Shown here: piece by piece, positions 1 to 64,000 of the stretch | How the letters are laid out: each line of letters starts with the position of its first letter | Position numbering within the stretch: position 1 is the stretch's first letter | NCBI GenBank assembly: GCA_014728295.1 | Contig: WJLW01000070.1 | Location: 62,001-126,000 of the forward strand | Length of the DNA: 64,000 nucleotides | Source of the DNA: Chitinivibrionales bacterium | GTDB lineage: Bacteria > Fibrobacterota > Chitinivibrionia > Chitinivibrionales > WJKA01 | Direction: 5' to 3' | Position numbers and translations under genes: made by a program | Notes under the pieces: generated by a model | Told to the model about the DNA's origin: nothing | The model's database searches: none | Seen by the model: only the letters and a program-made list of their open reading frames with translations

Positions 1-150
1 CGAATTGACGGACCGGACAGTTACACGCTATTTACGTCAACGCAAACAAGTCTGCCATCCAACTACATAAATGACATTGCTTTTGACGCGACGAACAATA
101 CCATTGCAGTAGCTACTACCGGTGGGCTAATAGCCTTCTTGATCAGGTAG
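1..150 (+). CDS. C-terminal fragment of a beta-propeller (two-component-regulator-propeller-like) protein, truncated by window start
   Basis: Frame 1 is open from base 1 to TAG at 148-150: RIDGPDSYTLFTSTQTSLPSNYINDIAFDATNNTIAVATTGGLIAFLIR. The 'LPSNYINDIAFD..NNTIAVATTGGL' pattern is propeller-blade-like. Confidence 0.55.
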   Translation, partial: RIDGPDSYTLFTSTQTSLPSNYINDIAFDATNNTIAVATTGGLIAFLIR

Positions 151-210
151 ACTGTACCGATAAGAGAACAAGCCGGGCGGACGTGCAGCAAGTGTGCACC
201 TCCGCTTTTT

Positions 211-2202
211 TTGCCTATGCCGATGTCATCAGGAAAACAACTCCGCACTAAACGACGGATGCGCTTGCTCATTGCCGCTTTATCGGTCGCAACCATGGTC
301 GTGGTTCTGGGAATCGTCATTTTTCTGCTGACACGCGTCAAGGAGTTGGCTCCCCAACGTAAACCGCACTTCAATCCACAGGCTTGCATCAGGCTGAAGG
401 ACATCAGCAGAGTGTACAAAATCAGGGCAAATCCATACCGTCCCGAACAACTCTGGTTCATGGCGCGGGAGGGTGTCAGGATGTTGGATCTGGAAACACT
501 GGCCTGGACGCGATACGGGCTTGATCACGGCTTAATGAGCGAATGGACGACGGATATCTGCTTTGCCGACGGGGTCCCCTGGGTCGCAACCTGGAGCGGA
601 GGCATTGCCTGGTTTGACACGTCTCAGCACACGTTTAATCCCGTGCAATTTAGTGTCGGATTTGCCGGAGCCCGTATTACGGCTATTGAATATGTTGACG
701 AATACGCCATTTATTTTGCGATAGACGGGCATGGTCTGTATTCGCTGCAGGGGCCCGGCGACCAGCCGGTGAGCGTAGCTTTGCCGGGAATTAAGAAATC
801 CGACCGGATAACGTGCCTGAAGGCTGTGGACGGCAAGCTGTATATCGGCAGCGAAAAGAGAAAGCTGACAGTATTTGATCCGCGCTCGGGCGCCATCGAA
901 CCTTTCTTGTTCGATGAGCGGGAGTCACCCGAAACGTATGTCTGGGATGTTTTGCCACATAAGGGCAGGTTGTGGGTGGCCACCTCAAATGACGGTGTCT
1001 GGATTAGCGAAACGCAAACACATAGGTTACGCCGGTACAAAGATTTCCCTGCCAAAGGCGCCTACTGTTTTGCCCCGGAAAGAGATGGGTTCTGGTGCGG
1101 CACACCCTTTGGCTTGTGGCGCTATCACGACGACGGGGATGTCTGGATCCAGTTTGTGCACCCCTATTCGAAGGAACCGACCGAATTTCAGGTTTTTGCT
1201 CTTGCGACATCCGAGCGAAGGCTGTGGTATGGCAGCATGGATCTGGGCGCCGGCTATGTGACGACCGGGCGGGTTACCTGGCGGCCACTGCGTGCAGGGC
1301 TCAGCCGGTCTACGGTCAAAGCCTTGATCGTCCACGATTCCATTTTATGGACCGGCTATGGCTATGAAGGCGGCTACAGTGACCGGTTTTTCGCCGGTCC
1401 CGTGCAATATGATCGCAATTTTGAAAAGCATGACGGGCTGCGCGATTCGCACATTCAGGTTTTTGCCCGAATGGGCGAGACCTTTGGGTATGGTGCTTAT
1501 AACGGATTTGGAATCTGGGACAGTGCCGCGTATGCATTTCAGCATTTCGATCAAAGCAACGGGCTGCCGCATGGAGACATTGCCGGCATCGAAGCAGTCA
1601 ATGATACCTTGATCTTGCTGGCAAGCCAGTTCGGCATTATCTCATTCAATCCGATACAAAAAGAATTCAGGACTATTTCCCAAACCGAAAAATACAGAAT
1701 TACCGATGTGCATTTTGCAGAGTCTCATATCTGGTTCGGTACTCTGGGAAGGGGATTGATCCGATTTAATTCTGCCGAACAGATTTGTGACCGATTCCTG
1801 CTTGCGGGAGCCGATCGCATCATGGGAATTGCTCCTTCCGGGCACGGCGGGGAACTCTATGTCGCCACCAGACAAAGCGGGTGCTATCTCCTTTCCGTTA
1901 ACTCCGCCAGGATTCGCAAATTGCCGATTCCCGATTCGATTCCGCTCAATGATGCAGCCTTCGATGCTCACATCAAAGCTGTACGAGAAATTGACGGACG
2001 CATATGGATCGGAACACGCAATCGTGGATGTTTTATCTACCTGCCCTCCGACGGTACATGGCGCAGGCTGACTTACTACGAGGGGCTCATCAGTGATGAG
2101 GTGCTCAGCTTCTACGATACCGATTCACACGTGTGGATCGGCTGCTATGGCGGCGTATGCAAATATGATAAAGAGTATATTAACACGTTATTTGGAAAGT
2201 GA
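211..2202 (+). CDS. Membrane-anchored beta-propeller protein (regulator-propeller / YVTN-like repeats)
   Basis: 663 aa ORF. N-terminal TM (LLIAALSVATMVVVLGIVIFLL), then repeated blades such as 'GLMSEWTTDICFADGVPWVATWSGGIAWFD', 'GRLWVATSNDGVW', 'GRIWIGTRNRGCFIY'. Confidence 0.7.
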   Translation: MPMPMSSGKQLRTKRRMRLLIAALSVATMVVVLGIVIFLLTRVKELAPQRKPHFNPQACIRLKDISRVYKIRANPYRPEQLWFMAREGVRMLDLETLAWTRYGLDHGLMSEWTTDICFADGVPWVATWSGGIAWFDTSQHTFNPVQFSVGFAGARITAIEYVDEYAIYFAIDGHGLYSLQGPGDQPVSVALPGIKKSDRITCLKAVDGKLYIGSEKRKLTVFDPRSGAIEPFLFDERESPETYVWDVLPHKGRLWVATSNDGVWISETQTHRLRRYKDFPAKGAYCFAPERDGFWCGTPFGLWRYHDDGDVWIQFVHPYSKEPTEFQVFALATSERRLWYGSMDLGAGYVTTGRVTWRPLRAGLSRSTVKALIVHDSILWTGYGYEGGYSDRFFAGPVQYDRNFEKHDGLRDSHIQVFARMGETFGYGAYNGFGIWDSAAYAFQHFDQSNGLPHGDIAGIEAVNDTLILLASQFGIISFNPIQKEFRTISQTEKYRITDVHFAESHIWFGTLGRGLIRFNSAEQICDRFLLAGADRIMGIAPSGHGGELYVATRQSGCYLLSVNSARIRKLPIPDSIPLNDAAFDAHIKAVREIDGRIWIGTRNRGCFIYLPSDGTWRRLTYYEGLISDEVLSFYDTDSHVWIGCYGGVCKYDKEYINTLFGK

Positions 2203-3800
2203 TCCCGGAACCTACTATGCCTGAACCAACCTCTTCTCCACTGCATTTTGTGATGATATTGCTTACCGCGTTCGTTGCGCACAGCGCTGCATTCGACGAT
2301 CTTGACCAGGGCATGGCTGCGCTCAAAGAAGGCCGGTACGCAGAAGCGGTAGCGTTGCTCAAGCGTGCCGTTGAAAAAGATCCCACATCGTTTCGCGCTC
2401 TGTCAGGACTTGGTAGCGCGTATCTCGGCGTTTCGGATTTTAATAAGGCCCGGTCATATCTGCAAAAAGCATCCCGGCTCAAGCCTTCGAATACTGCCGT
2501 CAAAGCAAATCTCGCCATTGCCTACTCGCATCTGGCTCAGCATCAGAAGGCGCTCGATATCTACCAGAAACTTATCCTGCTGGAGCCCAGAAATCATGAA
2601 TTACACAACAATCTCGGAGCGATATATCAGGCCTTGAATCAGTTTGAGAAGGCGCTCAATGCCTTTTCTCGAGCTGCGTCACTTGCGCAGGGCGAAGCGC
2701 GTTATGCCATCAACAAAGGCAAAGTACTCGAGCTTATGCATCGCATGGATGAGGCGCTGGAAGCCTATAAGCAGGCTCTCAAATACAATCCCGGTTCGCT
2801 GAGAGCATTGCTGGCGGTTGCGATGGTGCACAAAAACAGAGCCGAATACGAAAAAGCCGCAGCTTTCCTGCGAACCGCGCTGAAGCACCATCCGCATGCC
2901 GCAAAGGCGCAGGGCGAAATGGGCCGGCTTTATGAAATGCAAGGCAAACTGGACGCCGCTATTTTTCACTACTCGCAGGCACTAAAGCTAGATGTCAGTC
3001 TGGACCAGTATCTGGAAGAACTGGCCGGCTGCTACATCAAAAAAGAAGATTATGCTTCCGCAATCAGCTACTATCGTCAATATGTATCACGCAATCCCGC
3101 CAATGCACGCGCTCATGGTGAACTGGGAATCGCCCTGCTCACCAGCAGTAAATATTTTGATGCCGTACAATCTCTCAAAAAAGCAAATGAGATGGCGCCC
3201 GGAAACACGCACTACCTGCTGGCGCTGGGAAAGGCATATCAGGAACTTGACAAAAAGGAGTTGGCGTCGGATTGCTTCGCCGAAATTCTCGAAAATGACC
3301 CGGACAACAGCGAAGCACGTTTGCAGCTTGGCATTATTGCCTTTGAGTCGGGTAACATCGCCGTTGCAGAAAAGCATGTGCGCGGCGTGCTGGCACTTGC
3401 GCCGGCAACAATTGACGTACACTATTACCTGGGCATGATTAATTTGCGCAAGGGCCTGGTGGATGCGGCCTTCGCTTCTTTCGATGAAATGCGCTCGCTT
3501 ACTAAAAATGACGAGCGCCTTTATTATGGCAGGGGATTGGCGTATGCCCAATCCAGTGATATTCGCAATGCAATTATTAACTTCAATAAGGCAATAAAAC
3601 TCAACGAAAATCATCTTCAGGCACGATGGGAGCTGGCCAAAGCCTACGAGAGCATCGAGGATCGGGAAGCTGCTTACTGGGCATTTAAAAACGTGCTGCT
3701 TATAGACCGCAATTTTTATTTGAAAGAGCTAATCAAGAAGAAGCTCGAACGCCTGCGGGAGGAAGAGGGCATTGTAGACGATGAATGGCAGAATTTTTAA
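2199..3800 (+). CDS. TPR repeat protein
   Basis: 533 aa with many 34-aa TPR units (e.g. 'AEAVALLKRAVEKDPTSFRALSGLGSAYLGVSDFNKARSYLQKASRLKPSN'). Start may be the internal ATG near 2217. Confidence 0.85.
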   Translation: MIPEPTMPEPTSSPLHFVMILLTAFVAHSAAFDDLDQGMAALKEGRYAEAVALLKRAVEKDPTSFRALSGLGSAYLGVSDFNKARSYLQKASRLKPSNTAVKANLAIAYSHLAQHQKALDIYQKLILLEPRNHELHNNLGAIYQALNQFEKALNAFSRAASLAQGEARYAINKGKVLELMHRMDEALEAYKQALKYNPGSLRALLAVAMVHKNRAEYEKAAAFLRTALKHHPHAAKAQGEMGRLYEMQGKLDAAIFHYSQALKLDVSLDQYLEELAGCYIKKEDYASAISYYRQYVSRNPANARAHGELGIALLTSSKYFDAVQSLKKANEMAPGNTHYLLALGKAYQELDKKELASDCFAEILENDPDNSEARLQLGIIAFESGNIAVAEKHVRGVLALAPATIDVHYYLGMINLRKGLVDAAFASFDEMRSLTKNDERLYYGRGLAYAQSSDIRNAIINFNKAIKLNENHLQARWELAKAYESIEDREAAYWAFKNVLLIDRNFYLKELIKKKLERLREEEGIVDDEWQNF

Positions 3801-6632
3801 TCAGTTCAGGCAGGTTTTCAAATAGCGCCCGGTAATCGATTTTTTGTCGAGCGCCAACTCTTCGGGGGCGCCGGTTGCGATGATGTCGCCGCCTTTATCG
3901 CCTCCCTCCGGCCCGATGTCGATGATATGGTCGGCACATTTGATCACATCCAGGTTATGCTCGATGATAATTACGGTGTTGCCCATGTCAACCAACTCCT
4001 GAAGCACGCTCATAAGCATTTTAATATCTTCGAAGTGCAGGCCGGTGGTTGGTTCGTCAAGTATGTACAGCGTTTTACCGGTAGATTTTTTGGAGAGTTC
4101 GGAAGCGAGTTTGATGCGCTGTGCCTCGCCGCCCGAAAGCGTAGTTGCCTGTTGACCCAGATGAATATACCCCAGGCCGACACGGGAGAGCACGGTCAAT
4201 TTCGACTTTATAGCGGGCAGCTTGCCAAAAAAGCCTGCTGCTTCGTCAACGGTCATATCGAGAATGTCGGCTATTGTTTTGCCTTTGAAGGTGATCTCCA
4301 GGGTTTCGCGATTATAGCGTTTACCGTGACATGACTCACATTCAACATAGACATCCGGCAGAAAGTGCATTTCTATTTTAATGACGCCGTCTCCCTGACA
4401 GGTTTCACACCGGCCTCCCTTGACATTGAAGCTGAATCTGCCGGATTTATAGCCGCGCATCCGACTTTCCGGCAGCATGGCAAACAACGAGCGGACGGGA
4501 CCAAAAATTTTAGTATAGGTAGCGGGATTTGAGCGCGGCGTCCGGCCGATGGGTGACTGATCGATATTGATAACTTTGTCGATATGCCGGATACCGGTAA
4601 CGGATTCATGTTCGAGAACAGGCTGCCTTGAGCGGTGTAGATGCTTTGCGAGCGCCGGATACAGCGTCTGGTTTATCAAACTGCTTTTGCCCGAGCCTGA
4701 AACCCCCGTAACGCAGGTCAGTACGCCGAGCGGAATCGAAGCAGTGATATTTTTGAGGTTGTGTCCGCGGGCGCCTTTTATGGTAAGGTGCAGACCGCTC
4801 GATTTTCGTCTTGTTTTTGGCAGCGCAATGGTTTTGTCGCCTTTGATGTAGGCGCCGGTAAGCGAATCTTTATGTGAAATTACGTCTTTGGGGGGACCAC
4901 AGGCCACAATTTTGCCGCCGTGCACCCCGGCGCCGGGGCCAATATCGATGAGCCAGTCGGCCGCCTCCATAGTTTCTCGATCATGTTCAATGACGATGAC
5001 GGTATTGCCTAAATCACGCAATGAAAAAAGCGTTTGCAAAAGTCGTGCATTGTCACGGGCGTGCAGGCCGATACTGGGCTCGTCGAGAATATAGAGTACT
5101 CCCGAAAGACGGGAACCGATCTGAGTGGCAAGACGAATGCGCTGGCTCTCGCCCCCGGAGAGGGTAGATGCCGTCCGATCCAGTGAAAGGTAGGCCAGAC
5201 CAACATTAATCAAAAAATCGAGTCGCTGTTTGATTTCGATGATTATCTGCCTGGCAATTACCTGCTGGGTGGGGCTCAGCTCGACCGATTCGAAAAAATA
5301 TCTGGCATGTTCAATTGCCGCGCAGGTGAGATCGGCAATATTTTTGTCGCCAATTTTTATGGCCAGCGCTTCCTGCCGAAAGCGGCTTCCTTTACAAAGC
5401 GGGCATTGGCGCTGCGACATAAATCCCTCAATCCACTTGCGAATCTCATCCGACGTCGTCTCACGGTAGCGGCGCAGCAGGTTGGGAATCACGCCCTCAA
5501 ACGTGCGTTTGAAGCTGCCTGAACCTTCCCGGGACTGGGACTGCCATTGCATGGTAATTTTTTCGGCGCCCGACCCATGCAAGAGTATCTTTTTGTGCCG
5601 GGCGGAAATCGCTTTGTATGCTTTGTCGAGCGGGATTTTAAAATGCCTGCATACCGACAACATGATCTGATGATTCCAGCTTCCCATTGTCGCTGCACCG
5701 TTCCAGGGGACTATGGCGCCCTTTTCAAGCGTCTGTGAAGGATCGGGAACAACCAGCCCGGGATCTATTTCCAGCAGATAGCCCAGGCCATGACACGTGC
5801 TGCATGCTCCGAAGGGGCTGTTGAATGAGAACAGGCGAGGCGAAATTTCATCGTAGCTAATGTCGCAATCGGGACAGGTAAGCAGCTCGGAATAGACGCG
5901 CTCTTCCCCGTCGACAATGTCAATTATCACCGTGCCGTTTACCGAGAGTTTCAGTGCGGTTTCAAGCGAATCGGTGAGACGTGCCTTTGAGCGGGCCGTG
6001 ACGAGCAGTCTGTCAATTATGACTTCTATCGTGTGCTTGCGGTTCTTGATGAGTTCTATCTCCTCATCCAGCTCGAAAAGCTGCCCGTCGATACGTGCCC
6101 GCACAAAACCGTCCTTTTGGAGCTTGCGCAGGAGCTCCTTGTATTCACCTTTGCGCCCTGTTATTACGGGGGCCAGTATTTGAAAGCGAGTTTTTTCGGA
6201 CAATGCAAGGATGCTGTCGGTAATTTCCTGCACCGTTTGTCTGCTGATTGGTTTTCCGCACACATAGCAATATGGATCGCCGATGCGGGCAAAGAGCAGA
6301 CGCAAATAGTCGTGAATTTCGGTTATCGTCCCGACGGTTGAGCGGGGGTTGTGTCCGGTGGTTTTTTGCTCGATGCAAATGGCCGGTGAAAGGCCTTCAA
6401 TAGAATCGACGTCCGGCTTCTCCATCAAGCCCAGAAACTGCCGGGCATAGGCCGACAACGACTCGACATAACGACGTTGGCCCTCGGAATAAAGCGTGTC
6501 AATCGCCAGGGAAGACTTGCCGGATCCCGACAGCCCGGTGATGACCGTGAGGGTGTTGCGCGGAATGGTGACGTCGATATTTTTTAAATTGTGCTCGCGT
6601 GCCCCGCTGATAACGATATCTTTTGATTGCAT
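3801..6632 (-). CDS. uvrA: Excinuclease ABC subunit A
   Basis: ISGAREHNLKNIDVTIPRNTLTVITGLSGSGKSSLAIDTLYSEGQRRYVESLSAYARQFLGLMEKPDVDSIEGLSPAICIEQKTTGHNPRSTVGT is diagnostic of UvrA. Zn-finger CxxC motifs and two ABC signatures (LSGGESQRI, LSGGEAQRI). Start set at MQSKDIV rather than the longest ORF start. Confidence 0.97.
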   Translation of the reverse strand: MQSKDIVISGAREHNLKNIDVTIPRNTLTVITGLSGSGKSSLAIDTLYSEGQRRYVESLSAYARQFLGLMEKPDVDSIEGLSPAICIEQKTTGHNPRSTVGTITEIHDYLRLLFARIGDPYCYVCGKPISRQTVQEITDSILALSEKTRFQILAPVITGRKGEYKELLRKLQKDGFVRARIDGQLFELDEEIELIKNRKHTIEVIIDRLLVTARSKARLTDSLETALKLSVNGTVIIDIVDGEERVYSELLTCPDCDISYDEISPRLFSFNSPFGACSTCHGLGYLLEIDPGLVVPDPSQTLEKGAIVPWNGAATMGSWNHQIMLSVCRHFKIPLDKAYKAISARHKKILLHGSGAEKITMQWQSQSREGSGSFKRTFEGVIPNLLRRYRETTSDEIRKWIEGFMSQRQCPLCKGSRFRQEALAIKIGDKNIADLTCAAIEHARYFFESVELSPTQQVIARQIIIEIKQRLDFLINVGLAYLSLDRTASTLSGGESQRIRLATQIGSRLSGVLYILDEPSIGLHARDNARLLQTLFSLRDLGNTVIVIEHDRETMEAADWLIDIGPGAGVHGGKIVACGPPKDVISHKDSLTGAYIKGDKTIALPKTRRKSSGLHLTIKGARGHNLKNITASIPLGVLTCVTGVSGSGKSSLINQTLYPALAKHLHRSRQPVLEHESVTGIRHIDKVINIDQSPIGRTPRSNPATYTKIFGPVRSLFAMLPESRMRGYKSGRFSFNVKGGRCETCQGDGVIKIEMHFLPDVYVECESCHGKRYNRETLEITFKGKTIADILDMTVDEAAGFFGKLPAIKSKLTVLSRVGLGYIHLGQQATTLSGGEAQRIKLASELSKKSTGKTLYILDEPTTGLHFEDIKMLMSVLQELVDMGNTVIIIEHNLDVIKCADHIIDIGPEGGDKGGDIIATGAPEELALDKKSITGRYLKTCLN

Positions 6633-6661
6633 TGCAGTCGCTCTCCGAGGTGCAGGCTTTT

Positions 6662-7087
6662 TCAGGAACTTTGAGAAGCGAAATAGATCTCTTTGTGATA
6701 ATATACCCATGCATCCCTAACACCCGCGGCCAGCTTCAGCCTGTTAAACGGCTTGAAATAGAACGGGCAACGCATAATCTTTTTTATTTTGACCAGGGTA
6801 TGTTTGGGATTATAGCCAAATCCGGTCATTAAGGCAACCTCTGAAGGCAGGTTTTTGTCCCGGATTGTACTGACAAATTCGTAGCCATCCATTTCAGGCA
6901 TGGCTATATCGGTCAGTACCAGAAAAAAAGAGGTTCCGGTAAGATTTTCCAGAGCAACATGCACCGACGGCGCCGGGGTCACCGTCCAGCCGAGGGACTC
7001 CAGAAAAATTCGCAGAAAATCCAGAACATCCTCTTCATCATCCACGATGAGGATGTTATTGTTTACCACTTTTCTTAAGCAATTCAT
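6662..7087 (-). CDS. Stand-alone receiver-domain response regulator
   Basis: ILIVDDEEDVLDFLRIFLESLGWTV...VLTDIAMPEMDGYEFVSTIR...FYFKPFN: canonical receiver residues, no output domain. Confidence 0.88.
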   Translation of the reverse strand: MNCLRKVVNNNILIVDDEEDVLDFLRIFLESLGWTVTPAPSVHVALENLTGTSFFLVLTDIAMPEMDGYEFVSTIRDKNLPSEVALMTGFGYNPKHTLVKIKKIMRCPFYFKPFNRLKLAAGVRDAWVYYHKEIYFASQSS

Positions 7088-7439
7088 CGGTTTTGTCCAA
7101 AAGCTCCTGTTTGCCGAAGGGCTTGGTTATATATGCATCAGCCTTCATTACGTGTAATCCGACCATCTCGTCAAATCCTGCCGATTTCGCTGTTAATATG
7201 GCTATGGGAATTCCGGCAAACTGCTCATCTTCCCGTATGATTTTAAATACTTCCCATCCGTCCAGTTTCGGCATGAGTAAGTCGAGCAAAATGGCATCGG
7301 GATTAAATTCGCGTATCGTTTTAACGGCCGATTCGGGGTCAAGTATGGTTTTCACTTCATAATCCTGGGTTTCAAGTACTAGCTTGACCAGATCGGCGAT
7401 ATCTTTTTCGTCCTCTACAACCAGAATGCGCTTTTTCAT
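7056..7439 (-). CDS. Stand-alone receiver-domain response regulator
   Basis: MKKRILVVEDEKDIADLVKLVLETQDYEVKTI...ILLDLLMPKLDGWEVFKIIRE...AYITKPFGKQELLDKTDELL: canonical receiver. Start set at MKKRIL. Confidence 0.92.
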   Translation of the reverse strand: MKKRILVVEDEKDIADLVKLVLETQDYEVKTILDPESAVKTIREFNPDAILLDLLMPKLDGWEVFKIIREDEQFAGIPIAILTAKSAGFDEMVGLHVMKADAYITKPFGKQELLDKTDELLKKSGKQ

Positions 7440-7452
7440 ATGCTTCTGCCTT

Positions 7453-7755
7453 TTAGCGTTTGAGATATTCGGTAAAAAGCCATTTCCAATAGCGTAAGCA
7501 GGTGAACAGGGCCGCCCAGCCGGCAATACATTTGATGATTATTAGGGCGATGGCGGCTGTCAGGTGTGTCTGGTACGCTATTGAAATAATTTCCGTGATC
7601 ATTACCAATAAAATCAAGGCAACCGAAATAAACAGAATCCGATAATACGGTGGTATTTTCAAAGCCTCGCCGAGTCGCCTGCTTAGATATGAAAGCAACA
7701 GCAGCAAAACGATGGCCGAACCGTCAAATACCAGGTAAACAAGCTCCGCAGACAT
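7453..7755 (-). CDS. Small membrane protein, about 3 TM helices
   Basis: 100 aa, highly hydrophobic segments (SAIVLLLLLSYL; ILFISVALILLVMITEIISIAY; AAIALIIIKCIAGWAALFTCL). 1 bp from the upstream gene. Confidence 0.7.
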   Translation of the reverse strand: MSAELVYLVFDGSAIVLLLLLSYLSRRLGEALKIPPYYRILFISVALILLVMITEIISIAYQTHLTAAIALIIIKCIAGWAALFTCLRYWKWLFTEYLKR

Positions 7756-7756
7756 G

Positions 7757-8065
7757 CTATTTGCGTACCCGTTTCATTGTTGCAAACAGTTGTAATGAGC
7801 TGACAACGGATGCGATGGAAGTCGAAATTGCCAGCGTTGCCTTTATGGCGATAATGGCAGGATATGCTTCAATAATAAAGGTGCTGACCATGGTAAGAAT
7901 AGATAAAAATATGGCCACCAGGAAAACGATCCGTGGAGTACGCTCATGAAACTTATCCTGATAAAACGAAGATATGAGATAACATACCAGATTAAGGCAG
8001 GCAATTGAAAAAATGTAGCCTGCAAGAAAGATCTTGGCAATCACATCAAGTTGATCCGCAATCAT
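7757..8065 (-). CDS. Small membrane protein, about 3 TM helices
   Basis: 102 aa with hydrophobic helices (IFLAGYIFSIACLNLVCYLI; IVFLVAIFLSILTMVSTFII; TLAISTSIASVVSSLQLF). Start overlaps the stop of the KaiC-like gene (ATGA). Confidence 0.7.
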   Translation of the reverse strand: MIADQLDVIAKIFLAGYIFSIACLNLVCYLISSFYQDKFHERTPRIVFLVAIFLSILTMVSTFIIEAYPAIIAIKATLAISTSIASVVSSLQLFATMKRVRK

Positions 8066-8835
8066 TTTTTCTTGCCGAAAACGTTGACAAATGCATCTTG
8101 GGGCGTATAATGGGTGATGCCACTCATAATTCCTTCACGACCGCTGAATTTGGAAACTACTTCTATGCCTTTGGAGGCGATGTTAAAGCCGCGGATATCC
8201 TTTTGGTGATCGCTGCCGCGCATCTTCAGGATGATCATGGCTTTCTGGATTTCACTGTCAACTTCTACATAGCGTAGCAGTATATAGGTATCAACGATAA
8301 AGGGAATTTTTGAAGTTACTTGACTGACCTGCCCCATGAGACTGTCGTTTTCTCGCAGGAGAATGCTGGTCACCTGTTCCCGCTTCAGCGAATTGATGAA
8401 TTTGCGCTCTATTTCACGCAATTCGAACTCATCTATCGAGAGTGATTCGAAATGAGTCATGCTGTCAATCGCAACCCGCTTGATGCCCATTTCTTCGATA
8501 ACCGACACAAATTCGCCGTCCAGCTTTTCAAGTTCGGCCAGCGTAGTCTGAGGGTCGGAGAAAATGATTCTGAGCTGGCCTTCGTCCTCGAGCTTCTTAA
8601 GGTCCCAGCCAAATTGCATCGCATCATGATAGTACTGTTGAGGGAATTCTTCAAATGAGATGATCAATCCCGGCTCACCGAATTTGACGATACCGTTGTA
8701 AACAAATTGTATGGCAAGTGTTGTTTTTCCGGTTCCCGGTGCGCCTTCGATCAAATTCGCCGATCCCGGCAGCAGGCCGCCTTTGAACATCGCGTCGAGA
8801 TCTTTTATGCCAAATGAAACTCGTTGATCACTCAT
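8062..8835 (-). CDS. KaiC-like RecA-superfamily ATPase (single domain)
   Basis: FGIKDLDAMFKGGLLPGSANLIEGAPGTGKTTLAIQFVYNGIVKFGEPGLIISFEEFPQQYY: KaiC-type N-terminus with Walker A GAPGTGKTT and the EE dyad (SFEEFP). About 257 aa, so one KaiC domain only. Confidence 0.88.
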   Translation of the reverse strand: MSDQRVSFGIKDLDAMFKGGLLPGSANLIEGAPGTGKTTLAIQFVYNGIVKFGEPGLIISFEEFPQQYYHDAMQFGWDLKKLEDEGQLRIIFSDPQTTLAELEKLDGEFVSVIEEMGIKRVAIDSMTHFESLSIDEFELREIERKFINSLKREQVTSILLRENDSLMGQVSQVTSKIPFIVDTYILLRYVEVDSEIQKAMIILKMRGSDHQKDIRGFNIASKGIEVVSKFSGREGIMSGITHYTPQDAFVNVFGKKK

Positions 8836-8862
8836 GGCTCCAACCTTTGTACTTGATGTGAT

Positions 8863-9789
8863 TTATGTCAACAGATGCGAAATAATCGCTTTTTGAACAT
8901 GCAGCCTGTTTTCCGCCTCGTCCAGTGCCATGGAAAAGTCTGCATCCAGCACTTCACTGGTTATTTCTTCTCCACGATGAGCAGGCAGACAGTGCGAAAC
9001 CAATACATCTCGAGATGCACGCGCAAGCAATTGCGAGTTAACCTGATAGCCGGTAAAGGCTTTTTTGCGTTTTTCGGTTTCTTTTTCCTGCCCCATGCTG
9101 GCCCACACATCGGTATATATCACCTCGGCCGAGGCGATCGCAGAGTTTAAATCCGGCTGCATGGCTATCGCCGCGCCGGTATTGCTGCAGGCATGCTGTA
9201 TGCGCTGAAAAACAGGAGCCGGTACTTCGTATCCGGGGGGGCACGCAAGCGTAAAGCGGTATCCAAGCTTTGCACAAATTGACATGAGCGAAATACACAC
9301 ATTGTTGCCGTCGCCGATGAATAAGATATTAGCTTTGCTGTCGGCGCCGATTCTTTCATGCAATGTCTGCATGAATGCCAGTGCCTGGCAGGGATGAAAT
9401 GTATCGGTCAGGGCGTTTATCACCGGTATTGAACTATGAGCCGCAAGCTGCTCAATCGTGGTGTGGCTGAAGGTGCGCGCTACGATAAGGTGTACCCACC
9501 GTTCAAGGTTGCGGGCGACATCTTCAACGCTTTCCCGCTTACCCAATTGTACCATCGTGGATTCGAGATTGACGGGATGGCCGCCGAGTTCATGTATTCC
9601 CGTTTCGAACGTAATGCGCGTGCGCAGGGACGGCTTCTCGAAAATGAGCACCCCCGTCCGGTCCCGCAATGGTTTTGGGTCGCCGGTTAGTCTGGCTGCT
9701 TTGAGCCGGGCAGCCTGCTGCAGAACCATGAGGATCTCGTCCCCCTCATAATCCAGCAAGGTAAGCAAATTGCGATTTGATGGACCCAT
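8863..9789 (-). CDS. argF: Ornithine carbamoyltransferase
   Basis: FEKPSLRTRITFETGIHELGGHPVNL (cf. STRTR/SLRTR carbamoyl-phosphate motif), NALTDTFHPCQALAF (HPCQ), YTDVWASMGQE, HCLPAHRGEE. Confidence 0.93.
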   Translation of the reverse strand: MGPSNRNLLTLLDYEGDEILMVLQQAARLKAARLTGDPKPLRDRTGVLIFEKPSLRTRITFETGIHELGGHPVNLESTMVQLGKRESVEDVARNLERWVHLIVARTFSHTTIEQLAAHSSIPVINALTDTFHPCQALAFMQTLHERIGADSKANILFIGDGNNVCISLMSICAKLGYRFTLACPPGYEVPAPVFQRIQHACSNTGAAIAMQPDLNSAIASAEVIYTDVWASMGQEKETEKRKKAFTGYQVNSQLLARASRDVLVSHCLPAHRGEEITSEVLDADFSMALDEAENRLHVQKAIISHLLT

Positions 9790-10241
9790 GGAGTGCTGCT
9801 TATTGAATTTTTGAGATTGGCACTGCGCTGTGATAAAAGTAAAACATGAAATATATATCTTTTGCTGTCGGCATATACAAGAGAATGCATAGAATAAAAC
9901 TAATTTCATCCCGAGTTGAAGGGAACTGTCGGCGAGGTGAAACGCGCTTACGCACCAAAGGGCACGGCAAAACCCGCGAAGTTAATTGCCGGTGCAGGCT
10001 TTTGCGGCTGCAGTTTGCAGATAAAAAGTGGCACGATCACATTGCCTTCTACTATATTTAGCGTATATAGGTGTATGGCGGGATGTTGGGAACCAAGCAG
10101 TGATGAGGTTGAGCCTAATACAATAGTTATATATATATATGCTAAGGACAAAGCTGGTCTGCTGCATGTTATTAAAGCGCTTTAATAGCCGGGGGAGCGC
10201 AGCTTAGCTTTTCAATTACCTTCAAAATGGGAGGCTTTCAC

Positions 10242-10562
10242 ATGGAGATAACCGAAGTCCGTATAAGTCTGCGAAACGAGGAGAAACTCAAAGCATTTGC
10301 AAGCATCACGCTAGAAAATTGCTTTGTCATCAGGGGCTTGAAGATAATCAACGGTTCGGATGGCTACTTTGTTTCAATGCCCAGCAGGAAGCATAAGGAC
10401 GGAAGCTACCATGACATTGCGCATCCAATAAACAACGAAATGCGCGGAGCAATTGAGGACAAAGTGCTCGATGCATTTGAACAGGAGCTCAATAAAGGAG
10501 AATCTGCGCAGGAAAAACCGGTTGAAGAGATTCCCATTGAAATGGTAGGCTCAGAGAATTGA
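10242..10562 (+). CDS. spoVG: SpoVG family septation regulator
   Basis: [64 protein letters not shown] is the SpoVG signature. GGAGG at about 10229 upstream of ATG 10242. Confidence 0.95.
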
Positions 10563-10574
10563 CTCCGAGCTTTG

Positions 10575-10590
10575 CCCGCATTTGTGCGGG
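10575..10590 (+). terminator. Stem-loop, probable spoVG terminator
   Basis: Perfect 6-bp stem CCCGCA-TTTG-TGCGGG followed by tttgctt, 13 nt after the spoVG stop. Confidence 0.55.
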
Positions 10591-10714
10591 TTTGCTTCCA
10601 TGATTTCTGCGTGTGCATTTTTTTCTCACGTTGGGGCAAAGCATGATGAATCTACCACTGTATCACAACCAAATATTATTTTAAGAGATTTGCAATAATA
10701 GCACATTTTTTTAC

Positions 10715-10786
10715 TGGGGCGTCGACAAGCGGTAAGTCACAGGATTTTGGTTCCTGCATTCGGAGGTTCGAATCCTCCCGCCTCAG
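10715..10786 (+). tRNA. tRNA-Gln(UUG)
   Basis: TGGGGCG...CGCCTCA-G acceptor; anticodon stem-loop CAGGA-TTTTGGT-TCCTG (anticodon TTG); T-arm GGAGG-TTCGAAT-CCTCC. CCA not encoded. Confidence 0.95.
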
Positions 10787-10930
10787 TTGTACTCTTTGAT
10801 TGCAGCGAGCACAGGTTTTCTGGGTTACCGGCCGACTGCTGCTCGTGTTACCGATTCCTAATTATGCTTAAAGCGGATGCTCGTACTTGTCCCTTGCGGG
10901 ATAGCCGATTATCCATCAGGAGGTATTGTT

Positions 10931-11569
10931 TTGGATATTATTAAATTGAAGTCGAGATCAAGAAACGGAACAGGCAAATCCTATACCCGCAAAGCACGGA
11001 TCAATGGCTGGTTGCCGGCCGCATATTATGGACGCGGTATTTCTTCCGAGTCAATTGAGGTTGATTATCACGAATTCGTTAACCTGTTGCGCAGTAAAAA
11101 AACCAACCATCTTATCGACTTGCAATTGCCCGAAAAGCAAGATTCCGTTGCCGTGGTCAAAGAGATCCAACGCGATCCGCTGATTGATGATAAAGTATTT
11201 CATGTTGATTTTCAGCACGTGTCCATGGGCGAAAAGGTAACCGTCAAATGCCCGCTTGAGATTGTTGGCACGCCGATTGGCGTAAAGGTCGGCGGCGGAG
11301 TTCTCAGCCATCCGGTACGCCATCTGACTATCGAAAGCCTTCCTCGTGAAATTCCTGAAAAGATAACCGTTGACGTAAGCGAGCTTAGCGTCGGCCAGTC
11401 AATACACATTAAAGACTTGGATCTTCCCGATCTTACCTTGAAGGATTCGCCCGAAGAAGTCATCGCTATGGTAAATATCAGCACCAAAGAAAAAGCTGAT
11501 GCAGCAGACAAAGAAGAGGGAGGAGAGGCAGCTCCCGAAGAAGCCGCCGAAGAGGGCGCCGAATCCTGA
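10931..11569 (+). CDS. rplY: 50S ribosomal protein L25/Ctc (general stress type)
   Basis: LKSRSRNGTGKSYTRKARINGWLPAAYYGRG...VKCPLEIVGTPIGVKVGGGVLSHPVRHLTIESLPREIPEKITVDVSELSVGQSIHIKDL. TTG start at 10931 with AGGAGG at 10918-10923. Confidence 0.92.
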   Translation: MDIIKLKSRSRNGTGKSYTRKARINGWLPAAYYGRGISSESIEVDYHEFVNLLRSKKTNHLIDLQLPEKQDSVAVVKEIQRDPLIDDKVFHVDFQHVSMGEKVTVKCPLEIVGTPIGVKVGGGVLSHPVRHLTIESLPREIPEKITVDVSELSVGQSIHIKDLDLPDLTLKDSPEEVIAMVNISTKEKADAADKEEGGEAAPEEAAEEGAES

Positions 11570-11592
11570 TGTGTGTTGCCTGCAGGTAAAGA

Positions 11593-12216
11593 ATGCGACT
11601 TTTTGATTACCTGCGTTCTCTGGTTACGCACCGGCCCGCCCGACGAATAAAATTTGATGCATGCTTTTTTGGCATCGGCAATCCGGGTACCAAGTACGGA
11701 TCGACACGACATAACATCGGCTTTATGGCTATTGATGCTCTTTCTCAATCACTTGCCCACACAAAACGCAGCACAGGATGCCGATCCGAATTGCTGACCG
11801 GCTCTCATGCGGCTATTGGTACGGTGTTGTGTGTAAAGCCGCAAACTTATGTTAATCGCTGTGGTGACGCGCTGAAAGAGGTGTATCGCCGCTACAGCTT
11901 CGAACAACAATCGATGCTGGTCATTGTCGACGATTTTAACCTGCCGTTAGGTTCCCTGCGTTTTCGGCGGGGTGGCTCGGCCGGCGGGCACAATGGCCTG
12001 AAATCGATTATCGCGGCATTTGGTCAGGATATCCCGAGGTTGCGGCTGGGAATCGGACCGTTGCCTTCCCAAACCAGGGTCATCGACTTTGTGCTTGGAG
12101 AGTTCGGCTCGGGGGAGTTGGAAAAAGCCAACCAGATGCTGGGTCGGCTTGACGCAGCGCTAATCGTTTTTGCACAACACGGCATCGAAGCGGCTATGAA
12201 TCGGTTTAATTGCTGA
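11593..12216 (+). CDS. pth: Peptidyl-tRNA hydrolase
   Basis: GIGNPGTKYGSTRHNIGFMAIDAL...KPQTYVNRCGDAL...VIVDDFNLPLGSLRFRRGGSAGGHNGLKSII...RLRLGIG. Confidence 0.95.
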   Translation: MRLFDYLRSLVTHRPARRIKFDACFFGIGNPGTKYGSTRHNIGFMAIDALSQSLAHTKRSTGCRSELLTGSHAAIGTVLCVKPQTYVNRCGDALKEVYRRYSFEQQSMLVIVDDFNLPLGSLRFRRGGSAGGHNGLKSIIAAFGQDIPRLRLGIGPLPSQTRVIDFVLGEFGSGELEKANQMLGRLDAALIVFAQHGIEAAMNRFNC

Positions 12217-12310
12217 TCCGGCGCCGATGTCCGGCGAGAAATTCAATACATTTCCAAATATCCTGCTTTGATTATGAATCAGATCAAGGCTATCATCCAA
12301 AGGAGGAAGA

Positions 12311-12703
12311 ATGATTCGACCCTATGAAACAATGGTCGTCTATGACGGCACCCTTGGCGAAGATTCGCTGAAAAAAGAACAAAAAGCCGTAGAAGATTTT
12401 CTTCGGGAAAAATCTGAGTTCGAAGCAGTCGATGTGTGGGGCAAGCGTGATCTGGCTTATGAAATCAACAAAAAGCGAAGCGGCTACTATTGTCTGTTTC
12501 TGTACAAATCGGAAGGCGGGCTTATCGCGGAGATGGAAGCTGATTTCAGGCTGAACGCCAGTATTTTGCGTTTCCTGACTGTGCGCCGCGATCCGAATAA
12601 GATTATAGATCCCCAGAAAAGCGGAAGGTCCGGCGACGCTTCCGGTGAAAAAAATGAACGCGACAATCGAAAGAATGAACGCGACAATCAAAAGGAGGAA
12701 TAA
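12311..12703 (+). CDS. rpsF: 30S ribosomal protein S6
   Basis: [18 protein letters not shown]...[29 protein letters not shown]...[12 protein letters not shown]. Strong AAAGGAGGAAG RBS. Confidence 0.95.
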
Positions 12704-12707
12704 GACC

Positions 12708-12950
12708 ATGCCAAGACCAAGAAGACGCAAGATTCGAGTTAAAAAGACTGATTGGTATAAAGACAACTCGCTTGAGCCAGATTACAAGCGGTTTGACTTT
12801 TTGCGTCGTTTCGTCAGCGAACGGGGCAAAATTCTCTCGCGGCGTGCAACCGGACTCAAAGCCAAGAATCAGCGCAAACTGGCAGGTGAAGTCAAGCGCG
12901 CCCGCCACCTGGCGCTGTTGCCATTTGTCAATAAAAATGTTAACCGGTAG
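12708..12950 (+). CDS. rpsR: 30S ribosomal protein S18
   Basis: [50 protein letters not shown] is S18. Start set at MPRPRRRK. Confidence 0.95.
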
Positions 12951-12995
12951 CGCAGGCGCCCTTCAACACAGAACATCTTTCAGGAGCTGTCAGCT

Positions 12996-13466
12996 ATGGA
13001 AATTATTTTAAAAACAGACCATGAAGGCCTGGGCAATGCTATGGATGTCATCAACGTTAAAGATGGCTATGCCAGAAATTTTCTGATTCCCAAAGGCATA
13101 GCCGTTGCCGCGACCGACGGGAACCGCAATGCGGTGGCTGAGGCTAAGCGAATAGCAGAAAAGCGGGAAACGCAAAAGTCAGCCGAGGCGCAGGGGCTTG
13201 CCCAGAAAATATCCAGGGTACCGTGCACGATACCGGTTAAAATTGGCGAAAACGAAAAAATATTCGGCTCGGTTGGCCAGCATGAAATTACCGACTTCCT
13301 TTCAAAGGAGGGCTTTGATATCAAGAAGAGCCAAATCGAGCTGGAAGAGCCAATCAAGCAGCTTGGTGTATATAACATCGGTATCAAACTTTACAAAGAT
13401 GTGGCTGCCGAATTAAAAGTCTGGGTCGTAAAGGAAGAAGCCGACCAGGCAAAATCTGAGGCGTAA
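12996..13466 (+). CDS. rplI: 50S ribosomal protein L9
   Basis: MEIILKTDHEGLGNAMDVINVKDGYARNFLIPKGIAVAAT...FGSVGQHEITDFL. Confidence 0.96.
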   Translation: MEIILKTDHEGLGNAMDVINVKDGYARNFLIPKGIAVAATDGNRNAVAEAKRIAEKRETQKSAEAQGLAQKISRVPCTIPVKIGENEKIFGSVGQHEITDFLSKEGFDIKKSQIELEEPIKQLGVYNIGIKLYKDVAAELKVWVVKEEADQAKSEA

Positions 13467-13503
13467 GCCAATTTTCATCCCATTTTGCCAAAGGAGGCAA
13501 ATC

Positions 13504-14391
13504 ATGACATTTACCGGTTGCTTTGTCGCGCTGGTAACGCCATTTACCGATGACGGGAAGCTCAACGAAGCGGGATTGCGTTCGAATATCGATTATCTTA
13601 TTGACCAGGGCGTAGCCGGAATTGTGCCCTGCGGTACGACCGGAGAGTCTGCAACGCTTTCGTGGGAAGAGCACAATCGGGTGGTCGATATCGCCGTTGA
13701 ACAGGCTGCGGGCAGAGTGCTGGTAATTGCCGGCGCCGGTTCGAATAATACCAGCGAATCGATTGCCGCGGCGGCTCACGCGAAAGAAAAAGGTGCCGAT
13801 GCAATTTTGTGTATCACGCCGTATTATAACAAGCCCACGCAGGAAGGGCTCTTTCAACATTACAAGGCAATTGCTACTGAAGTAGATATTCCGATTGTCG
13901 TGTATAATGTTCCCGGCAGAACAGGTGTCAATTTGTCGGCCGACACGCTTCACCGGCTTACGCAATTCAATTCGATTGCAGCGGTGAAGGAAGCCAGCGG
14001 CGATCTTGAACAGGTGTCGGAGATCCACCGGCTGTGCGCAGACCGCATTGCAATTCTCTCGGGAGAAGATGCATTGACGTTGCCGATGCTGTCGCTTGGC
14101 GCGCGCGGTTCGATTTCTGTTGTCGGCAATGTTGTGCCTGACAAACTGTCGGCAATGATTCGCCAATACCGGGAAGGCAATTGCGACCGGGCGCTGGCGA
14201 TCCACGAAGAGCTGTTGCCGATATGCAGAGCCATGTTCATTGAGACCAATCCTATTCCCGTCAAAACCACAATGAACTACCTTGGTTTGCATGCAGGACC
14301 CTTACGCCTGCCTCTGGTAGCAATGAGCGATGACAATAAACGAAAACTACTCGACGTACTCTCACAGGCCGGCTTGAAACCTTCTTCCTGA
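13504..14391 (+). CDS. dapA: 4-hydroxy-tetrahydrodipicolinate synthase
   Basis: GCFVALVTPFTDDGKLNEAGLRSNIDYLIDQGVAGIVPCGTTGESATLSWEEH...ITPYYNKPTQEGLFQHYKAIA...VYNVPGRTGVNL...KEASGDL. Confidence 0.97.
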   Translation: MTFTGCFVALVTPFTDDGKLNEAGLRSNIDYLIDQGVAGIVPCGTTGESATLSWEEHNRVVDIAVEQAAGRVLVIAGAGSNNTSESIAAAAHAKEKGADAILCITPYYNKPTQEGLFQHYKAIATEVDIPIVVYNVPGRTGVNLSADTLHRLTQFNSIAAVKEASGDLEQVSEIHRLCADRIAILSGEDALTLPMLSLGARGSISVVGNVVPDKLSAMIRQYREGNCDRALAIHEELLPICRAMFIETNPIPVKTTMNYLGLHAGPLRLPLVAMSDDNKRKLLDVLSQAGLKPSS

Positions 14392-14403
14392 CAGGATTTT
14401 GCT

Positions 14404-15207
14404 TTGACGGTGAACATTATTATTGACGGCGCGCTTGGACGCATGGGACGGCAAATAGCTTCACTGGCAGCCGGAGACCCTGATTTCGAAATAAAAGGGG
14501 CTGTTGAAGCCCCTCAGCATTCGCATACCGGCAGCAATTACGGTGATTTGATCGGTGCGCCTTCCGTAAAGGTACCGGTTGTTGATGATCTTAGCCAGAT
14601 AGACACTTCGCGCTGCACGATCATCAGTTTCACCGAAGCTGGCGCCGCTGCAAAGCTCCTTGCCAAATGTGCCGGCATGCCCGGCAAACTTGTTCTGGGA
14701 ACGACCGGACTCGATGACAACTCGCTAACCAAACTCAAAGAGCTGGGAGGTAACAAAGCCGTTGTATTCAGCCCGAATATGAGTCTGGGTGTCAATCTGC
14801 TTTTCTATCTAACCGAAATGGTCGCTCATAAATTACGTGATACCTTTGACATCGAAATTATAGAAGCCCATCATCGACACAAGAAAGATTCACCAAGCGG
14901 TACAGCACGAAAACTGGGAGAAATAGTCGCCGGTCAGCTTGATAGTGGATATGACTCTGCTGTAAAAAATGGCAGGGCCGGACTGGTGGGTGAGAGAACA
15001 GATAAAGAAATAGGTATGCATGCAGTGCGCGCCGGTGATATAATTGGAGATCACACGGTACTTTTTGCGGGTACCGGTGAACGACTTGAATTAAAACATA
15101 TGGCTCACAGCCGGGCAACCTTTGCGCAAGGCGCTCTGAAAGCCGCACAATGGCTCGAAAACAAAGGGCCAGGGCTGTATTCCATGCGCGATATTCTGCA
15201 ATTATGA
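14404..15207 (+). CDS. dapB: 4-hydroxy-tetrahydrodipicolinate reductase
   Basis: NIIIDGALGRMGRQIASLAA...LGTTGLDD...SPNMSLGVNLLFYL...DIEIIEAHHRHKKDSPSGTA. TTG start. Confidence 0.96.
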   Translation: MTVNIIIDGALGRMGRQIASLAAGDPDFEIKGAVEAPQHSHTGSNYGDLIGAPSVKVPVVDDLSQIDTSRCTIISFTEAGAAAKLLAKCAGMPGKLVLGTTGLDDNSLTKLKELGGNKAVVFSPNMSLGVNLLFYLTEMVAHKLRDTFDIEIIEAHHRHKKDSPSGTARKLGEIVAGQLDSGYDSAVKNGRAGLVGERTDKEIGMHAVRAGDIIGDHTVLFAGTGERLELKHMAHSRATFAQGALKAAQWLENKGPGLYSMRDILQL

Positions 15208-15232
15208 ATTTTACCGGCCTTCTCAGAGGGAA

Positions 15233-17011
15233 GTGATTATGACTCTGTTAAGCGCTGCTTCCCGGGTGCTTGTGGTGCTTTTGGCGGCGCCAGGCCTCGT
15301 TGCGGCAAATTCTGCGGGACTTGATCCCGGCAAACACACCTTTCCGCTTGCGCTTTCTTCGCAGGTCTCATTCAGCCTGAACCCCCTTCAATCAGCCCTT
15401 GCCGCATCTCAAACCGATGAAGAATCGGAAGAAATCATTACGGAGGACGGCGTACTAATTGAAGAAGGTGAGCTTGTTGAAGGTCCTGAATTCTCAGACT
15501 CTGATGCCGATGATCCGATTATTGAAGACCCTGTTGCAGAAGAGTCGGTTGGTGAAGAAAGCGTGGTCGAAGAGGCTGGTGCCGATGGGATCGTGGTGGA
15601 GGGTGATGCCACACCCGATTCTACGCCTGCAGATTCCGTTCAATCCGATGACGATATTGATGCCACAGAGACTGCCGGGCAAACACCTGTTTCAGATCCC
15701 GTCGACGAAGAATTGATTTACGAAGAAGAGCAATTCCTCGTGGAAGAAGGTGAAGAATCCATTGAAGATGTTTACGAAGAAGAATTTGCCGATGATGAAG
15801 AGCTATTCCTGCCCGTAGAGCAAGAAGATGTAGCTGAGGACGTTGCGCAAGAGTTTTTTGAAGAACCTGGCGAATTTGTCGAGGAACAGCCTGTAGAGGT
15901 GCAGCCCGAACCGGTTGAGAATACTGCCGGCCAACAGCTTAAAGCTCCTGCCGATACCGCAAAAGAAGAAATCGAAGCTACCATCGAAAAGGCGCGTTCG
16001 ATTAACTTTGCCGACAATCTCAAAGAGTATCGTTCACCCAAACTTGCCATGCTGCTGTCATTGATCGTGCCGGGACTGGGGCAGGCCTACTCGCGCGCAT
16101 ACTGGAAAACAGGTTTGTTTCTGGCCCTTGAAGCCGGTATCGTCACGACCAGCGCACTTTTTTATCACAAAGGTAATGAGTTGGAAAAAGAGCAACGCGC
16201 ACATGCCGATTCTGCATATTCCTACGAAAATTTCCGCCAATTCTACGATTCACTATACGCAGAGGTCGTCGAGTTTGCCGAAAAGCAGAGCGAGCCGAAT
16301 GTCAAGCACTATGCCGATTCGGTGGTCAATGAGGTCGTTTTCGGATTTTTAATTGACAGAAGAGTAAACGATGATTCTATCGATTATACCTTTGATACGA
16401 CCTTTTTCCGCTCCGAACACGTTGATCAAAAGTCAAATCGATTCTACAAGCTGATAGGTTATGATCGCAGCCATTTCGTTATGGGATGGAATGACAGCCG
16501 CCCTGAATCATACAATGATGTTATTACGTATGAACAACTTGACAAGACAGGTTATAAAGGAAGAGACGTGCTGTCGATAGACTCCGACACGGTGCAGGCC
16601 GGCGGCGGCTCCCGGGTGACTGACGAAATTATCGTGACCAGTTCGGCAACCGATGATTTGATTCCCCTTAAATTCAGCCGGCTGCAGATCAGCTATATGG
16701 AGGGAGACACATCCGCCGCGGTGGATGTCAAATCGCTCAAGGAAAATGTCTACGGTTTTTCGCATTTGTATGATACCTATCGCGACATAATATTCGAAAA
16801 GGAAACCAATTATCGCCGCGGACAGAGCGTCCTGCTATTACTCATTGTTAACCATATCGCCAGCGCTATTGATGCAGGCATCACGGCCAAGCGTCACAAT
16901 GATCGCCTGCTCCAGAAAAGAAGCTTCTGGCACAGAATTGATGTCGAGCAGCAATGGGTGAATACCGGCTCCGAGCGCGCTCCGGGACTGGCACTCAAGG
17001 TGAAGTTTTAA
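15233..17011 (+). CDS. DUF5683-like membrane protein with a long acidic N-terminal region
   Basis: Signal peptide, about 180 aa of E/D/V-rich sequence, then SPKLAMLLSLIVPGLGQAYSRAYWKTGLFLALEAGIVTTSALFYHKGNELEKEQ ('PGLGQAY' hydrophobic module). Confidence 0.6.
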   Translation: MIMTLLSAASRVLVVLLAAPGLVAANSAGLDPGKHTFPLALSSQVSFSLNPLQSALAASQTDEESEEIITEDGVLIEEGELVEGPEFSDSDADDPIIEDPVAEESVGEESVVEEAGADGIVVEGDATPDSTPADSVQSDDDIDATETAGQTPVSDPVDEELIYEEEQFLVEEGEESIEDVYEEEFADDEELFLPVEQEDVAEDVAQEFFEEPGEFVEEQPVEVQPEPVENTAGQQLKAPADTAKEEIEATIEKARSINFADNLKEYRSPKLAMLLSLIVPGLGQAYSRAYWKTGLFLALEAGIVTTSALFYHKGNELEKEQRAHADSAYSYENFRQFYDSLYAEVVEFAEKQSEPNVKHYADSVVNEVVFGFLIDRRVNDDSIDYTFDTTFFRSEHVDQKSNRFYKLIGYDRSHFVMGWNDSRPESYNDVITYEQLDKTGYKGRDVLSIDSDTVQAGGGSRVTDEIIVTSSATDDLIPLKFSRLQISYMEGDTSAAVDVKSLKENVYGFSHLYDTYRDIIFEKETNYRRGQSVLLLLIVNHIASAIDAGITAKRHNDRLLQKRSFWHRIDVEQQWVNTGSERAPGLALKVKF

Positions 17012-17012
17012 C

Positions 17013-17717
17013 ATGATGAAAACAGATCTCTATACCGTGCTTTTAGCAATGATGCTTTGTGCAACAGCGGGTGCACAGATCGTTATAGAAGAAGATGTTG
17101 AAACCGACAGCATTGATGTTTTTGCGTATGAAGAGTCCGGCAAATCAGCAGGCCTGGCAATGGCGGCATCGTTGCTGCTGCCGGGACTCGGCCATCACTA
17201 TCTGGGTCAAAACCGGAAAGCTTTGTCGTATTTGGCCTTTGAGTCGGGTTTTTTTTTCAGCCTGATTTATTGTGAGCAATTTTCCCGGAGGCTTTTCGCC
17301 GACTCGAAAGCCTATGCCTGGAAGTATGCCAATGCGGGCAGCGGCAGCGGAGCGGATGATTTTTACTGGCAGAATGTGGGCAATTTTCTCTCCTCGAATG
17401 ATTTTAATTCCGGTATTGAACTGGGGCGCACCGAGGATCCCGAGAAATGGAAATATATGAAGGATAATTTACAATGGCGATGGATAAATGATTCCCTGCA
17501 ACAGGAATACACTGATATCCGGGCCCGCGCAACGCGCTATCATGTCGCTTCATCGTTTTTTATTGCTGCGATGGTGTTGAACCGGGTCGTTGCTTTCATT
17601 GATGCACGAGCTGCAACGCGAAGCAAAGGCATCACGGGCGCCGCCTCTCTTAGGCTCAGACCATATCACTCCATAGCAGCGCGTGAATCCGGACTCGTGC
17701 TGTATGCACAATACTAG
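17013..17717 (+). CDS. DUF5683-like membrane protein
   Basis: Signal peptide plus SAGLAMAASLLLPGLGHHYLGQNRKALSYLAFESGFFFSLIY, the same 'PGLG..Y' module as the upstream gene. 1 bp after it. Confidence 0.6.
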   Translation: MMKTDLYTVLLAMMLCATAGAQIVIEEDVETDSIDVFAYEESGKSAGLAMAASLLLPGLGHHYLGQNRKALSYLAFESGFFFSLIYCEQFSRRLFADSKAYAWKYANAGSGSGADDFYWQNVGNFLSSNDFNSGIELGRTEDPEKWKYMKDNLQWRWINDSLQQEYTDIRARATRYHVASSFFIAAMVLNRVVAFIDARAATRSKGITGAASLRLRPYHSIAARESGLVLYAQY

Positions 17718-17787
17718 GCGCTACGCCGAGTAAACCTTGTTCCATCCGTATGAACCCTTTTTGACGCACAGTACCCTCCTGAATATC

Positions 17788-17816
17788 TTGCATAAGACAA
17801 GCTGCTATTGTATATT
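17788..17816 (+). promoter_or_regulatory. Putative sigma-70 promoter of nrdR
   Basis: TTGCAT - 17 nt - TATATT. Confidence 0.5.
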
Positions 17817-17823
17817 AATTATC

Positions 17824-17839
17824 ACACTACATATTGTGG
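17824..17839. promoter_or_regulatory. Putative NrdR box
   Basis: ACACTACATATTGTGG matches the NrdR-box consensus (acaCwAtATaTwGtgt) at nearly every position; lies at the predicted +1 of the nrdR promoter. Confidence 0.65.
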
Positions 17840-17903
17840 TTGTGCACAATGTAATACTTCATTATGAGTTACTTTTGGTACAGGCTTGAAGTGAGGTGCC
17901 GAA

Positions 17904-18374
17904 ATGAAATGTCCTTTTTGTGCATTTGAGCAGGATAAAGTTGTTGATTCACGCTCAAGCAGGGAGGGAATGGCTGTTCGTCGTCGTCGGGAATGTCTTA
18001 AGTGCGAGAAGCGATTCACCACTTACGAATATATAGAAACCGCTCCATTAACCATCGTTAAAAACGATCGCCGCCGGGAACCATTCGATCGCTTGAAGCT
18101 GTTACAGGGAATTGAGACAGCCTGCAAGAAACGCCCAATCAGCCGCAAACAAATCGAGGGAATCGTTGATAAGATCATCGATACTATCGAGCATCAATTT
18201 AAGATTGAAGTGCCCAGCAACGAGATCGGCAAACTTGTTATGGAGGAGCTTTATAAAGTAGATGAAGTCGCCTATGTCAGGTTTGCATCGGTATATCGCA
18301 AGTTTAACGACAAAGGTGAATTTGTATCAGAAATAAAGGGAATGGGGAGTGCAGAGCAAAGAGCTGCAAAGTAG
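17904..18374 (+). CDS. nrdR: Transcriptional repressor NrdR
   Basis: MKCPFCAFEQDKVVDSRSSREGMAVRRRRECLKCEKRFTTYEYIE...VIKND-type ATP-cone...VAYVRFASVYRKF. Confidence 0.97.
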   Translation: MKCPFCAFEQDKVVDSRSSREGMAVRRRRECLKCEKRFTTYEYIETAPLTIVKNDRRREPFDRLKLLQGIETACKKRPISRKQIEGIVDKIIDTIEHQFKIEVPSNEIGKLVMEELYKVDEVAYVRFASVYRKFNDKGEFVSEIKGMGSAEQRAAK

Positions 18375-18390
18375 CCTGCGTGTAGGCTAC
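18371..18390. terminator. Bidirectional stem-loop between convergent genes
   Basis: GTAGCCT-gcgtgt-AGGCTAC, perfect 7-bp stem; no clear U tract. Confidence 0.4.
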
Positions 18391-18602
18391 GCTTCCAGAA
18401 TGCTTCCGCACTTGGCATTCGGATCCATAAAATCGTCTTTGAAATAAAAGAACCCTTTTTCATCGTCCGAATAAAATTCCAGAGCCTCTTTTTTGAAAAA
18501 ACCTCGTAGAGCAGTATCCTTATTTTCAGCTTCTACTATTTTGTGTTTAAGTGAGTTGTTTTCGTCAGGTAAAATAAAGGCGATTGAAAATTTTGGCATT
18601 GA
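18387..18602 (-). CDS. Small hypothetical protein
   Basis: MPKFSIAFILPDENNSLKHKIVEAENKDTALRGFFKKEALEFYSDDEKGFFYFKDDFMDPNAKCGSILEA, about 71 aa, compositionally normal protein. Confidence 0.6.
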   Translation of the reverse strand, partial: SMPKFSIAFILPDENNSLKHKIVEAENKDTALRGFFKKEALEFYSDDEKGFFYFKDDFMDPNAKCGSILEA

Positions 18603-18731
18603 TGTTCTCCACAATGTTACAGTAAAATTAAATAGAGTGTTGCCTTTTGATATTTGCAATTAATTATTAGTACATAAAATAAATTCTTCGATGCCCAATT
18701 AACATGAAAAACTTCATTTTTAGGGATAAAA

Positions 18732-20246
18732 ATGAAAAAAAGTTTGAATTTGCGTTATGCCGTAATATGCGTACTCATTCTGAATGCCGTTATCTTCGGC
18801 GATTCTCTGGTTGATGTTCAAGAACAGGATCGGCTCGCCGGCTATTTGCGTGCACATGGCTATCCGTCATCTGGAGCGGGCGTATTGGTTTCTTGCCTGG
18901 AAACCGATTCGGTACTGGTAAGCATGTATCCGGAAAAGAAGTTCATTCCCGCTTCCGTCGCCAAGCTGATCACCGCAGCGGTGGCCTTTGAGAAACTGGG
19001 CGGCGACTTTACTTTTAAGACTCAGGTGTATGTTGACGGCGCATTCGACAGGCTTTCGGGAGCGCTCAAGGGCGACCTGTATATCAGGGGAATGGGTGAT
19101 CCTGGGTTGTATGCGGAACGCATGTGGCTCCTGGTTAAGCATATGTATCACCGTGGTCTGCGAAAAATTGAGGGAGATCTCATCCTGGATGATTTTTATT
19201 TCGATTCGGCGACGATCGGACCGGGATTTGATGATGATCATACAAGCCGGTCGTATCAGGCGCCTGCAGGCGCACTTTCCGCCGGCTTTAACTGCATTGC
19301 AATCCATGCACGGCCGGGGGATAAAGCGGGGGATCCGGTGCTGGTGGATGTGTTTCCCCCGTGTCTGCATACCCGTATTATTGCAACAGCCAAAACGGTT
19401 GAAAATCAACCAGTCGGTCTCAGCGTTACAACTAAAACTATGGATGACAAAACCGCCGTACAGGTGTTCGGCAGTATGTCCGTAGCTGCTCCGCCCCGCT
19501 ATATTTACCGCAAGTCATGGCAAACCTGGGAACATTTCGGTCGCGTTATTGCCGGTTTATTTCAGGAAAACGCAATAACCTTTAACGGCCAAATCCTGCA
19601 TGCAGTGGTGCCGGATTCGGTGCGGCAACGCGGCCTGTTTCACACCTTCGAATCGGAGCCCTTGACTGCGCATATAGAAAGCATGCTTAAATATTCATCC
19701 AACTTTGCTGCCGAGATGCTGTTTAAGACGATTGCAGCACGTGAAATAGATTCACTCCCCGGCTCCTGGGAACGCGCAAGCACTGTTGTCAAAACGTGGT
19801 GGCAGGAGAACGGGCTTGCCGATGAGCCCGTGATTGCCAACGGCTCGGGAATGGGAAAGGTCAATGCGCTGAGCCCTGCTCAAGTTGTATCGCTGCTCAG
19901 GCAGGTATGGCGAAGCAAAAACTATTATCCAGATTTTCTTTCAAGCTTGTCTGTCGCCGGTGTCGACGGTACATTGAAGCGCCGGTTCGTTTATTCTCCG
20001 CTGAAAGGTATCCTCAGGGCTAAAACAGGCACGCTCAACGATTTAGGGGTGAGTACGCTGGCAGGATATGTGCTCAAGGATGGATTTACTTATGCTTTTG
20101 CGGTACTGATCAACAGCAAAAGTGTCGGGCAATTTCAGCATTGGCAAACCCAGGAGCATATTCTCGAATTGGCACTGTTTCCCCAACCAAAGACCCGCCA
20201 CTCCAATTCGAATGGCGAGTCTGCAAGTGATAGTCGGGAGAGGTGA
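18732..20246 (+). CDS. dacB: D-alanyl-D-alanine carboxypeptidase/endopeptidase (PBP4 / DacB family)
   Basis: FIPASVAKLITAAVAFEKLG (SxxK), LKYSSNFAAEMLFKTIA (SxN), LRAKTGTLNDLGVSTLAGYV (KTG); peptidase S13 architecture. Confidence 0.9.
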   Translation: MKKSLNLRYAVICVLILNAVIFGDSLVDVQEQDRLAGYLRAHGYPSSGAGVLVSCLETDSVLVSMYPEKKFIPASVAKLITAAVAFEKLGGDFTFKTQVYVDGAFDRLSGALKGDLYIRGMGDPGLYAERMWLLVKHMYHRGLRKIEGDLILDDFYFDSATIGPGFDDDHTSRSYQAPAGALSAGFNCIAIHARPGDKAGDPVLVDVFPPCLHTRIIATAKTVENQPVGLSVTTKTMDDKTAVQVFGSMSVAAPPRYIYRKSWQTWEHFGRVIAGLFQENAITFNGQILHAVVPDSVRQRGLFHTFESEPLTAHIESMLKYSSNFAAEMLFKTIAAREIDSLPGSWERASTVVKTWWQENGLADEPVIANGSGMGKVNALSPAQVVSLLRQVWRSKNYYPDFLSSLSVAGVDGTLKRRFVYSPLKGILRAKTGTLNDLGVSTLAGYVLKDGFTYAFAVLINSKSVGQFQHWQTQEHILELALFPQPKTRHSNSNGESASDSRER

Positions 20247-20249
20247 ATC

Positions 20250-20987
20250 CTAATAAGCACGGCCTCCCATTTGCTCGCCGTTTTCATAATTGACTTCTGA
20301 TATCTTTCGTCCGGTTTCGCTGTATCCGTAGCGCTTGCCATGCAGTTTGCCCTGGACATACGTGCCCTCTTCGGATTTCTTGCCGTTTTCGTGATAGAGA
20401 GCATACGGACCGTCGCGTACATCATCTTGATACATCTCTTCCTGCTCCGGATTGCCGTTATCATACCATTTTTTGAATAGGCCGTTGCGCTTGCCGTCCC
20501 GGTAGGTAATGAGTTTCTTTTTGCTGCCGTCAGGCATATAATGAACCTCTTCACCCTCTTTTTTGCCGTTTTTATAGGTGACTTCCGATTGCACTTTTCC
20601 GTCTTCAAAGTAGGTGACAATTTTGCCTGCGGGCACGCCGTCTACATATTCTGCTTCACTTTGAACCTGCCCGTTTTCGTACCAGGAAATATCTTTGCCA
20701 TGCTTTTTGCCCATTTTATAATTGGTTTCCCGATACTTGCTGCCGCTTTTGTAATAGATAAGTGTCAGGCTGTCCGGCTCGCCCTCCTTCATATGCTGCA
20801 CCGATTGAAGCTTGCCGTCGGGGAAGTACATTTCTTTTTTGATAATATTCGACTTCAGCCCTTCATACGTAATAACCGTTTTTTTCTTGCCATTCGGGTA
20901 TTTTTCAGTTACCTGCTCTTTAACTTGAGCTGAGCAACCTATCAGTACGGCGAAAATACCAAGCGAAAGAATGCCTTTTAAGCGCAT
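20250..20987 (-). CDS. MORN-variant repeat (YwqK-like) lipoprotein
   Basis: Lipobox LIGCSAQV and repeated 'YENGQVQSEAEYVDGVPAGKIVTYFEDGKVQSEVTYKNGKKEGEEVHY' units. Confidence 0.8.
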   Translation of the reverse strand: MRLKGILSLGIFAVLIGCSAQVKEQVTEKYPNGKKKTVITYEGLKSNIIKKEMYFPDGKLQSVQHMKEGEPDSLTLIYYKSGSKYRETNYKMGKKHGKDISWYENGQVQSEAEYVDGVPAGKIVTYFEDGKVQSEVTYKNGKKEGEEVHYMPDGSKKKLITYRDGKRNGLFKKWYDNGNPEQEEMYQDDVRDGPYALYHENGKKSEEGTYVQGKLHGKRYGYSETGRKISEVNYENGEQMGGRAY

Positions 20988-21122
20988 AAATCCTCCTGTA
21001 GAGAGTAAGGTTCAAAAGAGCTAACTGCAATAACAACTATGCTTCATAAAAAATGAAGCTATCAACTAAAATACACTATCTTCGCGAGTTATTTTTAACA
21101 AAACTTTATTCAAGGCGATATT

Positions 21123-21896
21123 GTGGAATTCAGACCATGTATAGACCTGCATCACGGCAAGGTAAAGCAGATTGTCGGCAGCACCTATTGCGATGCGAAC
21201 GGCGACACCTTGATTACTCATTTTGAGTCAGACGACTCTCCGGCGCGTTTTGCTGAACTATACCGGCAGGATGAGCTGCGGGGTGGACATGTCGTTATGA
21301 TTGGCCCCGGCAACGATGATGCTGCACGTCAGGCATTGCAGGCCTTTCCCGGTGGTTTGCAGGTTGGGGGGGGGGTCACGGCCGAAAATGCGAAAAAATA
21401 TCTTGACTTTGGAGCCTCGCATGTTGTCGTGACCTCATTTGTTTTTCGCAAAGGGCTGATTGCCTGGGATAATCTGAAGCGCATATTTCGCACAGTCGGC
21501 AAAAAACGCCTGGTGCTCGATTTGAGCTGCAAGTTTCGTGACAGAAGATATGTCATCGTTACGGATCGTTGGCAGCGCGCAACCGATGTCGAGATATCAA
21601 ATCAAACGCTTGAATGCCTTGCCGCCTATTGCGATGAATTTCTCGTACATGCTGCACATGTGGAGGGAAAACAAAGCGGCGTCGATGCGGCATTGATTGA
21701 ACTGCTTGCCGTCGGATCACCAATTCCGGTTACCTATGCAGGCGGCATCAGATCGTTGTCGGATTTCCAAATAATAAAGCAAACCGGTGATAATCGCGTG
21801 CACGCCACTGTCGGCAGTGCACTCGACATATTTGGTGGACCGCTTCCGTATGGTGATGTTGTGCTGTGGTTCAGGGAGCATGGATACGAGAAATAA
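21123..21896 (+). CDS. hisA: Eukaryotic-type HisA: ProFAR isomerase
   Basis: FRPCIDLHHGKVKQIVGSTYCD...THFESDDSPARFAELYRQDELRGGHVVMIG...FPGGLQVGGGVTAENAKKYLDFGASHVVVTSFVF...RLVLDLSCKFRDRRYVIVTDRWQ...FLVHAAHVEGKQ...IPVTYAGGI...VGSALDIFGG follows the plant/fungal HIS6 pattern, not canonical bacterial HisA. GTG start. Confidence 0.9.
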   Translation: MEFRPCIDLHHGKVKQIVGSTYCDANGDTLITHFESDDSPARFAELYRQDELRGGHVVMIGPGNDDAARQALQAFPGGLQVGGGVTAENAKKYLDFGASHVVVTSFVFRKGLIAWDNLKRIFRTVGKKRLVLDLSCKFRDRRYVIVTDRWQRATDVEISNQTLECLAAYCDEFLVHAAHVEGKQSGVDAALIELLAVGSPIPVTYAGGIRSLSDFQIIKQTGDNRVHATVGSALDIFGGPLPYGDVVLWFREHGYEK

Positions 21897-21897
21897 G

Positions 21898-22536
21898 ATG
21901 ATAGAGGCAATGCTGATTGCAGGCCATTCGAATTCCGGTAAATCGCCGGTCGGTGAATATTTCCAAGCGCAGCTTTCAACGCCTCGGCGCAGGTATCATC
22001 ACCTGGATTTTGGCGAGTGCCTCCGTATGGTCCTGGACGGGCGGTGTGAAGCCGGATTGTCATCCGGGGAAGTTGCATACGTGCGATCCGTCATGAATGG
22101 GGCCCTGCTTGACGCTGCGCATTTCGTGATTGCCGGCAAGATCGTGAATGCTTTCCTTGCGCAACGGCATTTTCGCAAGACGGCGGATGTGCTGCTGCTC
22201 AATGGAATGCCCCGCAATCGGCAGCAGGGCGAGGATGTCTACAAGCTCGACATTGCCATATCCACGCTACTGCTTTTGAGATGTACGCCCGAGATTGCAC
22301 GCAAACGCAAGCTACTATCCGAATCCGGGGAAGGATACGAAGACCGCAGCAACCGTGATGACGCCGGCGTCGCAGTATTTCAGCGCAAGCTCGATTCATT
22401 CGATGCCGACACCCAGCCGCTCATAGCCTTGCTCAAATCAACCGGATGTGCGTTCTACGAAATTGACGTTGGTGTCGCTACCAGTCCGGCCGACGTCGTT
22501 GAGCAACTGTGCCGTCATGGATTTCAGGTTGCTTGA
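21898..22536 (+). CDS. Divergent adenylate-kinase-like P-loop kinase
   Basis: P-loop IAGHSNSGKSPVGEYFQ; 'LLLNGMPRNRQQGE' at the place of Adk 'LDGFPRTxxQAE'; 'RSNRDDAGVAVFQRKLDSFDADTQPLI' matches the Adk R-DD-R-xx-PLI region. Confidence 0.7.
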   Translation: MIEAMLIAGHSNSGKSPVGEYFQAQLSTPRRRYHHLDFGECLRMVLDGRCEAGLSSGEVAYVRSVMNGALLDAAHFVIAGKIVNAFLAQRHFRKTADVLLLNGMPRNRQQGEDVYKLDIAISTLLLLRCTPEIARKRKLLSESGEGYEDRSNRDDAGVAVFQRKLDSFDADTQPLIALLKSTGCAFYEIDVGVATSPADVVEQLCRHGFQVA

Positions 22537-22539
22537 TTT

Positions 22540-24861
22540 ATGATACCCCTTGCTCATATTCGCCAGGATACCTGTTTGCTGCTTACCTCCGGCTACCGGG
22601 ATGTCCGTTCCCGTTTCACCCTTACGCTGTATGGCGTGAATGTACAGCATACGCCGGTAAAAGTGGTGATTGATGCTTACCGGCCTTCGTTTTTTATTCC
22701 GCGACCAACACCACGGGAACACATTGTCCGTTGCGATGAGCGCAAGCAGCTCACCCTGAAGGCGATGGAGAACAACACGCCGGTTGACTGTTTGTACTTC
22801 AGAACCTATTCTGCCTTACAGGACTGCGCCGATAATTTGCGCCGCAAAGGTATGCGCGCTTACGAGTCGGATGTTCATCCGGTGGAACGCTATCTGATGG
22901 AGCGATTTGTCAAGGGTGTGTTTGTCGTGGAGGGCAGTGCTATCCAACAGGATGGGATGATTCACTATTACAATCCCAAAATAAGGGGAGCCGACGCTCA
23001 GGTTCCCCTGCACGTGCTTTCACTGGATATCGAGAACAACGTTCAAACGGGAATGATATACAGCATCGCCTGCGCGGGCCACGATAGTGTTGTGTTCATC
23101 CAGGGGACGGGTACGGCAACCGATAAGGTGAAGTTCTGCGAGGATGAGAAATCATTGCTGCAGGCCTTCTTTGCTCATGTCAAGCAGGAAGATCCCGACA
23201 TTCTGATCGGCTGGAACGTGATTGATTTTGATCTGCTCATGATTCAGAAACGGTGCGATTATATGCATATTGCCTTTGATCCCGGACGGGATGAGCAAGC
23301 CCGCATTTTAGAAGCCGATAAGCACACCGGCCGTAAAAGCAGTGCGCGTATCCCCGGGCGTGCAGTAATGGATGTGCCGGTTATGCTGCGCTCGTTCGGT
23401 CATACGTATGAGCAATACTCACTCGATTTCGTTGCCGGAGAGGTGCTCGGCAAAAGTAAACTAATCGAACAGACCGGGCGGGACAAAATCGCCGAGATCG
23501 ACCGCCAATTCAATGAAGATAAAGCCTCCCTTGCCAGGTACAATCTTGAAGATGCACAATTGACACTGGACATTTTTAACAAAACATCAATCCTGCGCCA
23601 TGCAATCGAGCGCTCGAAACGCTCGGGACATTTGATCGATCGCTCGGGCGGAAGCGTAGCTGCCTTCGATTATCTCTATTTGCCGCTTCTGCACCGGGCC
23701 GGCTGCGTTGCCCTGAACACTTCCGATATCACGTTGCCGACAGCTCCGCTGACCGGCGGATACGTGATGGATTCAAAGCCGGGGCTTTATGAAAATGTAC
23801 TCGTGCTTGATTTCAAAAGCCTCTATCCATCAATTATCATGACATTCAAAATCGATCCGCTCGGCTTCGTCTCGGAGTCAGCCAGACGTATTACCACTCC
23901 CGCCGCAACCACCTTTGCCCGCGATGAGACCATTCTCGCCGACATCATCAAAGCACTTATGCAGGAACGCTCCGAGGCAAAGCGCATCAAAGATCAGTAT
24001 TTGTCCTACGCAATAAAAATATTGATGAACAGTTTCTATGGCGTGTTGGGCTCAACCGGGTGCAGGTTTTTCTCCCGCGATCTGGCACAGTCCATTACCG
24101 AAACAGGCCAATACGTTCTCAGGGAGACATCGGCATTCATCGAAGAGCTTACCGGGTTTCAAATTTTGTACGGCGACACCGATTCGCTCTTTATTTTGCT
24201 GGGTGAGGGGAAAGAGTCTGAGGCTGAAACTATCGCCAAACGCATTGTTGACAGCGTCAACCAGTGGCTGACCGCCGTGCTGCAAGAGCGTTTTCAGGTC
24301 GAGTCGGCACTCGAACTGGAATTCGAAACGCACTTCCGTTATTTTCTCATGCCCACGATTCGTGGCAGCCGGGAGGGCAGCAAGAAGCGCTATTGCGGAG
24401 CGGTCGAACGGGACGGAATACTGGAATTGACCTTTAAAGGCATGGAATCATCGCGTTCGGACTGGACGGTGCTGGCAAAGGAATTTCAGCACGAAATATA
24501 CCGGCGTGTGTTTACCGGGCAACCGGTCGAAAAATATATCCAGCGAATTGTCGCCGGTGTTCGTACGGGAGCCCTCGACAAGAAGCTGATGTATCGCAAG
24601 CGGTTGCGTAAGCCCTTACACGAGTATGTGCACAATATTCCCCCCCACGCTCAGGCCGCAAAATTGCTGGATGAACCGCCAATTGTCGTATCTTACTTCA
24701 TCACCAAAGCGGGGCCGCAGCCGAGGGAGAAATTAACGGTGGAGCTGGATTATGATCATTACATTGAAAGTCAATTGCGACCGGTAGCCGATACGATCCT
24801 AGAATGGATCGGATTAAATTTTGACACGGTGTCGTCGGGGCAGATGGATCTGTTTGGTTAG
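22540..24861 (+). CDS. polB: Family B DNA polymerase (Pol II-like)
   Basis: Exo I LSLDIENN, ILIGWNVIDFDLLMIQKR, Pol A LVLDFKSLYPSIIMTFKIDPLG, KILMNSFYGVLGSTGCRFFSRDLAQSIT, Pol C ILYGDTDSLF, 773 aa. Confidence 0.93.
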   Translation: MIPLAHIRQDTCLLLTSGYRDVRSRFTLTLYGVNVQHTPVKVVIDAYRPSFFIPRPTPREHIVRCDERKQLTLKAMENNTPVDCLYFRTYSALQDCADNLRRKGMRAYESDVHPVERYLMERFVKGVFVVEGSAIQQDGMIHYYNPKIRGADAQVPLHVLSLDIENNVQTGMIYSIACAGHDSVVFIQGTGTATDKVKFCEDEKSLLQAFFAHVKQEDPDILIGWNVIDFDLLMIQKRCDYMHIAFDPGRDEQARILEADKHTGRKSSARIPGRAVMDVPVMLRSFGHTYEQYSLDFVAGEVLGKSKLIEQTGRDKIAEIDRQFNEDKASLARYNLEDAQLTLDIFNKTSILRHAIERSKRSGHLIDRSGGSVAAFDYLYLPLLHRAGCVALNTSDITLPTAPLTGGYVMDSKPGLYENVLVLDFKSLYPSIIMTFKIDPLGFVSESARRITTPAATTFARDETILADIIKALMQERSEAKRIKDQYLSYAIKILMNSFYGVLGSTGCRFFSRDLAQSITETGQYVLRETSAFIEELTGFQILYGDTDSLFILLGEGKESEAETIAKRIVDSVNQWLTAVLQERFQVESALELEFETHFRYFLMPTIRGSREGSKKRYCGAVERDGILELTFKGMESSRSDWTVLAKEFQHEIYRRVFTGQPVEKYIQRIVAGVRTGALDKKLMYRKRLRKPLHEYVHNIPPHAQAAKLLDEPPIVVSYFITKAGPQPREKLTVELDYDHYIESQLRPVADTILEWIGLNFDTVSSGQMDLFG

Positions 24862-25451
24862 AAAGTAAGGGTTGTTGAAAGTTTGAGTGTGTTGGCTTGC
24901 GGTGTGTAGGCTATGTCAAGTTTCGGCGTGTGAAAAGCAATCAATTTGTCATTGTATTTGCGGGCTCCACGATATGCGTCAACGATATTGTATATCCATG
25001 TTCCCAGCGTGGTGCCGGCTGAGATTACAAAGAGCGCCCGGTTGCTTTTCGAAGGCCATTTCCAATCTTCCAGTGGCTTGACGTAGGTAATTTCCCGTTC
25101 ATATCCGGTCGTCCCGCCGGTGTTGGGATCATATTCAAGAACCGAAAATGTTTCGGTATTATGCTCTTCCATAATACCGATCTGGTATTGAGCGATGAAA
25201 TAGCCGGTGTAGAAAATGCCGGCTATTATCCCCGCCCGTAAATATTCTTTATTGTAAAGCTGTCCCGATGCAGGCAACGTTGCCGAAAAAAGCATTGACG
25301 CAAGCGGGTCTTTTGGCATCGCATCGAAGTTGTACTGCTGAATCTTCGGCTTCAAAACGATAGTGCTCTCCGGCTCCTCAGCCGTCACCGAGGAGCAGAG
25401 AGCTGCGAGCGAAATGAGAATTAAGGATGCTTGATGTTTCATAATCGTCAA
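24858..25451 (-). CDS. DUF5683-like membrane protein
   Basis: Signal peptide, MPKDPLASMLFSATLPASGQLYNKEYLRAGIIAGIFYTGYFIAQYQIG; same module as the 15.2 and 17.0 kb genes. Confidence 0.55.
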   Translation of the reverse strand: MTIMKHQASLILISLAALCSSVTAEEPESTIVLKPKIQQYNFDAMPKDPLASMLFSATLPASGQLYNKEYLRAGIIAGIFYTGYFIAQYQIGIMEEHNTETFSVLEYDPNTGGTTGYEREITYVKPLEDWKWPSKSNRALFVISAGTTLGTWIYNIVDAYRGARKYNDKLIAFHTPKLDIAYTPQANTLKLSTTLTF

Positions 25452-26467
25452 AATACTTTGTGTTCAATCACCTCACCGTTATCGTCATAGATCGTGTAGT
25501 TGCCTTCACCTGATTTTTCGTAGGCGACAAAGTCAAGCAGCTTGTTTCCTGATTTGTCATTCTCATACACCGAGCCTTCGCGCTTGTAGTCGATCGTCTG
25601 CGGATCGGTGCTGTTAACCGGAGAAAAAAGAATGTAAAAGTAGAGTGAATCACCGGTCGCATCCCAGGCGGTCTTGAATTCCATGACGCCTTCATTATCT
25701 TCCCAGCGTTCGTAGGGCTTGCCTGAATCCAGCGCATTCTTGTGTATGATCTGCGTTTGGAAGTGGAAGTATCTGGCAGGACCGGTATTGTCTTCTCCTG
25801 AGTGAGCATCTTTGAATATTCCGCTGCCGGTTTGCGTTTGGTTCGCATCGTCAGCCTCGGAAAGATAAACCCATGCCGAATCATCACGGCCTTTCTCCTT
25901 TTCATCGCTAATGTTAAGCCCCCAGACTGAGGTTTCACCGGGTTTTACCTCGGCAAGCTTGGTTTTGGCAAATTCTACGGAAATCTCGAGGGAGTCGGTG
26001 ACCTTTTTCCAGGTTTTGTATTCGCGTCCTTTGAAATGCCAGCGAAGGATATCGGTAATTTTTGTTTCGTCAATGTCGTCCACGGAGGTGATGGTGGTTT
26101 GCGTGGTTTTAAAGGCAACAGTGCCGGTTCCGGTAATCAGCTTGCCGAAATCATGTTCCGCAGGTTTGTTATTAACCGTCTCCCGGTATATGAAGACATT
26201 CGCGCTGTCTTCGATTGAGCGTGAGACAATGCCAGCATCAATCGCGGCCGATTTTGCCAGCCGGTTTACCTGCGCAACAGCGAGCTTTTTTTTGGCACTC
26301 TCTTCACTGTTTTCTTCTTCATTAATCGGCGGCTTTTCAACCGACTTGCCGACGACCGCCGCCCAGCGCAAACCCGATTTGCCGGCGCCGAACGGATTCA
26401 GTCCACAGCCCGTGAACTGGCTTGCAGCAAGCAGCCCCGCAATGAGCATCGTGATTGAGCGTTGCAT
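25448..26467 (-). CDS. Hypothetical lipoprotein
   Basis: MQRSITMLIAGLLAASQFTGCGLNPFG lipobox; remainder soluble. Overlaps the next gene by 4 nt. Confidence 0.65.
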   Translation of the reverse strand: MQRSITMLIAGLLAASQFTGCGLNPFGAGKSGLRWAAVVGKSVEKPPINEEENSEESAKKKLAVAQVNRLAKSAAIDAGIVSRSIEDSANVFIYRETVNNKPAEHDFGKLITGTGTVAFKTTQTTITSVDDIDETKITDILRWHFKGREYKTWKKVTDSLEISVEFAKTKLAEVKPGETSVWGLNISDEKEKGRDDSAWVYLSEADDANQTQTGSGIFKDAHSGEDNTGPARYFHFQTQIIHKNALDSGKPYERWEDNEGVMEFKTAWDATGDSLYFYILFSPVNSTDPQTIDYKREGSVYENDKSGNKLLDFVAYEKSGEGNYTIYDDNGEVIEHKVF

Positions 26468-26760
26468 AAGAACCTCCTGATACGTTGAGTTTTTATTGCT
26501 TTTCCAGACCTTCATTCCCATTTCGGAGTCGCTATTGCCGCCGGCTAATTATTACCGGCAGTGAGATCAGAAAGTCGGCTTGTACTTTCATGGCGACCTA
26601 CTCTGAATGACTGCTCGATCTTTATGCGATTGCTGTGCCAATCGATCGTCCCGGGGTAAGTGCCTGATTAAATACGGTAATGCCGGATTGGCGCCGAATT
26701 GCTTCGCAAAGCATTATCTCTTATGATACGTTGGTCGCCGGGATTGTATCACTGGTGACA

Positions 26761-27747
26761 CTAAAAATTCCAGCCAAATCCGAAAAACGGGATATAGGGC
26801 GGACTGAAAGATGGGTGGTTGCCGAAATAGAGATCAATGGTGAAGTTTCTGCGCGCATAGCTGAATCCATAGAATACGAAGGTCACGATATCCCGGCCGA
26901 TGTTGTAGAACTCGTTGTTGTCTTCATCGAGCGCAAGCTGGAAGCTCTTTATCGGCAATTCGAGGGGATTCATAAGGTAGAGTTCCGTGTTAAAACTCCA
27001 ACGCTTCTTCCCGCCGATAAAAACCTTTGCTCCCGGAATCAGGTAATACGTGGCCGACAGGCGCTGTTCGCCATTGCCGATTTCATGGGATCGAAAAGCA
27101 AGCGATGAGTAAATGTTCAGTATGGACCGCTCAGAAAAAGTCATGCTTTGCACGGCAAAGATGCTGACGGCGCCGTCCTCTTCTTCAAAGAGGGGGCCGT
27201 CGTCTTGCGTTGAAACATGAAATTTGGAACCATAGGCTTTGAGCCCGCCTGCCAGGTCGTAGTCGGCAAATGGCAGGGAAATGGTCAAGGGGCGTGACTT
27301 GAGTGTCAGCAGTACCATGTTGTCGGTAAAGGTGATATTGGTATCTTCGGCCAGGGCCCTGATAAATTCTTGTGGGATGCCTGCATATACGATATCCATG
27401 AGCACGATGTCGCCAAAATTGAAATACATATCCCACATAAATATATCCCGCGAACGAATCCCCCCCCGCCACTTTCTGCCCATTCGGGGCGTATCCGAAA
27501 AGATTAGTTTATGCGCAAACGCTACTTCGTTGTGAACCGGCGGCGCCGCTCTCTCAGCTTCATCATTGTCAATAACTTCTTCCTCGACTTGCACCTCAAT
27601 TTCCGGGTCAGCATATCTGGATTGCGGCTCAGAGCCGGAATGTCTGTCGGCTGAATCCACGCTGAGCCTCTCATGACATGATGCAGAGGTTATAAAGAAT
27701 GCGATGATCATGGCCGCCAAGAAAAGGAAATTACCGGGATTTTTCAT
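26761..27747 (-). CDS. Hypothetical exported / outer-membrane-associated protein
   Basis: MKNPGNFLFLAAMIIAFFITSASCHERL signal (possible lipobox), acidic linker, beta-rich C-terminus ending in FGFGWNF (terminal aromatic, OMP-like). Confidence 0.6.
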   Translation of the reverse strand: MKNPGNFLFLAAMIIAFFITSASCHERLSVDSADRHSGSEPQSRYADPEIEVQVEEEVIDNDEAERAAPPVHNEVAFAHKLIFSDTPRMGRKWRGGIRSRDIFMWDMYFNFGDIVLMDIVYAGIPQEFIRALAEDTNITFTDNMVLLTLKSRPLTISLPFADYDLAGGLKAYGSKFHVSTQDDGPLFEEEDGAVSIFAVQSMTFSERSILNIYSSLAFRSHEIGNGEQRLSATYYLIPGAKVFIGGKKRWSFNTELYLMNPLELPIKSFQLALDEDNNEFYNIGRDIVTFVFYGFSYARRNFTIDLYFGNHPSFSPPYIPFFGFGWNF

Positions 27748-28035
27748 AATACTCCCTGGTAGGTGTAGGGGAATCATTATTTGTCAATTAGAGTAATACC
27801 AAATGATGTGCCATAAAAGATACTCACCGGACAGGGATGAGAAGCAAGATCGTCGTCCAGTCTTATTTTATTTATTTCCAGGCAATTATGCTGCATTGTG
27901 CCGGAGTATTTTATCTGATCGGATTAATTGCTGCTTGATGAAAGTCTTGATCCTGTATCGTTTTTGATACTTTGGCAATTCGTATTTTAAATTTGATGCC
28001 TACAATATATACCGGATATACCCGGTGAAATCTGG

Positions 28036-28051
28036 TGGCATAAGGCTTGCA
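28036..28051 (+). promoter_or_regulatory. Putative sigma-54 (-24/-12) promoter
   Basis: TGGCATAAGGCTTGCA matches TGGCACGNNNNTTGCW with correct GG-N10-GC spacing, about 60 nt upstream of the next gene. Confidence 0.65.
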
Positions 28052-28110
28052 GTTGTTACCTGGTTGCTTAAAAATCAGCCTATGCATAAAAAATGCTTCC
28101 TCGATAGCTT

Positions 28111-28686
28111 ATGAACTTCATAATTGGTTTGCTCATTGCTGCAAAGGGAATTGTCTTATTTTCCGGCATTTTTGCGCTGAGCAAATCCAATGCGCAGTTG
28201 GGCCAGCCCGAACTCATACTATCAGCCAGTGAAATCCGGCTCAGCACACAGATCCAAAATGCTTTCTCAAAAGATTTGAAGAAACTGGCAAATTCCGGTA
28301 CCCGCATACTGATATATCTGTTTATCGAAACCAGAGAAGCGCGCGGTGACCGGGTGGTGCACAAGGTGGTGCAGTCGCGGGAACTGCTATATGATCTAGT
28401 TGACAAGCAATATGCAATTGTGCGCAATGAAATCGACACGACAACGCTGGCAACCATTGATGCGGCGATGATCGCATCGACAACGTTTCATAACATTGCG
28501 GTGGCTCCGGTGGATATCATCGATGCGCAAAAACGCTATTACTTCGTCGCATACGGCGTGTTGGGCAAGACGACAGTTGAGGCACTGGAGGGCAAGGAGC
28601 TCGATCTGATGTATTTCTGGAATTATCGCCGTCCCACCATCCGTACCCAACGCTTCGACGGCAGTCGGTTTCGGATTGAGGATTGA
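28111..28686 (+). CDS. DUF4390-like exported protein
   Basis: N-terminal TM/signal, 'LSTQIQNAFSKDLKKLANSGTRILIYLFIETREAR...' and position immediately upstream of an NtrY-like kinase, as for DUF4390 genes. Confidence 0.55.
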   Translation: MNFIIGLLIAAKGIVLFSGIFALSKSNAQLGQPELILSASEIRLSTQIQNAFSKDLKKLANSGTRILIYLFIETREARGDRVVHKVVQSRELLYDLVDKQYAIVRNEIDTTTLATIDAAMIASTTFHNIAVAPVDIIDAQKRYYFVAYGVLGKTTVEALEGKELDLMYFWNYRRPTIRTQRFDGSRFRIED

Positions 28687-28690
28687 CCCT

Positions 28691-29863
28691 ATGAAGATCA
28701 GTCACTTTTCATTGAAGGCGAAGACGTTTCTGCTGCTGATCTTCATTGTTTTGCTGGCGACGGCGCCGCTGATAGTTTATTATGTCAAGACTGCGCAAAG
28801 TCTGGCCGAACTGGCAACCGACGAACAGGTAGAACAAGTCCTGCGTGATGCAGTTGACGTGGGTGACGGACAGGAATTGCAGAATGACGCGGTGTTGGCG
28901 CTGCGAAAGTATCGGCAGACCGAGGCGTTGTGGGATGGATTCCTCAGGCACATCATGCGTGTGAGCATTGCCTACTTTATTGGCGTGATTATCATTGCCC
29001 TGGTGATTGGTTACTGGTTCATCGAACGTATTACCAAGCCGCTGGCTAATTTGACAAATGCAACTCAGCGCCTTGCATCAGGGAAGCTCGACTTTCGGAT
29101 AGAGGAGTCCTGCGGAGGCGAAATCGGGCAACTGGTGAGGTCCTTCAATACCATGGCCGACAACCTTGAAACTGCCCGTCAGGAAAAGATCCGGGCCGAG
29201 CGCAAAGCAACCTGGCAGCGGGTTGCGCGCATTATTGCGCATGAAATTAAAAATCCCCTTACACCGATAAAACTCTCCACCGAGCGAATGTATGAAAAGT
29301 ATCTCATGGACAGCAAGGATTTTCCGGTTGTTATCAAAAGTACGGCTTCTACGATTCTCAGTGAAATCGATAATTTGCAGAAACTGGTTGATACTTTTCA
29401 CAAATACGCCAAATTCCCTGATCCGCAGCTTCAGCCCACGCACGTCAACGAGGCCATCAGGGAGGCCTGCGCGCTCTTTGACGCGCACGATAGTGCTCTC
29501 ACCTGTTCCCTGCAGGAAGCTATTCCCCGGATTCAAATTGACCGGGCACAAATCAGAGAGGCGTTGACGAATCTGATTAAAAATGCTCATGAGGCAATTC
29601 TGGAAAACGGCAAGGCCGGAACGATCGAATTGACTTCCCGCTGCGAAGGTTCTACCGTGGTAGTGTCGGTCAAGGACAACGGCTGCGGCATCGCCGACGA
29701 GCATCGCGAAAAGCTTTTCCAGCCCTACTTTACCACCAAAGAGCAGGGCAACGGCATCGGATTGGCGCTGACGGAGCGCATCATCAGCCTGCATGGCGGC
29801 ACGATAGAATGCACCAGCGCAGTTCGTCGCGGTACCGAATTTATCATATCATTACCAATTTGA
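28691..29863 (+). CDS. NtrY-like sensor histidine kinase (TM-HAMP-HisKA-HATPase)
   Basis: Two TMs, HAMP 'ITKPLANLTNATQRLASGKLDFRIEE', H-box 'RIIAHEIKNPLTPIKLSTERM', N box 'NLIKNAHEAI', 'DNGCGI', 'GNGIGLAL'. Confidence 0.93.
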   Translation: MKISHFSLKAKTFLLLIFIVLLATAPLIVYYVKTAQSLAELATDEQVEQVLRDAVDVGDGQELQNDAVLALRKYRQTEALWDGFLRHIMRVSIAYFIGVIIIALVIGYWFIERITKPLANLTNATQRLASGKLDFRIEESCGGEIGQLVRSFNTMADNLETARQEKIRAERKATWQRVARIIAHEIKNPLTPIKLSTERMYEKYLMDSKDFPVVIKSTASTILSEIDNLQKLVDTFHKYAKFPDPQLQPTHVNEAIREACALFDAHDSALTCSLQEAIPRIQIDRAQIREALTNLIKNAHEAILENGKAGTIELTSRCEGSTVVVSVKDNGCGIADEHREKLFQPYFTTKEQGNGIGLALTERIISLHGGTIECTSAVRRGTEFIISLPI

Positions 29864-29882
29864 CCACAGCCCGAGGTTTGCA

Positions 29883-31241
29883 ATGGCCAGAATCCTGATT
29901 GTTGACGACGAAGAAAACATCCGCAAAACACTACAAGAAATCCTCGAAGATGCCGGGCACGAGGTTCTGTGTGCCGTGGATGGGGAGCAGGGCGTCAAGC
30001 TTTTTGCCGAAGAATATCCGGATGTTGTCCTGGCCGACATTAAAATGCCCAGAAAAGACGGCCTCACCGTGCTTAACGAAATCAAAGCATACAACGTCGA
30101 TTGCGAAGTTATTATGATCAGCGGTCACGGGACGATCGAGCTGGCTGTGCAGGCGATCAAGCAGGGCGCATTTCATTTTCTGCAAAAGCCGCCGGCGCTT
30201 ATCGAAGTGCGTCAAATAGTCTCACATGCCGTTACCGCCAAGCAGCAGCGTGACGAATTGAAATCATTCAAGAATCGGGACGCAGAAAAGTATACTATCG
30301 TTGGCGCAAGCCGGGAAATTCAATACCTTAAAACGCAAATTGCTAAAATCGCGCCGACGGCCGGGCGTGTGCTGATTCAGGGTGAGAGCGGCTCGGGCAA
30401 GGAACTGGTTGCCTATGCCATTCACAAGCAGAGCGACCGGGTATCGGGTCCGTTCGTGAAAGTTAACTGTGCCGCAATTCCGGAAAACCTCATCGAAAGT
30501 GAATTGTTCGGCCATGAGAAAGGAGCATTTACCGGTGCTGTCGCCCAGAAAAAAGGCAAATTCGAACTTGCCGACAAGGGCACGCTGCTTCTGGACGAAA
30601 TAGGCGACATGGATTTGAATACTCAGACCAAAGTGTTGCGGGCCATCCAGGAAGGTGAATTCGAACGCGTGGGAGGAACGAAAATAATCAAGATTGACGT
30701 TCGCATCATTGCCGCAACGCATCGCAACCTGGAGCAGATGATTGCCGACGGCTCTTTTCGGGAAGATCTCTACTACCGGTTGTGCGTGCTGCCGATAAAA
30801 GCTCCCTCGCTTGCCGCCCGGACTGAAGATATACCTGTCCTTGCCGCCCATTTTCTGGATTACTACTGCAAGGAAAACGGTCAGCCCCCCAAAACATTTA
30901 CACAGGATGCGCTTACCTTTCTCATGCATCAGAACTACCCCGGCAATATCCGGCAACTCAAAAACATTGTTGAGCGTACGGCAATTCTGGCACCGGGGGA
31001 CGAGATTAGGGGCGATTTTGTACGATCGATTCTTGATCCAACCAATTCTGCAAGTGACAATGATATTTTCGTAAAAGCACGTCCGTTGCAGGTTGCCAAG
31101 GACGAGCTGGAAAAGTTGTTTATCCAAACGCAGCTCAAGCTGCACGACTGGAATATCCCCGCAACGGCAGAAATCCTGGGGTTGCAGCGAACCAATCTGC
31201 ATCGCAAGATTAGACAATTGGGTATTGAGAAGACCGGTTGA
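29883..31241 (+). CDS. Sigma-54-dependent response regulator (NtrC/NtrX family)
   Basis: Receiver ILIVDDEENIRKTL...VVLADIKMPRKDG; AAA+ GESGSGKELVAYAIH, ESELFGHEKGAFTGA, GTLLLDEIGDM; C-terminal Fis-type HTH. Confidence 0.95.
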   Translation: MARILIVDDEENIRKTLQEILEDAGHEVLCAVDGEQGVKLFAEEYPDVVLADIKMPRKDGLTVLNEIKAYNVDCEVIMISGHGTIELAVQAIKQGAFHFLQKPPALIEVRQIVSHAVTAKQQRDELKSFKNRDAEKYTIVGASREIQYLKTQIAKIAPTAGRVLIQGESGSGKELVAYAIHKQSDRVSGPFVKVNCAAIPENLIESELFGHEKGAFTGAVAQKKGKFELADKGTLLLDEIGDMDLNTQTKVLRAIQEGEFERVGGTKIIKIDVRIIAATHRNLEQMIADGSFREDLYYRLCVLPIKAPSLAARTEDIPVLAAHFLDYYCKENGQPPKTFTQDALTFLMHQNYPGNIRQLKNIVERTAILAPGDEIRGDFVRSILDPTNSASDNDIFVKARPLQVAKDELEKLFIQTQLKLHDWNIPATAEILGLQRTNLHRKIRQLGIEKTG

Positions 31242-32522
31242 CTATTGCCGGTTGAACATATTGCGGATCTCACGCCCCATGTCCCGGAATACATTTGATA
31301 TCGCCCGTCGATACAACGCTTTTTCGAGCTGAATTCTCGGTTGCGCAAATGTTCCCCAGACGCGACACGTGAATGAGCGTCGGCCACCCTTTTCTTCGGT
31401 GAGCGTTGCGGCAACAGTGGGAGAGAGCGACTGCACAAACTTTTTGTGCAGTATACCGTACACGTTCTGATCAAAATACCCGTCAATACGGGCAATTCCC
31501 GAAGCGGTAATCGTCAGCGGAGATCCGGCGCCTTTGAGATCGGTGATTGTCAGGGTGTCTTGCTGCAGAGTAAATTCGCTTGCGACCTTTTCGAAACGCA
31601 GTTCGTCAAGCTCGTTTAAAAAAAGTGACATCACCAGCGTTTTCTGCAGAGGAACATCGTGTAGATACAGGCCCCTGATCGCACATGTGCCGGCGCCGTG
31701 AAGCTTGTCAAGGGCAAAAGGTGACGGTTTCAGCTTGAGATCAATGGATACCGCCCCGCGCATGACTCCCTGTTTATCCGGCGCGGCATCGTAAATCATG
31801 CCCAAATCCATATCGCGCAGCTTGAGCGCACCGGAAACGATTGATTGAGTGCGTACGTCAATACTGCCCGTCACTGACAGGTTTCCCTCGAAGATTCCGG
31901 CTGTGAACTCATGAACCTGCAACCGATTGTTGCCATACGATGCGCGCGAAACGAGATCGTGAAGCTGGTGCTGTTGGCGAACTTTCGCCCTGGTGCACTT
32001 CACCTCAGCTTCGAAGCTGAGCGAGTTCGAATCGTTGATGCTCGCAATGAAGCTGAGATCGTCCGTTGCAAAAAGGGAAGAATCGGGTGCAAAAAGACGG
32101 GCTGCTATTTTGTCTACCCGGATCTGCTTAAACGAAGTGAAATAATGCAGAAGCCGATCCTGAGGCAACCCCGCTGAATCGGAGAGCAGGCTTTGCGCAT
32201 CCTTATCCAATCTGCTATACGCATGCAGGGATCGAATCAGCCGGTAAGGCGCTTTGATCTCGGGCGCAGTTGCTTTGAGCCGCAGAGTGTCATTTACCTG
32301 CGCGGCTACCGCTACGTTGTGAATAGTTAACCCGCGCCACGGAACCACCCTCACTTTTGCGATAGTACATTCTCCCTTAATCGCATGGCCAATCAAAACC
32401 TCGAGTTTGTCGCCCATATCGTTTAGCGGATAGGAGCCAAATCCCGCCAATGCAACCACAATGAGTAGTGCAAGGAAGATTGCGGCGAAGGCTTCAAGCG
32501 CTTGGCGTCTTTTTTCGTACCG
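31242..32522 (-). CDS. AsmA-like protein (single N-terminal TM)
   Basis: N-terminal TM (AIFLALLIVVALAGFGSYPL), 'TIAKVRVVPWRGLTIHNVAV', 'LSVTGSIDVRTQSIVSGALKLRDMDLG' (AsmA/DUF748-like). Start chosen at MNRYEKRR. Confidence 0.5.
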   Translation of the reverse strand, partial: RYEKRRQALEAFAAIFLALLIVVALAGFGSYPLNDMGDKLEVLIGHAIKGECTIAKVRVVPWRGLTIHNVAVAAQVNDTLRLKATAPEIKAPYRLIRSLHAYSRLDKDAQSLLSDSAGLPQDRLLHYFTSFKQIRVDKIAARLFAPDSSLFATDDLSFIASINDSNSLSFEAEVKCTRAKVRQQHQLHDLVSRASYGNNRLQVHEFTAGIFEGNLSVTGSIDVRTQSIVSGALKLRDMDLGMIYDAAPDKQGVMRGAVSIDLKLKPSPFALDKLHGAGTCAIRGLYLHDVPLQKTLVMSLFLNELDELRFEKVASEFTLQQDTLTITDLKGAGSPLTITASGIARIDGYFDQNVYGILHKKFVQSLSPTVAATLTEEKGGRRSFTCRVWGTFAQPRIQLEKALYRRAISNVFRDMGREIRNMFNRQ

Positions 32523-32656
32523 ATTCATCAATAGTCCTGCCGAATTGTACCGCGGACGATACCTGTTTCGCTATGGCTACAAAACGGGTAATAAATTATC
32601 TTTTAAGCTGTCAAAAATCAAATGCACCTCCAAAAAATCCCGGATTAAAGTTTGAG

Positions 32657-34024
32657 ATGGCTACATTGAACTCTCAGAAGGTAATTCTCTTCATTTCTGT
32701 TGATGACGAATTCGTTGCCGGCATTCGCAATCATATTGCATTCAAAAGCTATGAAATTCTTCATGCGCACTCCTCGTCGTCGGCCCTGGCGTATATGGAC
32801 AGTGAAGAAATTGACATAGTCGTGCTGGACATAAAAAGCAGGGCCAACCTGGAAATTGACCTTGTCAATTACACCCGGACTCGTCTCCCGCACGCTGAGA
32901 TAGTGATTCTGGCCGAGATGCATGAGCTCGAAGAAGCTTCCAATGCCATGCGCCGGGGCGCTTCGCTCTACCTCATCAAACCGGTTAAAATCGAAGATAT
33001 CAATGCCGTGCTTGAGAAACTCTCGCACCGGCAGGATGCGCATCTCGAACATCTTGAGCTGCAGCAGCGCGTACTGGCGGATCTGATGGCCGGCAGCTCA
33101 GTGATGGAAAAAACATTCAAGCTTGCCATGAAAATTGCTCCTACCGTCTCAACGGTGCTCATAGCCGGGGAAAGCGGAACCGGCAAAGAATTTTTTGCAC
33201 GCATTATCCATAAAATGTCCCGACGTGCCGACGGCCGGTTTGTTGCCATGAACTGCGGGGCCATCCCGGATACGCTCTTTGAGAGTGAGCTGTTCGGACA
33301 CAAAAAAGGTTCTTTTACCGGCGCGGATCGCGATAAAGCGGGTCTGGTGGAAGAGGCCGATCTCGGAACGCTTTTACTGGATGAGGTGGGTGAGCTGTCT
33401 CCACAGGCCCAGGTCAAGCTCTTGCGCTTTTTACAGGAACGCTCGTTCAGACGCATCGGTGAAACCCGGGATCGCTCCGTCAATGTGCGCATCATTGCCG
33501 CCAGCAACAAAGATCTCATTGAACTCATCCGGCATGGCTCATTTCGCGAAGACCTTTACTATCGGCTCAATGTGTTCAATCTTCACCTGGCGCCTTTACG
33601 TAAACGCAAAGAAACCATTCCCAATTTAGTCAAGCTGTTCGTGCATCGGTACAACGAAATAACCGGCAAGCGCGTCAATAAAATTTCAAAAGCCGCTGAG
33701 GCAGTGATGGCAAATTATGACTATCCCGGCAATGTGCGCGAGCTGGAAAACATTGTCGAGCATGCCGTGGTGCTGGCGGAGAATAACGAGATTACCGAAA
33801 ACGATTTGCCGGAAGTCATGTTTCGCAACCGGCTTCTGCTTGGCCCGCCGGCCGCAGCCCCGGATGAGAAGGAAATCAAGTCGCTGCGTGATGTCGAGAA
33901 AACTCACATTGCCATGGTGCTTGAGCGCAAGAAATACAACTATACCGAAGTCGCCCGCCTGCTGGGAATATCACGATCGACGCTGTGGCGCAAAATGAAA
34001 GAATACGATCTCGAACAACGTTAG
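32657..34024 (+). CDS. Sigma-54-dependent response regulator with divergent receiver and GSFTGA loop
   Basis: AAA+ GESGTGKEFFARIIH, ESELFGHKKGSFTGADRDKAGLVEEADLGTLLLDEVGEL; C-terminal HTH 'NYTEVARLLGISRSTLWRKMKEY'. Receiver lacks MPG-DG after VVLD. Confidence 0.9.
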   Translation: MATLNSQKVILFISVDDEFVAGIRNHIAFKSYEILHAHSSSSALAYMDSEEIDIVVLDIKSRANLEIDLVNYTRTRLPHAEIVILAEMHELEEASNAMRRGASLYLIKPVKIEDINAVLEKLSHRQDAHLEHLELQQRVLADLMAGSSVMEKTFKLAMKIAPTVSTVLIAGESGTGKEFFARIIHKMSRRADGRFVAMNCGAIPDTLFESELFGHKKGSFTGADRDKAGLVEEADLGTLLLDEVGELSPQAQVKLLRFLQERSFRRIGETRDRSVNVRIIAASNKDLIELIRHGSFREDLYYRLNVFNLHLAPLRKRKETIPNLVKLFVHRYNEITGKRVNKISKAAEAVMANYDYPGNVRELENIVEHAVVLAENNEITENDLPEVMFRNRLLLGPPAAAPDEKEIKSLRDVEKTHIAMVLERKKYNYTEVARLLGISRSTLWRKMKEYDLEQR

Positions 34025-34043
34025 CCTGAAGGACGATTCAACG

Positions 34044-34424
34044 GTGAAAATTCGAGTTTATTATGAGGATACCGATTGCGGCAATGTGGTCTATTACGCC
34101 AATTACCTGAAATATATGGAGCGCAGCCGGACGGAATTGATGCGCGAGCACGGCATCCATCTGGCAGATTTGCACCGGGAGGGATATTTGTTCGCGGTCG
34201 TTCATGCAGACATCAGGTATCGCGCATCAGCTCGCTATGATGATGTGCTGACGGTCGAATCCGAAGTCTCGGAAATGACATCCGTATCGATTGTATTTCG
34301 TACCACCATTCACAATGAGCATGGAACGCTGCTGGTCGTGGGAGATGTCAAGCTTGCCTGCATAAATTCCAAAGGTCGTGCCTGCCGTCTGCCGGCAATG
34401 ATAAAAGCACATCTCGGGTCTTAG
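34044..34424 (+). CDS. YbgC-like acyl-CoA thioesterase (hotdog)
   Basis: KIRVYYEDTDCGNVVYYANYLKYMERSRTELMREHGI: YbgC active-site motif. GTG start. Confidence 0.9.
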   Translation: MKIRVYYEDTDCGNVVYYANYLKYMERSRTELMREHGIHLADLHREGYLFAVVHADIRYRASARYDDVLTVESEVSEMTSVSIVFRTTIHNEHGTLLVVGDVKLACINSKGRACRLPAMIKAHLGS

Positions 34425-35182
34425 AAGCGGTCTTTTCGTCTGCGCAATTCGGCAAACACGTCAATGTCGGTGGACTGCTCCATGCCCAGCCGGGCGCGCA
34501 GTGCTGCATCGCCCGTTCTGAGAAAGGGATTGGTCTGCTGCTCTTGCTGCACGGTGGAGGGGATGGTCGGATGCCCTCGGCTGCGTAATGCAGCTACGTT
34601 GCTTAAGCGCGCCTGCAGCAGCATGTTGTCCGGATCGATGCTCAGGGCAAAGCACAAATTCTCCTCGGTGTATTCATGGCCACAATATATGCGCGTTTGT
34701 TCCGGCAGCGCGGCAATTTTTTGCAGTGAATGCCACATTTGCTCTGCTGTTCCCTCGAAAAGGCGTCCGCATCCGCCTGCAAAAAGTGCATCTCCGGTAA
34801 AAACACTTGCGCCGTCTGCGCAATAAAAGGCCAGGTGTGAGGAAGTGTGTCCGGGTACATGCAGTGCTTCAAATGAAATTGAATGAACGGCAAGCTTTTG
34901 TCGGTCGGCCACAAACCGGTTGCACTGTGGGATGCGCCCGTCTCTGAATCCGCAAACATCGGCCCCGGTCTGATCCTTGATCTGCTCGATGCCGCCAACG
35001 TGATCTTGGTGGTGGTGCGTGCAGAGAATGGCGCGTAGGTCGAGTCCGGCAGCGTCAACGTATTTGAGCACGGTAGCGGCGTCGGAGGGATCGATGACAA
35101 CAGCGCAATCATTTTCGGAAATGACATACTGGTAGTTGTCGGAGCAGGCCGGGATTATTTCAACCTGTATACTGTCGCGCAT
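34421..35182 (-). CDS. Hydroxyacylglutathione hydrolase-like metallo-beta-lactamase (glyoxalase II)
   Basis: PACSDNYQYVIS, ILCTHHHQDHVGGI (THxHxDH), VPGHTSSHLAFYC, FTGDALFAGGCGRLFEGTAEQMWHSL, IYCGHEYT. Confidence 0.88.
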   Translation of the reverse strand: MRDSIQVEIIPACSDNYQYVISENDCAVVIDPSDAATVLKYVDAAGLDLRAILCTHHHQDHVGGIEQIKDQTGADVCGFRDGRIPQCNRFVADRQKLAVHSISFEALHVPGHTSSHLAFYCADGASVFTGDALFAGGCGRLFEGTAEQMWHSLQKIAALPEQTRIYCGHEYTEENLCFALSIDPDNMLLQARLSNVAALRSRGHPTIPSTVQQEQQTNPFLRTGDAALRARLGMEQSTDIDVFAELRRRKDRF

Positions 35183-35186
35183 AGCC

Positions 35187-35642
35187 TTACCGTTTGTCAA
35201 GAGGCAGGTCCGGTTGGGACGCAGCGGTTACGGCCAGCAGGTCACAGCGCTCGTTGTAAGCATGACCGTTGTGTCCGCGCACCCATTGCATCGTAATTTC
35301 GTGACTGTTGGCCGCCTTGAGGTAGCGCTCCCACATGTCAACATTCTGCGCCCGGTCTTTTTTATTGCGCTTCCATCCATTTGCCTTCCATTTCAGTACC
35401 CAGCCCTGTGAAATGGCGTTGGCAACATACTGTGAGTCGGTGACAACCGTCACCTCGCACGGCTGCTTAAGCTGCTCGAGTCCGACGATGACGGCCAGCA
35501 TTTCCATGCGATTGTTGGTCGTATCCCGAAAACCCTGCGCCAGTACCTTTTCGTTCTTGCCGAAGGTGATTATGGTTCCAAATCCCCCCGGACCCGGATT
35601 GCCGGAGCAGGCGCCGTCTGTGTAGATGGTGACGTGTTTCAT
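35187..35642 (-). CDS. rnhA: Ribonuclease HI
   Basis: VTIYTDGACSGNPGPGGFGTII...TTNNRMEMLAVIVGLEQL...VVTDSQYVANAISQGWV...WVRGHNGHAYNERCDLLA. Confidence 0.95.
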   Translation of the reverse strand: MKHVTIYTDGACSGNPGPGGFGTIITFGKNEKVLAQGFRDTTNNRMEMLAVIVGLEQLKQPCEVTVVTDSQYVANAISQGWVLKWKANGWKRNKKDRAQNVDMWERYLKAANSHEITMQWVRGHNGHAYNERCDLLAVTAASQPDLPLDKR

Positions 35643-36896
35643 TTAATACCTGACAGATATCCCGAAGTTTACTTTGTGGAACTGGTGAAATTCGTCGGTG
35701 GTATGGCGAAAATCAGGTTCGCCGGATTGCAATTGCCGGAACGAATACTGGTAGCCTGCTTCAAAATTAATACTGTTGCTGATAAGGTGGGAGAAACCGG
35801 CGGCGAACATGTGCTTTCCATAATCGTCGAGAATGGAGCCATACGGTGGAAAATCGACGATGACTACCGGCTGCAAATCGGTTTCATTGAAGGCATATCC
35901 GGCCCGCAACCGTGATGAAATCGCTTTGATCGGAAGCTCGAATCCAATGCCGGCCCCCAGCTTCCAATAGGCGAGTTCTTCATTTGATGTCAGCAACCCG
36001 GTATTGGCTGTTGGCGAACGAAAGTGCGCATCGGCGGCGACCAGAATGGCCGGTAGAGAAAAAGATGCTCCCCATGTTCCGCTCAAGGTTGAAGAGAGCT
36101 GCTCTTCGTAGGATGCGGAAATGCTGTATTCGGGATAGAGACGGTCGAGCTCCTCGTAATCCTCAAACACTTTTGCAATCAGTGGCAAGTCCAAGCGCAG
36201 TCCCGCTGCAAAAAAACGTGAAGTTTTGTACAAAAATCCTATTGTGGAACCAAATCCGTAGAAAGATTTTTCGCTTACGCTTGCCCAGTCTGTATATACA
36301 TCGTTGCGCGTAAGGTCCCTCAAATCCGTGTTTTGCTTGCCGCTCAGGAAGCTCAGTGTGGCTCCAACGGCAAGACCCTGCGCAATTTGTATTCCCCCCG
36401 AGACAGCCCAATTGTCAAGGTGTCCGGATGAAATACGAGTGAGAGAATCGATATACACCGGGGTGGCGTAGGGTATTGTGGAATCATCTCCAATGTAAAC
36501 ATTTGATCCCGATTGGTTGGCGATATCGTCAAAGAGGTAGGAATTGAAATACCCGAATGCAAACGACAAGCCGCCTTGGGTGGTCGGGATCGAGCGAACG
36601 AATCCGGCGCCTGATATGCGGAAATTCTGTTGCTTGTCCCTGGTTGTTGTTCCTTGCAGGACCGCCTCGTTGCTGTGGTGATATCCGCCTGCCGAAAAGT
36701 ACAGTTCCCGGATGGGTGTAAAGCCGAATCCGGCAGGATTCCAATACATTGCAGAGAAGTCGTCGGCAACTGCCGTGAAGTTATTGCCAAGACCGCCGGC
36801 CCGAACGCCAAAGCCTTTTGTCGCAACGGTGGGGCTTGCAAACGTCCATTGTATGGTTAGCAGAAACGCTGTCAGCGCAGGCTGGATTCGTATCAT
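35643..36896 (-). CDS. PorV/FadL-type outer membrane beta-barrel protein
   Basis: GFGVRAGGLGNNFTAVADDFSAMYWNPAGFGFTPIRELYFSAGGY ('A..D.SA.YWNPAG' signature), terminal 'NFGISVRY'. Confidence 0.85.
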   Translation of the reverse strand: MIRIQPALTAFLLTIQWTFASPTVATKGFGVRAGGLGNNFTAVADDFSAMYWNPAGFGFTPIRELYFSAGGYHHSNEAVLQGTTTRDKQQNFRISGAGFVRSIPTTQGGLSFAFGYFNSYLFDDIANQSGSNVYIGDDSTIPYATPVYIDSLTRISSGHLDNWAVSGGIQIAQGLAVGATLSFLSGKQNTDLRDLTRNDVYTDWASVSEKSFYGFGSTIGFLYKTSRFFAAGLRLDLPLIAKVFEDYEELDRLYPEYSISASYEEQLSSTLSGTWGASFSLPAILVAADAHFRSPTANTGLLTSNEELAYWKLGAGIGFELPIKAISSRLRAGYAFNETDLQPVVIVDFPPYGSILDDYGKHMFAAGFSHLISNSINFEAGYQYSFRQLQSGEPDFRHTTDEFHQFHKVNFGISVRY

Positions 36897-37711
36897 CGTT
36901 TGCGGGATTTGCCTCGTGGTGAGCGGATATACTTCGTCTTTGATGAGTCGGTTGGTGATGTTTGCGGTTGTGTCGTGGTTGGCCTGGTGAGCTCGGATTC
37001 AGAGGCCTTGTCGCTGCTTTTTTCTGTTTTTTTATCCAGGGCAGGCCGACTGTGCGGTTTATAATTCCGTTTTGGACCCAAAACGCCGGAACGGTGCTTA
37101 TGCTGCGCTGGCGAAGAATTCTCATCGACTTGAGATGCATCGCTTTTGGCGGCGGGAACATCTTGTGATGAATTCTTTGGAGGAATACCGTATCTTCGCG
37201 AATGCCTGCCCGGCCTCGAAGATGAAGATGACGAGGAGCTCCCGCCTCTTGCGCTCCCTGAGCCGCTGCCGCACGAATAGCAGGGATGCCCCCGGTAGTC
37301 GCGGCACACCCGATAGTACGGATCCCAGTACATATCATACGGGCACTGATCATAGCCATAATAGGAATGCCGGCGATACCACCAGGGATTGTGCCGGTAG
37401 AAGTACCATTCATCATAATAGTCGGCGTCTTCGCATTTGAGCACGGCTTCGCCCCAGAAATTACGCGTCCAGAAACAGACTCGTTGCTCCTCTTCTTTGA
37501 TTACCACCGTATCACGGCGAGCAATTATTTTTGTTCTCACTGTGTCGCCGGAAGTGGAGTCAATTTCACTTACGATCTGAATCGGTTCCTGAGAGGGAGT
37601 TTTATCCAGGGTTGCCAACTGAGTATAGCATCCGTTCATAATTACGATTGCACAACCTGCAGCGAAAGCTGAAAGAAATCGACTACTTTTATTTCCGATA
37701 CTTTTTTTCAT
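36893..37711 (-). CDS. Lipoprotein with an aromatic/Cys-rich segment and low-complexity Ser/basic tail
   Basis: MKKSIGNKSSRFLSAFAAGCAIVIMNGCYTQL lipobox; YYDEWYFYRHNPWWYRRHSYYGYDQCPYDMYWDPYYRVCRDYRGHPCYSCGSGSGSARGGSSSSSSSS. Overlaps the downstream gene by 4 nt. Confidence 0.65.
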   Translation of the reverse strand: MKKSIGNKSSRFLSAFAAGCAIVIMNGCYTQLATLDKTPSQEPIQIVSEIDSTSGDTVRTKIIARRDTVVIKEEEQRVCFWTRNFWGEAVLKCEDADYYDEWYFYRHNPWWYRRHSYYGYDQCPYDMYWDPYYRVCRDYRGHPCYSCGSGSGSARGGSSSSSSSSRPGRHSRRYGIPPKNSSQDVPAAKSDASQVDENSSPAQHKHRSGVLGPKRNYKPHSRPALDKKTEKSSDKASESELTRPTTTQPQTSPTDSSKTKYIRSPRGKSRKR

Positions 37712-37863
37712 GAGCCAAAAGGGTAACTTCGCAAACGAATAAACCGAAACGTGTATCATGTTCTGTATATAATATAATTCGATCAGAGAGAGTGATATAT
37801 TAAACACTTGCAAATTCTGCACCAAAAAGGTATGCTAAAAATTCGTGAGCATTCTGCCGATTA

Positions 37864-37872
37864 TGGTATAAT
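37864..37872 (+). promoter_or_regulatory. Putative extended -10 promoter of the polysaccharide operon
   Basis: TG-G-TATAAT; no convincing -35. Confidence 0.4.
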
Positions 37873-37949
37873 GTCTACTGATCCGGTTGAAATACTGTGC
37901 ACGATGCCAACAGGTACAGCATTAGTAACTTGATTTTGCAGGATGTTAA

Positions 37950-38114
37950 ATGATGCATCACCTGGAAATGTTGAACCAGAATCCGGAAATCAATTATAAT
38001 TATTCTCTTTTTCCGGACGGGAAGGCAGTTGTGTCGGCCATATACTGCGCATCATGTGGGCGCGCGTGGTGTCTCGAAAAGAAACAAGCGGAAAATGAGT
38101 ATGACTTGTCTTGA
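37950..38114 (+). CDS. 54-aa micro-ORF with CxxC motif (not in the supplied ORF track)
   Basis: MMHHLEMLNQNPEINYNYSLFPDGKAVVSAIYCASCGRAWCLEKKQAENEYDLS; GCAGGA about 7 nt upstream of ATG; overlaps the wza-like start. Confidence 0.45.
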   Translation: MMHHLEMLNQNPEINYNYSLFPDGKAVVSAIYCASCGRAWCLEKKQAENEYDLS

Positions 38115-38763
38115 CAGGCTCCCGGTCTTGCTACGATTTGCGGTAGTAATGCTTGCTGCAGGATATGTCTCGTCATATGGACAAATTGAGGAGTACGTGC
38201 TCAAAGCCGGAGACGTCATATCTGTCAATGTTGTCGAGCATGCCGAATTTTCGGGACGGCACAAAATCCGTCCCGACGGCAACATTAACTATCCGGTTAT
38301 CGGTGAGGTTGAAGTCGCAAGCTTGACCTGCGCGCAACTTGCGAAAGTAATGCAGGGGAAACTGGGCTCGTATATCAATAATCCGATTGTGTCAATCTCA
38401 ATCGAAGCTTATTTTGCCAATAAGATTTACATTTTAGGCGGTGTGGGCCGTTCGGGTCAATTTCAGATTTACGAGCCAATTGACGTGATGAAAGCAATCG
38501 TTATGGCCGGCGGGCTGTCCAACAGAAAAGTAAAGCACATCAAGATTATCAGAGAAGACGGAACAGTCGTAAGAATTCCCATGAAGGATTTCTGGGGCAC
38601 CGATACCAAGCGTGACAATAACAAATGGGTCATGTATCCCGGCGATACGCTCTACGTGCCTTCCAGTTTCAACGTCCCCTGGGGGCTCATTGCGACTATC
38701 CTCGGCATTGTCAGTACTTCGCTGACCATTTACCTTACCGTCAGCAATATTACCAGCAAATAA
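38095..38763 (+). CDS. Polysaccharide export protein (Wza-like, Poly_export/SLBB)
   Basis: EEYVLKAGDVISVNVVEHAEFSGRHKIRPDGNINYPVIGEVEVASLTCAQLAKVMQGKLGSYINNPIVSISIEAYFANKIYILGGVGRSGQFQI; extra C-terminal TM. Confidence 0.9.
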   Translation: MSMTCLDRLPVLLRFAVVMLAAGYVSSYGQIEEYVLKAGDVISVNVVEHAEFSGRHKIRPDGNINYPVIGEVEVASLTCAQLAKVMQGKLGSYINNPIVSISIEAYFANKIYILGGVGRSGQFQIYEPIDVMKAIVMAGGLSNRKVKHIKIIREDGTVVRIPMKDFWGTDTKRDNNKWVMYPGDTLYVPSSFNVPWGLIATILGIVSTSLTIYLTVSNITSK

Positions 38764-38788
38764 GCTTGCGAATACTCAGATTCGATAT

Positions 38789-39706
38789 ATGAATTCACCT
38801 GTCATTATCTCCTGCGGGGGAGGAAAAGGCGGAATCGGTAAGAGCACTATTGTTGCGTTTCTGGGAACCTTTCTTGCTCAGCAGGGATACCGGGTCGGTT
38901 TCGTGGATGCGGATCTGGGAGGCGCCAACCTGCACCAGTATCTTGGCGTCAGGCGTCCGGCCAAAGGATTGACCGAATTCTTGTCGGGAAAAATTAAAAA
39001 CCTTTTCGACGCGTCTATCGAAACGAACGTCCCAAACACCTGGCTGATCTGCGGATCAGGCGATAACATGGCATCTGCAAACCCGAAATTTGTGCAAAAG
39101 CAAAAACTAATTCAGCAAATAAAGCAGTTGCCCGCGGATTTTATTCTGGTCGATCTTGGCGCGGGTACCAATATTCATGTTACCGATTTTTATGCCGCCT
39201 ATCAATACAGTCTCCTGCTCTCTGATGGACTGCCTGCATCAATTGAAAACGCTTATGGCTTTTTGAAGAACGGATTGATGCGCGGGCTAATGCGTCAGAT
39301 TCCCGCTCATCATGAAATTCATGACTACTTCAGAAAATTCAGCACCGGTACGGCCGGATCGGAATTTGTGACACTTGAAGAAATGATTGCCGCGTGTGCA
39401 AAGCAATTTCCCCGGGAGGCCCGGAGTATGAAACTGTGGCTGCACCAGAAAAAGAATTTCCTTATTGTAAATATGGTCAGAGAACGGGAACCGATTTCGC
39501 GTTGTCTTAAATTTGCCGAAGTCGTGCGCAAGTATCTGGGCATATCCGTCGACTACATCGGATATGTTATTTTTTCTTCAAGCATATCCGGCAGCGTATT
39601 GCGATCGGAGCCCATTGCGTTGTCGAATCAGGATGCACAGATGACCGCGTGCGTTACTTCGCTGTGCAAAAATCTCATCGCCTTAACCCGGGGTGATACC
39701 TCATGA
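38789..39706 (+). CDS. MinD/FlhG-like P-loop ATPase
   Basis: ISCGGGKGGIGKSTIVAFLGTFLAQQGYRVGFVDADLGGANLHQYLGVRRPAKGLTEFLSGK (deviant Walker A KGGIGKS). Confidence 0.9.
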   Translation: MNSPVIISCGGGKGGIGKSTIVAFLGTFLAQQGYRVGFVDADLGGANLHQYLGVRRPAKGLTEFLSGKIKNLFDASIETNVPNTWLICGSGDNMASANPKFVQKQKLIQQIKQLPADFILVDLGAGTNIHVTDFYAAYQYSLLLSDGLPASIENAYGFLKNGLMRGLMRQIPAHHEIHDYFRKFSTGTAGSEFVTLEEMIAACAKQFPREARSMKLWLHQKKNFLIVNMVREREPISRCLKFAEVVRKYLGISVDYIGYVIFSSSISGSVLRSEPIALSNQDAQMTACVTSLCKNLIALTRGDTS

Positions 39707-40557
39707 GTTATGTCGAGTATTGGGGGCTCAAGGAAAAGCCCTTCGAAGAATTATGCGACACCCATTTTTATTTTGAAAGCGACGATCATCGCGAAGCGCT
39801 TGATCGGATGCTCTACGTTGTCAACGACCGGAATATGAATATGGGCCTGCTGACGGGTGAAGTGGGGTCGGGCAAAACCATCACCAAGAGCGTCCTGCAA
39901 AGCTCGCTTTCGCGCCACGATTTTGAAATGATCGGTTTTGAGAATTCGAACTTTACCTATTGCGACCTGCTGTACGACATCTGTTCAAGAATCACCTTCA
40001 GGGATCCTCGCATCAGTATGACCGATACGGTTGCCATGCCGCGCCGCGAAGACAAGTATATGCTGACTAATATGTTGAAAAAGAAGCTCGATACGCTCGT
40101 GTATGAAGAAAAGCGTCACCTGGTGCTGATCTTTGATGAGGCGCAGCAAATTGAAGCGCAGGTTCTCGATGAGATCAAGAATTTGACGAATATATCATCC
40201 GAAACAGAAAATTATCTGACGGTATTTCTCATCGGTCAACCGGAACTGCGTGAGCATATCCGCACGCTGAAGCAAATAGATCAGCGTATCTTTCTCCGGT
40301 TCCATCTCAACAATCTTGACTTTAATAACAGTAACAAGTATATCCAGCACCGATTACGTGTAGCCGGGCTCGAAAATCAAACCATATTCACCAGCCTTGC
40401 CTTTGAGCTACTCTTCCGCAGTACGGGCGGTGTCCCGCGCGAAATTAACCGGCTGAGCAAACTGGCGCTCAACCACGGTTTTGCGCATGAATTAAAAGAA
40501 ATCGCCAGAGAGGATATCGAAGTAATCCTCGAGGATATTCACGAGCATGCCCGATGA
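39703..40557 (+). CDS. ExeA/GspA-like AAA ATPase
   Basis: YWGLKEKPFEELCDTHFYFESDDHREALDRMLYVVNDRNMNMGLLTGEVGSGKTITKSVL...LVLIFDEAQQIEAQVLDEIKNLTN; overlaps neighbours by 4 nt. Confidence 0.9.
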   Translation: MSYVEYWGLKEKPFEELCDTHFYFESDDHREALDRMLYVVNDRNMNMGLLTGEVGSGKTITKSVLQSSLSRHDFEMIGFENSNFTYCDLLYDICSRITFRDPRISMTDTVAMPRREDKYMLTNMLKKKLDTLVYEEKRHLVLIFDEAQQIEAQVLDEIKNLTNISSETENYLTVFLIGQPELREHIRTLKQIDQRIFLRFHLNNLDFNNSNKYIQHRLRVAGLENQTIFTSLAFELLFRSTGGVPREINRLSKLALNHGFAHELKEIAREDIEVILEDIHEHAR

Positions 40558-43500
40558 GCAATGATAAAAAGCATAAACTGAGCTTCAGCAAAATCATCCG
40601 CAAGCTCGAGGGCGAGAGGGATGAACATGCTTCGCCGCATCAGCGCGGCGAAAACAGCGGATCGAATGTCGACATGAACAACCCGCTCAAGAGCCGTTCA
40701 TTTGAGGCGCCCCCGCACATGCTGCCGGAACAGCCCCGTTTTGGCGTCAATCCCCATGAACGTGAATCTCCGGCTGCAACCTTTGTCGACACGGGCATCG
40801 CGGCACCGCCGAACGCATCTCACGCTGCCTCGAATGCCGCCGCGCCGGTTTTTGCCGATACGATTGCCCCGCCCCCAAAAGGCCGCCTTGGTCAGCGTGA
40901 AACGCTATCCGGCCAATTTGACGACGAGGATGAAGAATTCGACATTTACCGGTATCTGGGAATAGTGCTGCGGCGCAAAATGATTATTATTATCAGTACG
41001 GTTCTTGTCGGGCTTTTTGCTTTGCATTCCTTTGTCAACCGCGATAAATATTTCGTTGCCAGGGCGCGCATGCTTTTTAATCCAAGCTATCAGGAACTGG
41101 TCAATGACGGATCGATTCCCTGGGAACTATTTGGTAACCGGGAGAAAAAAATCAATACGCATCTCGACCTGCTTGGATCAAACCGGGAGGTCTTCAAAAG
41201 AGTTGCCAAAGAGCTTGGGCTGGACTATTCGCCCGAGGCATTTCGGAATTTTCTGACTATCAAAAAGGGCGGTGACAGCGACAATAGCACCGACATCATC
41301 GAGATAATCTGCGAACACGAAGATGCGGCAACGGCCAGAAATATTGCCAACAGTCTCTGCAACACCTACATCGATTACATTCAGGAAGTCAATGCGCAGG
41401 ACATAACACGCATGATCCTCAAATTTGACCGCCAAATAGAAAAAGTAAGAGAGGATCTGCATCGCAAGGAGGATGCACTTCGCCATTTTAAAGAGAATCA
41501 CGGCATGTACCAGTTGTCCTCTGAGGCGAATCTGGTAGTGCAAAAGCTCAGCAATATGGAGTTGGCGCTGCAGCGGACGCAGTTGTCAATGCTTGACAAT
41601 AAGGAACGTTTTACGGCAATTCGCCGGCAAATAATCGAATTGGATTCCAATATCCTGCAATCTATTACTTTCACCAATCCCTACGAAAATTTGCTGACCG
41701 ACCTTGAATTTCAGCGCAATATTTTGCTGGCCGAATACAATCCGGATCATTTTAAAGTCAAGAATATCGAAAAGCAGATTGACCGGGTCAAGGAAGTGCT
41801 CGAAGAAGATCTCAGCAAAGTCGCCCGCAGCAAGACCTATGTCAAGAATCCTATTCGGGAACGTCTGCTGCAGTCGCTGGTAACCATGACCATTGACAAA
41901 GCCTCGCTCGAGGCAAAAAAGGCGGCGCAGGAAAAAATAATCGAGCAGTACGGTGGCGAACTTCTTGATTTACCCTCACTTGAGCAGCAATTAGTCAATT
42001 TACAAAGAGAAACCGAGGGGCTGGTCAGCTCGCTTACCTTGTTGAAAGGCCAGTACGAAAAAGCTAAAATCAAACGCGATTCGCAGGAAAGCGACCTGAA
42101 AATTCTGGAACCGGCGCGCCTGCCCAAGGCGCCGGTTTCAAAAGTCAATAAACAACGGATCTACATCGGTATCCTGGTTGGGCTTATTCTGGGAATTGCC
42201 GTTGCATTTCTGATTGAGTATCTGGATCAGACGATCAAAGATCCCAAAGAAGTGGAAAAGGTGCTTGAGCTTCCGCTCCTGGGTATCGTGCCCTATATCG
42301 AAGGTGACAAGGCAATTATCGACATGCAGGGCAAAAAAAGCAAATCCAAACTTGAACCCTTCCGCGCCTTGCGAACCAATTTGAAACACCTGGCTTCAGT
42401 TCATCATATCAGGAGTTTGATCATTTGCAGCCCGGTTAAGGGAGAAGGAAAAACAACGCTTGCGGCTAATCTGGCAATAACTTTTGCCATGGACAACATA
42501 CGGGTCATTCTGATTGACGGTGATCTTCGCCGGCCTCAGATTCATGCGTTGTTTGACATGAACAAGCAAATTGGATTTTCCGATTATATCATGGGAAGCG
42601 CAGAAATAAATGAGATAATCAAAGAAACGCCATATGAAAATCTCCATGTGGTCACGTCGGGCGAGCGGCCCCACAATCCTACAGAGCTGCTTGGCACCGT
42701 CCGGTTTGACAAAATGATCGAGGAACTCAAAGCCAATGCCGACTTGCTTATTTTCGATTCGCCTGCGTTGCTGCCGGTGAGCGATGCCATGGCGATGGCG
42801 CCCAAAATGGACAGTTGCGTGATTGTGGCCAGAACGCTGTGGACGCCGCTTAAGGCCGCCCGGCAAGCGAAAGCTCAGCTTAAGCAGATCGGCACCAATG
42901 TAATGGGTACGATTCTCAACGGCATCTCTCACTCACGCGGCTATTATCCCTATTATTACGGCTACTATCGCTATTACTCATATAAATACTCATACGACTA
43001 TGACGAAGAGCCGCGCAAGAAAAGGACAATCCGAGAATTCGGCCTTTCTGCAGAATCGAAACTGAAAGAGGCTTTGCAAACCGCACGATTCGGTATCCCG
43101 CGCATGATGGCCGCGATCGGCAAATCACTGACTTATGTGTTTACCCGCAAAACATTCTGGCTGCTGGTTTTTGCGTTGCTGGCCGTTTCGATGTTTGTAT
43201 CCGTCAAGCTCGCCGGTCTCTCCCCCGAATTCATAACGGGCATTGAATTTGTCGGTTCATCGGCTCCTGCCACACACGTGACGGATGCTGAATTTATTGC
43301 CGGGGAGAGCGGAAGCAAACCGCTGGAATCTTTCGCATCCACACCGGGCGAAGACCAGGGGCGCATTGGCAGAGCGCATATGAACGGCAATGAGATGAAA
43401 CTGCGCGACTCATTGCATTTTACCGGTTCATTTGCAGCCTGGCAAGCCGCATTGCTTGCCAGGGATGATGAAAAAGTGATTTCAAGCTATGATCGGCAGA

Positions 43501-43754
43501 AATTCAAATCTCCACAGGGTGATTTCATGCTCTGGTATGCCGAAAATTTTGAGAAATTGATGCAGGGCGAAGTCCATGTCGATACAAGCTGGTCTGATGC
43601 CTATCAACACAATTATCGCAAAGCTTCTACGCTACTGTCGATTGTTACGGGAAAGAATGATACGGTGAGTATACGGTGCGAACAGATCTGGGTCTCTACC
43701 GGAATCGACTGGAAAATTGTCGGCGAAAAACACCTCAGGCTGGAAACGCGATGA
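40554..43754 (+). CDS. Wzc/GumC-type chain-length determinant fused to BY-kinase, with a third TM and C-terminal NTF2-like domain
   Basis: Wzz N-domain, GNVR-like 'RLPKAPVSKVNKQRIYIGILVGLILGIAVAFLIEYLDQ', Walker A 'SPVKGEGKTTLAANLAI', Walker A' 'VILIDGDLRRPQIH', Tyr cluster, TM 'FWLLVFALLAVSMFVSVKLAGL', C-terminal SnoaL/NTF2-like segment. Confidence 0.88.
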   Translation: MSNDKKHKLSFSKIIRKLEGERDEHASPHQRGENSGSNVDMNNPLKSRSFEAPPHMLPEQPRFGVNPHERESPAATFVDTGIAAPPNASHAASNAAAPVFADTIAPPPKGRLGQRETLSGQFDDEDEEFDIYRYLGIVLRRKMIIIISTVLVGLFALHSFVNRDKYFVARARMLFNPSYQELVNDGSIPWELFGNREKKINTHLDLLGSNREVFKRVAKELGLDYSPEAFRNFLTIKKGGDSDNSTDIIEIICEHEDAATARNIANSLCNTYIDYIQEVNAQDITRMILKFDRQIEKVREDLHRKEDALRHFKENHGMYQLSSEANLVVQKLSNMELALQRTQLSMLDNKERFTAIRRQIIELDSNILQSITFTNPYENLLTDLEFQRNILLAEYNPDHFKVKNIEKQIDRVKEVLEEDLSKVARSKTYVKNPIRERLLQSLVTMTIDKASLEAKKAAQEKIIEQYGGELLDLPSLEQQLVNLQRETEGLVSSLTLLKGQYEKAKIKRDSQESDLKILEPARLPKAPVSKVNKQRIYIGILVGLILGIAVAFLIEYLDQTIKDPKEVEKVLELPLLGIVPYIEGDKAIIDMQGKKSKSKLEPFRALRTNLKHLASVHHIRSLIICSPVKGEGKTTLAANLAITFAMDNIRVILIDGDLRRPQIHALFDMNKQIGFSDYIMGSAEINEIIKETPYENLHVVTSGERPHNPTELLGTVRFDKMIEELKANADLLIFDSPALLPVSDAMAMAPKMDSCVIVARTLWTPLKAARQAKAQLKQIGTNVMGTILNGISHSRGYYPYYYGYYRYYSYKYSYDYDEEPRKKRTIREFGLSAESKLKEALQTARFGIPRMMAAIGKSLTYVFTRKTFWLLVFALLAVSMFVSVKLAGLSPEFITGIEFVGSSAPATHVTDAEFIAGESGSKPLESFASTPGEDQGRIGRAHMNGNEMKLRDSLHFTGSFAAWQAALLARDDEKVISSYDRQKFKSPQGDFMLWYAENFEKLMQGEVHVDTSWSDAYQHNYRKASTLLSIVTGKNDTVSIRCEQIWVSTGIDWKIVGEKHLRLETR

Positions 43755-45334
43755 AACCTACCGGTCAACAAAAAGCCTTTTTTTATATAACCTGCCTGCT
43801 CTTAACGGGCGGCATCCTCGCACAGGTTTACCGGCTTGCGGATGCATATTTTGTAAGCAAAGATGCTCTCAAAAAGCATGGCTATCTTATTGACGTACAC
43901 GGCCATGTCAACCGTCCCGGCAAATATCGTGTTGCTCCCGGCACCTCGCAATTCGAAATTCTGCAGGTTGCCGGCATTCGTCCGCGGTCTGATATCTCGA
44001 CTTTTAACCTGACGCAACAGGTCGACAACCAATCGCGCATCGCTGTCGATTCGATGGAAGAACCGGCAACCCTCAAGGAAAGTGAGGGGAACGTACGGCT
44101 TGAGTTTTTCTTTGGCGAATTGAACATTGTATCGGCTGATGGTCGCAGCCGGCCAAGGCAGGAAGGTCTTGGCATCAATCCCGGTGACCGTCTCATCACC
44201 GAGGCTCAATCGCAGGCGGAACTGTCGGTCAACTCCTTTTCGCGTGTTGACCTCGACGATTTCACCGAAGTGCTGGTTGAAAAAATCGGTGCGCCCGAAG
44301 GCAATAAGCGGGTAGTGGAGTTTTTTCAAAAATCAGGAATTGCCTGGTATAAAATGGCCTACACCAATCAATCCGAATTGCATCGCATCATAACACCGTT
44401 TGCCGTCGTTTCCGTGGGCGGCAGTGGGGCCGATTTTATGATCGAATCGAAATACGACGAGCTGTTGGTGCATAACATTGACGGGCTGCTGCTTATTGAG
44501 CGACCGGGCGGCGAAGAGGCGATCAATCTGATTTCGGGTCAGACTGCCGTGTGTTTCAGCGATGCGCGGCCGTTTCAGGTACGCACCCTTGCCGCAGATG
44601 TGAGTCCAAATGAAAAATTTTCGGAGTTGATAAAAGAAAAAACCAATTACATGGTCCGGCACATGCCGCTCAATATGCTTTACTGCGCGATCCCTTCTGT
44701 GTATCACTATATCAGCGTGGATTTCGAACGCGGCATCGTGCACGTGGTTTCACTGCCGAATGATCTTTCCGTACTTCAGTTTGCCCAGGGCATACAAACG
44801 CTCGATCAGGCACTGTTGAGCGGCGGGCCGGTGTTTACCTCTACGATTGTTGAGCGGATAATGGATTCGCGCATTGACAAACACGTCTTGATGAAAGCGC
44901 AGGACGTGGTTGGCATTGTTGATATTTTCGGCGGTATAGAAATAGACGTTGATGCAAAGGCAGCCTCGCATTTAAACCTGCCGACCGGGAAACATACGCT
45001 GTCCAGCGCACAATTATTGATATTTCTGAAACCAAGCATCTCCGGCTGGGATGATAGTCGCCAAAGGCAATACCGGGTTCTTGAAGCTGTTTATGAAAGC
45101 ATCAAATTAAAAAGCCTGGTTGTTACCGCAGTGTTGGCACAACAGATCATTTCCAAAATAAAAACCAATTTCGCTGCCTCAGATGTTATGGCTCAGTATC
45201 AGAAATTCATCGAACGCAAGAACTGGCAGTTTAAAACCTATATGCTGCCGGTTCAGTCCGTTAACCGCAAAGGGCGTATCTACAAAGAGCCGGATCTGAA
45301 AAAATGCCGAGAGCTGCTCTACCCTGAAAAATGA
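43751..45334 (+). CDS. SLBB-FecR-LCP (LytR-CpsA-Psr-like) fusion protein
   Basis: TM; 'YLIDVHGHVNRPGKYRVAPGTSQFEILQVAGIRP' (SLBB-like); 'INPGDRLITEAQSQAELSVNSFSRVDLDDFTEVLVEKI' (FecR-like); 'VVGIVDIFGGIEIDVDAKAASHLNLPTGKHTLSSAQLLIFLKPSISGWDDSRQRQYRVLEAVYES' (LCP-like). Confidence 0.65.
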   Translation: MKPTGQQKAFFYITCLLLTGGILAQVYRLADAYFVSKDALKKHGYLIDVHGHVNRPGKYRVAPGTSQFEILQVAGIRPRSDISTFNLTQQVDNQSRIAVDSMEEPATLKESEGNVRLEFFFGELNIVSADGRSRPRQEGLGINPGDRLITEAQSQAELSVNSFSRVDLDDFTEVLVEKIGAPEGNKRVVEFFQKSGIAWYKMAYTNQSELHRIITPFAVVSVGGSGADFMIESKYDELLVHNIDGLLLIERPGGEEAINLISGQTAVCFSDARPFQVRTLAADVSPNEKFSELIKEKTNYMVRHMPLNMLYCAIPSVYHYISVDFERGIVHVVSLPNDLSVLQFAQGIQTLDQALLSGGPVFTSTIVERIMDSRIDKHVLMKAQDVVGIVDIFGGIEIDVDAKAASHLNLPTGKHTLSSAQLLIFLKPSISGWDDSRQRQYRVLEAVYESIKLKSLVVTAVLAQQIISKIKTNFAASDVMAQYQKFIERKNWQFKTYMLPVQSVNRKGRIYKEPDLKKCRELLYPEK

Positions 45335-45402
45335 TACTCACGGTTGCTTCACCGGCGCCTCATTCGTATTTTATGCCATTGCTTATGCCCGCAGGACAAT
45401 CT

Positions 45403-46290
45403 ATGAAACTAGCAGTAGTCGGGTCGAATGGACAGCTTGGTACGGATATGATATCCAGCGCAACGGCGCGCGGCTACGAGTGCTGTGGTGTTGACGTTCC
45501 GGATATCGACATCGCCAGCCAAGCGAGTATTGCCCATTTTCTTGACCGCCATGCGCCGGATGTGGTTATTAACTGCGCCGCCTACACTGCGGTTGATAAT
45601 TGCGAAAGCGACAAAGACATTGCATTCAAAGTAAATGCCGACGGTGTTGCGAATCTGGCGCGATGCTGCCAAAATGCCGAATGCGACATCGTCCACATCA
45701 GTACGGATTATGTTTTTGACGGAACCAAAACAACACCCTACCTCGAGTCGGATGAGACCTGTCCGCAATCAATTTACGGTGCATCAAAGCTCAAAGGCGA
45801 AGTGTTGTTGAGAGAGCAGACGGATGCCTGGTACATTTTCCGGATTGCCTGGTTGTACGGGTGTAATGGTTCCAACTTTGCCAAAACCATAGCAGACGTC
45901 GCCCGGCGCAAAGCACGTGAAGGCGCTGCGCTGAAGGTGGTTGACGATCAGACCGGCTCACCCACCTATACCCGGGAAGTGTGCCGGCAAATTCTGGCGG
46001 TTATCCCCCTGCGCCGTTTTGGGTTATACCATTGTACCGCCGAGGGAAACTGCACCTGGTATGATTTTGCCCGCAAGATTTGTGAAGCCAACGCAATTTC
46101 GGTACAACTTGAGCCCTGCGCAACCGGGGAGTTTCCTCGTCCGGCGCCGAGACCGGCCTATAGTGTGCTCGAAAATGCACATCTGAAAAATACCGGGTTG
46201 CAATGCATGAAGCACTGGGAAACAGCCTACGGGGACTTTCTGAACGAGTCGAATTCACCCCCATTTGCCGGAGGATACGTAAGTGAATAA
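45403..46290 (+). CDS. rfbD: dTDP-4-dehydrorhamnose reductase
   Basis: MKLAVVGSNGQLGTDM...DVVINCAAYTAVDNCESDKDIAFKVNADGVANLA...ISTDYVFDGTK...YGASKLKGE...FRIAWLYG...DDQTGSPTYT. Confidence 0.93.
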   Translation: MKLAVVGSNGQLGTDMISSATARGYECCGVDVPDIDIASQASIAHFLDRHAPDVVINCAAYTAVDNCESDKDIAFKVNADGVANLARCCQNAECDIVHISTDYVFDGTKTTPYLESDETCPQSIYGASKLKGEVLLREQTDAWYIFRIAWLYGCNGSNFAKTIADVARRKAREGAALKVVDDQTGSPTYTREVCRQILAVIPLRRFGLYHCTAEGNCTWYDFARKICEANAISVQLEPCATGEFPRPAPRPAYSVLENAHLKNTGLQCMKHWETAYGDFLNESNSPPFAGGYVSE

Positions 46291-47278
46291 AATGCTGGTT
46301 ACCGGAGGTGCCGGTTTCATCGGCTCAAATTTTGTATTGCACTTGTTGGCGAAGGGCTCCGATTATCGCATTGTCAATCTTGACAATCTGACATACGCGG
46401 GCAATATCAAAAATCTCGATCCGGTTGCGCAACATCAGAATTATACTTTCGTTCAGGGCGATATCAGGGATAAAAATCTGGTTACTGCACTGTTTGAATC
46501 CCACCGGTTTGACGGCGTGATCCATTTTGCAGCAGAATCCCACGTTGACCGCTCCATCGAAGGCCCGGAGGTATTTGTCACCACCAATGTTCTGGGAACG
46601 CAGACGCTGCTTGATGTTGCACTGAATGCATGGAAAGATTCATTGGATGGAAAGCTGTTTATTCACGTATCGACCGATGAGGTGTATGGCTCACTTGGAC
46701 CAACAGAGTATTTTACCGAACAGACTCCGCTTGCACCCAACAGTCCGTATTCCGCAAGTAAAGCGGGCGCCGATTGTCTTACCCGGGCATACCATACAAC
46801 ATTCGGGCTGCCAACGATAATAACCAGATGCTCGAATAATTATGGCCCGCTGCAATTTCCCGAAAAACTGATTCCATTGATGATTGTCAATGCTTTGCAC
46901 GACAAGCCTCTGCCGGTATATGGTGACGGGAAAAATGTGCGCGACTGGCTGTATGTCAGAGATCATTGTTCTGCCCTCGAAACGGTGCTCGACCGCGGCA
47001 AGCCGGGAGAGGTGTATAACATCGGGGGCAACAACGAAATGCACAATATCGATATCGTTAAGCTGCTTCTCGAACATCTGGGTAAACCGGAATCGCTGAT
47101 CACCTATGTAACCGATCGACTGGGCCACGATCGGCGCTATGCCATCGATGCATCGAAAATCAAGGCAGAATTAGGCTGGGAGCCGCAGGTTACTTTCCAC
47201 GAAGGGATTAAAAGCACCATTGACTGGTACCTGAAAAACCGGCACTGGTGGCAGGAGCTGCAAAAGAGACATCCCTGA
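46283..47278 (+). CDS. rfbB: dTDP-glucose 4,6-dehydratase
   Basis: MLVTGGAGFIGSNFVLHLL...HFAAESHVDRSIEGPEVFVTTNVLGTQTLLD...VSTDEVYGSLG...YSASKAGADCLTRAYHTTFGLPTIITRCSNNYGP. Confidence 0.95.
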   Translation: MNKMLVTGGAGFIGSNFVLHLLAKGSDYRIVNLDNLTYAGNIKNLDPVAQHQNYTFVQGDIRDKNLVTALFESHRFDGVIHFAAESHVDRSIEGPEVFVTTNVLGTQTLLDVALNAWKDSLDGKLFIHVSTDEVYGSLGPTEYFTEQTPLAPNSPYSASKAGADCLTRAYHTTFGLPTIITRCSNNYGPLQFPEKLIPLMIVNALHDKPLPVYGDGKNVRDWLYVRDHCSALETVLDRGKPGEVYNIGGNNEMHNIDIVKLLLEHLGKPESLITYVTDRLGHDRRYAIDASKIKAELGWEPQVTFHEGIKSTIDWYLKNRHWWQELQKRHP

Positions 47279-47285
47279 AAAATAC

Positions 47286-49451
47286 CTACATCCCGTTGCG
47301 ATACAGGGTGACCCGGTTGCGACCGTTCTCTTTTGAATAATACAGGGCTTTGTCGGCGCTCTGAATCAATGCCTGGGGCGTATCACCATATTCCGGAAAG
47401 GTAGCGCTGCCCACACTTACCGTAACGTGCAGTTCCTTGTCCGGATGACGCAAAATCCTTTGCTCGACTGTTTGTCGGATGCGCTCGGCAGAATTCGTGG
47501 CGCCGTCTTCGCCGCACTCGGGCAAAATGACGGCAAATTCCTCGCCGCCGTACCGGGCCGGTATGTCATTGTACCGGATTGATTGACGGATGCACAGCGA
47601 TATTTCCTTCAGTACAACGTCTCCAAAGGGATGACCATACGTGTCATTGAAAGACTTGAAATGGTCGATATCCATGAGCAGCAAGGAGAAACTACGCGCG
47701 TAGCGTTTTGAGCGCTCGGCCTCTTTGGCCAACTGCTCCTGAAAGAATCGATGATTGTTTAATTCCGTCAAGCCGTCGGTTGTTGCCAGACGCTCCATTT
47801 TCTGATACAGCACTGCGCGCGTAAAGGCTACGGATGCATTGCCGACCAGTGTTGACAGAATCTGTTCCAATTGGCCGATAAACTGATTGGGGCGTTCGTG
47901 CTCGATTGAAAACAGGCCAAAACATTTCTCCTCATCGTCGAGAATCGGCATGATGATCAACGAACCAATGTTGTCGTTTTTCGGCTCATTGGGCACGAAT
48001 CGGTAGTATTTGTCTTTTTGCTGTCGCAGATCGGCGATGTTGACGATTTTTTTGCGCAGAAAGGAGAACGAATATAAACCGGCATTCAGCGGAAATTCAT
48101 AGCCGATCTGAATCTCCGGGGATATTCCGGCCAAATTGTAGATTATGCCTCGCTTTGCTTCTGTATTGAAGGTAATGGCCATCAATCTGGATGGATTCAT
48201 CAGCATTGATACCATTTGAAAGAGGATGTCGAATACCTGCTGCACACTGAGGGCGGTGGTAAATCTCTGGGAAGTTTCATAAAATATTTTAAATTCCTTG
48301 GCAGTGCGTTGCTGGTAAATGCGCATGCGCGCATTGGTAACCAGGGCTGCCGCCAGCAGTGAAAACCTGCGCATGATCTCCTTGTGTTGGTCATTATATA
48401 CCCGCTTATTTTTGTTGTCGATTACCAGAGCACCAAGCAATTCGCGTTCTTCGGAAATGATCGGAACAGCAAGAATTGAATTGACCATTTCATTTTGATT
48501 GTAATAAATGACCTGTTCATCGTACAGTGACAGATCTCCGCTCATGAATGAATGCTTCTGTATGCCGATTCTGCCCACAATACCCTTGCCCAGCGGGATA
48601 TTTTTTCCTTTCTTCAAGGCAAGGCTTTTGGAATAGTATGAATTAAGAATAAAGGTTTGCCTGCCGGCATCATAAATAAATCCCAGGGCCGAAAAGGTGT
48701 CGAAGTTGCGCTTCATAAAATAGACGACACTGTCAAGCAATCCTTCAACCTCTTTTTCCTGTTGAGCAATGATACCGGTCAACTGCGCAGCACCAAATTT
48801 GCGCGTCTCAATTGATGGATAGGTCGCATTGCCATACTCGTCATCCTCGATGCCGTTGTTTGGTGTGTCAACCCGCTCGCGTGCAGGCTGGTTGTGAGCG
48901 GCTTCACCTCTGCGGTGAGTTTGAGTTGATGTGCGCAGCTTCAGGTGCGTGAGCGCAAAGGGAATAATCCCGATGCCGGCAATGTGTGCATAAAACGATA
49001 TATTTGCATATGCCAGCATGCCTGTGGATGCAGGGAAGTTGATGCCGATATACAGAGATTCTACCAGCAGAATGCAAAAGACACTTTCGATCCACAGCAG
49101 CAGGCTGCCAACGCTGGACGCAACCAGAATCAGCGCAATATACAAAAAGTAAAGATCAGAGCCGGCAACAAGATATGTCTGCATTTCGGGAGATGCAGCA
49201 TGCACTGCTGCTGAAACCAGCAGGTTTAGCATGAGAAAATGACGCCAGCCTTCAGAACTGTTTGGTGCAAATGCGTGCGACAGCGCGACACAAACCAGAG
49301 TGACGGCCAGAATCAGGCCGGTGATGTAGAGCGACCACGGATGTGCACCAAAAAGTGCGTCGCATTTACCAAGGCAGATCAGCAACCCCAGAAAACAGCC
49401 CGCCGCCAGCTCAAATCCTAACAGCAGTGCAAACCCTAAGGATTTAATCAT
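47286..49451 (-). CDS. Membrane GAF-GGDEF diguanylate cyclase
   Basis: Six or more N-terminal TMs, GAF-like regions, 'TTDGLTELNNHRFFQEQL...DIDHFKSFNDTYGHPFGDVVL...RYNDIPARYGGEEFAVILPE' with I-site RYND. Confidence 0.92.
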   Translation of the reverse strand: MIKSLGFALLLGFELAAGCFLGLLICLGKCDALFGAHPWSLYITGLILAVTLVCVALSHAFAPNSSEGWRHFLMLNLLVSAAVHAASPEMQTYLVAGSDLYFLYIALILVASSVGSLLLWIESVFCILLVESLYIGINFPASTGMLAYANISFYAHIAGIGIIPFALTHLKLRTSTQTHRRGEAAHNQPARERVDTPNNGIEDDEYGNATYPSIETRKFGAAQLTGIIAQQEKEVEGLLDSVVYFMKRNFDTFSALGFIYDAGRQTFILNSYYSKSLALKKGKNIPLGKGIVGRIGIQKHSFMSGDLSLYDEQVIYYNQNEMVNSILAVPIISEERELLGALVIDNKNKRVYNDQHKEIMRRFSLLAAALVTNARMRIYQQRTAKEFKIFYETSQRFTTALSVQQVFDILFQMVSMLMNPSRLMAITFNTEAKRGIIYNLAGISPEIQIGYEFPLNAGLYSFSFLRKKIVNIADLRQQKDKYYRFVPNEPKNDNIGSLIIMPILDDEEKCFGLFSIEHERPNQFIGQLEQILSTLVGNASVAFTRAVLYQKMERLATTDGLTELNNHRFFQEQLAKEAERSKRYARSFSLLLMDIDHFKSFNDTYGHPFGDVVLKEISLCIRQSIRYNDIPARYGGEEFAVILPECGEDGATNSAERIRQTVEQRILRHPDKELHVTVSVGSATFPEYGDTPQALIQSADKALYYSKENGRNRVTLYRNGM

Positions 49452-49567
49452 AAGCGTCGGTACCCTGCCTTATTGTAAAAGCAATTAAAAACAGCCGCCA
49501 CCGGGATAATCCCCCGTTATATTTTAAAGAGAACTTTTTTAAATTTGTTTAATTGTATAATGGTTGT

Positions 49568-50659
49568 ATGAAAAAAGCAATTGGCGCCAGGAGCAAAAAG
49601 TATTACCTGTTCTGGCCGCTGGGCAAAAGAATTCGGCGTTCGATTCTCACTTGGTACATAGGTCGGAAATGTTCACGATCATTGGTGCAGATGCCGGTGG
49701 AGCAAAAAAGCATACGCAAAATACTGTGCATTATGCCCGAAAATGTTCTGGATGCATTGCAGCAGGTCGGCACGGTCGTTTCTATTGTCTCGCACTTTGA
49801 CAACGCAGAGATAAATCTACTTTGTGAAGTCCGGGTAAGCCCGTTCTTTCAGAAAATGTATCGGGTCAGCGGAGTGTTTGAATATACGTCGAATGAATGC
49901 TATGAATTCTCGGAGAAAATCGAAGAACTTGGATTCCTGATTAAGCAGGAGGAATATGATTTATGTGTAATGCTGGACAAACGGCCTCCATTTGCAGTTG
50001 CTTACCTGGGGGGCCTGAGTCGTGCTCCAATCAGAATTTGTTACAGCCATGCTGCAGCCTACCCCTATTGTAATGTGCGCATTACACCGGACGAATCAAA
50101 TACTTATTTGCCCACGAGAAATTTATCGCTGGCGAAGCATCTCGGTGCGCCACCCCGCATGAACAACAAGTGGATCGTATCAAAGGAAGCGCTGGAAGAA
50201 ATAGAGCATTTGCTTCGTGAGGCCCAAATCCCGGCGGATGCGGCTCTGGTCGGGATAGACGCATGCGAATTCTATCATCGCCATGGAAAGCAGTGGCTGG
50301 AGCTGTTGTGCAGCTCTATCAATGAAAATACGTCTTTGGTTCCCTACGTCTACCTCCATGCCTTCGACGCAGTAGATGTTTTCAACTGGGCTGGTACCAC
50401 AAAAATCGCCGCATTTTCACACCTCAAGGTCTCCCGATGGGCAGCGCTCATTCATTGCTCAAAGCATATTGTTTCGGGCAGGAGTCCCTTTTTCGAGCTG
50501 GCCAATCTTCTGCATAAATCGGTTATCGGCATCTTTGAGCAGAGCGAAATCGATAGCAATTTCTGCAAATTTCCACATACACAGGTTGTTTCATATCAGG
50601 ACGCGGCAAATGAGTCTACCGTGCGAAACATTCTGGATAGCTTATCTTCATTGAAATAA
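49568..50659 (+). CDS. Glycosyltransferase family 9 (heptosyltransferase)-like protein, divergent
   Basis: 'KILCIMPENVLDALQQVGTVVSIVSHFDNAEINLLCEVRVSPFFQKMY...YDLCVMLDKRPPFAVAYLGGLSRAPIRICYS...LAKHLGAPPRMNNKW' GT9-like layout. Confidence 0.55.
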   Translation: MKKAIGARSKKYYLFWPLGKRIRRSILTWYIGRKCSRSLVQMPVEQKSIRKILCIMPENVLDALQQVGTVVSIVSHFDNAEINLLCEVRVSPFFQKMYRVSGVFEYTSNECYEFSEKIEELGFLIKQEEYDLCVMLDKRPPFAVAYLGGLSRAPIRICYSHAAAYPYCNVRITPDESNTYLPTRNLSLAKHLGAPPRMNNKWIVSKEALEEIEHLLREAQIPADAALVGIDACEFYHRHGKQWLELLCSSINENTSLVPYVYLHAFDAVDVFNWAGTTKIAAFSHLKVSRWAALIHCSKHIVSGRSPFFELANLLHKSVIGIFEQSEIDSNFCKFPHTQVVSYQDAANESTVRNILDSLSSLK

Positions 50660-50685
50660 AGCGTTTATATCATCCGTACTCGTCA

Positions 50686-50714
50686 TTGACCGAATTGAGC
50701 GGAAGATATATAAT
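50686..50714 (+). promoter_or_regulatory. Putative sigma-70 promoter for the L,D-transpeptidase operon
   Basis: TTGACC - 17 nt - TATAAT; a second extended -10 (TGC-TATAAT) occurs at 50756-50764. Confidence 0.55.
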
Positions 50715-50796
50715 AATAATCGATCTCAATACCTTTATGGTCTGCGATACACTGCTGCTATAATGGATGCTACTACTCTCAGTCAGGTGAGCGATA

Positions 50797-52029
50797 ATGC
50801 GATTCGTGCAATACTGGTGGAAAACAGTCACGTATAAATACCTCACCTGGAGGAGACGGAGGGAAGTCGATCATGCCTATGCCAAAGAGCCGGCGGAAAG
50901 GCTGCACGTGAAGCAATATGCATTCATTGGAGTTGCTCTTTTTGTTGCTATTGTTCTGGGGTGGTCTATCAAGCTGGGATATGCAGCGCTCTCCTCTTCC
51001 GCTTTGCTGTCTAAGCCGTCTGCTCCACGTGTGAAAGTGCAGAACCGGGCGCATCAGAAACGAATTGAGGCTGCGCAGCAGCACGCGGCTTCGGGTTCTG
51101 CTCCCGAGGGTGTCTTCGAACAGCCGGTTTCACATCCTCGCAGCACTATCGCCGACAATAGAAGTCTGCCATTGTATCTAGTTGTTGCTAATAAGGCCAA
51201 CAAGGTTTTGTATGTACTACAAAAAGAAGATACGTTGGGGTGGAGTATCGTCAAAAGCTGTTTTATGGCGATCGGTCAGAACAAGGGACCCAAGCGGGTA
51301 GCCGGCGACAAAAAAACACCGGAAGGTGTTTATTTCATCACCGGAAGAAAGGAAAGAGATGAATTGACCGATATCTACGGCCCGCTTGCGTATGTATTGA
51401 ATTATCCCAACGTGGAAGACAGGCGGCGAGGGAGAACGGGGCAGGGTATCTGGATCCACGGCACACAACCCGATTCACTGCCGCTCAATACACGGGGGTG
51501 CCTTGAATTGCACAATCAGGATCTGGTTGAGCTTGCGGCGATTTTGAAAAACGGAATCGGTACCCCCGTTTCAATTGTGAGTAACGCTTCATTGATGCGA
51601 CCCCAGGATGCCTTCAGTAACGCTGCGCTCAGCGAAAAGTACGCTTCGTTTGTCGCCTACTTCGAGGCCCGGGAAAAAACCATTCTGAATTTGGTTGAGC
51701 AGTGGCAACAAGCCTGGCAATCAATGAACATTTCTCGATATGAGCAATGCTATGATCAGGTTGAGTTCAACAGTCAGGGGCTGCGCTGGGACGCCTGGAA
51801 ACAAAGAAAACTGCGAACTTTCGAAATGTACAGTTCGATCACCGTCGAGCTGAGTGATATCGTTCTTGCCGACTATACTGCTTCGAATGCCGTAGTAAAA
51901 TTCATGCAGCGCTATACTTCGAATTTAAATGAAATGGAAAATGCCAAAAAGCTTTATTTAAAAAACAAAGGCGGCTCTTGGAAAATTGTTCGGGAGGTCG
52001 TTATCCCCAAAGAGGAGCTTCTGCTATGA
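50797..52029 (+). CDS. L,D-transpeptidase (YkuD) with N-terminal TM and C-terminal NTF2-like domain
   Basis: 'LYLVVANKANKVLYVLQKEDTLGWSIVKSC...GDKKTPEGVYFITGRKE...GIWIHGTQPDSLPLNTRGCLELHNQDL' (YkuD catalytic Cys region). Confidence 0.85.
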   Translation: MRFVQYWWKTVTYKYLTWRRRREVDHAYAKEPAERLHVKQYAFIGVALFVAIVLGWSIKLGYAALSSSALLSKPSAPRVKVQNRAHQKRIEAAQQHAASGSAPEGVFEQPVSHPRSTIADNRSLPLYLVVANKANKVLYVLQKEDTLGWSIVKSCFMAIGQNKGPKRVAGDKKTPEGVYFITGRKERDELTDIYGPLAYVLNYPNVEDRRRGRTGQGIWIHGTQPDSLPLNTRGCLELHNQDLVELAAILKNGIGTPVSIVSNASLMRPQDAFSNAALSEKYASFVAYFEAREKTILNLVEQWQQAWQSMNISRYEQCYDQVEFNSQGLRWDAWKQRKLRTFEMYSSITVELSDIVLADYTASNAVVKFMQRYTSNLNEMENAKKLYLKNKGGSWKIVREVVIPKEELLL

Positions 52030-54638
52030 TGTTCTCAAAAAAAAGCGCCGAAAAATCGAACGACCAGATGTCGGACGAGCTTAAAAAACAGGTTGCCGAA
52101 TTGCAGGATGTGCTCAGAAAGGCAAACGGTGAAAAAGCCGACTTGCACTCGCTCCTTGCTTCAGTTGAAAAAGAGCGCTCGCATTTGCTCAATGAAAAGG
52201 AATCAACCAAGTCCATCAAAGAGGAACTCCAAGCCGTCACTGAAGATCTGGTGGATTTCAGAGAGCAGAAGAGCGAAATTGAGTCGTACTCGGCTACGAT
52301 CAAAGAGCAACTTTCTCACCAGAAGGATATGGAAGCCCGCTTTGCCAATGTCGAAAAGCTGCTAACGCACATTGCCGATCGAGAAACATATGTGACGGAA
52401 TTGGCGCAGCATGTCGACGATGTGCTCAAAAAGCTGGACGATAAAGAAAATCAGCGCCTCATTGAAGAGGGAGTCAAAGCAGTCGCCGAGCTTGAAACCC
52501 GTCGAGAGAAAACGGCAAAGGTTGTTGACAGTGTCGAAAAGAAAAGCACCCATCTCGCCGAAGATGTTCGCAAATTGCGCCTGGACATGGACAGCGCACG
52601 CGAATACTCCGAACAGGTTTCTACGCAGCTCACCAGCCTGGAACAGGAGATGGGGCAGTATCGTCTGGTGAAGGATAAAATGGACACCCTCAACACCTAT
52701 GCCGAATATGTCAAGTCCAAAATAAAAAGTCTTGAGGATCAAAAAGTTGTTGTCGAAAAAGTTGTAGATGAGCAGGAGCGGCTGAATATCATGTCGATCA
52801 GGATGGACATCGACCTCAAGCATCTTCAGGATAAGTTTGGAAAGCTGAACAAGGCGGAGCGCAATATCGAACGCGTCAACAGCATGCTCGAGCAAAGCAA
52901 AGATAACATCAGCGAATTCCGTGACTTTCAGAAACTGATGGAAAATGCCACCAACCAAATTGAAGATATTAAAAAGCTGACTACAGAACTTGACAAAAAA
53001 CAGCAGGATTTTGAGGCACAAAGCAAGCATATCAATGACATAAATGACCGGGCTCACGAAGTTCAGACGGTGGCCAAGAACACCGAGGCAATACTCAACA
53101 CGCTGACCAAGCATAAGCAGAAACTGGAAACCAATCATGCTCAGGTTATGGAATATGAAAAGGCGCTTGACAAAATGCGCGTCAAAATGGAAGAGGTCAG
53201 CAAGGAGTGGAACTCAATCGATACAATTAATCAGCGCATAGCCTCGCTTGAGTCGCTGATCGCAGAGCTGGAGACGCGTCAAGAGTCGGTAACCAAGGGC
53301 ACGCGTAATGTCGAGCGCTGCGAATCCCGCCTGCAGGACATCCGTACATTGATCGATGAAACATTTAAAAAGGAGGAAAGCCTCTACGATTACCGCGAGG
53401 AGATTGAAAATCTCAACAAGCGCATGGACGCCTTCATTGTCAATGCCGAGGAGCTTGAAGAAAAATCGAAAGAGCTGAGCACTTATGAACAGGAGATCCA
53501 TGCCGTTGCCAACCAGATTGAAGAGCTCAAAGCCCTCTCGGACAGCACAGCCGAACGCATCTCCAATACCGAAGAGCGCGCCAGAATTATCCAGGAGGTT
53601 GAAAACAAGATCGGCAATCTGGGCGTCATGGTCGAGGAGGTAGATGAGCGCATCAATGCTCAACTGCAACGCAAGGCAATGATTGACAATACGGAAAAAC
53701 GCCTTGACCAGCTTAACTATCTTCTCGGAGACATCAACATGAAAATCCAGAGCCTTTCCAAAGATCAGCAGATTGTGGATGACCTGACGAATCAAATTTC
53801 TGCCGTATCGGTTCAGTCACTTGAAGCAAAGGAAATGATGCAGCGGCTCAGTGAGCAAAAGCAGGAATTGCTGCAGGAGGAAAATCATATTCTTGAAATG
53901 CGCAAAGATCTCGAGGGGCTGCAGAACGAAGCCGAATCGCAGGTCAGCAAATCTGATGAAATGATACTGGCTCACAAAAAGAAAGTGGAGGAAAGCGAGG
54001 CGGCGTTTAACGACATACTGGCCAAAAACAATGAACAGCTCAATGATATCGACAAACACTATGCCGATATACACAAGGCTGAAGAACAGCTCAAGGGCGT
54101 TGAAAGGATACTTGAGAACCTGAAGACCGAGATGGATCAGATCAGCCGCAAAACCAGCAAAATAGAGGCTATCGATTCGCGCATCGAAAATATTAATACG
54201 GTCATCAGCGACATGGAAATCAGGATTGACTCCATTGACAAGGATCGCGATCTGGTCAATGCAACCCAGCAGAAAATCGATAAGCTGAGTGATCTTTCCT
54301 CAAAAACGAATGCACAGATCGATTCAATCCATGCCAAGTCCGATGATATCCTGAATGTCGCCAAAAAGGTTGACAATCTGGAAAGCATCATGGATGATGT
54401 CGAGTCGCGTATGCGTTCGCTGGCTCGTGAAAAACAGGTAATCAAAGAAGGCGAGAACCGTATTAACACGCTGAACCTTTTGATGGAAGACATCAAAGCG
54501 CAAATATCAAACGTCACCGGCGAAGCGGAGAAAATCCAGCATGCAATCGAGAAAACCTCGGAGCTGCGTTTTCTGCTGGGAGAGGTTGAATCAAAGTTAA
54601 GTCTGTTCAGGCAAGAGAAGGAACGATTGACTAACTAG
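52026..54638 (+). CDS. Very long coiled-coil protein (about 870 aa)
   Basis: Heptad-rich over its whole length, internal repeats such as 'RLDQLNYLLGDINMKIQSLSKDQQIVDDL' and 'RINTLNLLMEDIKAQISNVTGEAEKI'; no TM or enzymatic domain. ATGA overlap with the L,D-transpeptidase gene. Confidence 0.85.
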   Translation: MMFSKKSAEKSNDQMSDELKKQVAELQDVLRKANGEKADLHSLLASVEKERSHLLNEKESTKSIKEELQAVTEDLVDFREQKSEIESYSATIKEQLSHQKDMEARFANVEKLLTHIADRETYVTELAQHVDDVLKKLDDKENQRLIEEGVKAVAELETRREKTAKVVDSVEKKSTHLAEDVRKLRLDMDSAREYSEQVSTQLTSLEQEMGQYRLVKDKMDTLNTYAEYVKSKIKSLEDQKVVVEKVVDEQERLNIMSIRMDIDLKHLQDKFGKLNKAERNIERVNSMLEQSKDNISEFRDFQKLMENATNQIEDIKKLTTELDKKQQDFEAQSKHINDINDRAHEVQTVAKNTEAILNTLTKHKQKLETNHAQVMEYEKALDKMRVKMEEVSKEWNSIDTINQRIASLESLIAELETRQESVTKGTRNVERCESRLQDIRTLIDETFKKEESLYDYREEIENLNKRMDAFIVNAEELEEKSKELSTYEQEIHAVANQIEELKALSDSTAERISNTEERARIIQEVENKIGNLGVMVEEVDERINAQLQRKAMIDNTEKRLDQLNYLLGDINMKIQSLSKDQQIVDDLTNQISAVSVQSLEAKEMMQRLSEQKQELLQEENHILEMRKDLEGLQNEAESQVSKSDEMILAHKKKVEESEAAFNDILAKNNEQLNDIDKHYADIHKAEEQLKGVERILENLKTEMDQISRKTSKIEAIDSRIENINTVISDMEIRIDSIDKDRDLVNATQQKIDKLSDLSSKTNAQIDSIHAKSDDILNVAKKVDNLESIMDDVESRMRSLAREKQVIKEGENRINTLNLLMEDIKAQISNVTGEAEKIQHAIEKTSELRFLLGEVESKLSLFRQEKERLTN

Positions 54639-54664
54639 TTGCCGAATGCAATTTTATCTTGATG

Positions 54665-54681
54665 CGGCAGCGATGCTGCCG
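54665..54681 (+). terminator. GC-rich stem-loop between the coiled-coil gene and rel
   Basis: CGGCAGC-GAT-GCTGCCG perfect 7-bp stem, 3-nt loop; poor U tract. Confidence 0.35.
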
Positions 54682-54707
54682 GGCCGTTTCGCTACCCTCA
54701 GCAAGAA

Positions 54708-56873
54708 GTGATCTTGATGTATTCGGCGCCCGCAACCGTTGACAATTCTTTCGAAGACTTCCTCAAACTCCTGCAGGAAGACAATGAGCGCATACAACCC
54801 GATCTGATCAGAAAGGCATTTGCTTTTTCTTGGGATGCCCATCGCCATCAGTTGCGCAAGTCCGGCGAACCATTTATGGCTCATCCGGTTGCTGTTGCCC
54901 TGATACTGGGAGAGCAGCACCTGGATTCCGTGACCATTGCCGCCGGATTGCTCCATGATATTCTGGAGGATACCGATATTTCCCACGACATGCTAGAGGC
55001 CGAATTCGGATCCGAGATTACCCGGCTGGTGGATGGCGTTACCAAAATCAAAAAGATCGAATCGGTCTCCCGCGAGCAGCGTCAGGCAGAGACCTATCGC
55101 AAAATGCTGCTCTCGATGTCAAACGATATTCGCGTCATCATCATAAAATTTGCCGACCGCCTGCACAATTTGCGCACACTCAAATATCTTGCGCCCCAGC
55201 GAATCAAGGCTATCGCCCACGAAACACTCGATATCTACGCACCGCTGGCCCATCGGCTGGGCATGGCAAAAATCAAGTGGGAGCTTGAGGATCTGGCCTT
55301 TAAGCATTTGCATCCGCAGGACTACAAGTCAATTGTTGCCAAGGTGGTGGGTAGCCGGCGTGAACGCGAGATGATAATTGATTCATTTGCCGCACCTTTC
55401 CGGCGCCGTCTCAAAGAGGAAAAACTCAAGGCCACGATTATCGGACGACCTAAACACTTTTACAGCATCTATCGCAAAATGCAGCTTTACAACCGACCGT
55501 TCGAGGAGATTTATGATTTACTTGCAATTCGCGTGATCACCGATACAATTAAAGACTGCTATCACATCCTGGGCATCGTCCACAGTATCTGGAAGCCGAT
55601 TCAGGATCGCTTTAAAGATTACCTCAGCACACCCAAATCAAATGGCTATCAGTCGCTGCACACCACCGTTGTCGGCTCAAAAGGAAACATCCTCGAAATC
55701 CAGATCAGAACCTGGGAGATGAATCACGTAGCCGAAGACGGTATTGCCGCACACTGGCTGTACAAAAATCCCGAGCTGCAGCCGTCCGACAGTGCTTTGA
55801 GCTGGCTGCGCAACCTGATTGAATGGCAGGAAGATCTCACCGATTCCACCGAATTTTTTGAATATTTCAAAATCGATCTGTTCCATGCCGAAATTTTTAT
55901 TTTTACACCCAAAGGCGATTTGATCACCCTGCCCAAAGGAGCGACCGTTCTCGATTTTGCGTTTAGCGTGCATACCGATCTCGGGCTGCATTGTATCGGC
56001 GCAAAAGTCGACGGTGAGGTGCAGCCGGCCAGTGCCGTGCTGGTGAGCGGGGCAACGGTTGAAATCCTGCACTCCTCGTCGCGCAGGCCCTCGCTTGACT
56101 GGCTCAATTATGTGCGCACCCCCAAGGCTCGTTCGGCAATCCGGCGCTATCTTAAAAGTAAAGGACGACGGGAAAGCATCGAGCTTGGAAAGAAAGTTCT
56201 GAAAAACAATTTCAAAAAGCTGCAATTGAACTCGCCGCTGGTTGATTATGCGCCCGACTTGCTGCATTATCTTGGGCTGCACAATCTGGATCAGCTATAC
56301 GAACACTTAGGCAAAGGCAATTTGCCCATAAGCAGGCTTATGCATTTTTTTGGCGCGCTTGAAAAGCACAAATCGATGCCGTCGCGGGTTGTCTCCCGGC
56401 TGGTTAATACCTTTGCGGGAAAAAACCAGCCCGTTTCGGTCGGTCCTACCGATAATGTCATGATCAGGTTTGCCAAATGCTGCAATCCGATACCCGGCGA
56501 TGTCATAATCGGCTTTGTTACACGCGGTCGCGGCATTGCCGTGCATCGTACCGATTGCCGGTATGCACCGCTGTTCAACGATACGGAAGAGCGGGTTATG
56601 GAGGTCGGGTGGGATGACGATAAAGAGCGACACTATCTGGTCTCGCTGGAGATTACGGGCAAGGATCGTCCCGGCCTGCTGCACGAGATGTCGGGCGTTT
56701 TTCTCAATTTTGGAGCCAACGTGCTCGAGGCGACGGTCGGCACCAGAGAGCAGCAGGTTTACAATACGATTACGCTGGAAATACAAAATAAAAACCAGCT
56801 CAGGCAGATTTTCAGCAGGTTGCAAAAGATAAAGGGTATAGATAGGGTTCGCCGAACGCATAAGAACGCCTAA
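54708..56873 (+). CDS. rel: RelA/SpoT bifunctional (p)ppGpp synthetase/hydrolase
   Basis: HD 'AAGLLHDILEDTDIS', 'IIIKFADRLHNLRTLKYLAPQRIKAIAHETLDIYAPLAHRLGM', synthase 'NGYQSLHTTVVG', TGS 'VLDFAFSVHTDLG', C-terminal ACT. Confidence 0.96.
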   Translation: MILMYSAPATVDNSFEDFLKLLQEDNERIQPDLIRKAFAFSWDAHRHQLRKSGEPFMAHPVAVALILGEQHLDSVTIAAGLLHDILEDTDISHDMLEAEFGSEITRLVDGVTKIKKIESVSREQRQAETYRKMLLSMSNDIRVIIIKFADRLHNLRTLKYLAPQRIKAIAHETLDIYAPLAHRLGMAKIKWELEDLAFKHLHPQDYKSIVAKVVGSRREREMIIDSFAAPFRRRLKEEKLKATIIGRPKHFYSIYRKMQLYNRPFEEIYDLLAIRVITDTIKDCYHILGIVHSIWKPIQDRFKDYLSTPKSNGYQSLHTTVVGSKGNILEIQIRTWEMNHVAEDGIAAHWLYKNPELQPSDSALSWLRNLIEWQEDLTDSTEFFEYFKIDLFHAEIFIFTPKGDLITLPKGATVLDFAFSVHTDLGLHCIGAKVDGEVQPASAVLVSGATVEILHSSSRRPSLDWLNYVRTPKARSAIRRYLKSKGRRESIELGKKVLKNNFKKLQLNSPLVDYAPDLLHYLGLHNLDQLYEHLGKGNLPISRLMHFFGALEKHKSMPSRVVSRLVNTFAGKNQPVSVGPTDNVMIRFAKCCNPIPGDVIIGFVTRGRGIAVHRTDCRYAPLFNDTEERVMEVGWDDDKERHYLVSLEITGKDRPGLLHEMSGVFLNFGANVLEATVGTREQQVYNTITLEIQNKNQLRQIFSRLQKIKGIDRVRRTHKNA

Positions 56874-56935
56874 GCCGGTTCTGAAAAAAGATGCTTCCGA
56901 ATTGTATTTTTAACTGTCATTTGACAGGTATACTC

Positions 56936-57394
56936 ATGAATTTTCTTTTCTCGCATGCATTCTGGGCAATTTCAACGGGCACATTTGCCGGTGTTCTTAC
57001 AGGAACATTCATAGCGATGTTCACCCTTTTTTCCAGGCGGCGCAACATTGCCCGCGACATCTCGCAGACAACGTTTGTGTTTTCCGGCAACCTGCAGCAG
57101 ACAAGTTTGCTGGATGCGATTCAGTTTCTGGAAATTGGGCGCAGGGAGGGAGTGCTGCATATTTACAGCGGCCGCCGCAAAGGCTACATCACCTTCGTTG
57201 CGGGTAAAGTCGTCGATGCATTCTATCGAAATAAAACAGAAAAAGAAGCCATTTTTTCGATGCTCGAGCTCAAGGAGGGTGATTTTTACTTTGAGCCCAA
57301 GAAGATCGTTCAGCCTCAGTTGATGTCACAGTCCATTATTGATTTAACCTTTGAGTGGGATGCACAGAGAGGGGAAAGTGCCGAATCCGGATAA
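56936..57394 (+). CDS. Membrane-anchored DUF4388/PATAN-like protein
   Basis: TM then 'FSGNLQQTSLLDAIQFLEIGRREGVLHIYSGRRKGYITFVAGKVVDAFYRNKTEKEAIFSMLELKEGDFYFEP'. Confidence 0.8.
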   Translation: MNFLFSHAFWAISTGTFAGVLTGTFIAMFTLFSRRRNIARDISQTTFVFSGNLQQTSLLDAIQFLEIGRREGVLHIYSGRRKGYITFVAGKVVDAFYRNKTEKEAIFSMLELKEGDFYFEPKKIVQPQLMSQSIIDLTFEWDAQRGESAESG

Positions 57395-57432
57395 TATGTG
57401 CTTGACAGTGCTTACCAACCTGGAAGGATGTT

Positions 57433-58386
57433 ATGATAGGCAAGCTTAAAATTTTCTCTGGCAATGCTAATCTCCCCCTGGCAAATGCAATTTGCAAACA
57501 TGCCGGTGTGCGGCTTGGCAAATGCGAGATCATAAAATTCAGCAACGAGAACATCAAGGTAAAAATAGAAGAGAGTGTGCGCGGCAAAGACGTTTTTGTA
57601 ATCCAGCCGTCTTGTCCGCCGGTGAATCGGGGTTTGATGGAGCTGCTGATCATGATCGATGCCATCAAACACGCCAGTGCCGCCCGGATCACGGCGGTAA
57701 CCCCCTATTATCCGTATGTACGCTCCGATAAAAAAGATGAGCCCCGCATCTCCATAACCGCACGCCTGGTTGCCGATCTGCTGCAAACGGCAGGAGCGGA
57801 TCGGGTGATGACCATGAACCTGCATAACATGCAGATACAGGGTTTTTTTCATACTCCCTGTGATCATTTGCTGGCCGGCAAGCTTTTTTGCGACTATTAC
57901 CGCAAAGCAGGTACCGATAATTGCGTTGTTGTAGCACCGGATTCCGGCAGCGCCAAGCATGCAAAGTATTACGCCGCAGCGCTCGGATTGCCGATGGCGA
58001 TTATGGACAAGCGCCGCAGTGGTGATAATGAAGCTCCGACGGTTCATAATATTATCGGCCAGGTCGAGGGCAAACGCGCGCTTATTTTTGACGACGAGGT
58101 AGCTTCGGGAGGTTCGCTGTCGGAGGTTGCCCGGGTATTGCGTGAGCGCGGCGTGGCGGAAATTCAGGCTTGCTGCGTGCATGGAGTGCTGTCGGGCAGC
58201 GCTATCGAGCGAATCCGAGACTCTGCGCTCACCAAGCTTCTGGTAACCGATACTGTTTACATATCGGAGGAAAAGCTCGAAGGTATCCCTCAACTGGAAG
58301 TAATCTCGGTGGCGGAGCTTTTTGCCAAGGCAATTGTTCATACCAACCAGGGACGCTCCATTTCGGGATTGTACGAGCGTTTTTAG
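57433..58386 (+). CDS. prs: Ribose-phosphate pyrophosphokinase
   Basis: 'KIFSGNANLPLANAICKHAGVRLGKCEIIKFSNENIKVKIEESVRGKDVFVIQPSCPPVNRGLMELLIMIDAIKHASAARITAVTPYYPYVRSDKKDEPRISITARLVADLL...VVAPDSGSAKHA...LIFDDEVASGGS'. Confidence 0.93.
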   Translation: MIGKLKIFSGNANLPLANAICKHAGVRLGKCEIIKFSNENIKVKIEESVRGKDVFVIQPSCPPVNRGLMELLIMIDAIKHASAARITAVTPYYPYVRSDKKDEPRISITARLVADLLQTAGADRVMTMNLHNMQIQGFFHTPCDHLLAGKLFCDYYRKAGTDNCVVVAPDSGSAKHAKYYAAALGLPMAIMDKRRSGDNEAPTVHNIIGQVEGKRALIFDDEVASGGSLSEVARVLRERGVAEIQACCVHGVLSGSAIERIRDSALTKLLVTDTVYISEEKLEGIPQLEVISVAELFAKAIVHTNQGRSISGLYERF

Positions 58387-58394
58387 CAATTCCC

Positions 58395-58790
58395 ATGCGG
58401 CGCACCGACCTCCACATTGTCATTCCCCCGGCCGGCTGGGTAGTGGCCATGCTTGTGGTCAGCTCCCTGCCGGGCCAGAGCTTGCCGGATGGCATTTCGC
58501 TGTGGCAATGGGATAAGCTGGCGCATATTTTCGAATATTGCGTACTGGCTGTTTTATCTGGACGGCTCCTGCAGTGGTACCGCATAGCGGAGCCCCGGCA
58601 AAGTCTGGCGATACTTGGCTGCGGAACTGTATTTGCCGCCTTAGACGAGGTGCACCAATTGTTTATTCCCAATCGAAGCTGCGCGTGGCAGGATCTGGTT
58701 GCCGACATTGCCGGAATAATTCTGGGGCTGATCATCTTCCGGATAGCTATCAGAAAGCGAATGCATGACCAGGTTGCCCATAACAAATGA
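58395..58790 (+). CDS. VanZ-like family membrane protein
   Basis: 'WQWDKLAHIFEYCVLAVLSGRLL...AALDEVHQLFIPNRSCAWQDLVADIAGIILGLIIF' (DKxxHxxxY and D-E-xHQ-F-P-R motifs). Confidence 0.88.
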   Translation: MRRTDLHIVIPPAGWVVAMLVVSSLPGQSLPDGISLWQWDKLAHIFEYCVLAVLSGRLLQWYRIAEPRQSLAILGCGTVFAALDEVHQLFIPNRSCAWQDLVADIAGIILGLIIFRIAIRKRMHDQVAHNK

Positions 58791-59727
58791 CGATATCGGC
58801 TGCCGGCTTGATCGACTGGTTCGCAAGCGATTGAAGCTGAGCTCATTGGCCCACATCTATCGACTGATTCGTACCGGAGAGCTGCGGGTGAACGGGCGTA
58901 AAGCCGCACAGAATTATCGCCTGCAGGCCGGCGACGCTATCGAGGTTAACGTCGATCCGGCGATGCTGGTTACCAGCGATCTTTCGCAGCGTGATTCTAT
59001 AAAAAAACTGGTCAACACCACATTTTTCACGCGCAATTTTAACATTATCTTCGAAGACGAGTCGCTCATTGCCTGCGATAAACCAGCCGGACTGGCCGTG
59101 CATCCAGGCACGGCGCACCAGCATCATGATACGCTTATCGAGCTTGCGCAGAGCTATATGCTCAGCAAATCGAAAAATGCAGCGGAGCCCGTGCTGGCGC
59201 ACCGACTTGACAAAGACACCTCCGGAGTGATTCTTGTCGCCAAGAGCAGGCGCGTCGTGCGGGTGCTGCACAGCAGTTTTGCTTCCCGCAATATTGACAA
59301 ACGTTATGTTGCAATGTGCCACGGAGCGCCGCCCGAGCTGAAGGGTAATGTCGAGCTGGACCTCAAGCGCGTCCATCAGCGCCATAAAGGCACGAAGATG
59401 CAGGTAGCCGGCTGCGGCAAGGCTTCCCGCAGCAGCTATGAAGTGATGCAGACTTCCCACGGAATCTCCTGTGTCGCAATACGGCTCTATACCGGAAGAA
59501 CCCACCAGATACGCATTCACCTGCAGCATCTGGGGGCGCCCATCATCGGGGATGACCGCTACGGCGATCTGAAGCGTGACGCCCGGGTGATGCAACACAG
59601 GAACAGTTGCCGGCGGTTGTACCTGCATGCAGCCTCGCTTCGGCTTCCGCATCCGGAAACCGGCGCGCCAATTGAGCTCACAGCTCCCCTTCCGGTCGAA
59701 TTTGACGACCTGCTGACCCATACATGA
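58765..59727 (+). CDS. RluC/RluD-type 23S rRNA pseudouridine synthase
   Basis: S4-like N-term, 'IACDKPAGLAVHPGTAHQHHDTLIELA', 'LAHRLDKDTSGVILVAKS', 'TGRTHQIRIHLQHLGAPIIGDDRYG'. Confidence 0.94.
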   Translation: MTRLPITNDDIGCRLDRLVRKRLKLSSLAHIYRLIRTGELRVNGRKAAQNYRLQAGDAIEVNVDPAMLVTSDLSQRDSIKKLVNTTFFTRNFNIIFEDESLIACDKPAGLAVHPGTAHQHHDTLIELAQSYMLSKSKNAAEPVLAHRLDKDTSGVILVAKSRRVVRVLHSSFASRNIDKRYVAMCHGAPPELKGNVELDLKRVHQRHKGTKMQVAGCGKASRSSYEVMQTSHGISCVAIRLYTGRTHQIRIHLQHLGAPIIGDDRYGDLKRDARVMQHRNSCRRLYLHAASLRLPHPETGAPIELTAPLPVEFDDLLTHT

Positions 59728-59815
59728 GCGTTTGCTAGTGTGCCTGCATGCATAGTATACTAACAACTAGAGACGCACTTCGCCTGTAACACGCACTGTA
59801 ACCCGCGCGCTGCCT

Positions 59816-62575
59816 ATGCAAACCCAGAGTCGCAAAATCCTCAAAAAGCTCAAAACACGCGACGACATTTCCGTTGAGAACATTCTGCCCAAATTTGAGC
59901 GCACCTATCTGAGCCTGGGCACGCAGATCGGCAAGTACCACATTATCGAGGAGGTTGACCGGGGCGGCATGGCCGTGGTGTACAAAGCGCGTCAAATGGA
60001 TCTGGACCGCATCGTTGCACTGAAGGTGCTGCCGGCCAATATCACCATCAACCGCAGTTTTGTCGATCGGTTCCTGTCCGAAGCGCATGCCGTGGCCCAA
60101 CTGAATCATCCCAATATTGTCAGCATCCATGAAGTTGCCATGCAGGATAATATTTATTACCTGGCCATGGACTATATCCCCGGCAAAAATCTTTACTATT
60201 ACCTCAATTATACCAAGCCCAAGCTCGTTGAGGTGCTTGAGATCGTTGCCGTTCTGGCCGACGCCATGGCGTATGCGCATAAGCAGAAGATCGTGCACCG
60301 GGACCTGAAGCTCAACAACGTGATCATGCGCGACAACAGCGTGCCGATCCTGATCGATTTTGGGCTGGCAAAGGCACTGGAAGGAGAAGACGGAACGATC
60401 ACGCAGACCGGTGAAATTGTTGGTTCGCCGGCCTATATGGCGCCCGAGCGATTGCTGGGTACTTTTGCCGACGAACGCAGCGATGTCTGCTCGCTGGGCA
60501 TTATGCTCTACGAGATGTTGACTTTCAAGAATCCCTATCTGGATCCGCGCTCGATACACCAGACCACAATAAATGTGCTCGAATCGCAACCGATTCCCCC
60601 GCGTAATCTGGTCGCCTGGCTCCCGGCAGAAATCGAGGCTATTGCTCTCAAGGCCATGCACAAGGAGGCCGAAAGCCGGTATCAGTCCATGGAAGAGTTG
60701 AGTGCGGATATTCGCCGCTATCAAAACGGTGAACCGGTTATTGCCAGGCCGCCGTCTCTGGCCGACAAGGCAAAGCACTTTGTGCGCAAGCACTGGCCCT
60801 GGATCACCATCCTGGTGCTGGTGGCAATTTTTTCGATTGTGCTGGGCTTTTCATTTTACAGCCAGAATCAGCGCGAGCAGCCACACTGGCAGATTTTTCT
60901 CGAAGAGCGGTTCGAATCGTTGCGCGGTGAGAATAAATGGCTCATCGACAAAAACGCAACCGATGCATGGCGGATCAGCGCAGGCGCCCTGCACTTTTCG
61001 GGAACGCAACCGGCATTTATCAGGCTCGACCACAGCTTCACCCGTGATATTAAAATCGAATGCGATCTTATCGCAGCCGGTACGGCCTTTTTTGACGCCG
61101 GTTTCTTTTTTTACGGCCATCGCCCCCGGGACGGCTATAGGGTCATCCTGCATCACAACGGTGGTGGAATGCACGGTATTGCACTTCCTCACAGCGATTA
61201 TCTTCTGGCGGATTATGATCAGTTTGCATTGACCCGATCACATCGCTATCACATCGAAATACGGCGAGAGCAGGATGAAATCAGTTGCCTGATCAACGGG
61301 GTGACCATTGCGGAATTCACCGATATCATGCCGCCGCGGGGAGAGCAGCACCAGCATCTGGGATTTTTCGGGGCAAGCAGCCCGTTCAGAGTTGAAAACA
61401 TCAAAGTTTATCGTCTGGCCGTTCCCCAGGCGCCGCCGCCGACACTGGTTGCCGACCGCTTTTTACAGCGCGGTGAATATCGCCAGGCTATGGATGAATA
61501 TCGTGCCTTGCTGATTGACTTGCCGCAATCCGGGTACATCGACGAAATTAGAGCCAATTTAGCCCAATGTTACGTATATACCGGCAAACCCCTGGTGGCA
61601 GTTGCGCTCTGCGACTCTTTGCTGCGGGCTTCTGCATTGTCGCGGCAGTTGCAGGCCCGGACACTTTTTATCAAGGCGCTTGCTCACGACATCGTGGACA
61701 GCAGCAACGCCCGTCAAAAAGCGTTGCAGCAGCTTGCGGATCGATACAGCGATTATCCGGGAGGCATGTCTGCCTTCATTCATCAATTGTCAGATGTGTC
61801 CGAATTGCTGGAGCAGGCAAAGTATGACTTCGCCCAGGCAGAGCTCAACCGCGCTTTGCGCAGGTATCCCGGCAATGCTTCACTGGCGGGGTGGATTCAG
61901 CAAGCGCTGCTCGACCGGGCACTCGATGCTCGGGAGCTGGAGGTGATCTTGTCGACGCATGCAGACGGCAAACAACTCTACCGCAATGATGAACCGGTTT
62001 TCTCCACGCTGCTGTTGTACGCTGCCCGAGCCAACCTTGAGAAGCGCGATCGCAAAAAGGCCGAAGACCTGCTCAATCAATGCATCACCTCACGCTTAAA
62101 ATCTAAATCGGTATGGCAGGCGTGGCTGCAGCTTGCTGCTTTATATGAATATGATTTCAACTATGATGACGCGATGACCATTTATCGCAAGCTGGTAAAA
62201 GAATGCCCGGCCACCTGTGAGCTGCATTGGACGGCACGTTTGCGTATGGGCGAAATCGCCAAAAAAACCTCTCACAGTGAGGCGCCCTTTTCCATTTTTG
62301 CCGAAGTGGAAGCCTCCGCATTTCCTTTTCCCCGGCCGGCGCTTATTGCGGGACTCTATGTTGATTCGCTCAATGTAGCGCAGTTTCGAACCGAATGGGG
62401 CCGCGCTTCGCATGATGCCGATGCGCTCTATTACTATTATTTTATGCGCAACCGCCTGCATGACAATCCGCGCGCAGCTTTGCGCTATCTCAAAAAATAC
62501 CACTCCCGGCTCAAACCGGACTCCTGGCAGTATCGCAGGATTCACCGGGCCGTCGAATATTTCCAGCGCTGGTGA
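59816..62575 (+). CDS. Membrane Ser/Thr protein kinase with exported lectin-like (DUF1080-like) and TPR regions
   Basis: 'YHIIEEVDRGGMAVVYKARQMDLDRIVALKVLP', 'IVHRDLKLNNVIMRDNSVPILIDFGLAKAL', 'GSPAYMAPERL'; TM 'PWITILVLVAIFSIVLGFSFY'; then a ConA/DUF1080-like domain and TPR-like repeats. Confidence 0.88.
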   Translation: MQTQSRKILKKLKTRDDISVENILPKFERTYLSLGTQIGKYHIIEEVDRGGMAVVYKARQMDLDRIVALKVLPANITINRSFVDRFLSEAHAVAQLNHPNIVSIHEVAMQDNIYYLAMDYIPGKNLYYYLNYTKPKLVEVLEIVAVLADAMAYAHKQKIVHRDLKLNNVIMRDNSVPILIDFGLAKALEGEDGTITQTGEIVGSPAYMAPERLLGTFADERSDVCSLGIMLYEMLTFKNPYLDPRSIHQTTINVLESQPIPPRNLVAWLPAEIEAIALKAMHKEAESRYQSMEELSADIRRYQNGEPVIARPPSLADKAKHFVRKHWPWITILVLVAIFSIVLGFSFYSQNQREQPHWQIFLEERFESLRGENKWLIDKNATDAWRISAGALHFSGTQPAFIRLDHSFTRDIKIECDLIAAGTAFFDAGFFFYGHRPRDGYRVILHHNGGGMHGIALPHSDYLLADYDQFALTRSHRYHIEIRREQDEISCLINGVTIAEFTDIMPPRGEQHQHLGFFGASSPFRVENIKVYRLAVPQAPPPTLVADRFLQRGEYRQAMDEYRALLIDLPQSGYIDEIRANLAQCYVYTGKPLVAVALCDSLLRASALSRQLQARTLFIKALAHDIVDSSNARQKALQQLADRYSDYPGGMSAFIHQLSDVSELLEQAKYDFAQAELNRALRRYPGNASLAGWIQQALLDRALDARELEVILSTHADGKQLYRNDEPVFSTLLLYAARANLEKRDRKKAEDLLNQCITSRLKSKSVWQAWLQLAALYEYDFNYDDAMTIYRKLVKECPATCELHWTARLRMGEIAKKTSHSEAPFSIFAEVEASAFPFPRPALIAGLYVDSLNVAQFRTEWGRASHDADALYYYYFMRNRLHDNPRAALRYLKKYHSRLKPDSWQYRRIHRAVEYFQRW

Positions 62576-62833
62576 TCAGAATCTTCCTGCAGCTTTTAAT
62601 GCGAAGAGCGCCAGTAAAATGCCAACCGAAATGCCGGCAACGATCCGAATAAGCAGTGCAAGCCGGGGAGGAATCGCTTCTTGCGTCTCGGGCTGGCTGG
62701 GTCGGGGATGTGGCGCACGCGCCCGGTCGCCCGGATTGTTCGTGGGGCCCTGGGGTGATGAAGGCTTGTCGGCTCCCGAGTCCAGGAGTTCACTGAGTGT
62801 CTTTTCGAATTGTTCGTTGTCTGACCGCTGCAT
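62576..62833 (-). CDS. Small tail-anchored protein
   Basis: 85 aa, Pro-rich linker and C-terminal TM (LALLIRIVAGISVGILLALFALKA). Stop abuts the kinase stop. Confidence 0.45.
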   Translation of the reverse strand: MQRSDNEQFEKTLSELLDSGADKPSSPQGPTNNPGDRARAPHPRPSQPETQEAIPPRLALLIRIVAGISVGILLALFALKAAGRF

Positions 62834-63019
62834 GCACCAAATATACGTCCTGACGCACCGGGCGGCGAGAGAGCTTGCTGCTGCTCCCGGCGGGGGCCAA
62901 ACTGCCGCCGTTGGCCGGTCGTGCGCCGTCGATCATAGATGGAATACTTGACGCTCCCTACCGTCTGTGTTATTTTACGTGTTTATGTCAAACAAATTAT
63001 ACGCAGAAATGAAGAGAGG

Positions 63020-63856
63020 ATGCAGCGAGGATCTCGTTACCCCAAGAGATATGTAGATCTTCACGTACACACCAGCTTATCCGACGGCACCAATTCAGTT
63101 CAGGAGGTTTTGCGGTTTGCCTGTCAGAAGAATCTGAAGGCGATCTCAATCACCGATCATGACTGCATTGATGCCTATCCGCTTGCGTTAGAGTTGGGGG
63201 GCGAACTTGGCATCGAAGTCATCCCGGGCGTTGAACTATCCAGCGAAATAGCAGGCGCCGATATTCACATTCTGGGGTACTTTGTTGACGTGCGCAATGC
63301 TGCACTCAACAGAAAAATCCAGGCCATGAAAGATGCGCGGTACAGACGGGCAAAGAAAATTGTGAAGAATTTAAATAGGCAGGGCGTTGACTTGCGATTC
63401 GAAACCGTTCTCAGTATCGCCGGGGAAGGGGCTATCGGCCGTCCCCATATTGCAACAGCACTGCTCAGAGAAGAGCTGGTCTACTCATTCAAGCAGGCTT
63501 TTGAAGACTTTCTGGGCTATGATTGCCCGGCATATGTCGAAAAACTCAAGTTGTGCCCTGAAGAGGTTTTTGCTCTGATACGCAATGCCGGCGGGGTACC
63601 GGTTATGGCCCATCCGGGGGTAACCGGTGTCGATGAGCGACTGCCCGAGTTCATGCAGAAAGGCATGGTCGGTATCGAAGTGTATCACAGTGAACACACG
63701 AGCGCGCAGGAAGAAAAATATCTGCGTTTTTGTAAAGCACATAATCTGGCTTATTCGGGAGGATCTGATTATCACAACAACAATCACCTGCGGTCGGAAA
63801 TCGGCAGCAAGCGGGTTTCGTATGCTGCGGTTAAAAGCCTCAAAGAACGACGCTAA
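63020..63856 (+). CDS. PHP-domain phosphoesterase
   Basis: 'YVDLHVHTSLSDGTNSVQEVLRFACQKNLKAISITDHDCIDAYPLALE...EVIPGVELSSEIAGADIHILGYFVD...GGVPVMAHPGVTG...SGGSDYHNNNH'. Confidence 0.92.
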   Translation: MQRGSRYPKRYVDLHVHTSLSDGTNSVQEVLRFACQKNLKAISITDHDCIDAYPLALELGGELGIEVIPGVELSSEIAGADIHILGYFVDVRNAALNRKIQAMKDARYRRAKKIVKNLNRQGVDLRFETVLSIAGEGAIGRPHIATALLREELVYSFKQAFEDFLGYDCPAYVEKLKLCPEEVFALIRNAGGVPVMAHPGVTGVDERLPEFMQKGMVGIEVYHSEHTSAQEEKYLRFCKAHNLAYSGGSDYHNNNHLRSEIGSKRVSYAAVKSLKERR

Positions 63857-63886
63857 TAATGCAAACCTCTACTCAGGATGAATCGT

Positions 63887-64000
63887 ATGCATATCGTGCC
63901 CGTGCTTCTGGCAGGAGGCATCGGCGAGCGCTTCTGGCCCATGAGCCGCTCGTCAACGCCCAAGCAGCTCCTGCCCCTGATCAGCAACAAGTCGATGATC
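63887..64000 (+). CDS. manC: Mannose-1-phosphate guanylyltransferase, 5' end only (truncated by window end)
   Basis: [38 protein letters not shown]: nucleotidyltransferase signature GG-GxRxWPxSR...PKQ. Confidence 0.85.

Follow-up and report, generated by a model that had tools for sequence, protein, structure and literature searches.

What system is encoded by a run of five tightly packed genes that combines a KaiC-like ATPase, two very small membrane proteins and two stand-alone receivers between two housekeeping genes? The window analysed here, a 64,000-nucleotide stretch of Chitinivibrionales DNA, carries these genes on the minus strand from 8835 to 6662, overlapping or abutting, between argF (8863..9909, minus) upstream and uvrA (3801..6632, minus) downstream, both of which we treat as context and not as proposed components. 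Checked against the open reading frames, the arrangement described by an earlier, sequence-only reading of this DNA is confirmed throughout: the KaiC stop overlaps the start of the first membrane gene, TM1 (ATGA), a gap of 1 bp separates TM1 from the second, TM2, the end of the first receiver gene, REC1, is overlapped by that of the second, REC2, and uvrA starts (6632) 29 bp beyond REC2. The gap between TM2 and REC1 is 13 bp. Only 27 bp lie between the end of argF and KaiC, a spacing at which argF, and also uvrA, may belong to the transcription unit.

The first gene (8062..8835, minus strand) encodes a single-domain KaiC-family ATPase of 257 aa. The protein scores 183.2 bits against PF06745 (cut-off 26.6), its closest solved chains are KaiC proteins, and it keeps the Walker A and B motifs, the catalytic glutamates (an EE pair) and KMRGS; its named relatives appear in the records as Fibrobacteres or Chitinispirillia, which makes an origin of the window in Fibrobacterota very probable. 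The phosphosites of the clock protein, S431 and T432, align with P and F. Among KaiCs linked to TM1 and TM2, 46 of 53 could be read at these sites; none has threonine at the second, and some have serine at the first. Such a loss is consistent with regulation by a route that does not involve autophosphorylation of KaiC. PADLOC gave weak generic matches to ATPases and receivers, little ground for supposing a role in defence.

Within Fibrobacterota, HMM searches place TM1 and TM2 directly downstream of KaiC in all 38 loci. KaiC is the best-conserved member of the module, with orthologs at 64-82% across the majority of same-order genomes and at 58-60% in a second lineage of the phylum (f11/g33); at E 1e-20 the KaiC search returned no match in any f8/g24 genome among those listed. 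The same HMM searches find REC1 (7056..7439, minus; 127 aa) in 36 of the 38 loci, being missing from two, whereas a second receiver, here REC2 (6662..7087, minus), is found in 26. REC2 has at most 141 aa, its start being uncertain because a GTG a few codons inside is also possible; both receivers match PF00072 (83 and 62 bits, respectively). Given this difference in frequency, the conserved unit as judged from gene content is KaiC-TM1-TM2 plus REC1, and REC2 is an addition, accessory to a subset of loci. Of the two receivers first proposed as partners, only REC1 has therefore kept its place as a regular one. The 3' neighbour of the locus varies across the phylum and may be uvrA (in most same-order genomes only), a ligase-like gene of 426-429 aa, or others. 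On the other side, both of the Fibrobacterota lineages examined (the window and L069-L105) have argF immediately before KaiC, a linkage that is old within the phylum and has no evident functional reason.

TM1 (7757..8065, minus; 102 aa) and TM2 (7453..7755, minus; 100 aa) are 3-TM proteins of two unnamed families, each defined by its alignment. Neither has a match above the curated cut-off in Pfam or above cut-off in NCBIfam, and a Pfam scan of all members of both families gave scattered weak matches, none of them consistent. AlphaFold2 predicts confident three-helix models (pLDDT 93.7 for TM1 and 92.6 for TM2) for which Foldseek found no match in the PDB at E<=0.001. Narrow profiles of the two families show no homology to one another; only profiles widened to three phyla do so (hhalign probability 90.8, E 1.2e-6). 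Because these wide profiles detect homology, TM1 and TM2 are probably ancient, distant paralogs, as their similar layout had already suggested. Conserved in TM2 are a motif of the type LSxRLGxxxKxxPYYR, which follows helix 1, and YWxWL close to the C-terminus; TM1 conserves IAxFY and has a C-terminus that is mostly basic. The net charge of loop 1 is positive in 48/48 TM2 rows and 44/45 TM1 rows, and that of the C-terminus in most; this charge distribution makes an N-out/C-in topology likely, in which case the conserved motifs of both proteins would face the cytosol.

Outside the phylum, where contigs were scanned with the KaiC alignment and the neighbourhoods then annotated, the KaiC-TM1-TM2 trio also occurs in Chloroflexota and in Methanoperedens archaea, and thus in three phyla and two domains of life. 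Among 199 genomes of one Chloroflexota class (taken around a single member of that phylum), TM2 is present in single copy in 43 and directly behind KaiC in 36 of these. Seen from the other side, TM2 accompanies 36 of the 38 best KaiCs of that class; of the two that lack it, one is at the end of a contig and the other is a paralog without the tail described below. The proposal that the 3-TM genes are linked to KaiC beyond this locus, to be checked by co-occurrence of their HMM homologs, is borne out by these counts together with the Fibrobacterota ones, and KaiC-TM1-TM2 is well supported, at the level of gene order, as a conserved unit and module in Fibrobacterota, Chloroflexota and Methanoperedens.

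Receivers and kinases are distributed less evenly. In Methanoperedens, a double KaiC is followed by TM1, TM2 and then a receiver (L190), a receiver and a histidine kinase (L189), or, in a further layout, a phosphonate-binding-like protein, a histidine kinase and a receiver; the linked kinases are of the HisKA/HATPase type. When three Methanoperedens-type genomes were searched with REC1, the top two matches were precisely the KaiC-linked receivers (48-51% at E 1e-32 to 1e-36); many orders of magnitude behind them, the next-best receiver reached E 3e-20 or weaker. REC1 conserves the acidic pair, the phospho-Asp and the Lys, and by these matches it is a dedicated partner in Fibrobacterota and Methanoperedens. 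In the two Chloroflexota genomes checked, the receivers closest to REC1 are not linked to KaiC, and no second receiver was seen in the REC2 position in Chloroflexota loci. Further along, many Chloroflexota loci have a GAF-rich histidine kinase, or else an adenosine deaminase, which recurs beside KaiC-TM1-TM2 where no histidine kinase follows (L119, L124, L144 and other Chloroflexota). No histidine kinase is linked to the cluster in the Fibrobacterota loci, so the remark that the cluster has none is true of the window and its phylum; it does not extend to Methanoperedens and Chloroflexota, where relatives possess the KaiC-linked kinase missing here. Judged from gene neighbourhoods, the lack of a kinase is local to Fibrobacterota and does not characterise the system as a whole.

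How might the ATPase and the membrane proteins be connected? The last ~17 residues of KaiC form a tail, ITHYTPQDAFVNVFGKKK in the window (8065..8118, minus), with the pattern F-x-x-x-F-(G)-basic, for example F-x-x-x-F-(G)KK, which we propose as a peptide that docks on a membrane platform of TM1 and TM2. Among 71 KaiCs with TM1/TM2 neighbours, the pattern was found in 69 by regular expression and in one (L189) by eye; L191, in which the expression cut inside the first domain, was left out, giving 70/70 evaluated for a pattern that was defined post hoc, after the tails had been inspected. Seventeen bacterial paralogs without TM genes were read as well, some of them near contig ends, and none has the pattern. 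When a KaiC tree is built without the tail columns, the bacterial KaiCs linked to TM genes fall into a single group, within which long-branched Fibrobacterota paralogs lacking both TM genes and tail are nested, a placement that is unsure with the quick method used. We count the co-occurrence of tail and TM genes as support for platform docking.

The strongest competing explanation, which we nevertheless consider unlikely, is that the tail is an amphipathic membrane-targeting helix that binds lipid directly, TM1 and TM2 being a small channel, transporter or sensor in their own right that KaiC regulates. The tail is indeed short, hydrophobic and basic (DAFVNVFGKKK), and presumably resembles membrane-targeting ends such as those of MinD or FtsA. 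Tail-like ends also occur in most of the soil-archaeal KaiCs that were read, usually next to 3-TM or 6-TM genes in which no homology to TM1 or TM2 was detected; in two (L157, L169) no membrane gene is adjacent, which counts against docking on a platform. Lipid binding alone, however, would not demand that the tail track the TM genes, as it does among bacterial paralogs. The soil-archaeal loci (L155, L158-L165, L167 and L172, mostly Bathyarchaeota and Nitrososphaerales) place a winged-helix-KaiC pair beside 3-TM or 5-6-TM proteins.

A second alternative, to which we assign a lower probability still, holds that the main partners of TM1 and TM2, which might for instance form a membrane sensor, are the two-component proteins or the winged-helix ones, with KaiC a dispensable modulator. 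Most Chloroflexota loci open with a winged-helix-like protein of ~125 aa, which matches HVO_A0114 in Pfam only weakly and has 37 similar proteins, archaea and Armatimonadota among them. The seven TM2 loci of the Chloroflexota class that do not lie behind KaiC comprise two contig breaks (G126, G206), L197, L195 (with neither KaiC nor the winged-helix gene upstream of TM2) and three, L193, L194 and L196, in which the winged-helix gene is followed directly by TM1-TM2 with no KaiC between. These three suggest that TM1 and TM2 may have a KaiC-independent role. Also in favour of this alternative, TM2 is immediately followed by a histidine kinase in many of the Chloroflexota loci. Against this, KaiC is the best-conserved member and is present in every Fibrobacterota locus and in 36 of the 43 TM2 loci of the Chloroflexota class. 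A different association of the same winged-helix gene occurs in Armatimonadota, where it lies upstream of a fusion between a double KaiC and a solute-binding-protein domain (SBP_bac_1/8; L166:5281-7926 and L170:6001-8616), an odd and apparently cytosolic architecture with no obvious N-terminal export signal. Chance adjacency inside a housekeeping argF-uvrA transcription unit, for which the flanking genes and small gaps might speak, is refuted by cross-phylum conservation and in our estimate has next to no probability, since KaiC-TM1-TM2 recurs without argF or uvrA in Chloroflexota and Methanoperedens, whose loci do not have argF upstream of KaiC.

Our preferred reading, which we hold to be slightly the better side of even, is that a membrane platform of TM1 and TM2 holds a KaiC ring by its tail, and that the ring is coupled to phosphorylation by a two-component system. 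The single-domain KaiC would assemble as a hexameric RecA-like ring, TM1 and TM2 would build a heteromeric platform, and the C-terminal tail would dock on that platform or on the adjoining membrane. REC1 would be phosphorylated by a histidine kinase, whose gene is linked to the others in Methanoperedens and in many Chloroflexota but unlinked in the window; it may then bind the KaiC ring and alter the nucleotide state or assembly of the ring. The output would depend on lineage; in Chloroflexota the linked winged-helix-like protein is a likely effector. More tentatively, and with somewhat less than even confidence, we suggest that these loci represent a previously undescribed signalling machine common to Bacteria and Archaea. 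In such a machine a KaiC-type ring would sit, by way of a dedicated tail, on a two-subunit platform of 3-TM half-proteins, and a histidine kinase and a receiver, both dedicated to it, would act as its switch. To our knowledge, the partners of most KaiC-like ATPases outside cyanobacteria are not known. The present finding supplies a compact partner set for a non-clock KaiC, consisting of two orphan membrane families, which thereby gain a context, and one receiver type; with the tail as a candidate for the likely docking site, the role of non-clock KaiC proteins becomes directly testable.

Comparison with known systems sets this module apart from several better-known relatives. Beside one tail-bearing soil-archaeal KaiC (L161), a 6-TM protein of ~300 aa matches the MASE3 sensor domain just under the cut-off (29.6 vs 31 bits). 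The analogy with TM1 and TM2 is one of position only: hhalign to this MASE3-like 6-TM family gives a probability of 1% or less, and MASE3 is not among the families listed for TM1 and TM2 members (for TM1, 25 of 35 families). ArlH (FlaH) is, like the window KaiC, a single-domain KaiC-like protein, and works in the membrane machine of the archaellum (PMC8978795); identity with ArlH was rejected on its NCBIfam score (53 bits vs a cut-off of 215), and the window cluster has no ArlI or ArlJ gene, its partners being 3-TM proteins and receivers. Cyanobacterial KaiC shares the RecA-like fold, Walker motifs and KMRGS, and KaiC chains are the best solved matches; it has two domains to the one found here and S431/T432 in place of P/F, and with neither kaiA nor kaiB in the cluster or among the ORFs around it we reject a KaiABC clock. 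A survey of clock systems (PMC5520375) uses neither 'Fibrobacter' nor 'membrane' in its main text. We found no paper on the TM1/TM2 families or the tail, nor any on KaiC with Fibrobacter or Methanoperedens, in a search covering few subscription journals. The suggestion that the system is undescribed thus holds for these components, but not for the general idea, because KaiC-like ATPases have been proposed as signal-transduction hubs in archaea (Makarova, Galperin, Koonin 2017, mBio 8:e01959-17, cited in PMC5847659). The module, known here from its genes, shows the conserved linkage to signal-transduction and membrane proteins that characterises such hubs, which, as they are presented in that citation, likewise join KaiC-family ATPases to receivers, kinases, winged-helix and membrane proteins. 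The window differs from the hubs so presented in that its KaiC is bacterial and single-domain, is encoded with members of two specific 3-TM families that are paralogous and with a dedicated receiver, and ends in a conserved tail.
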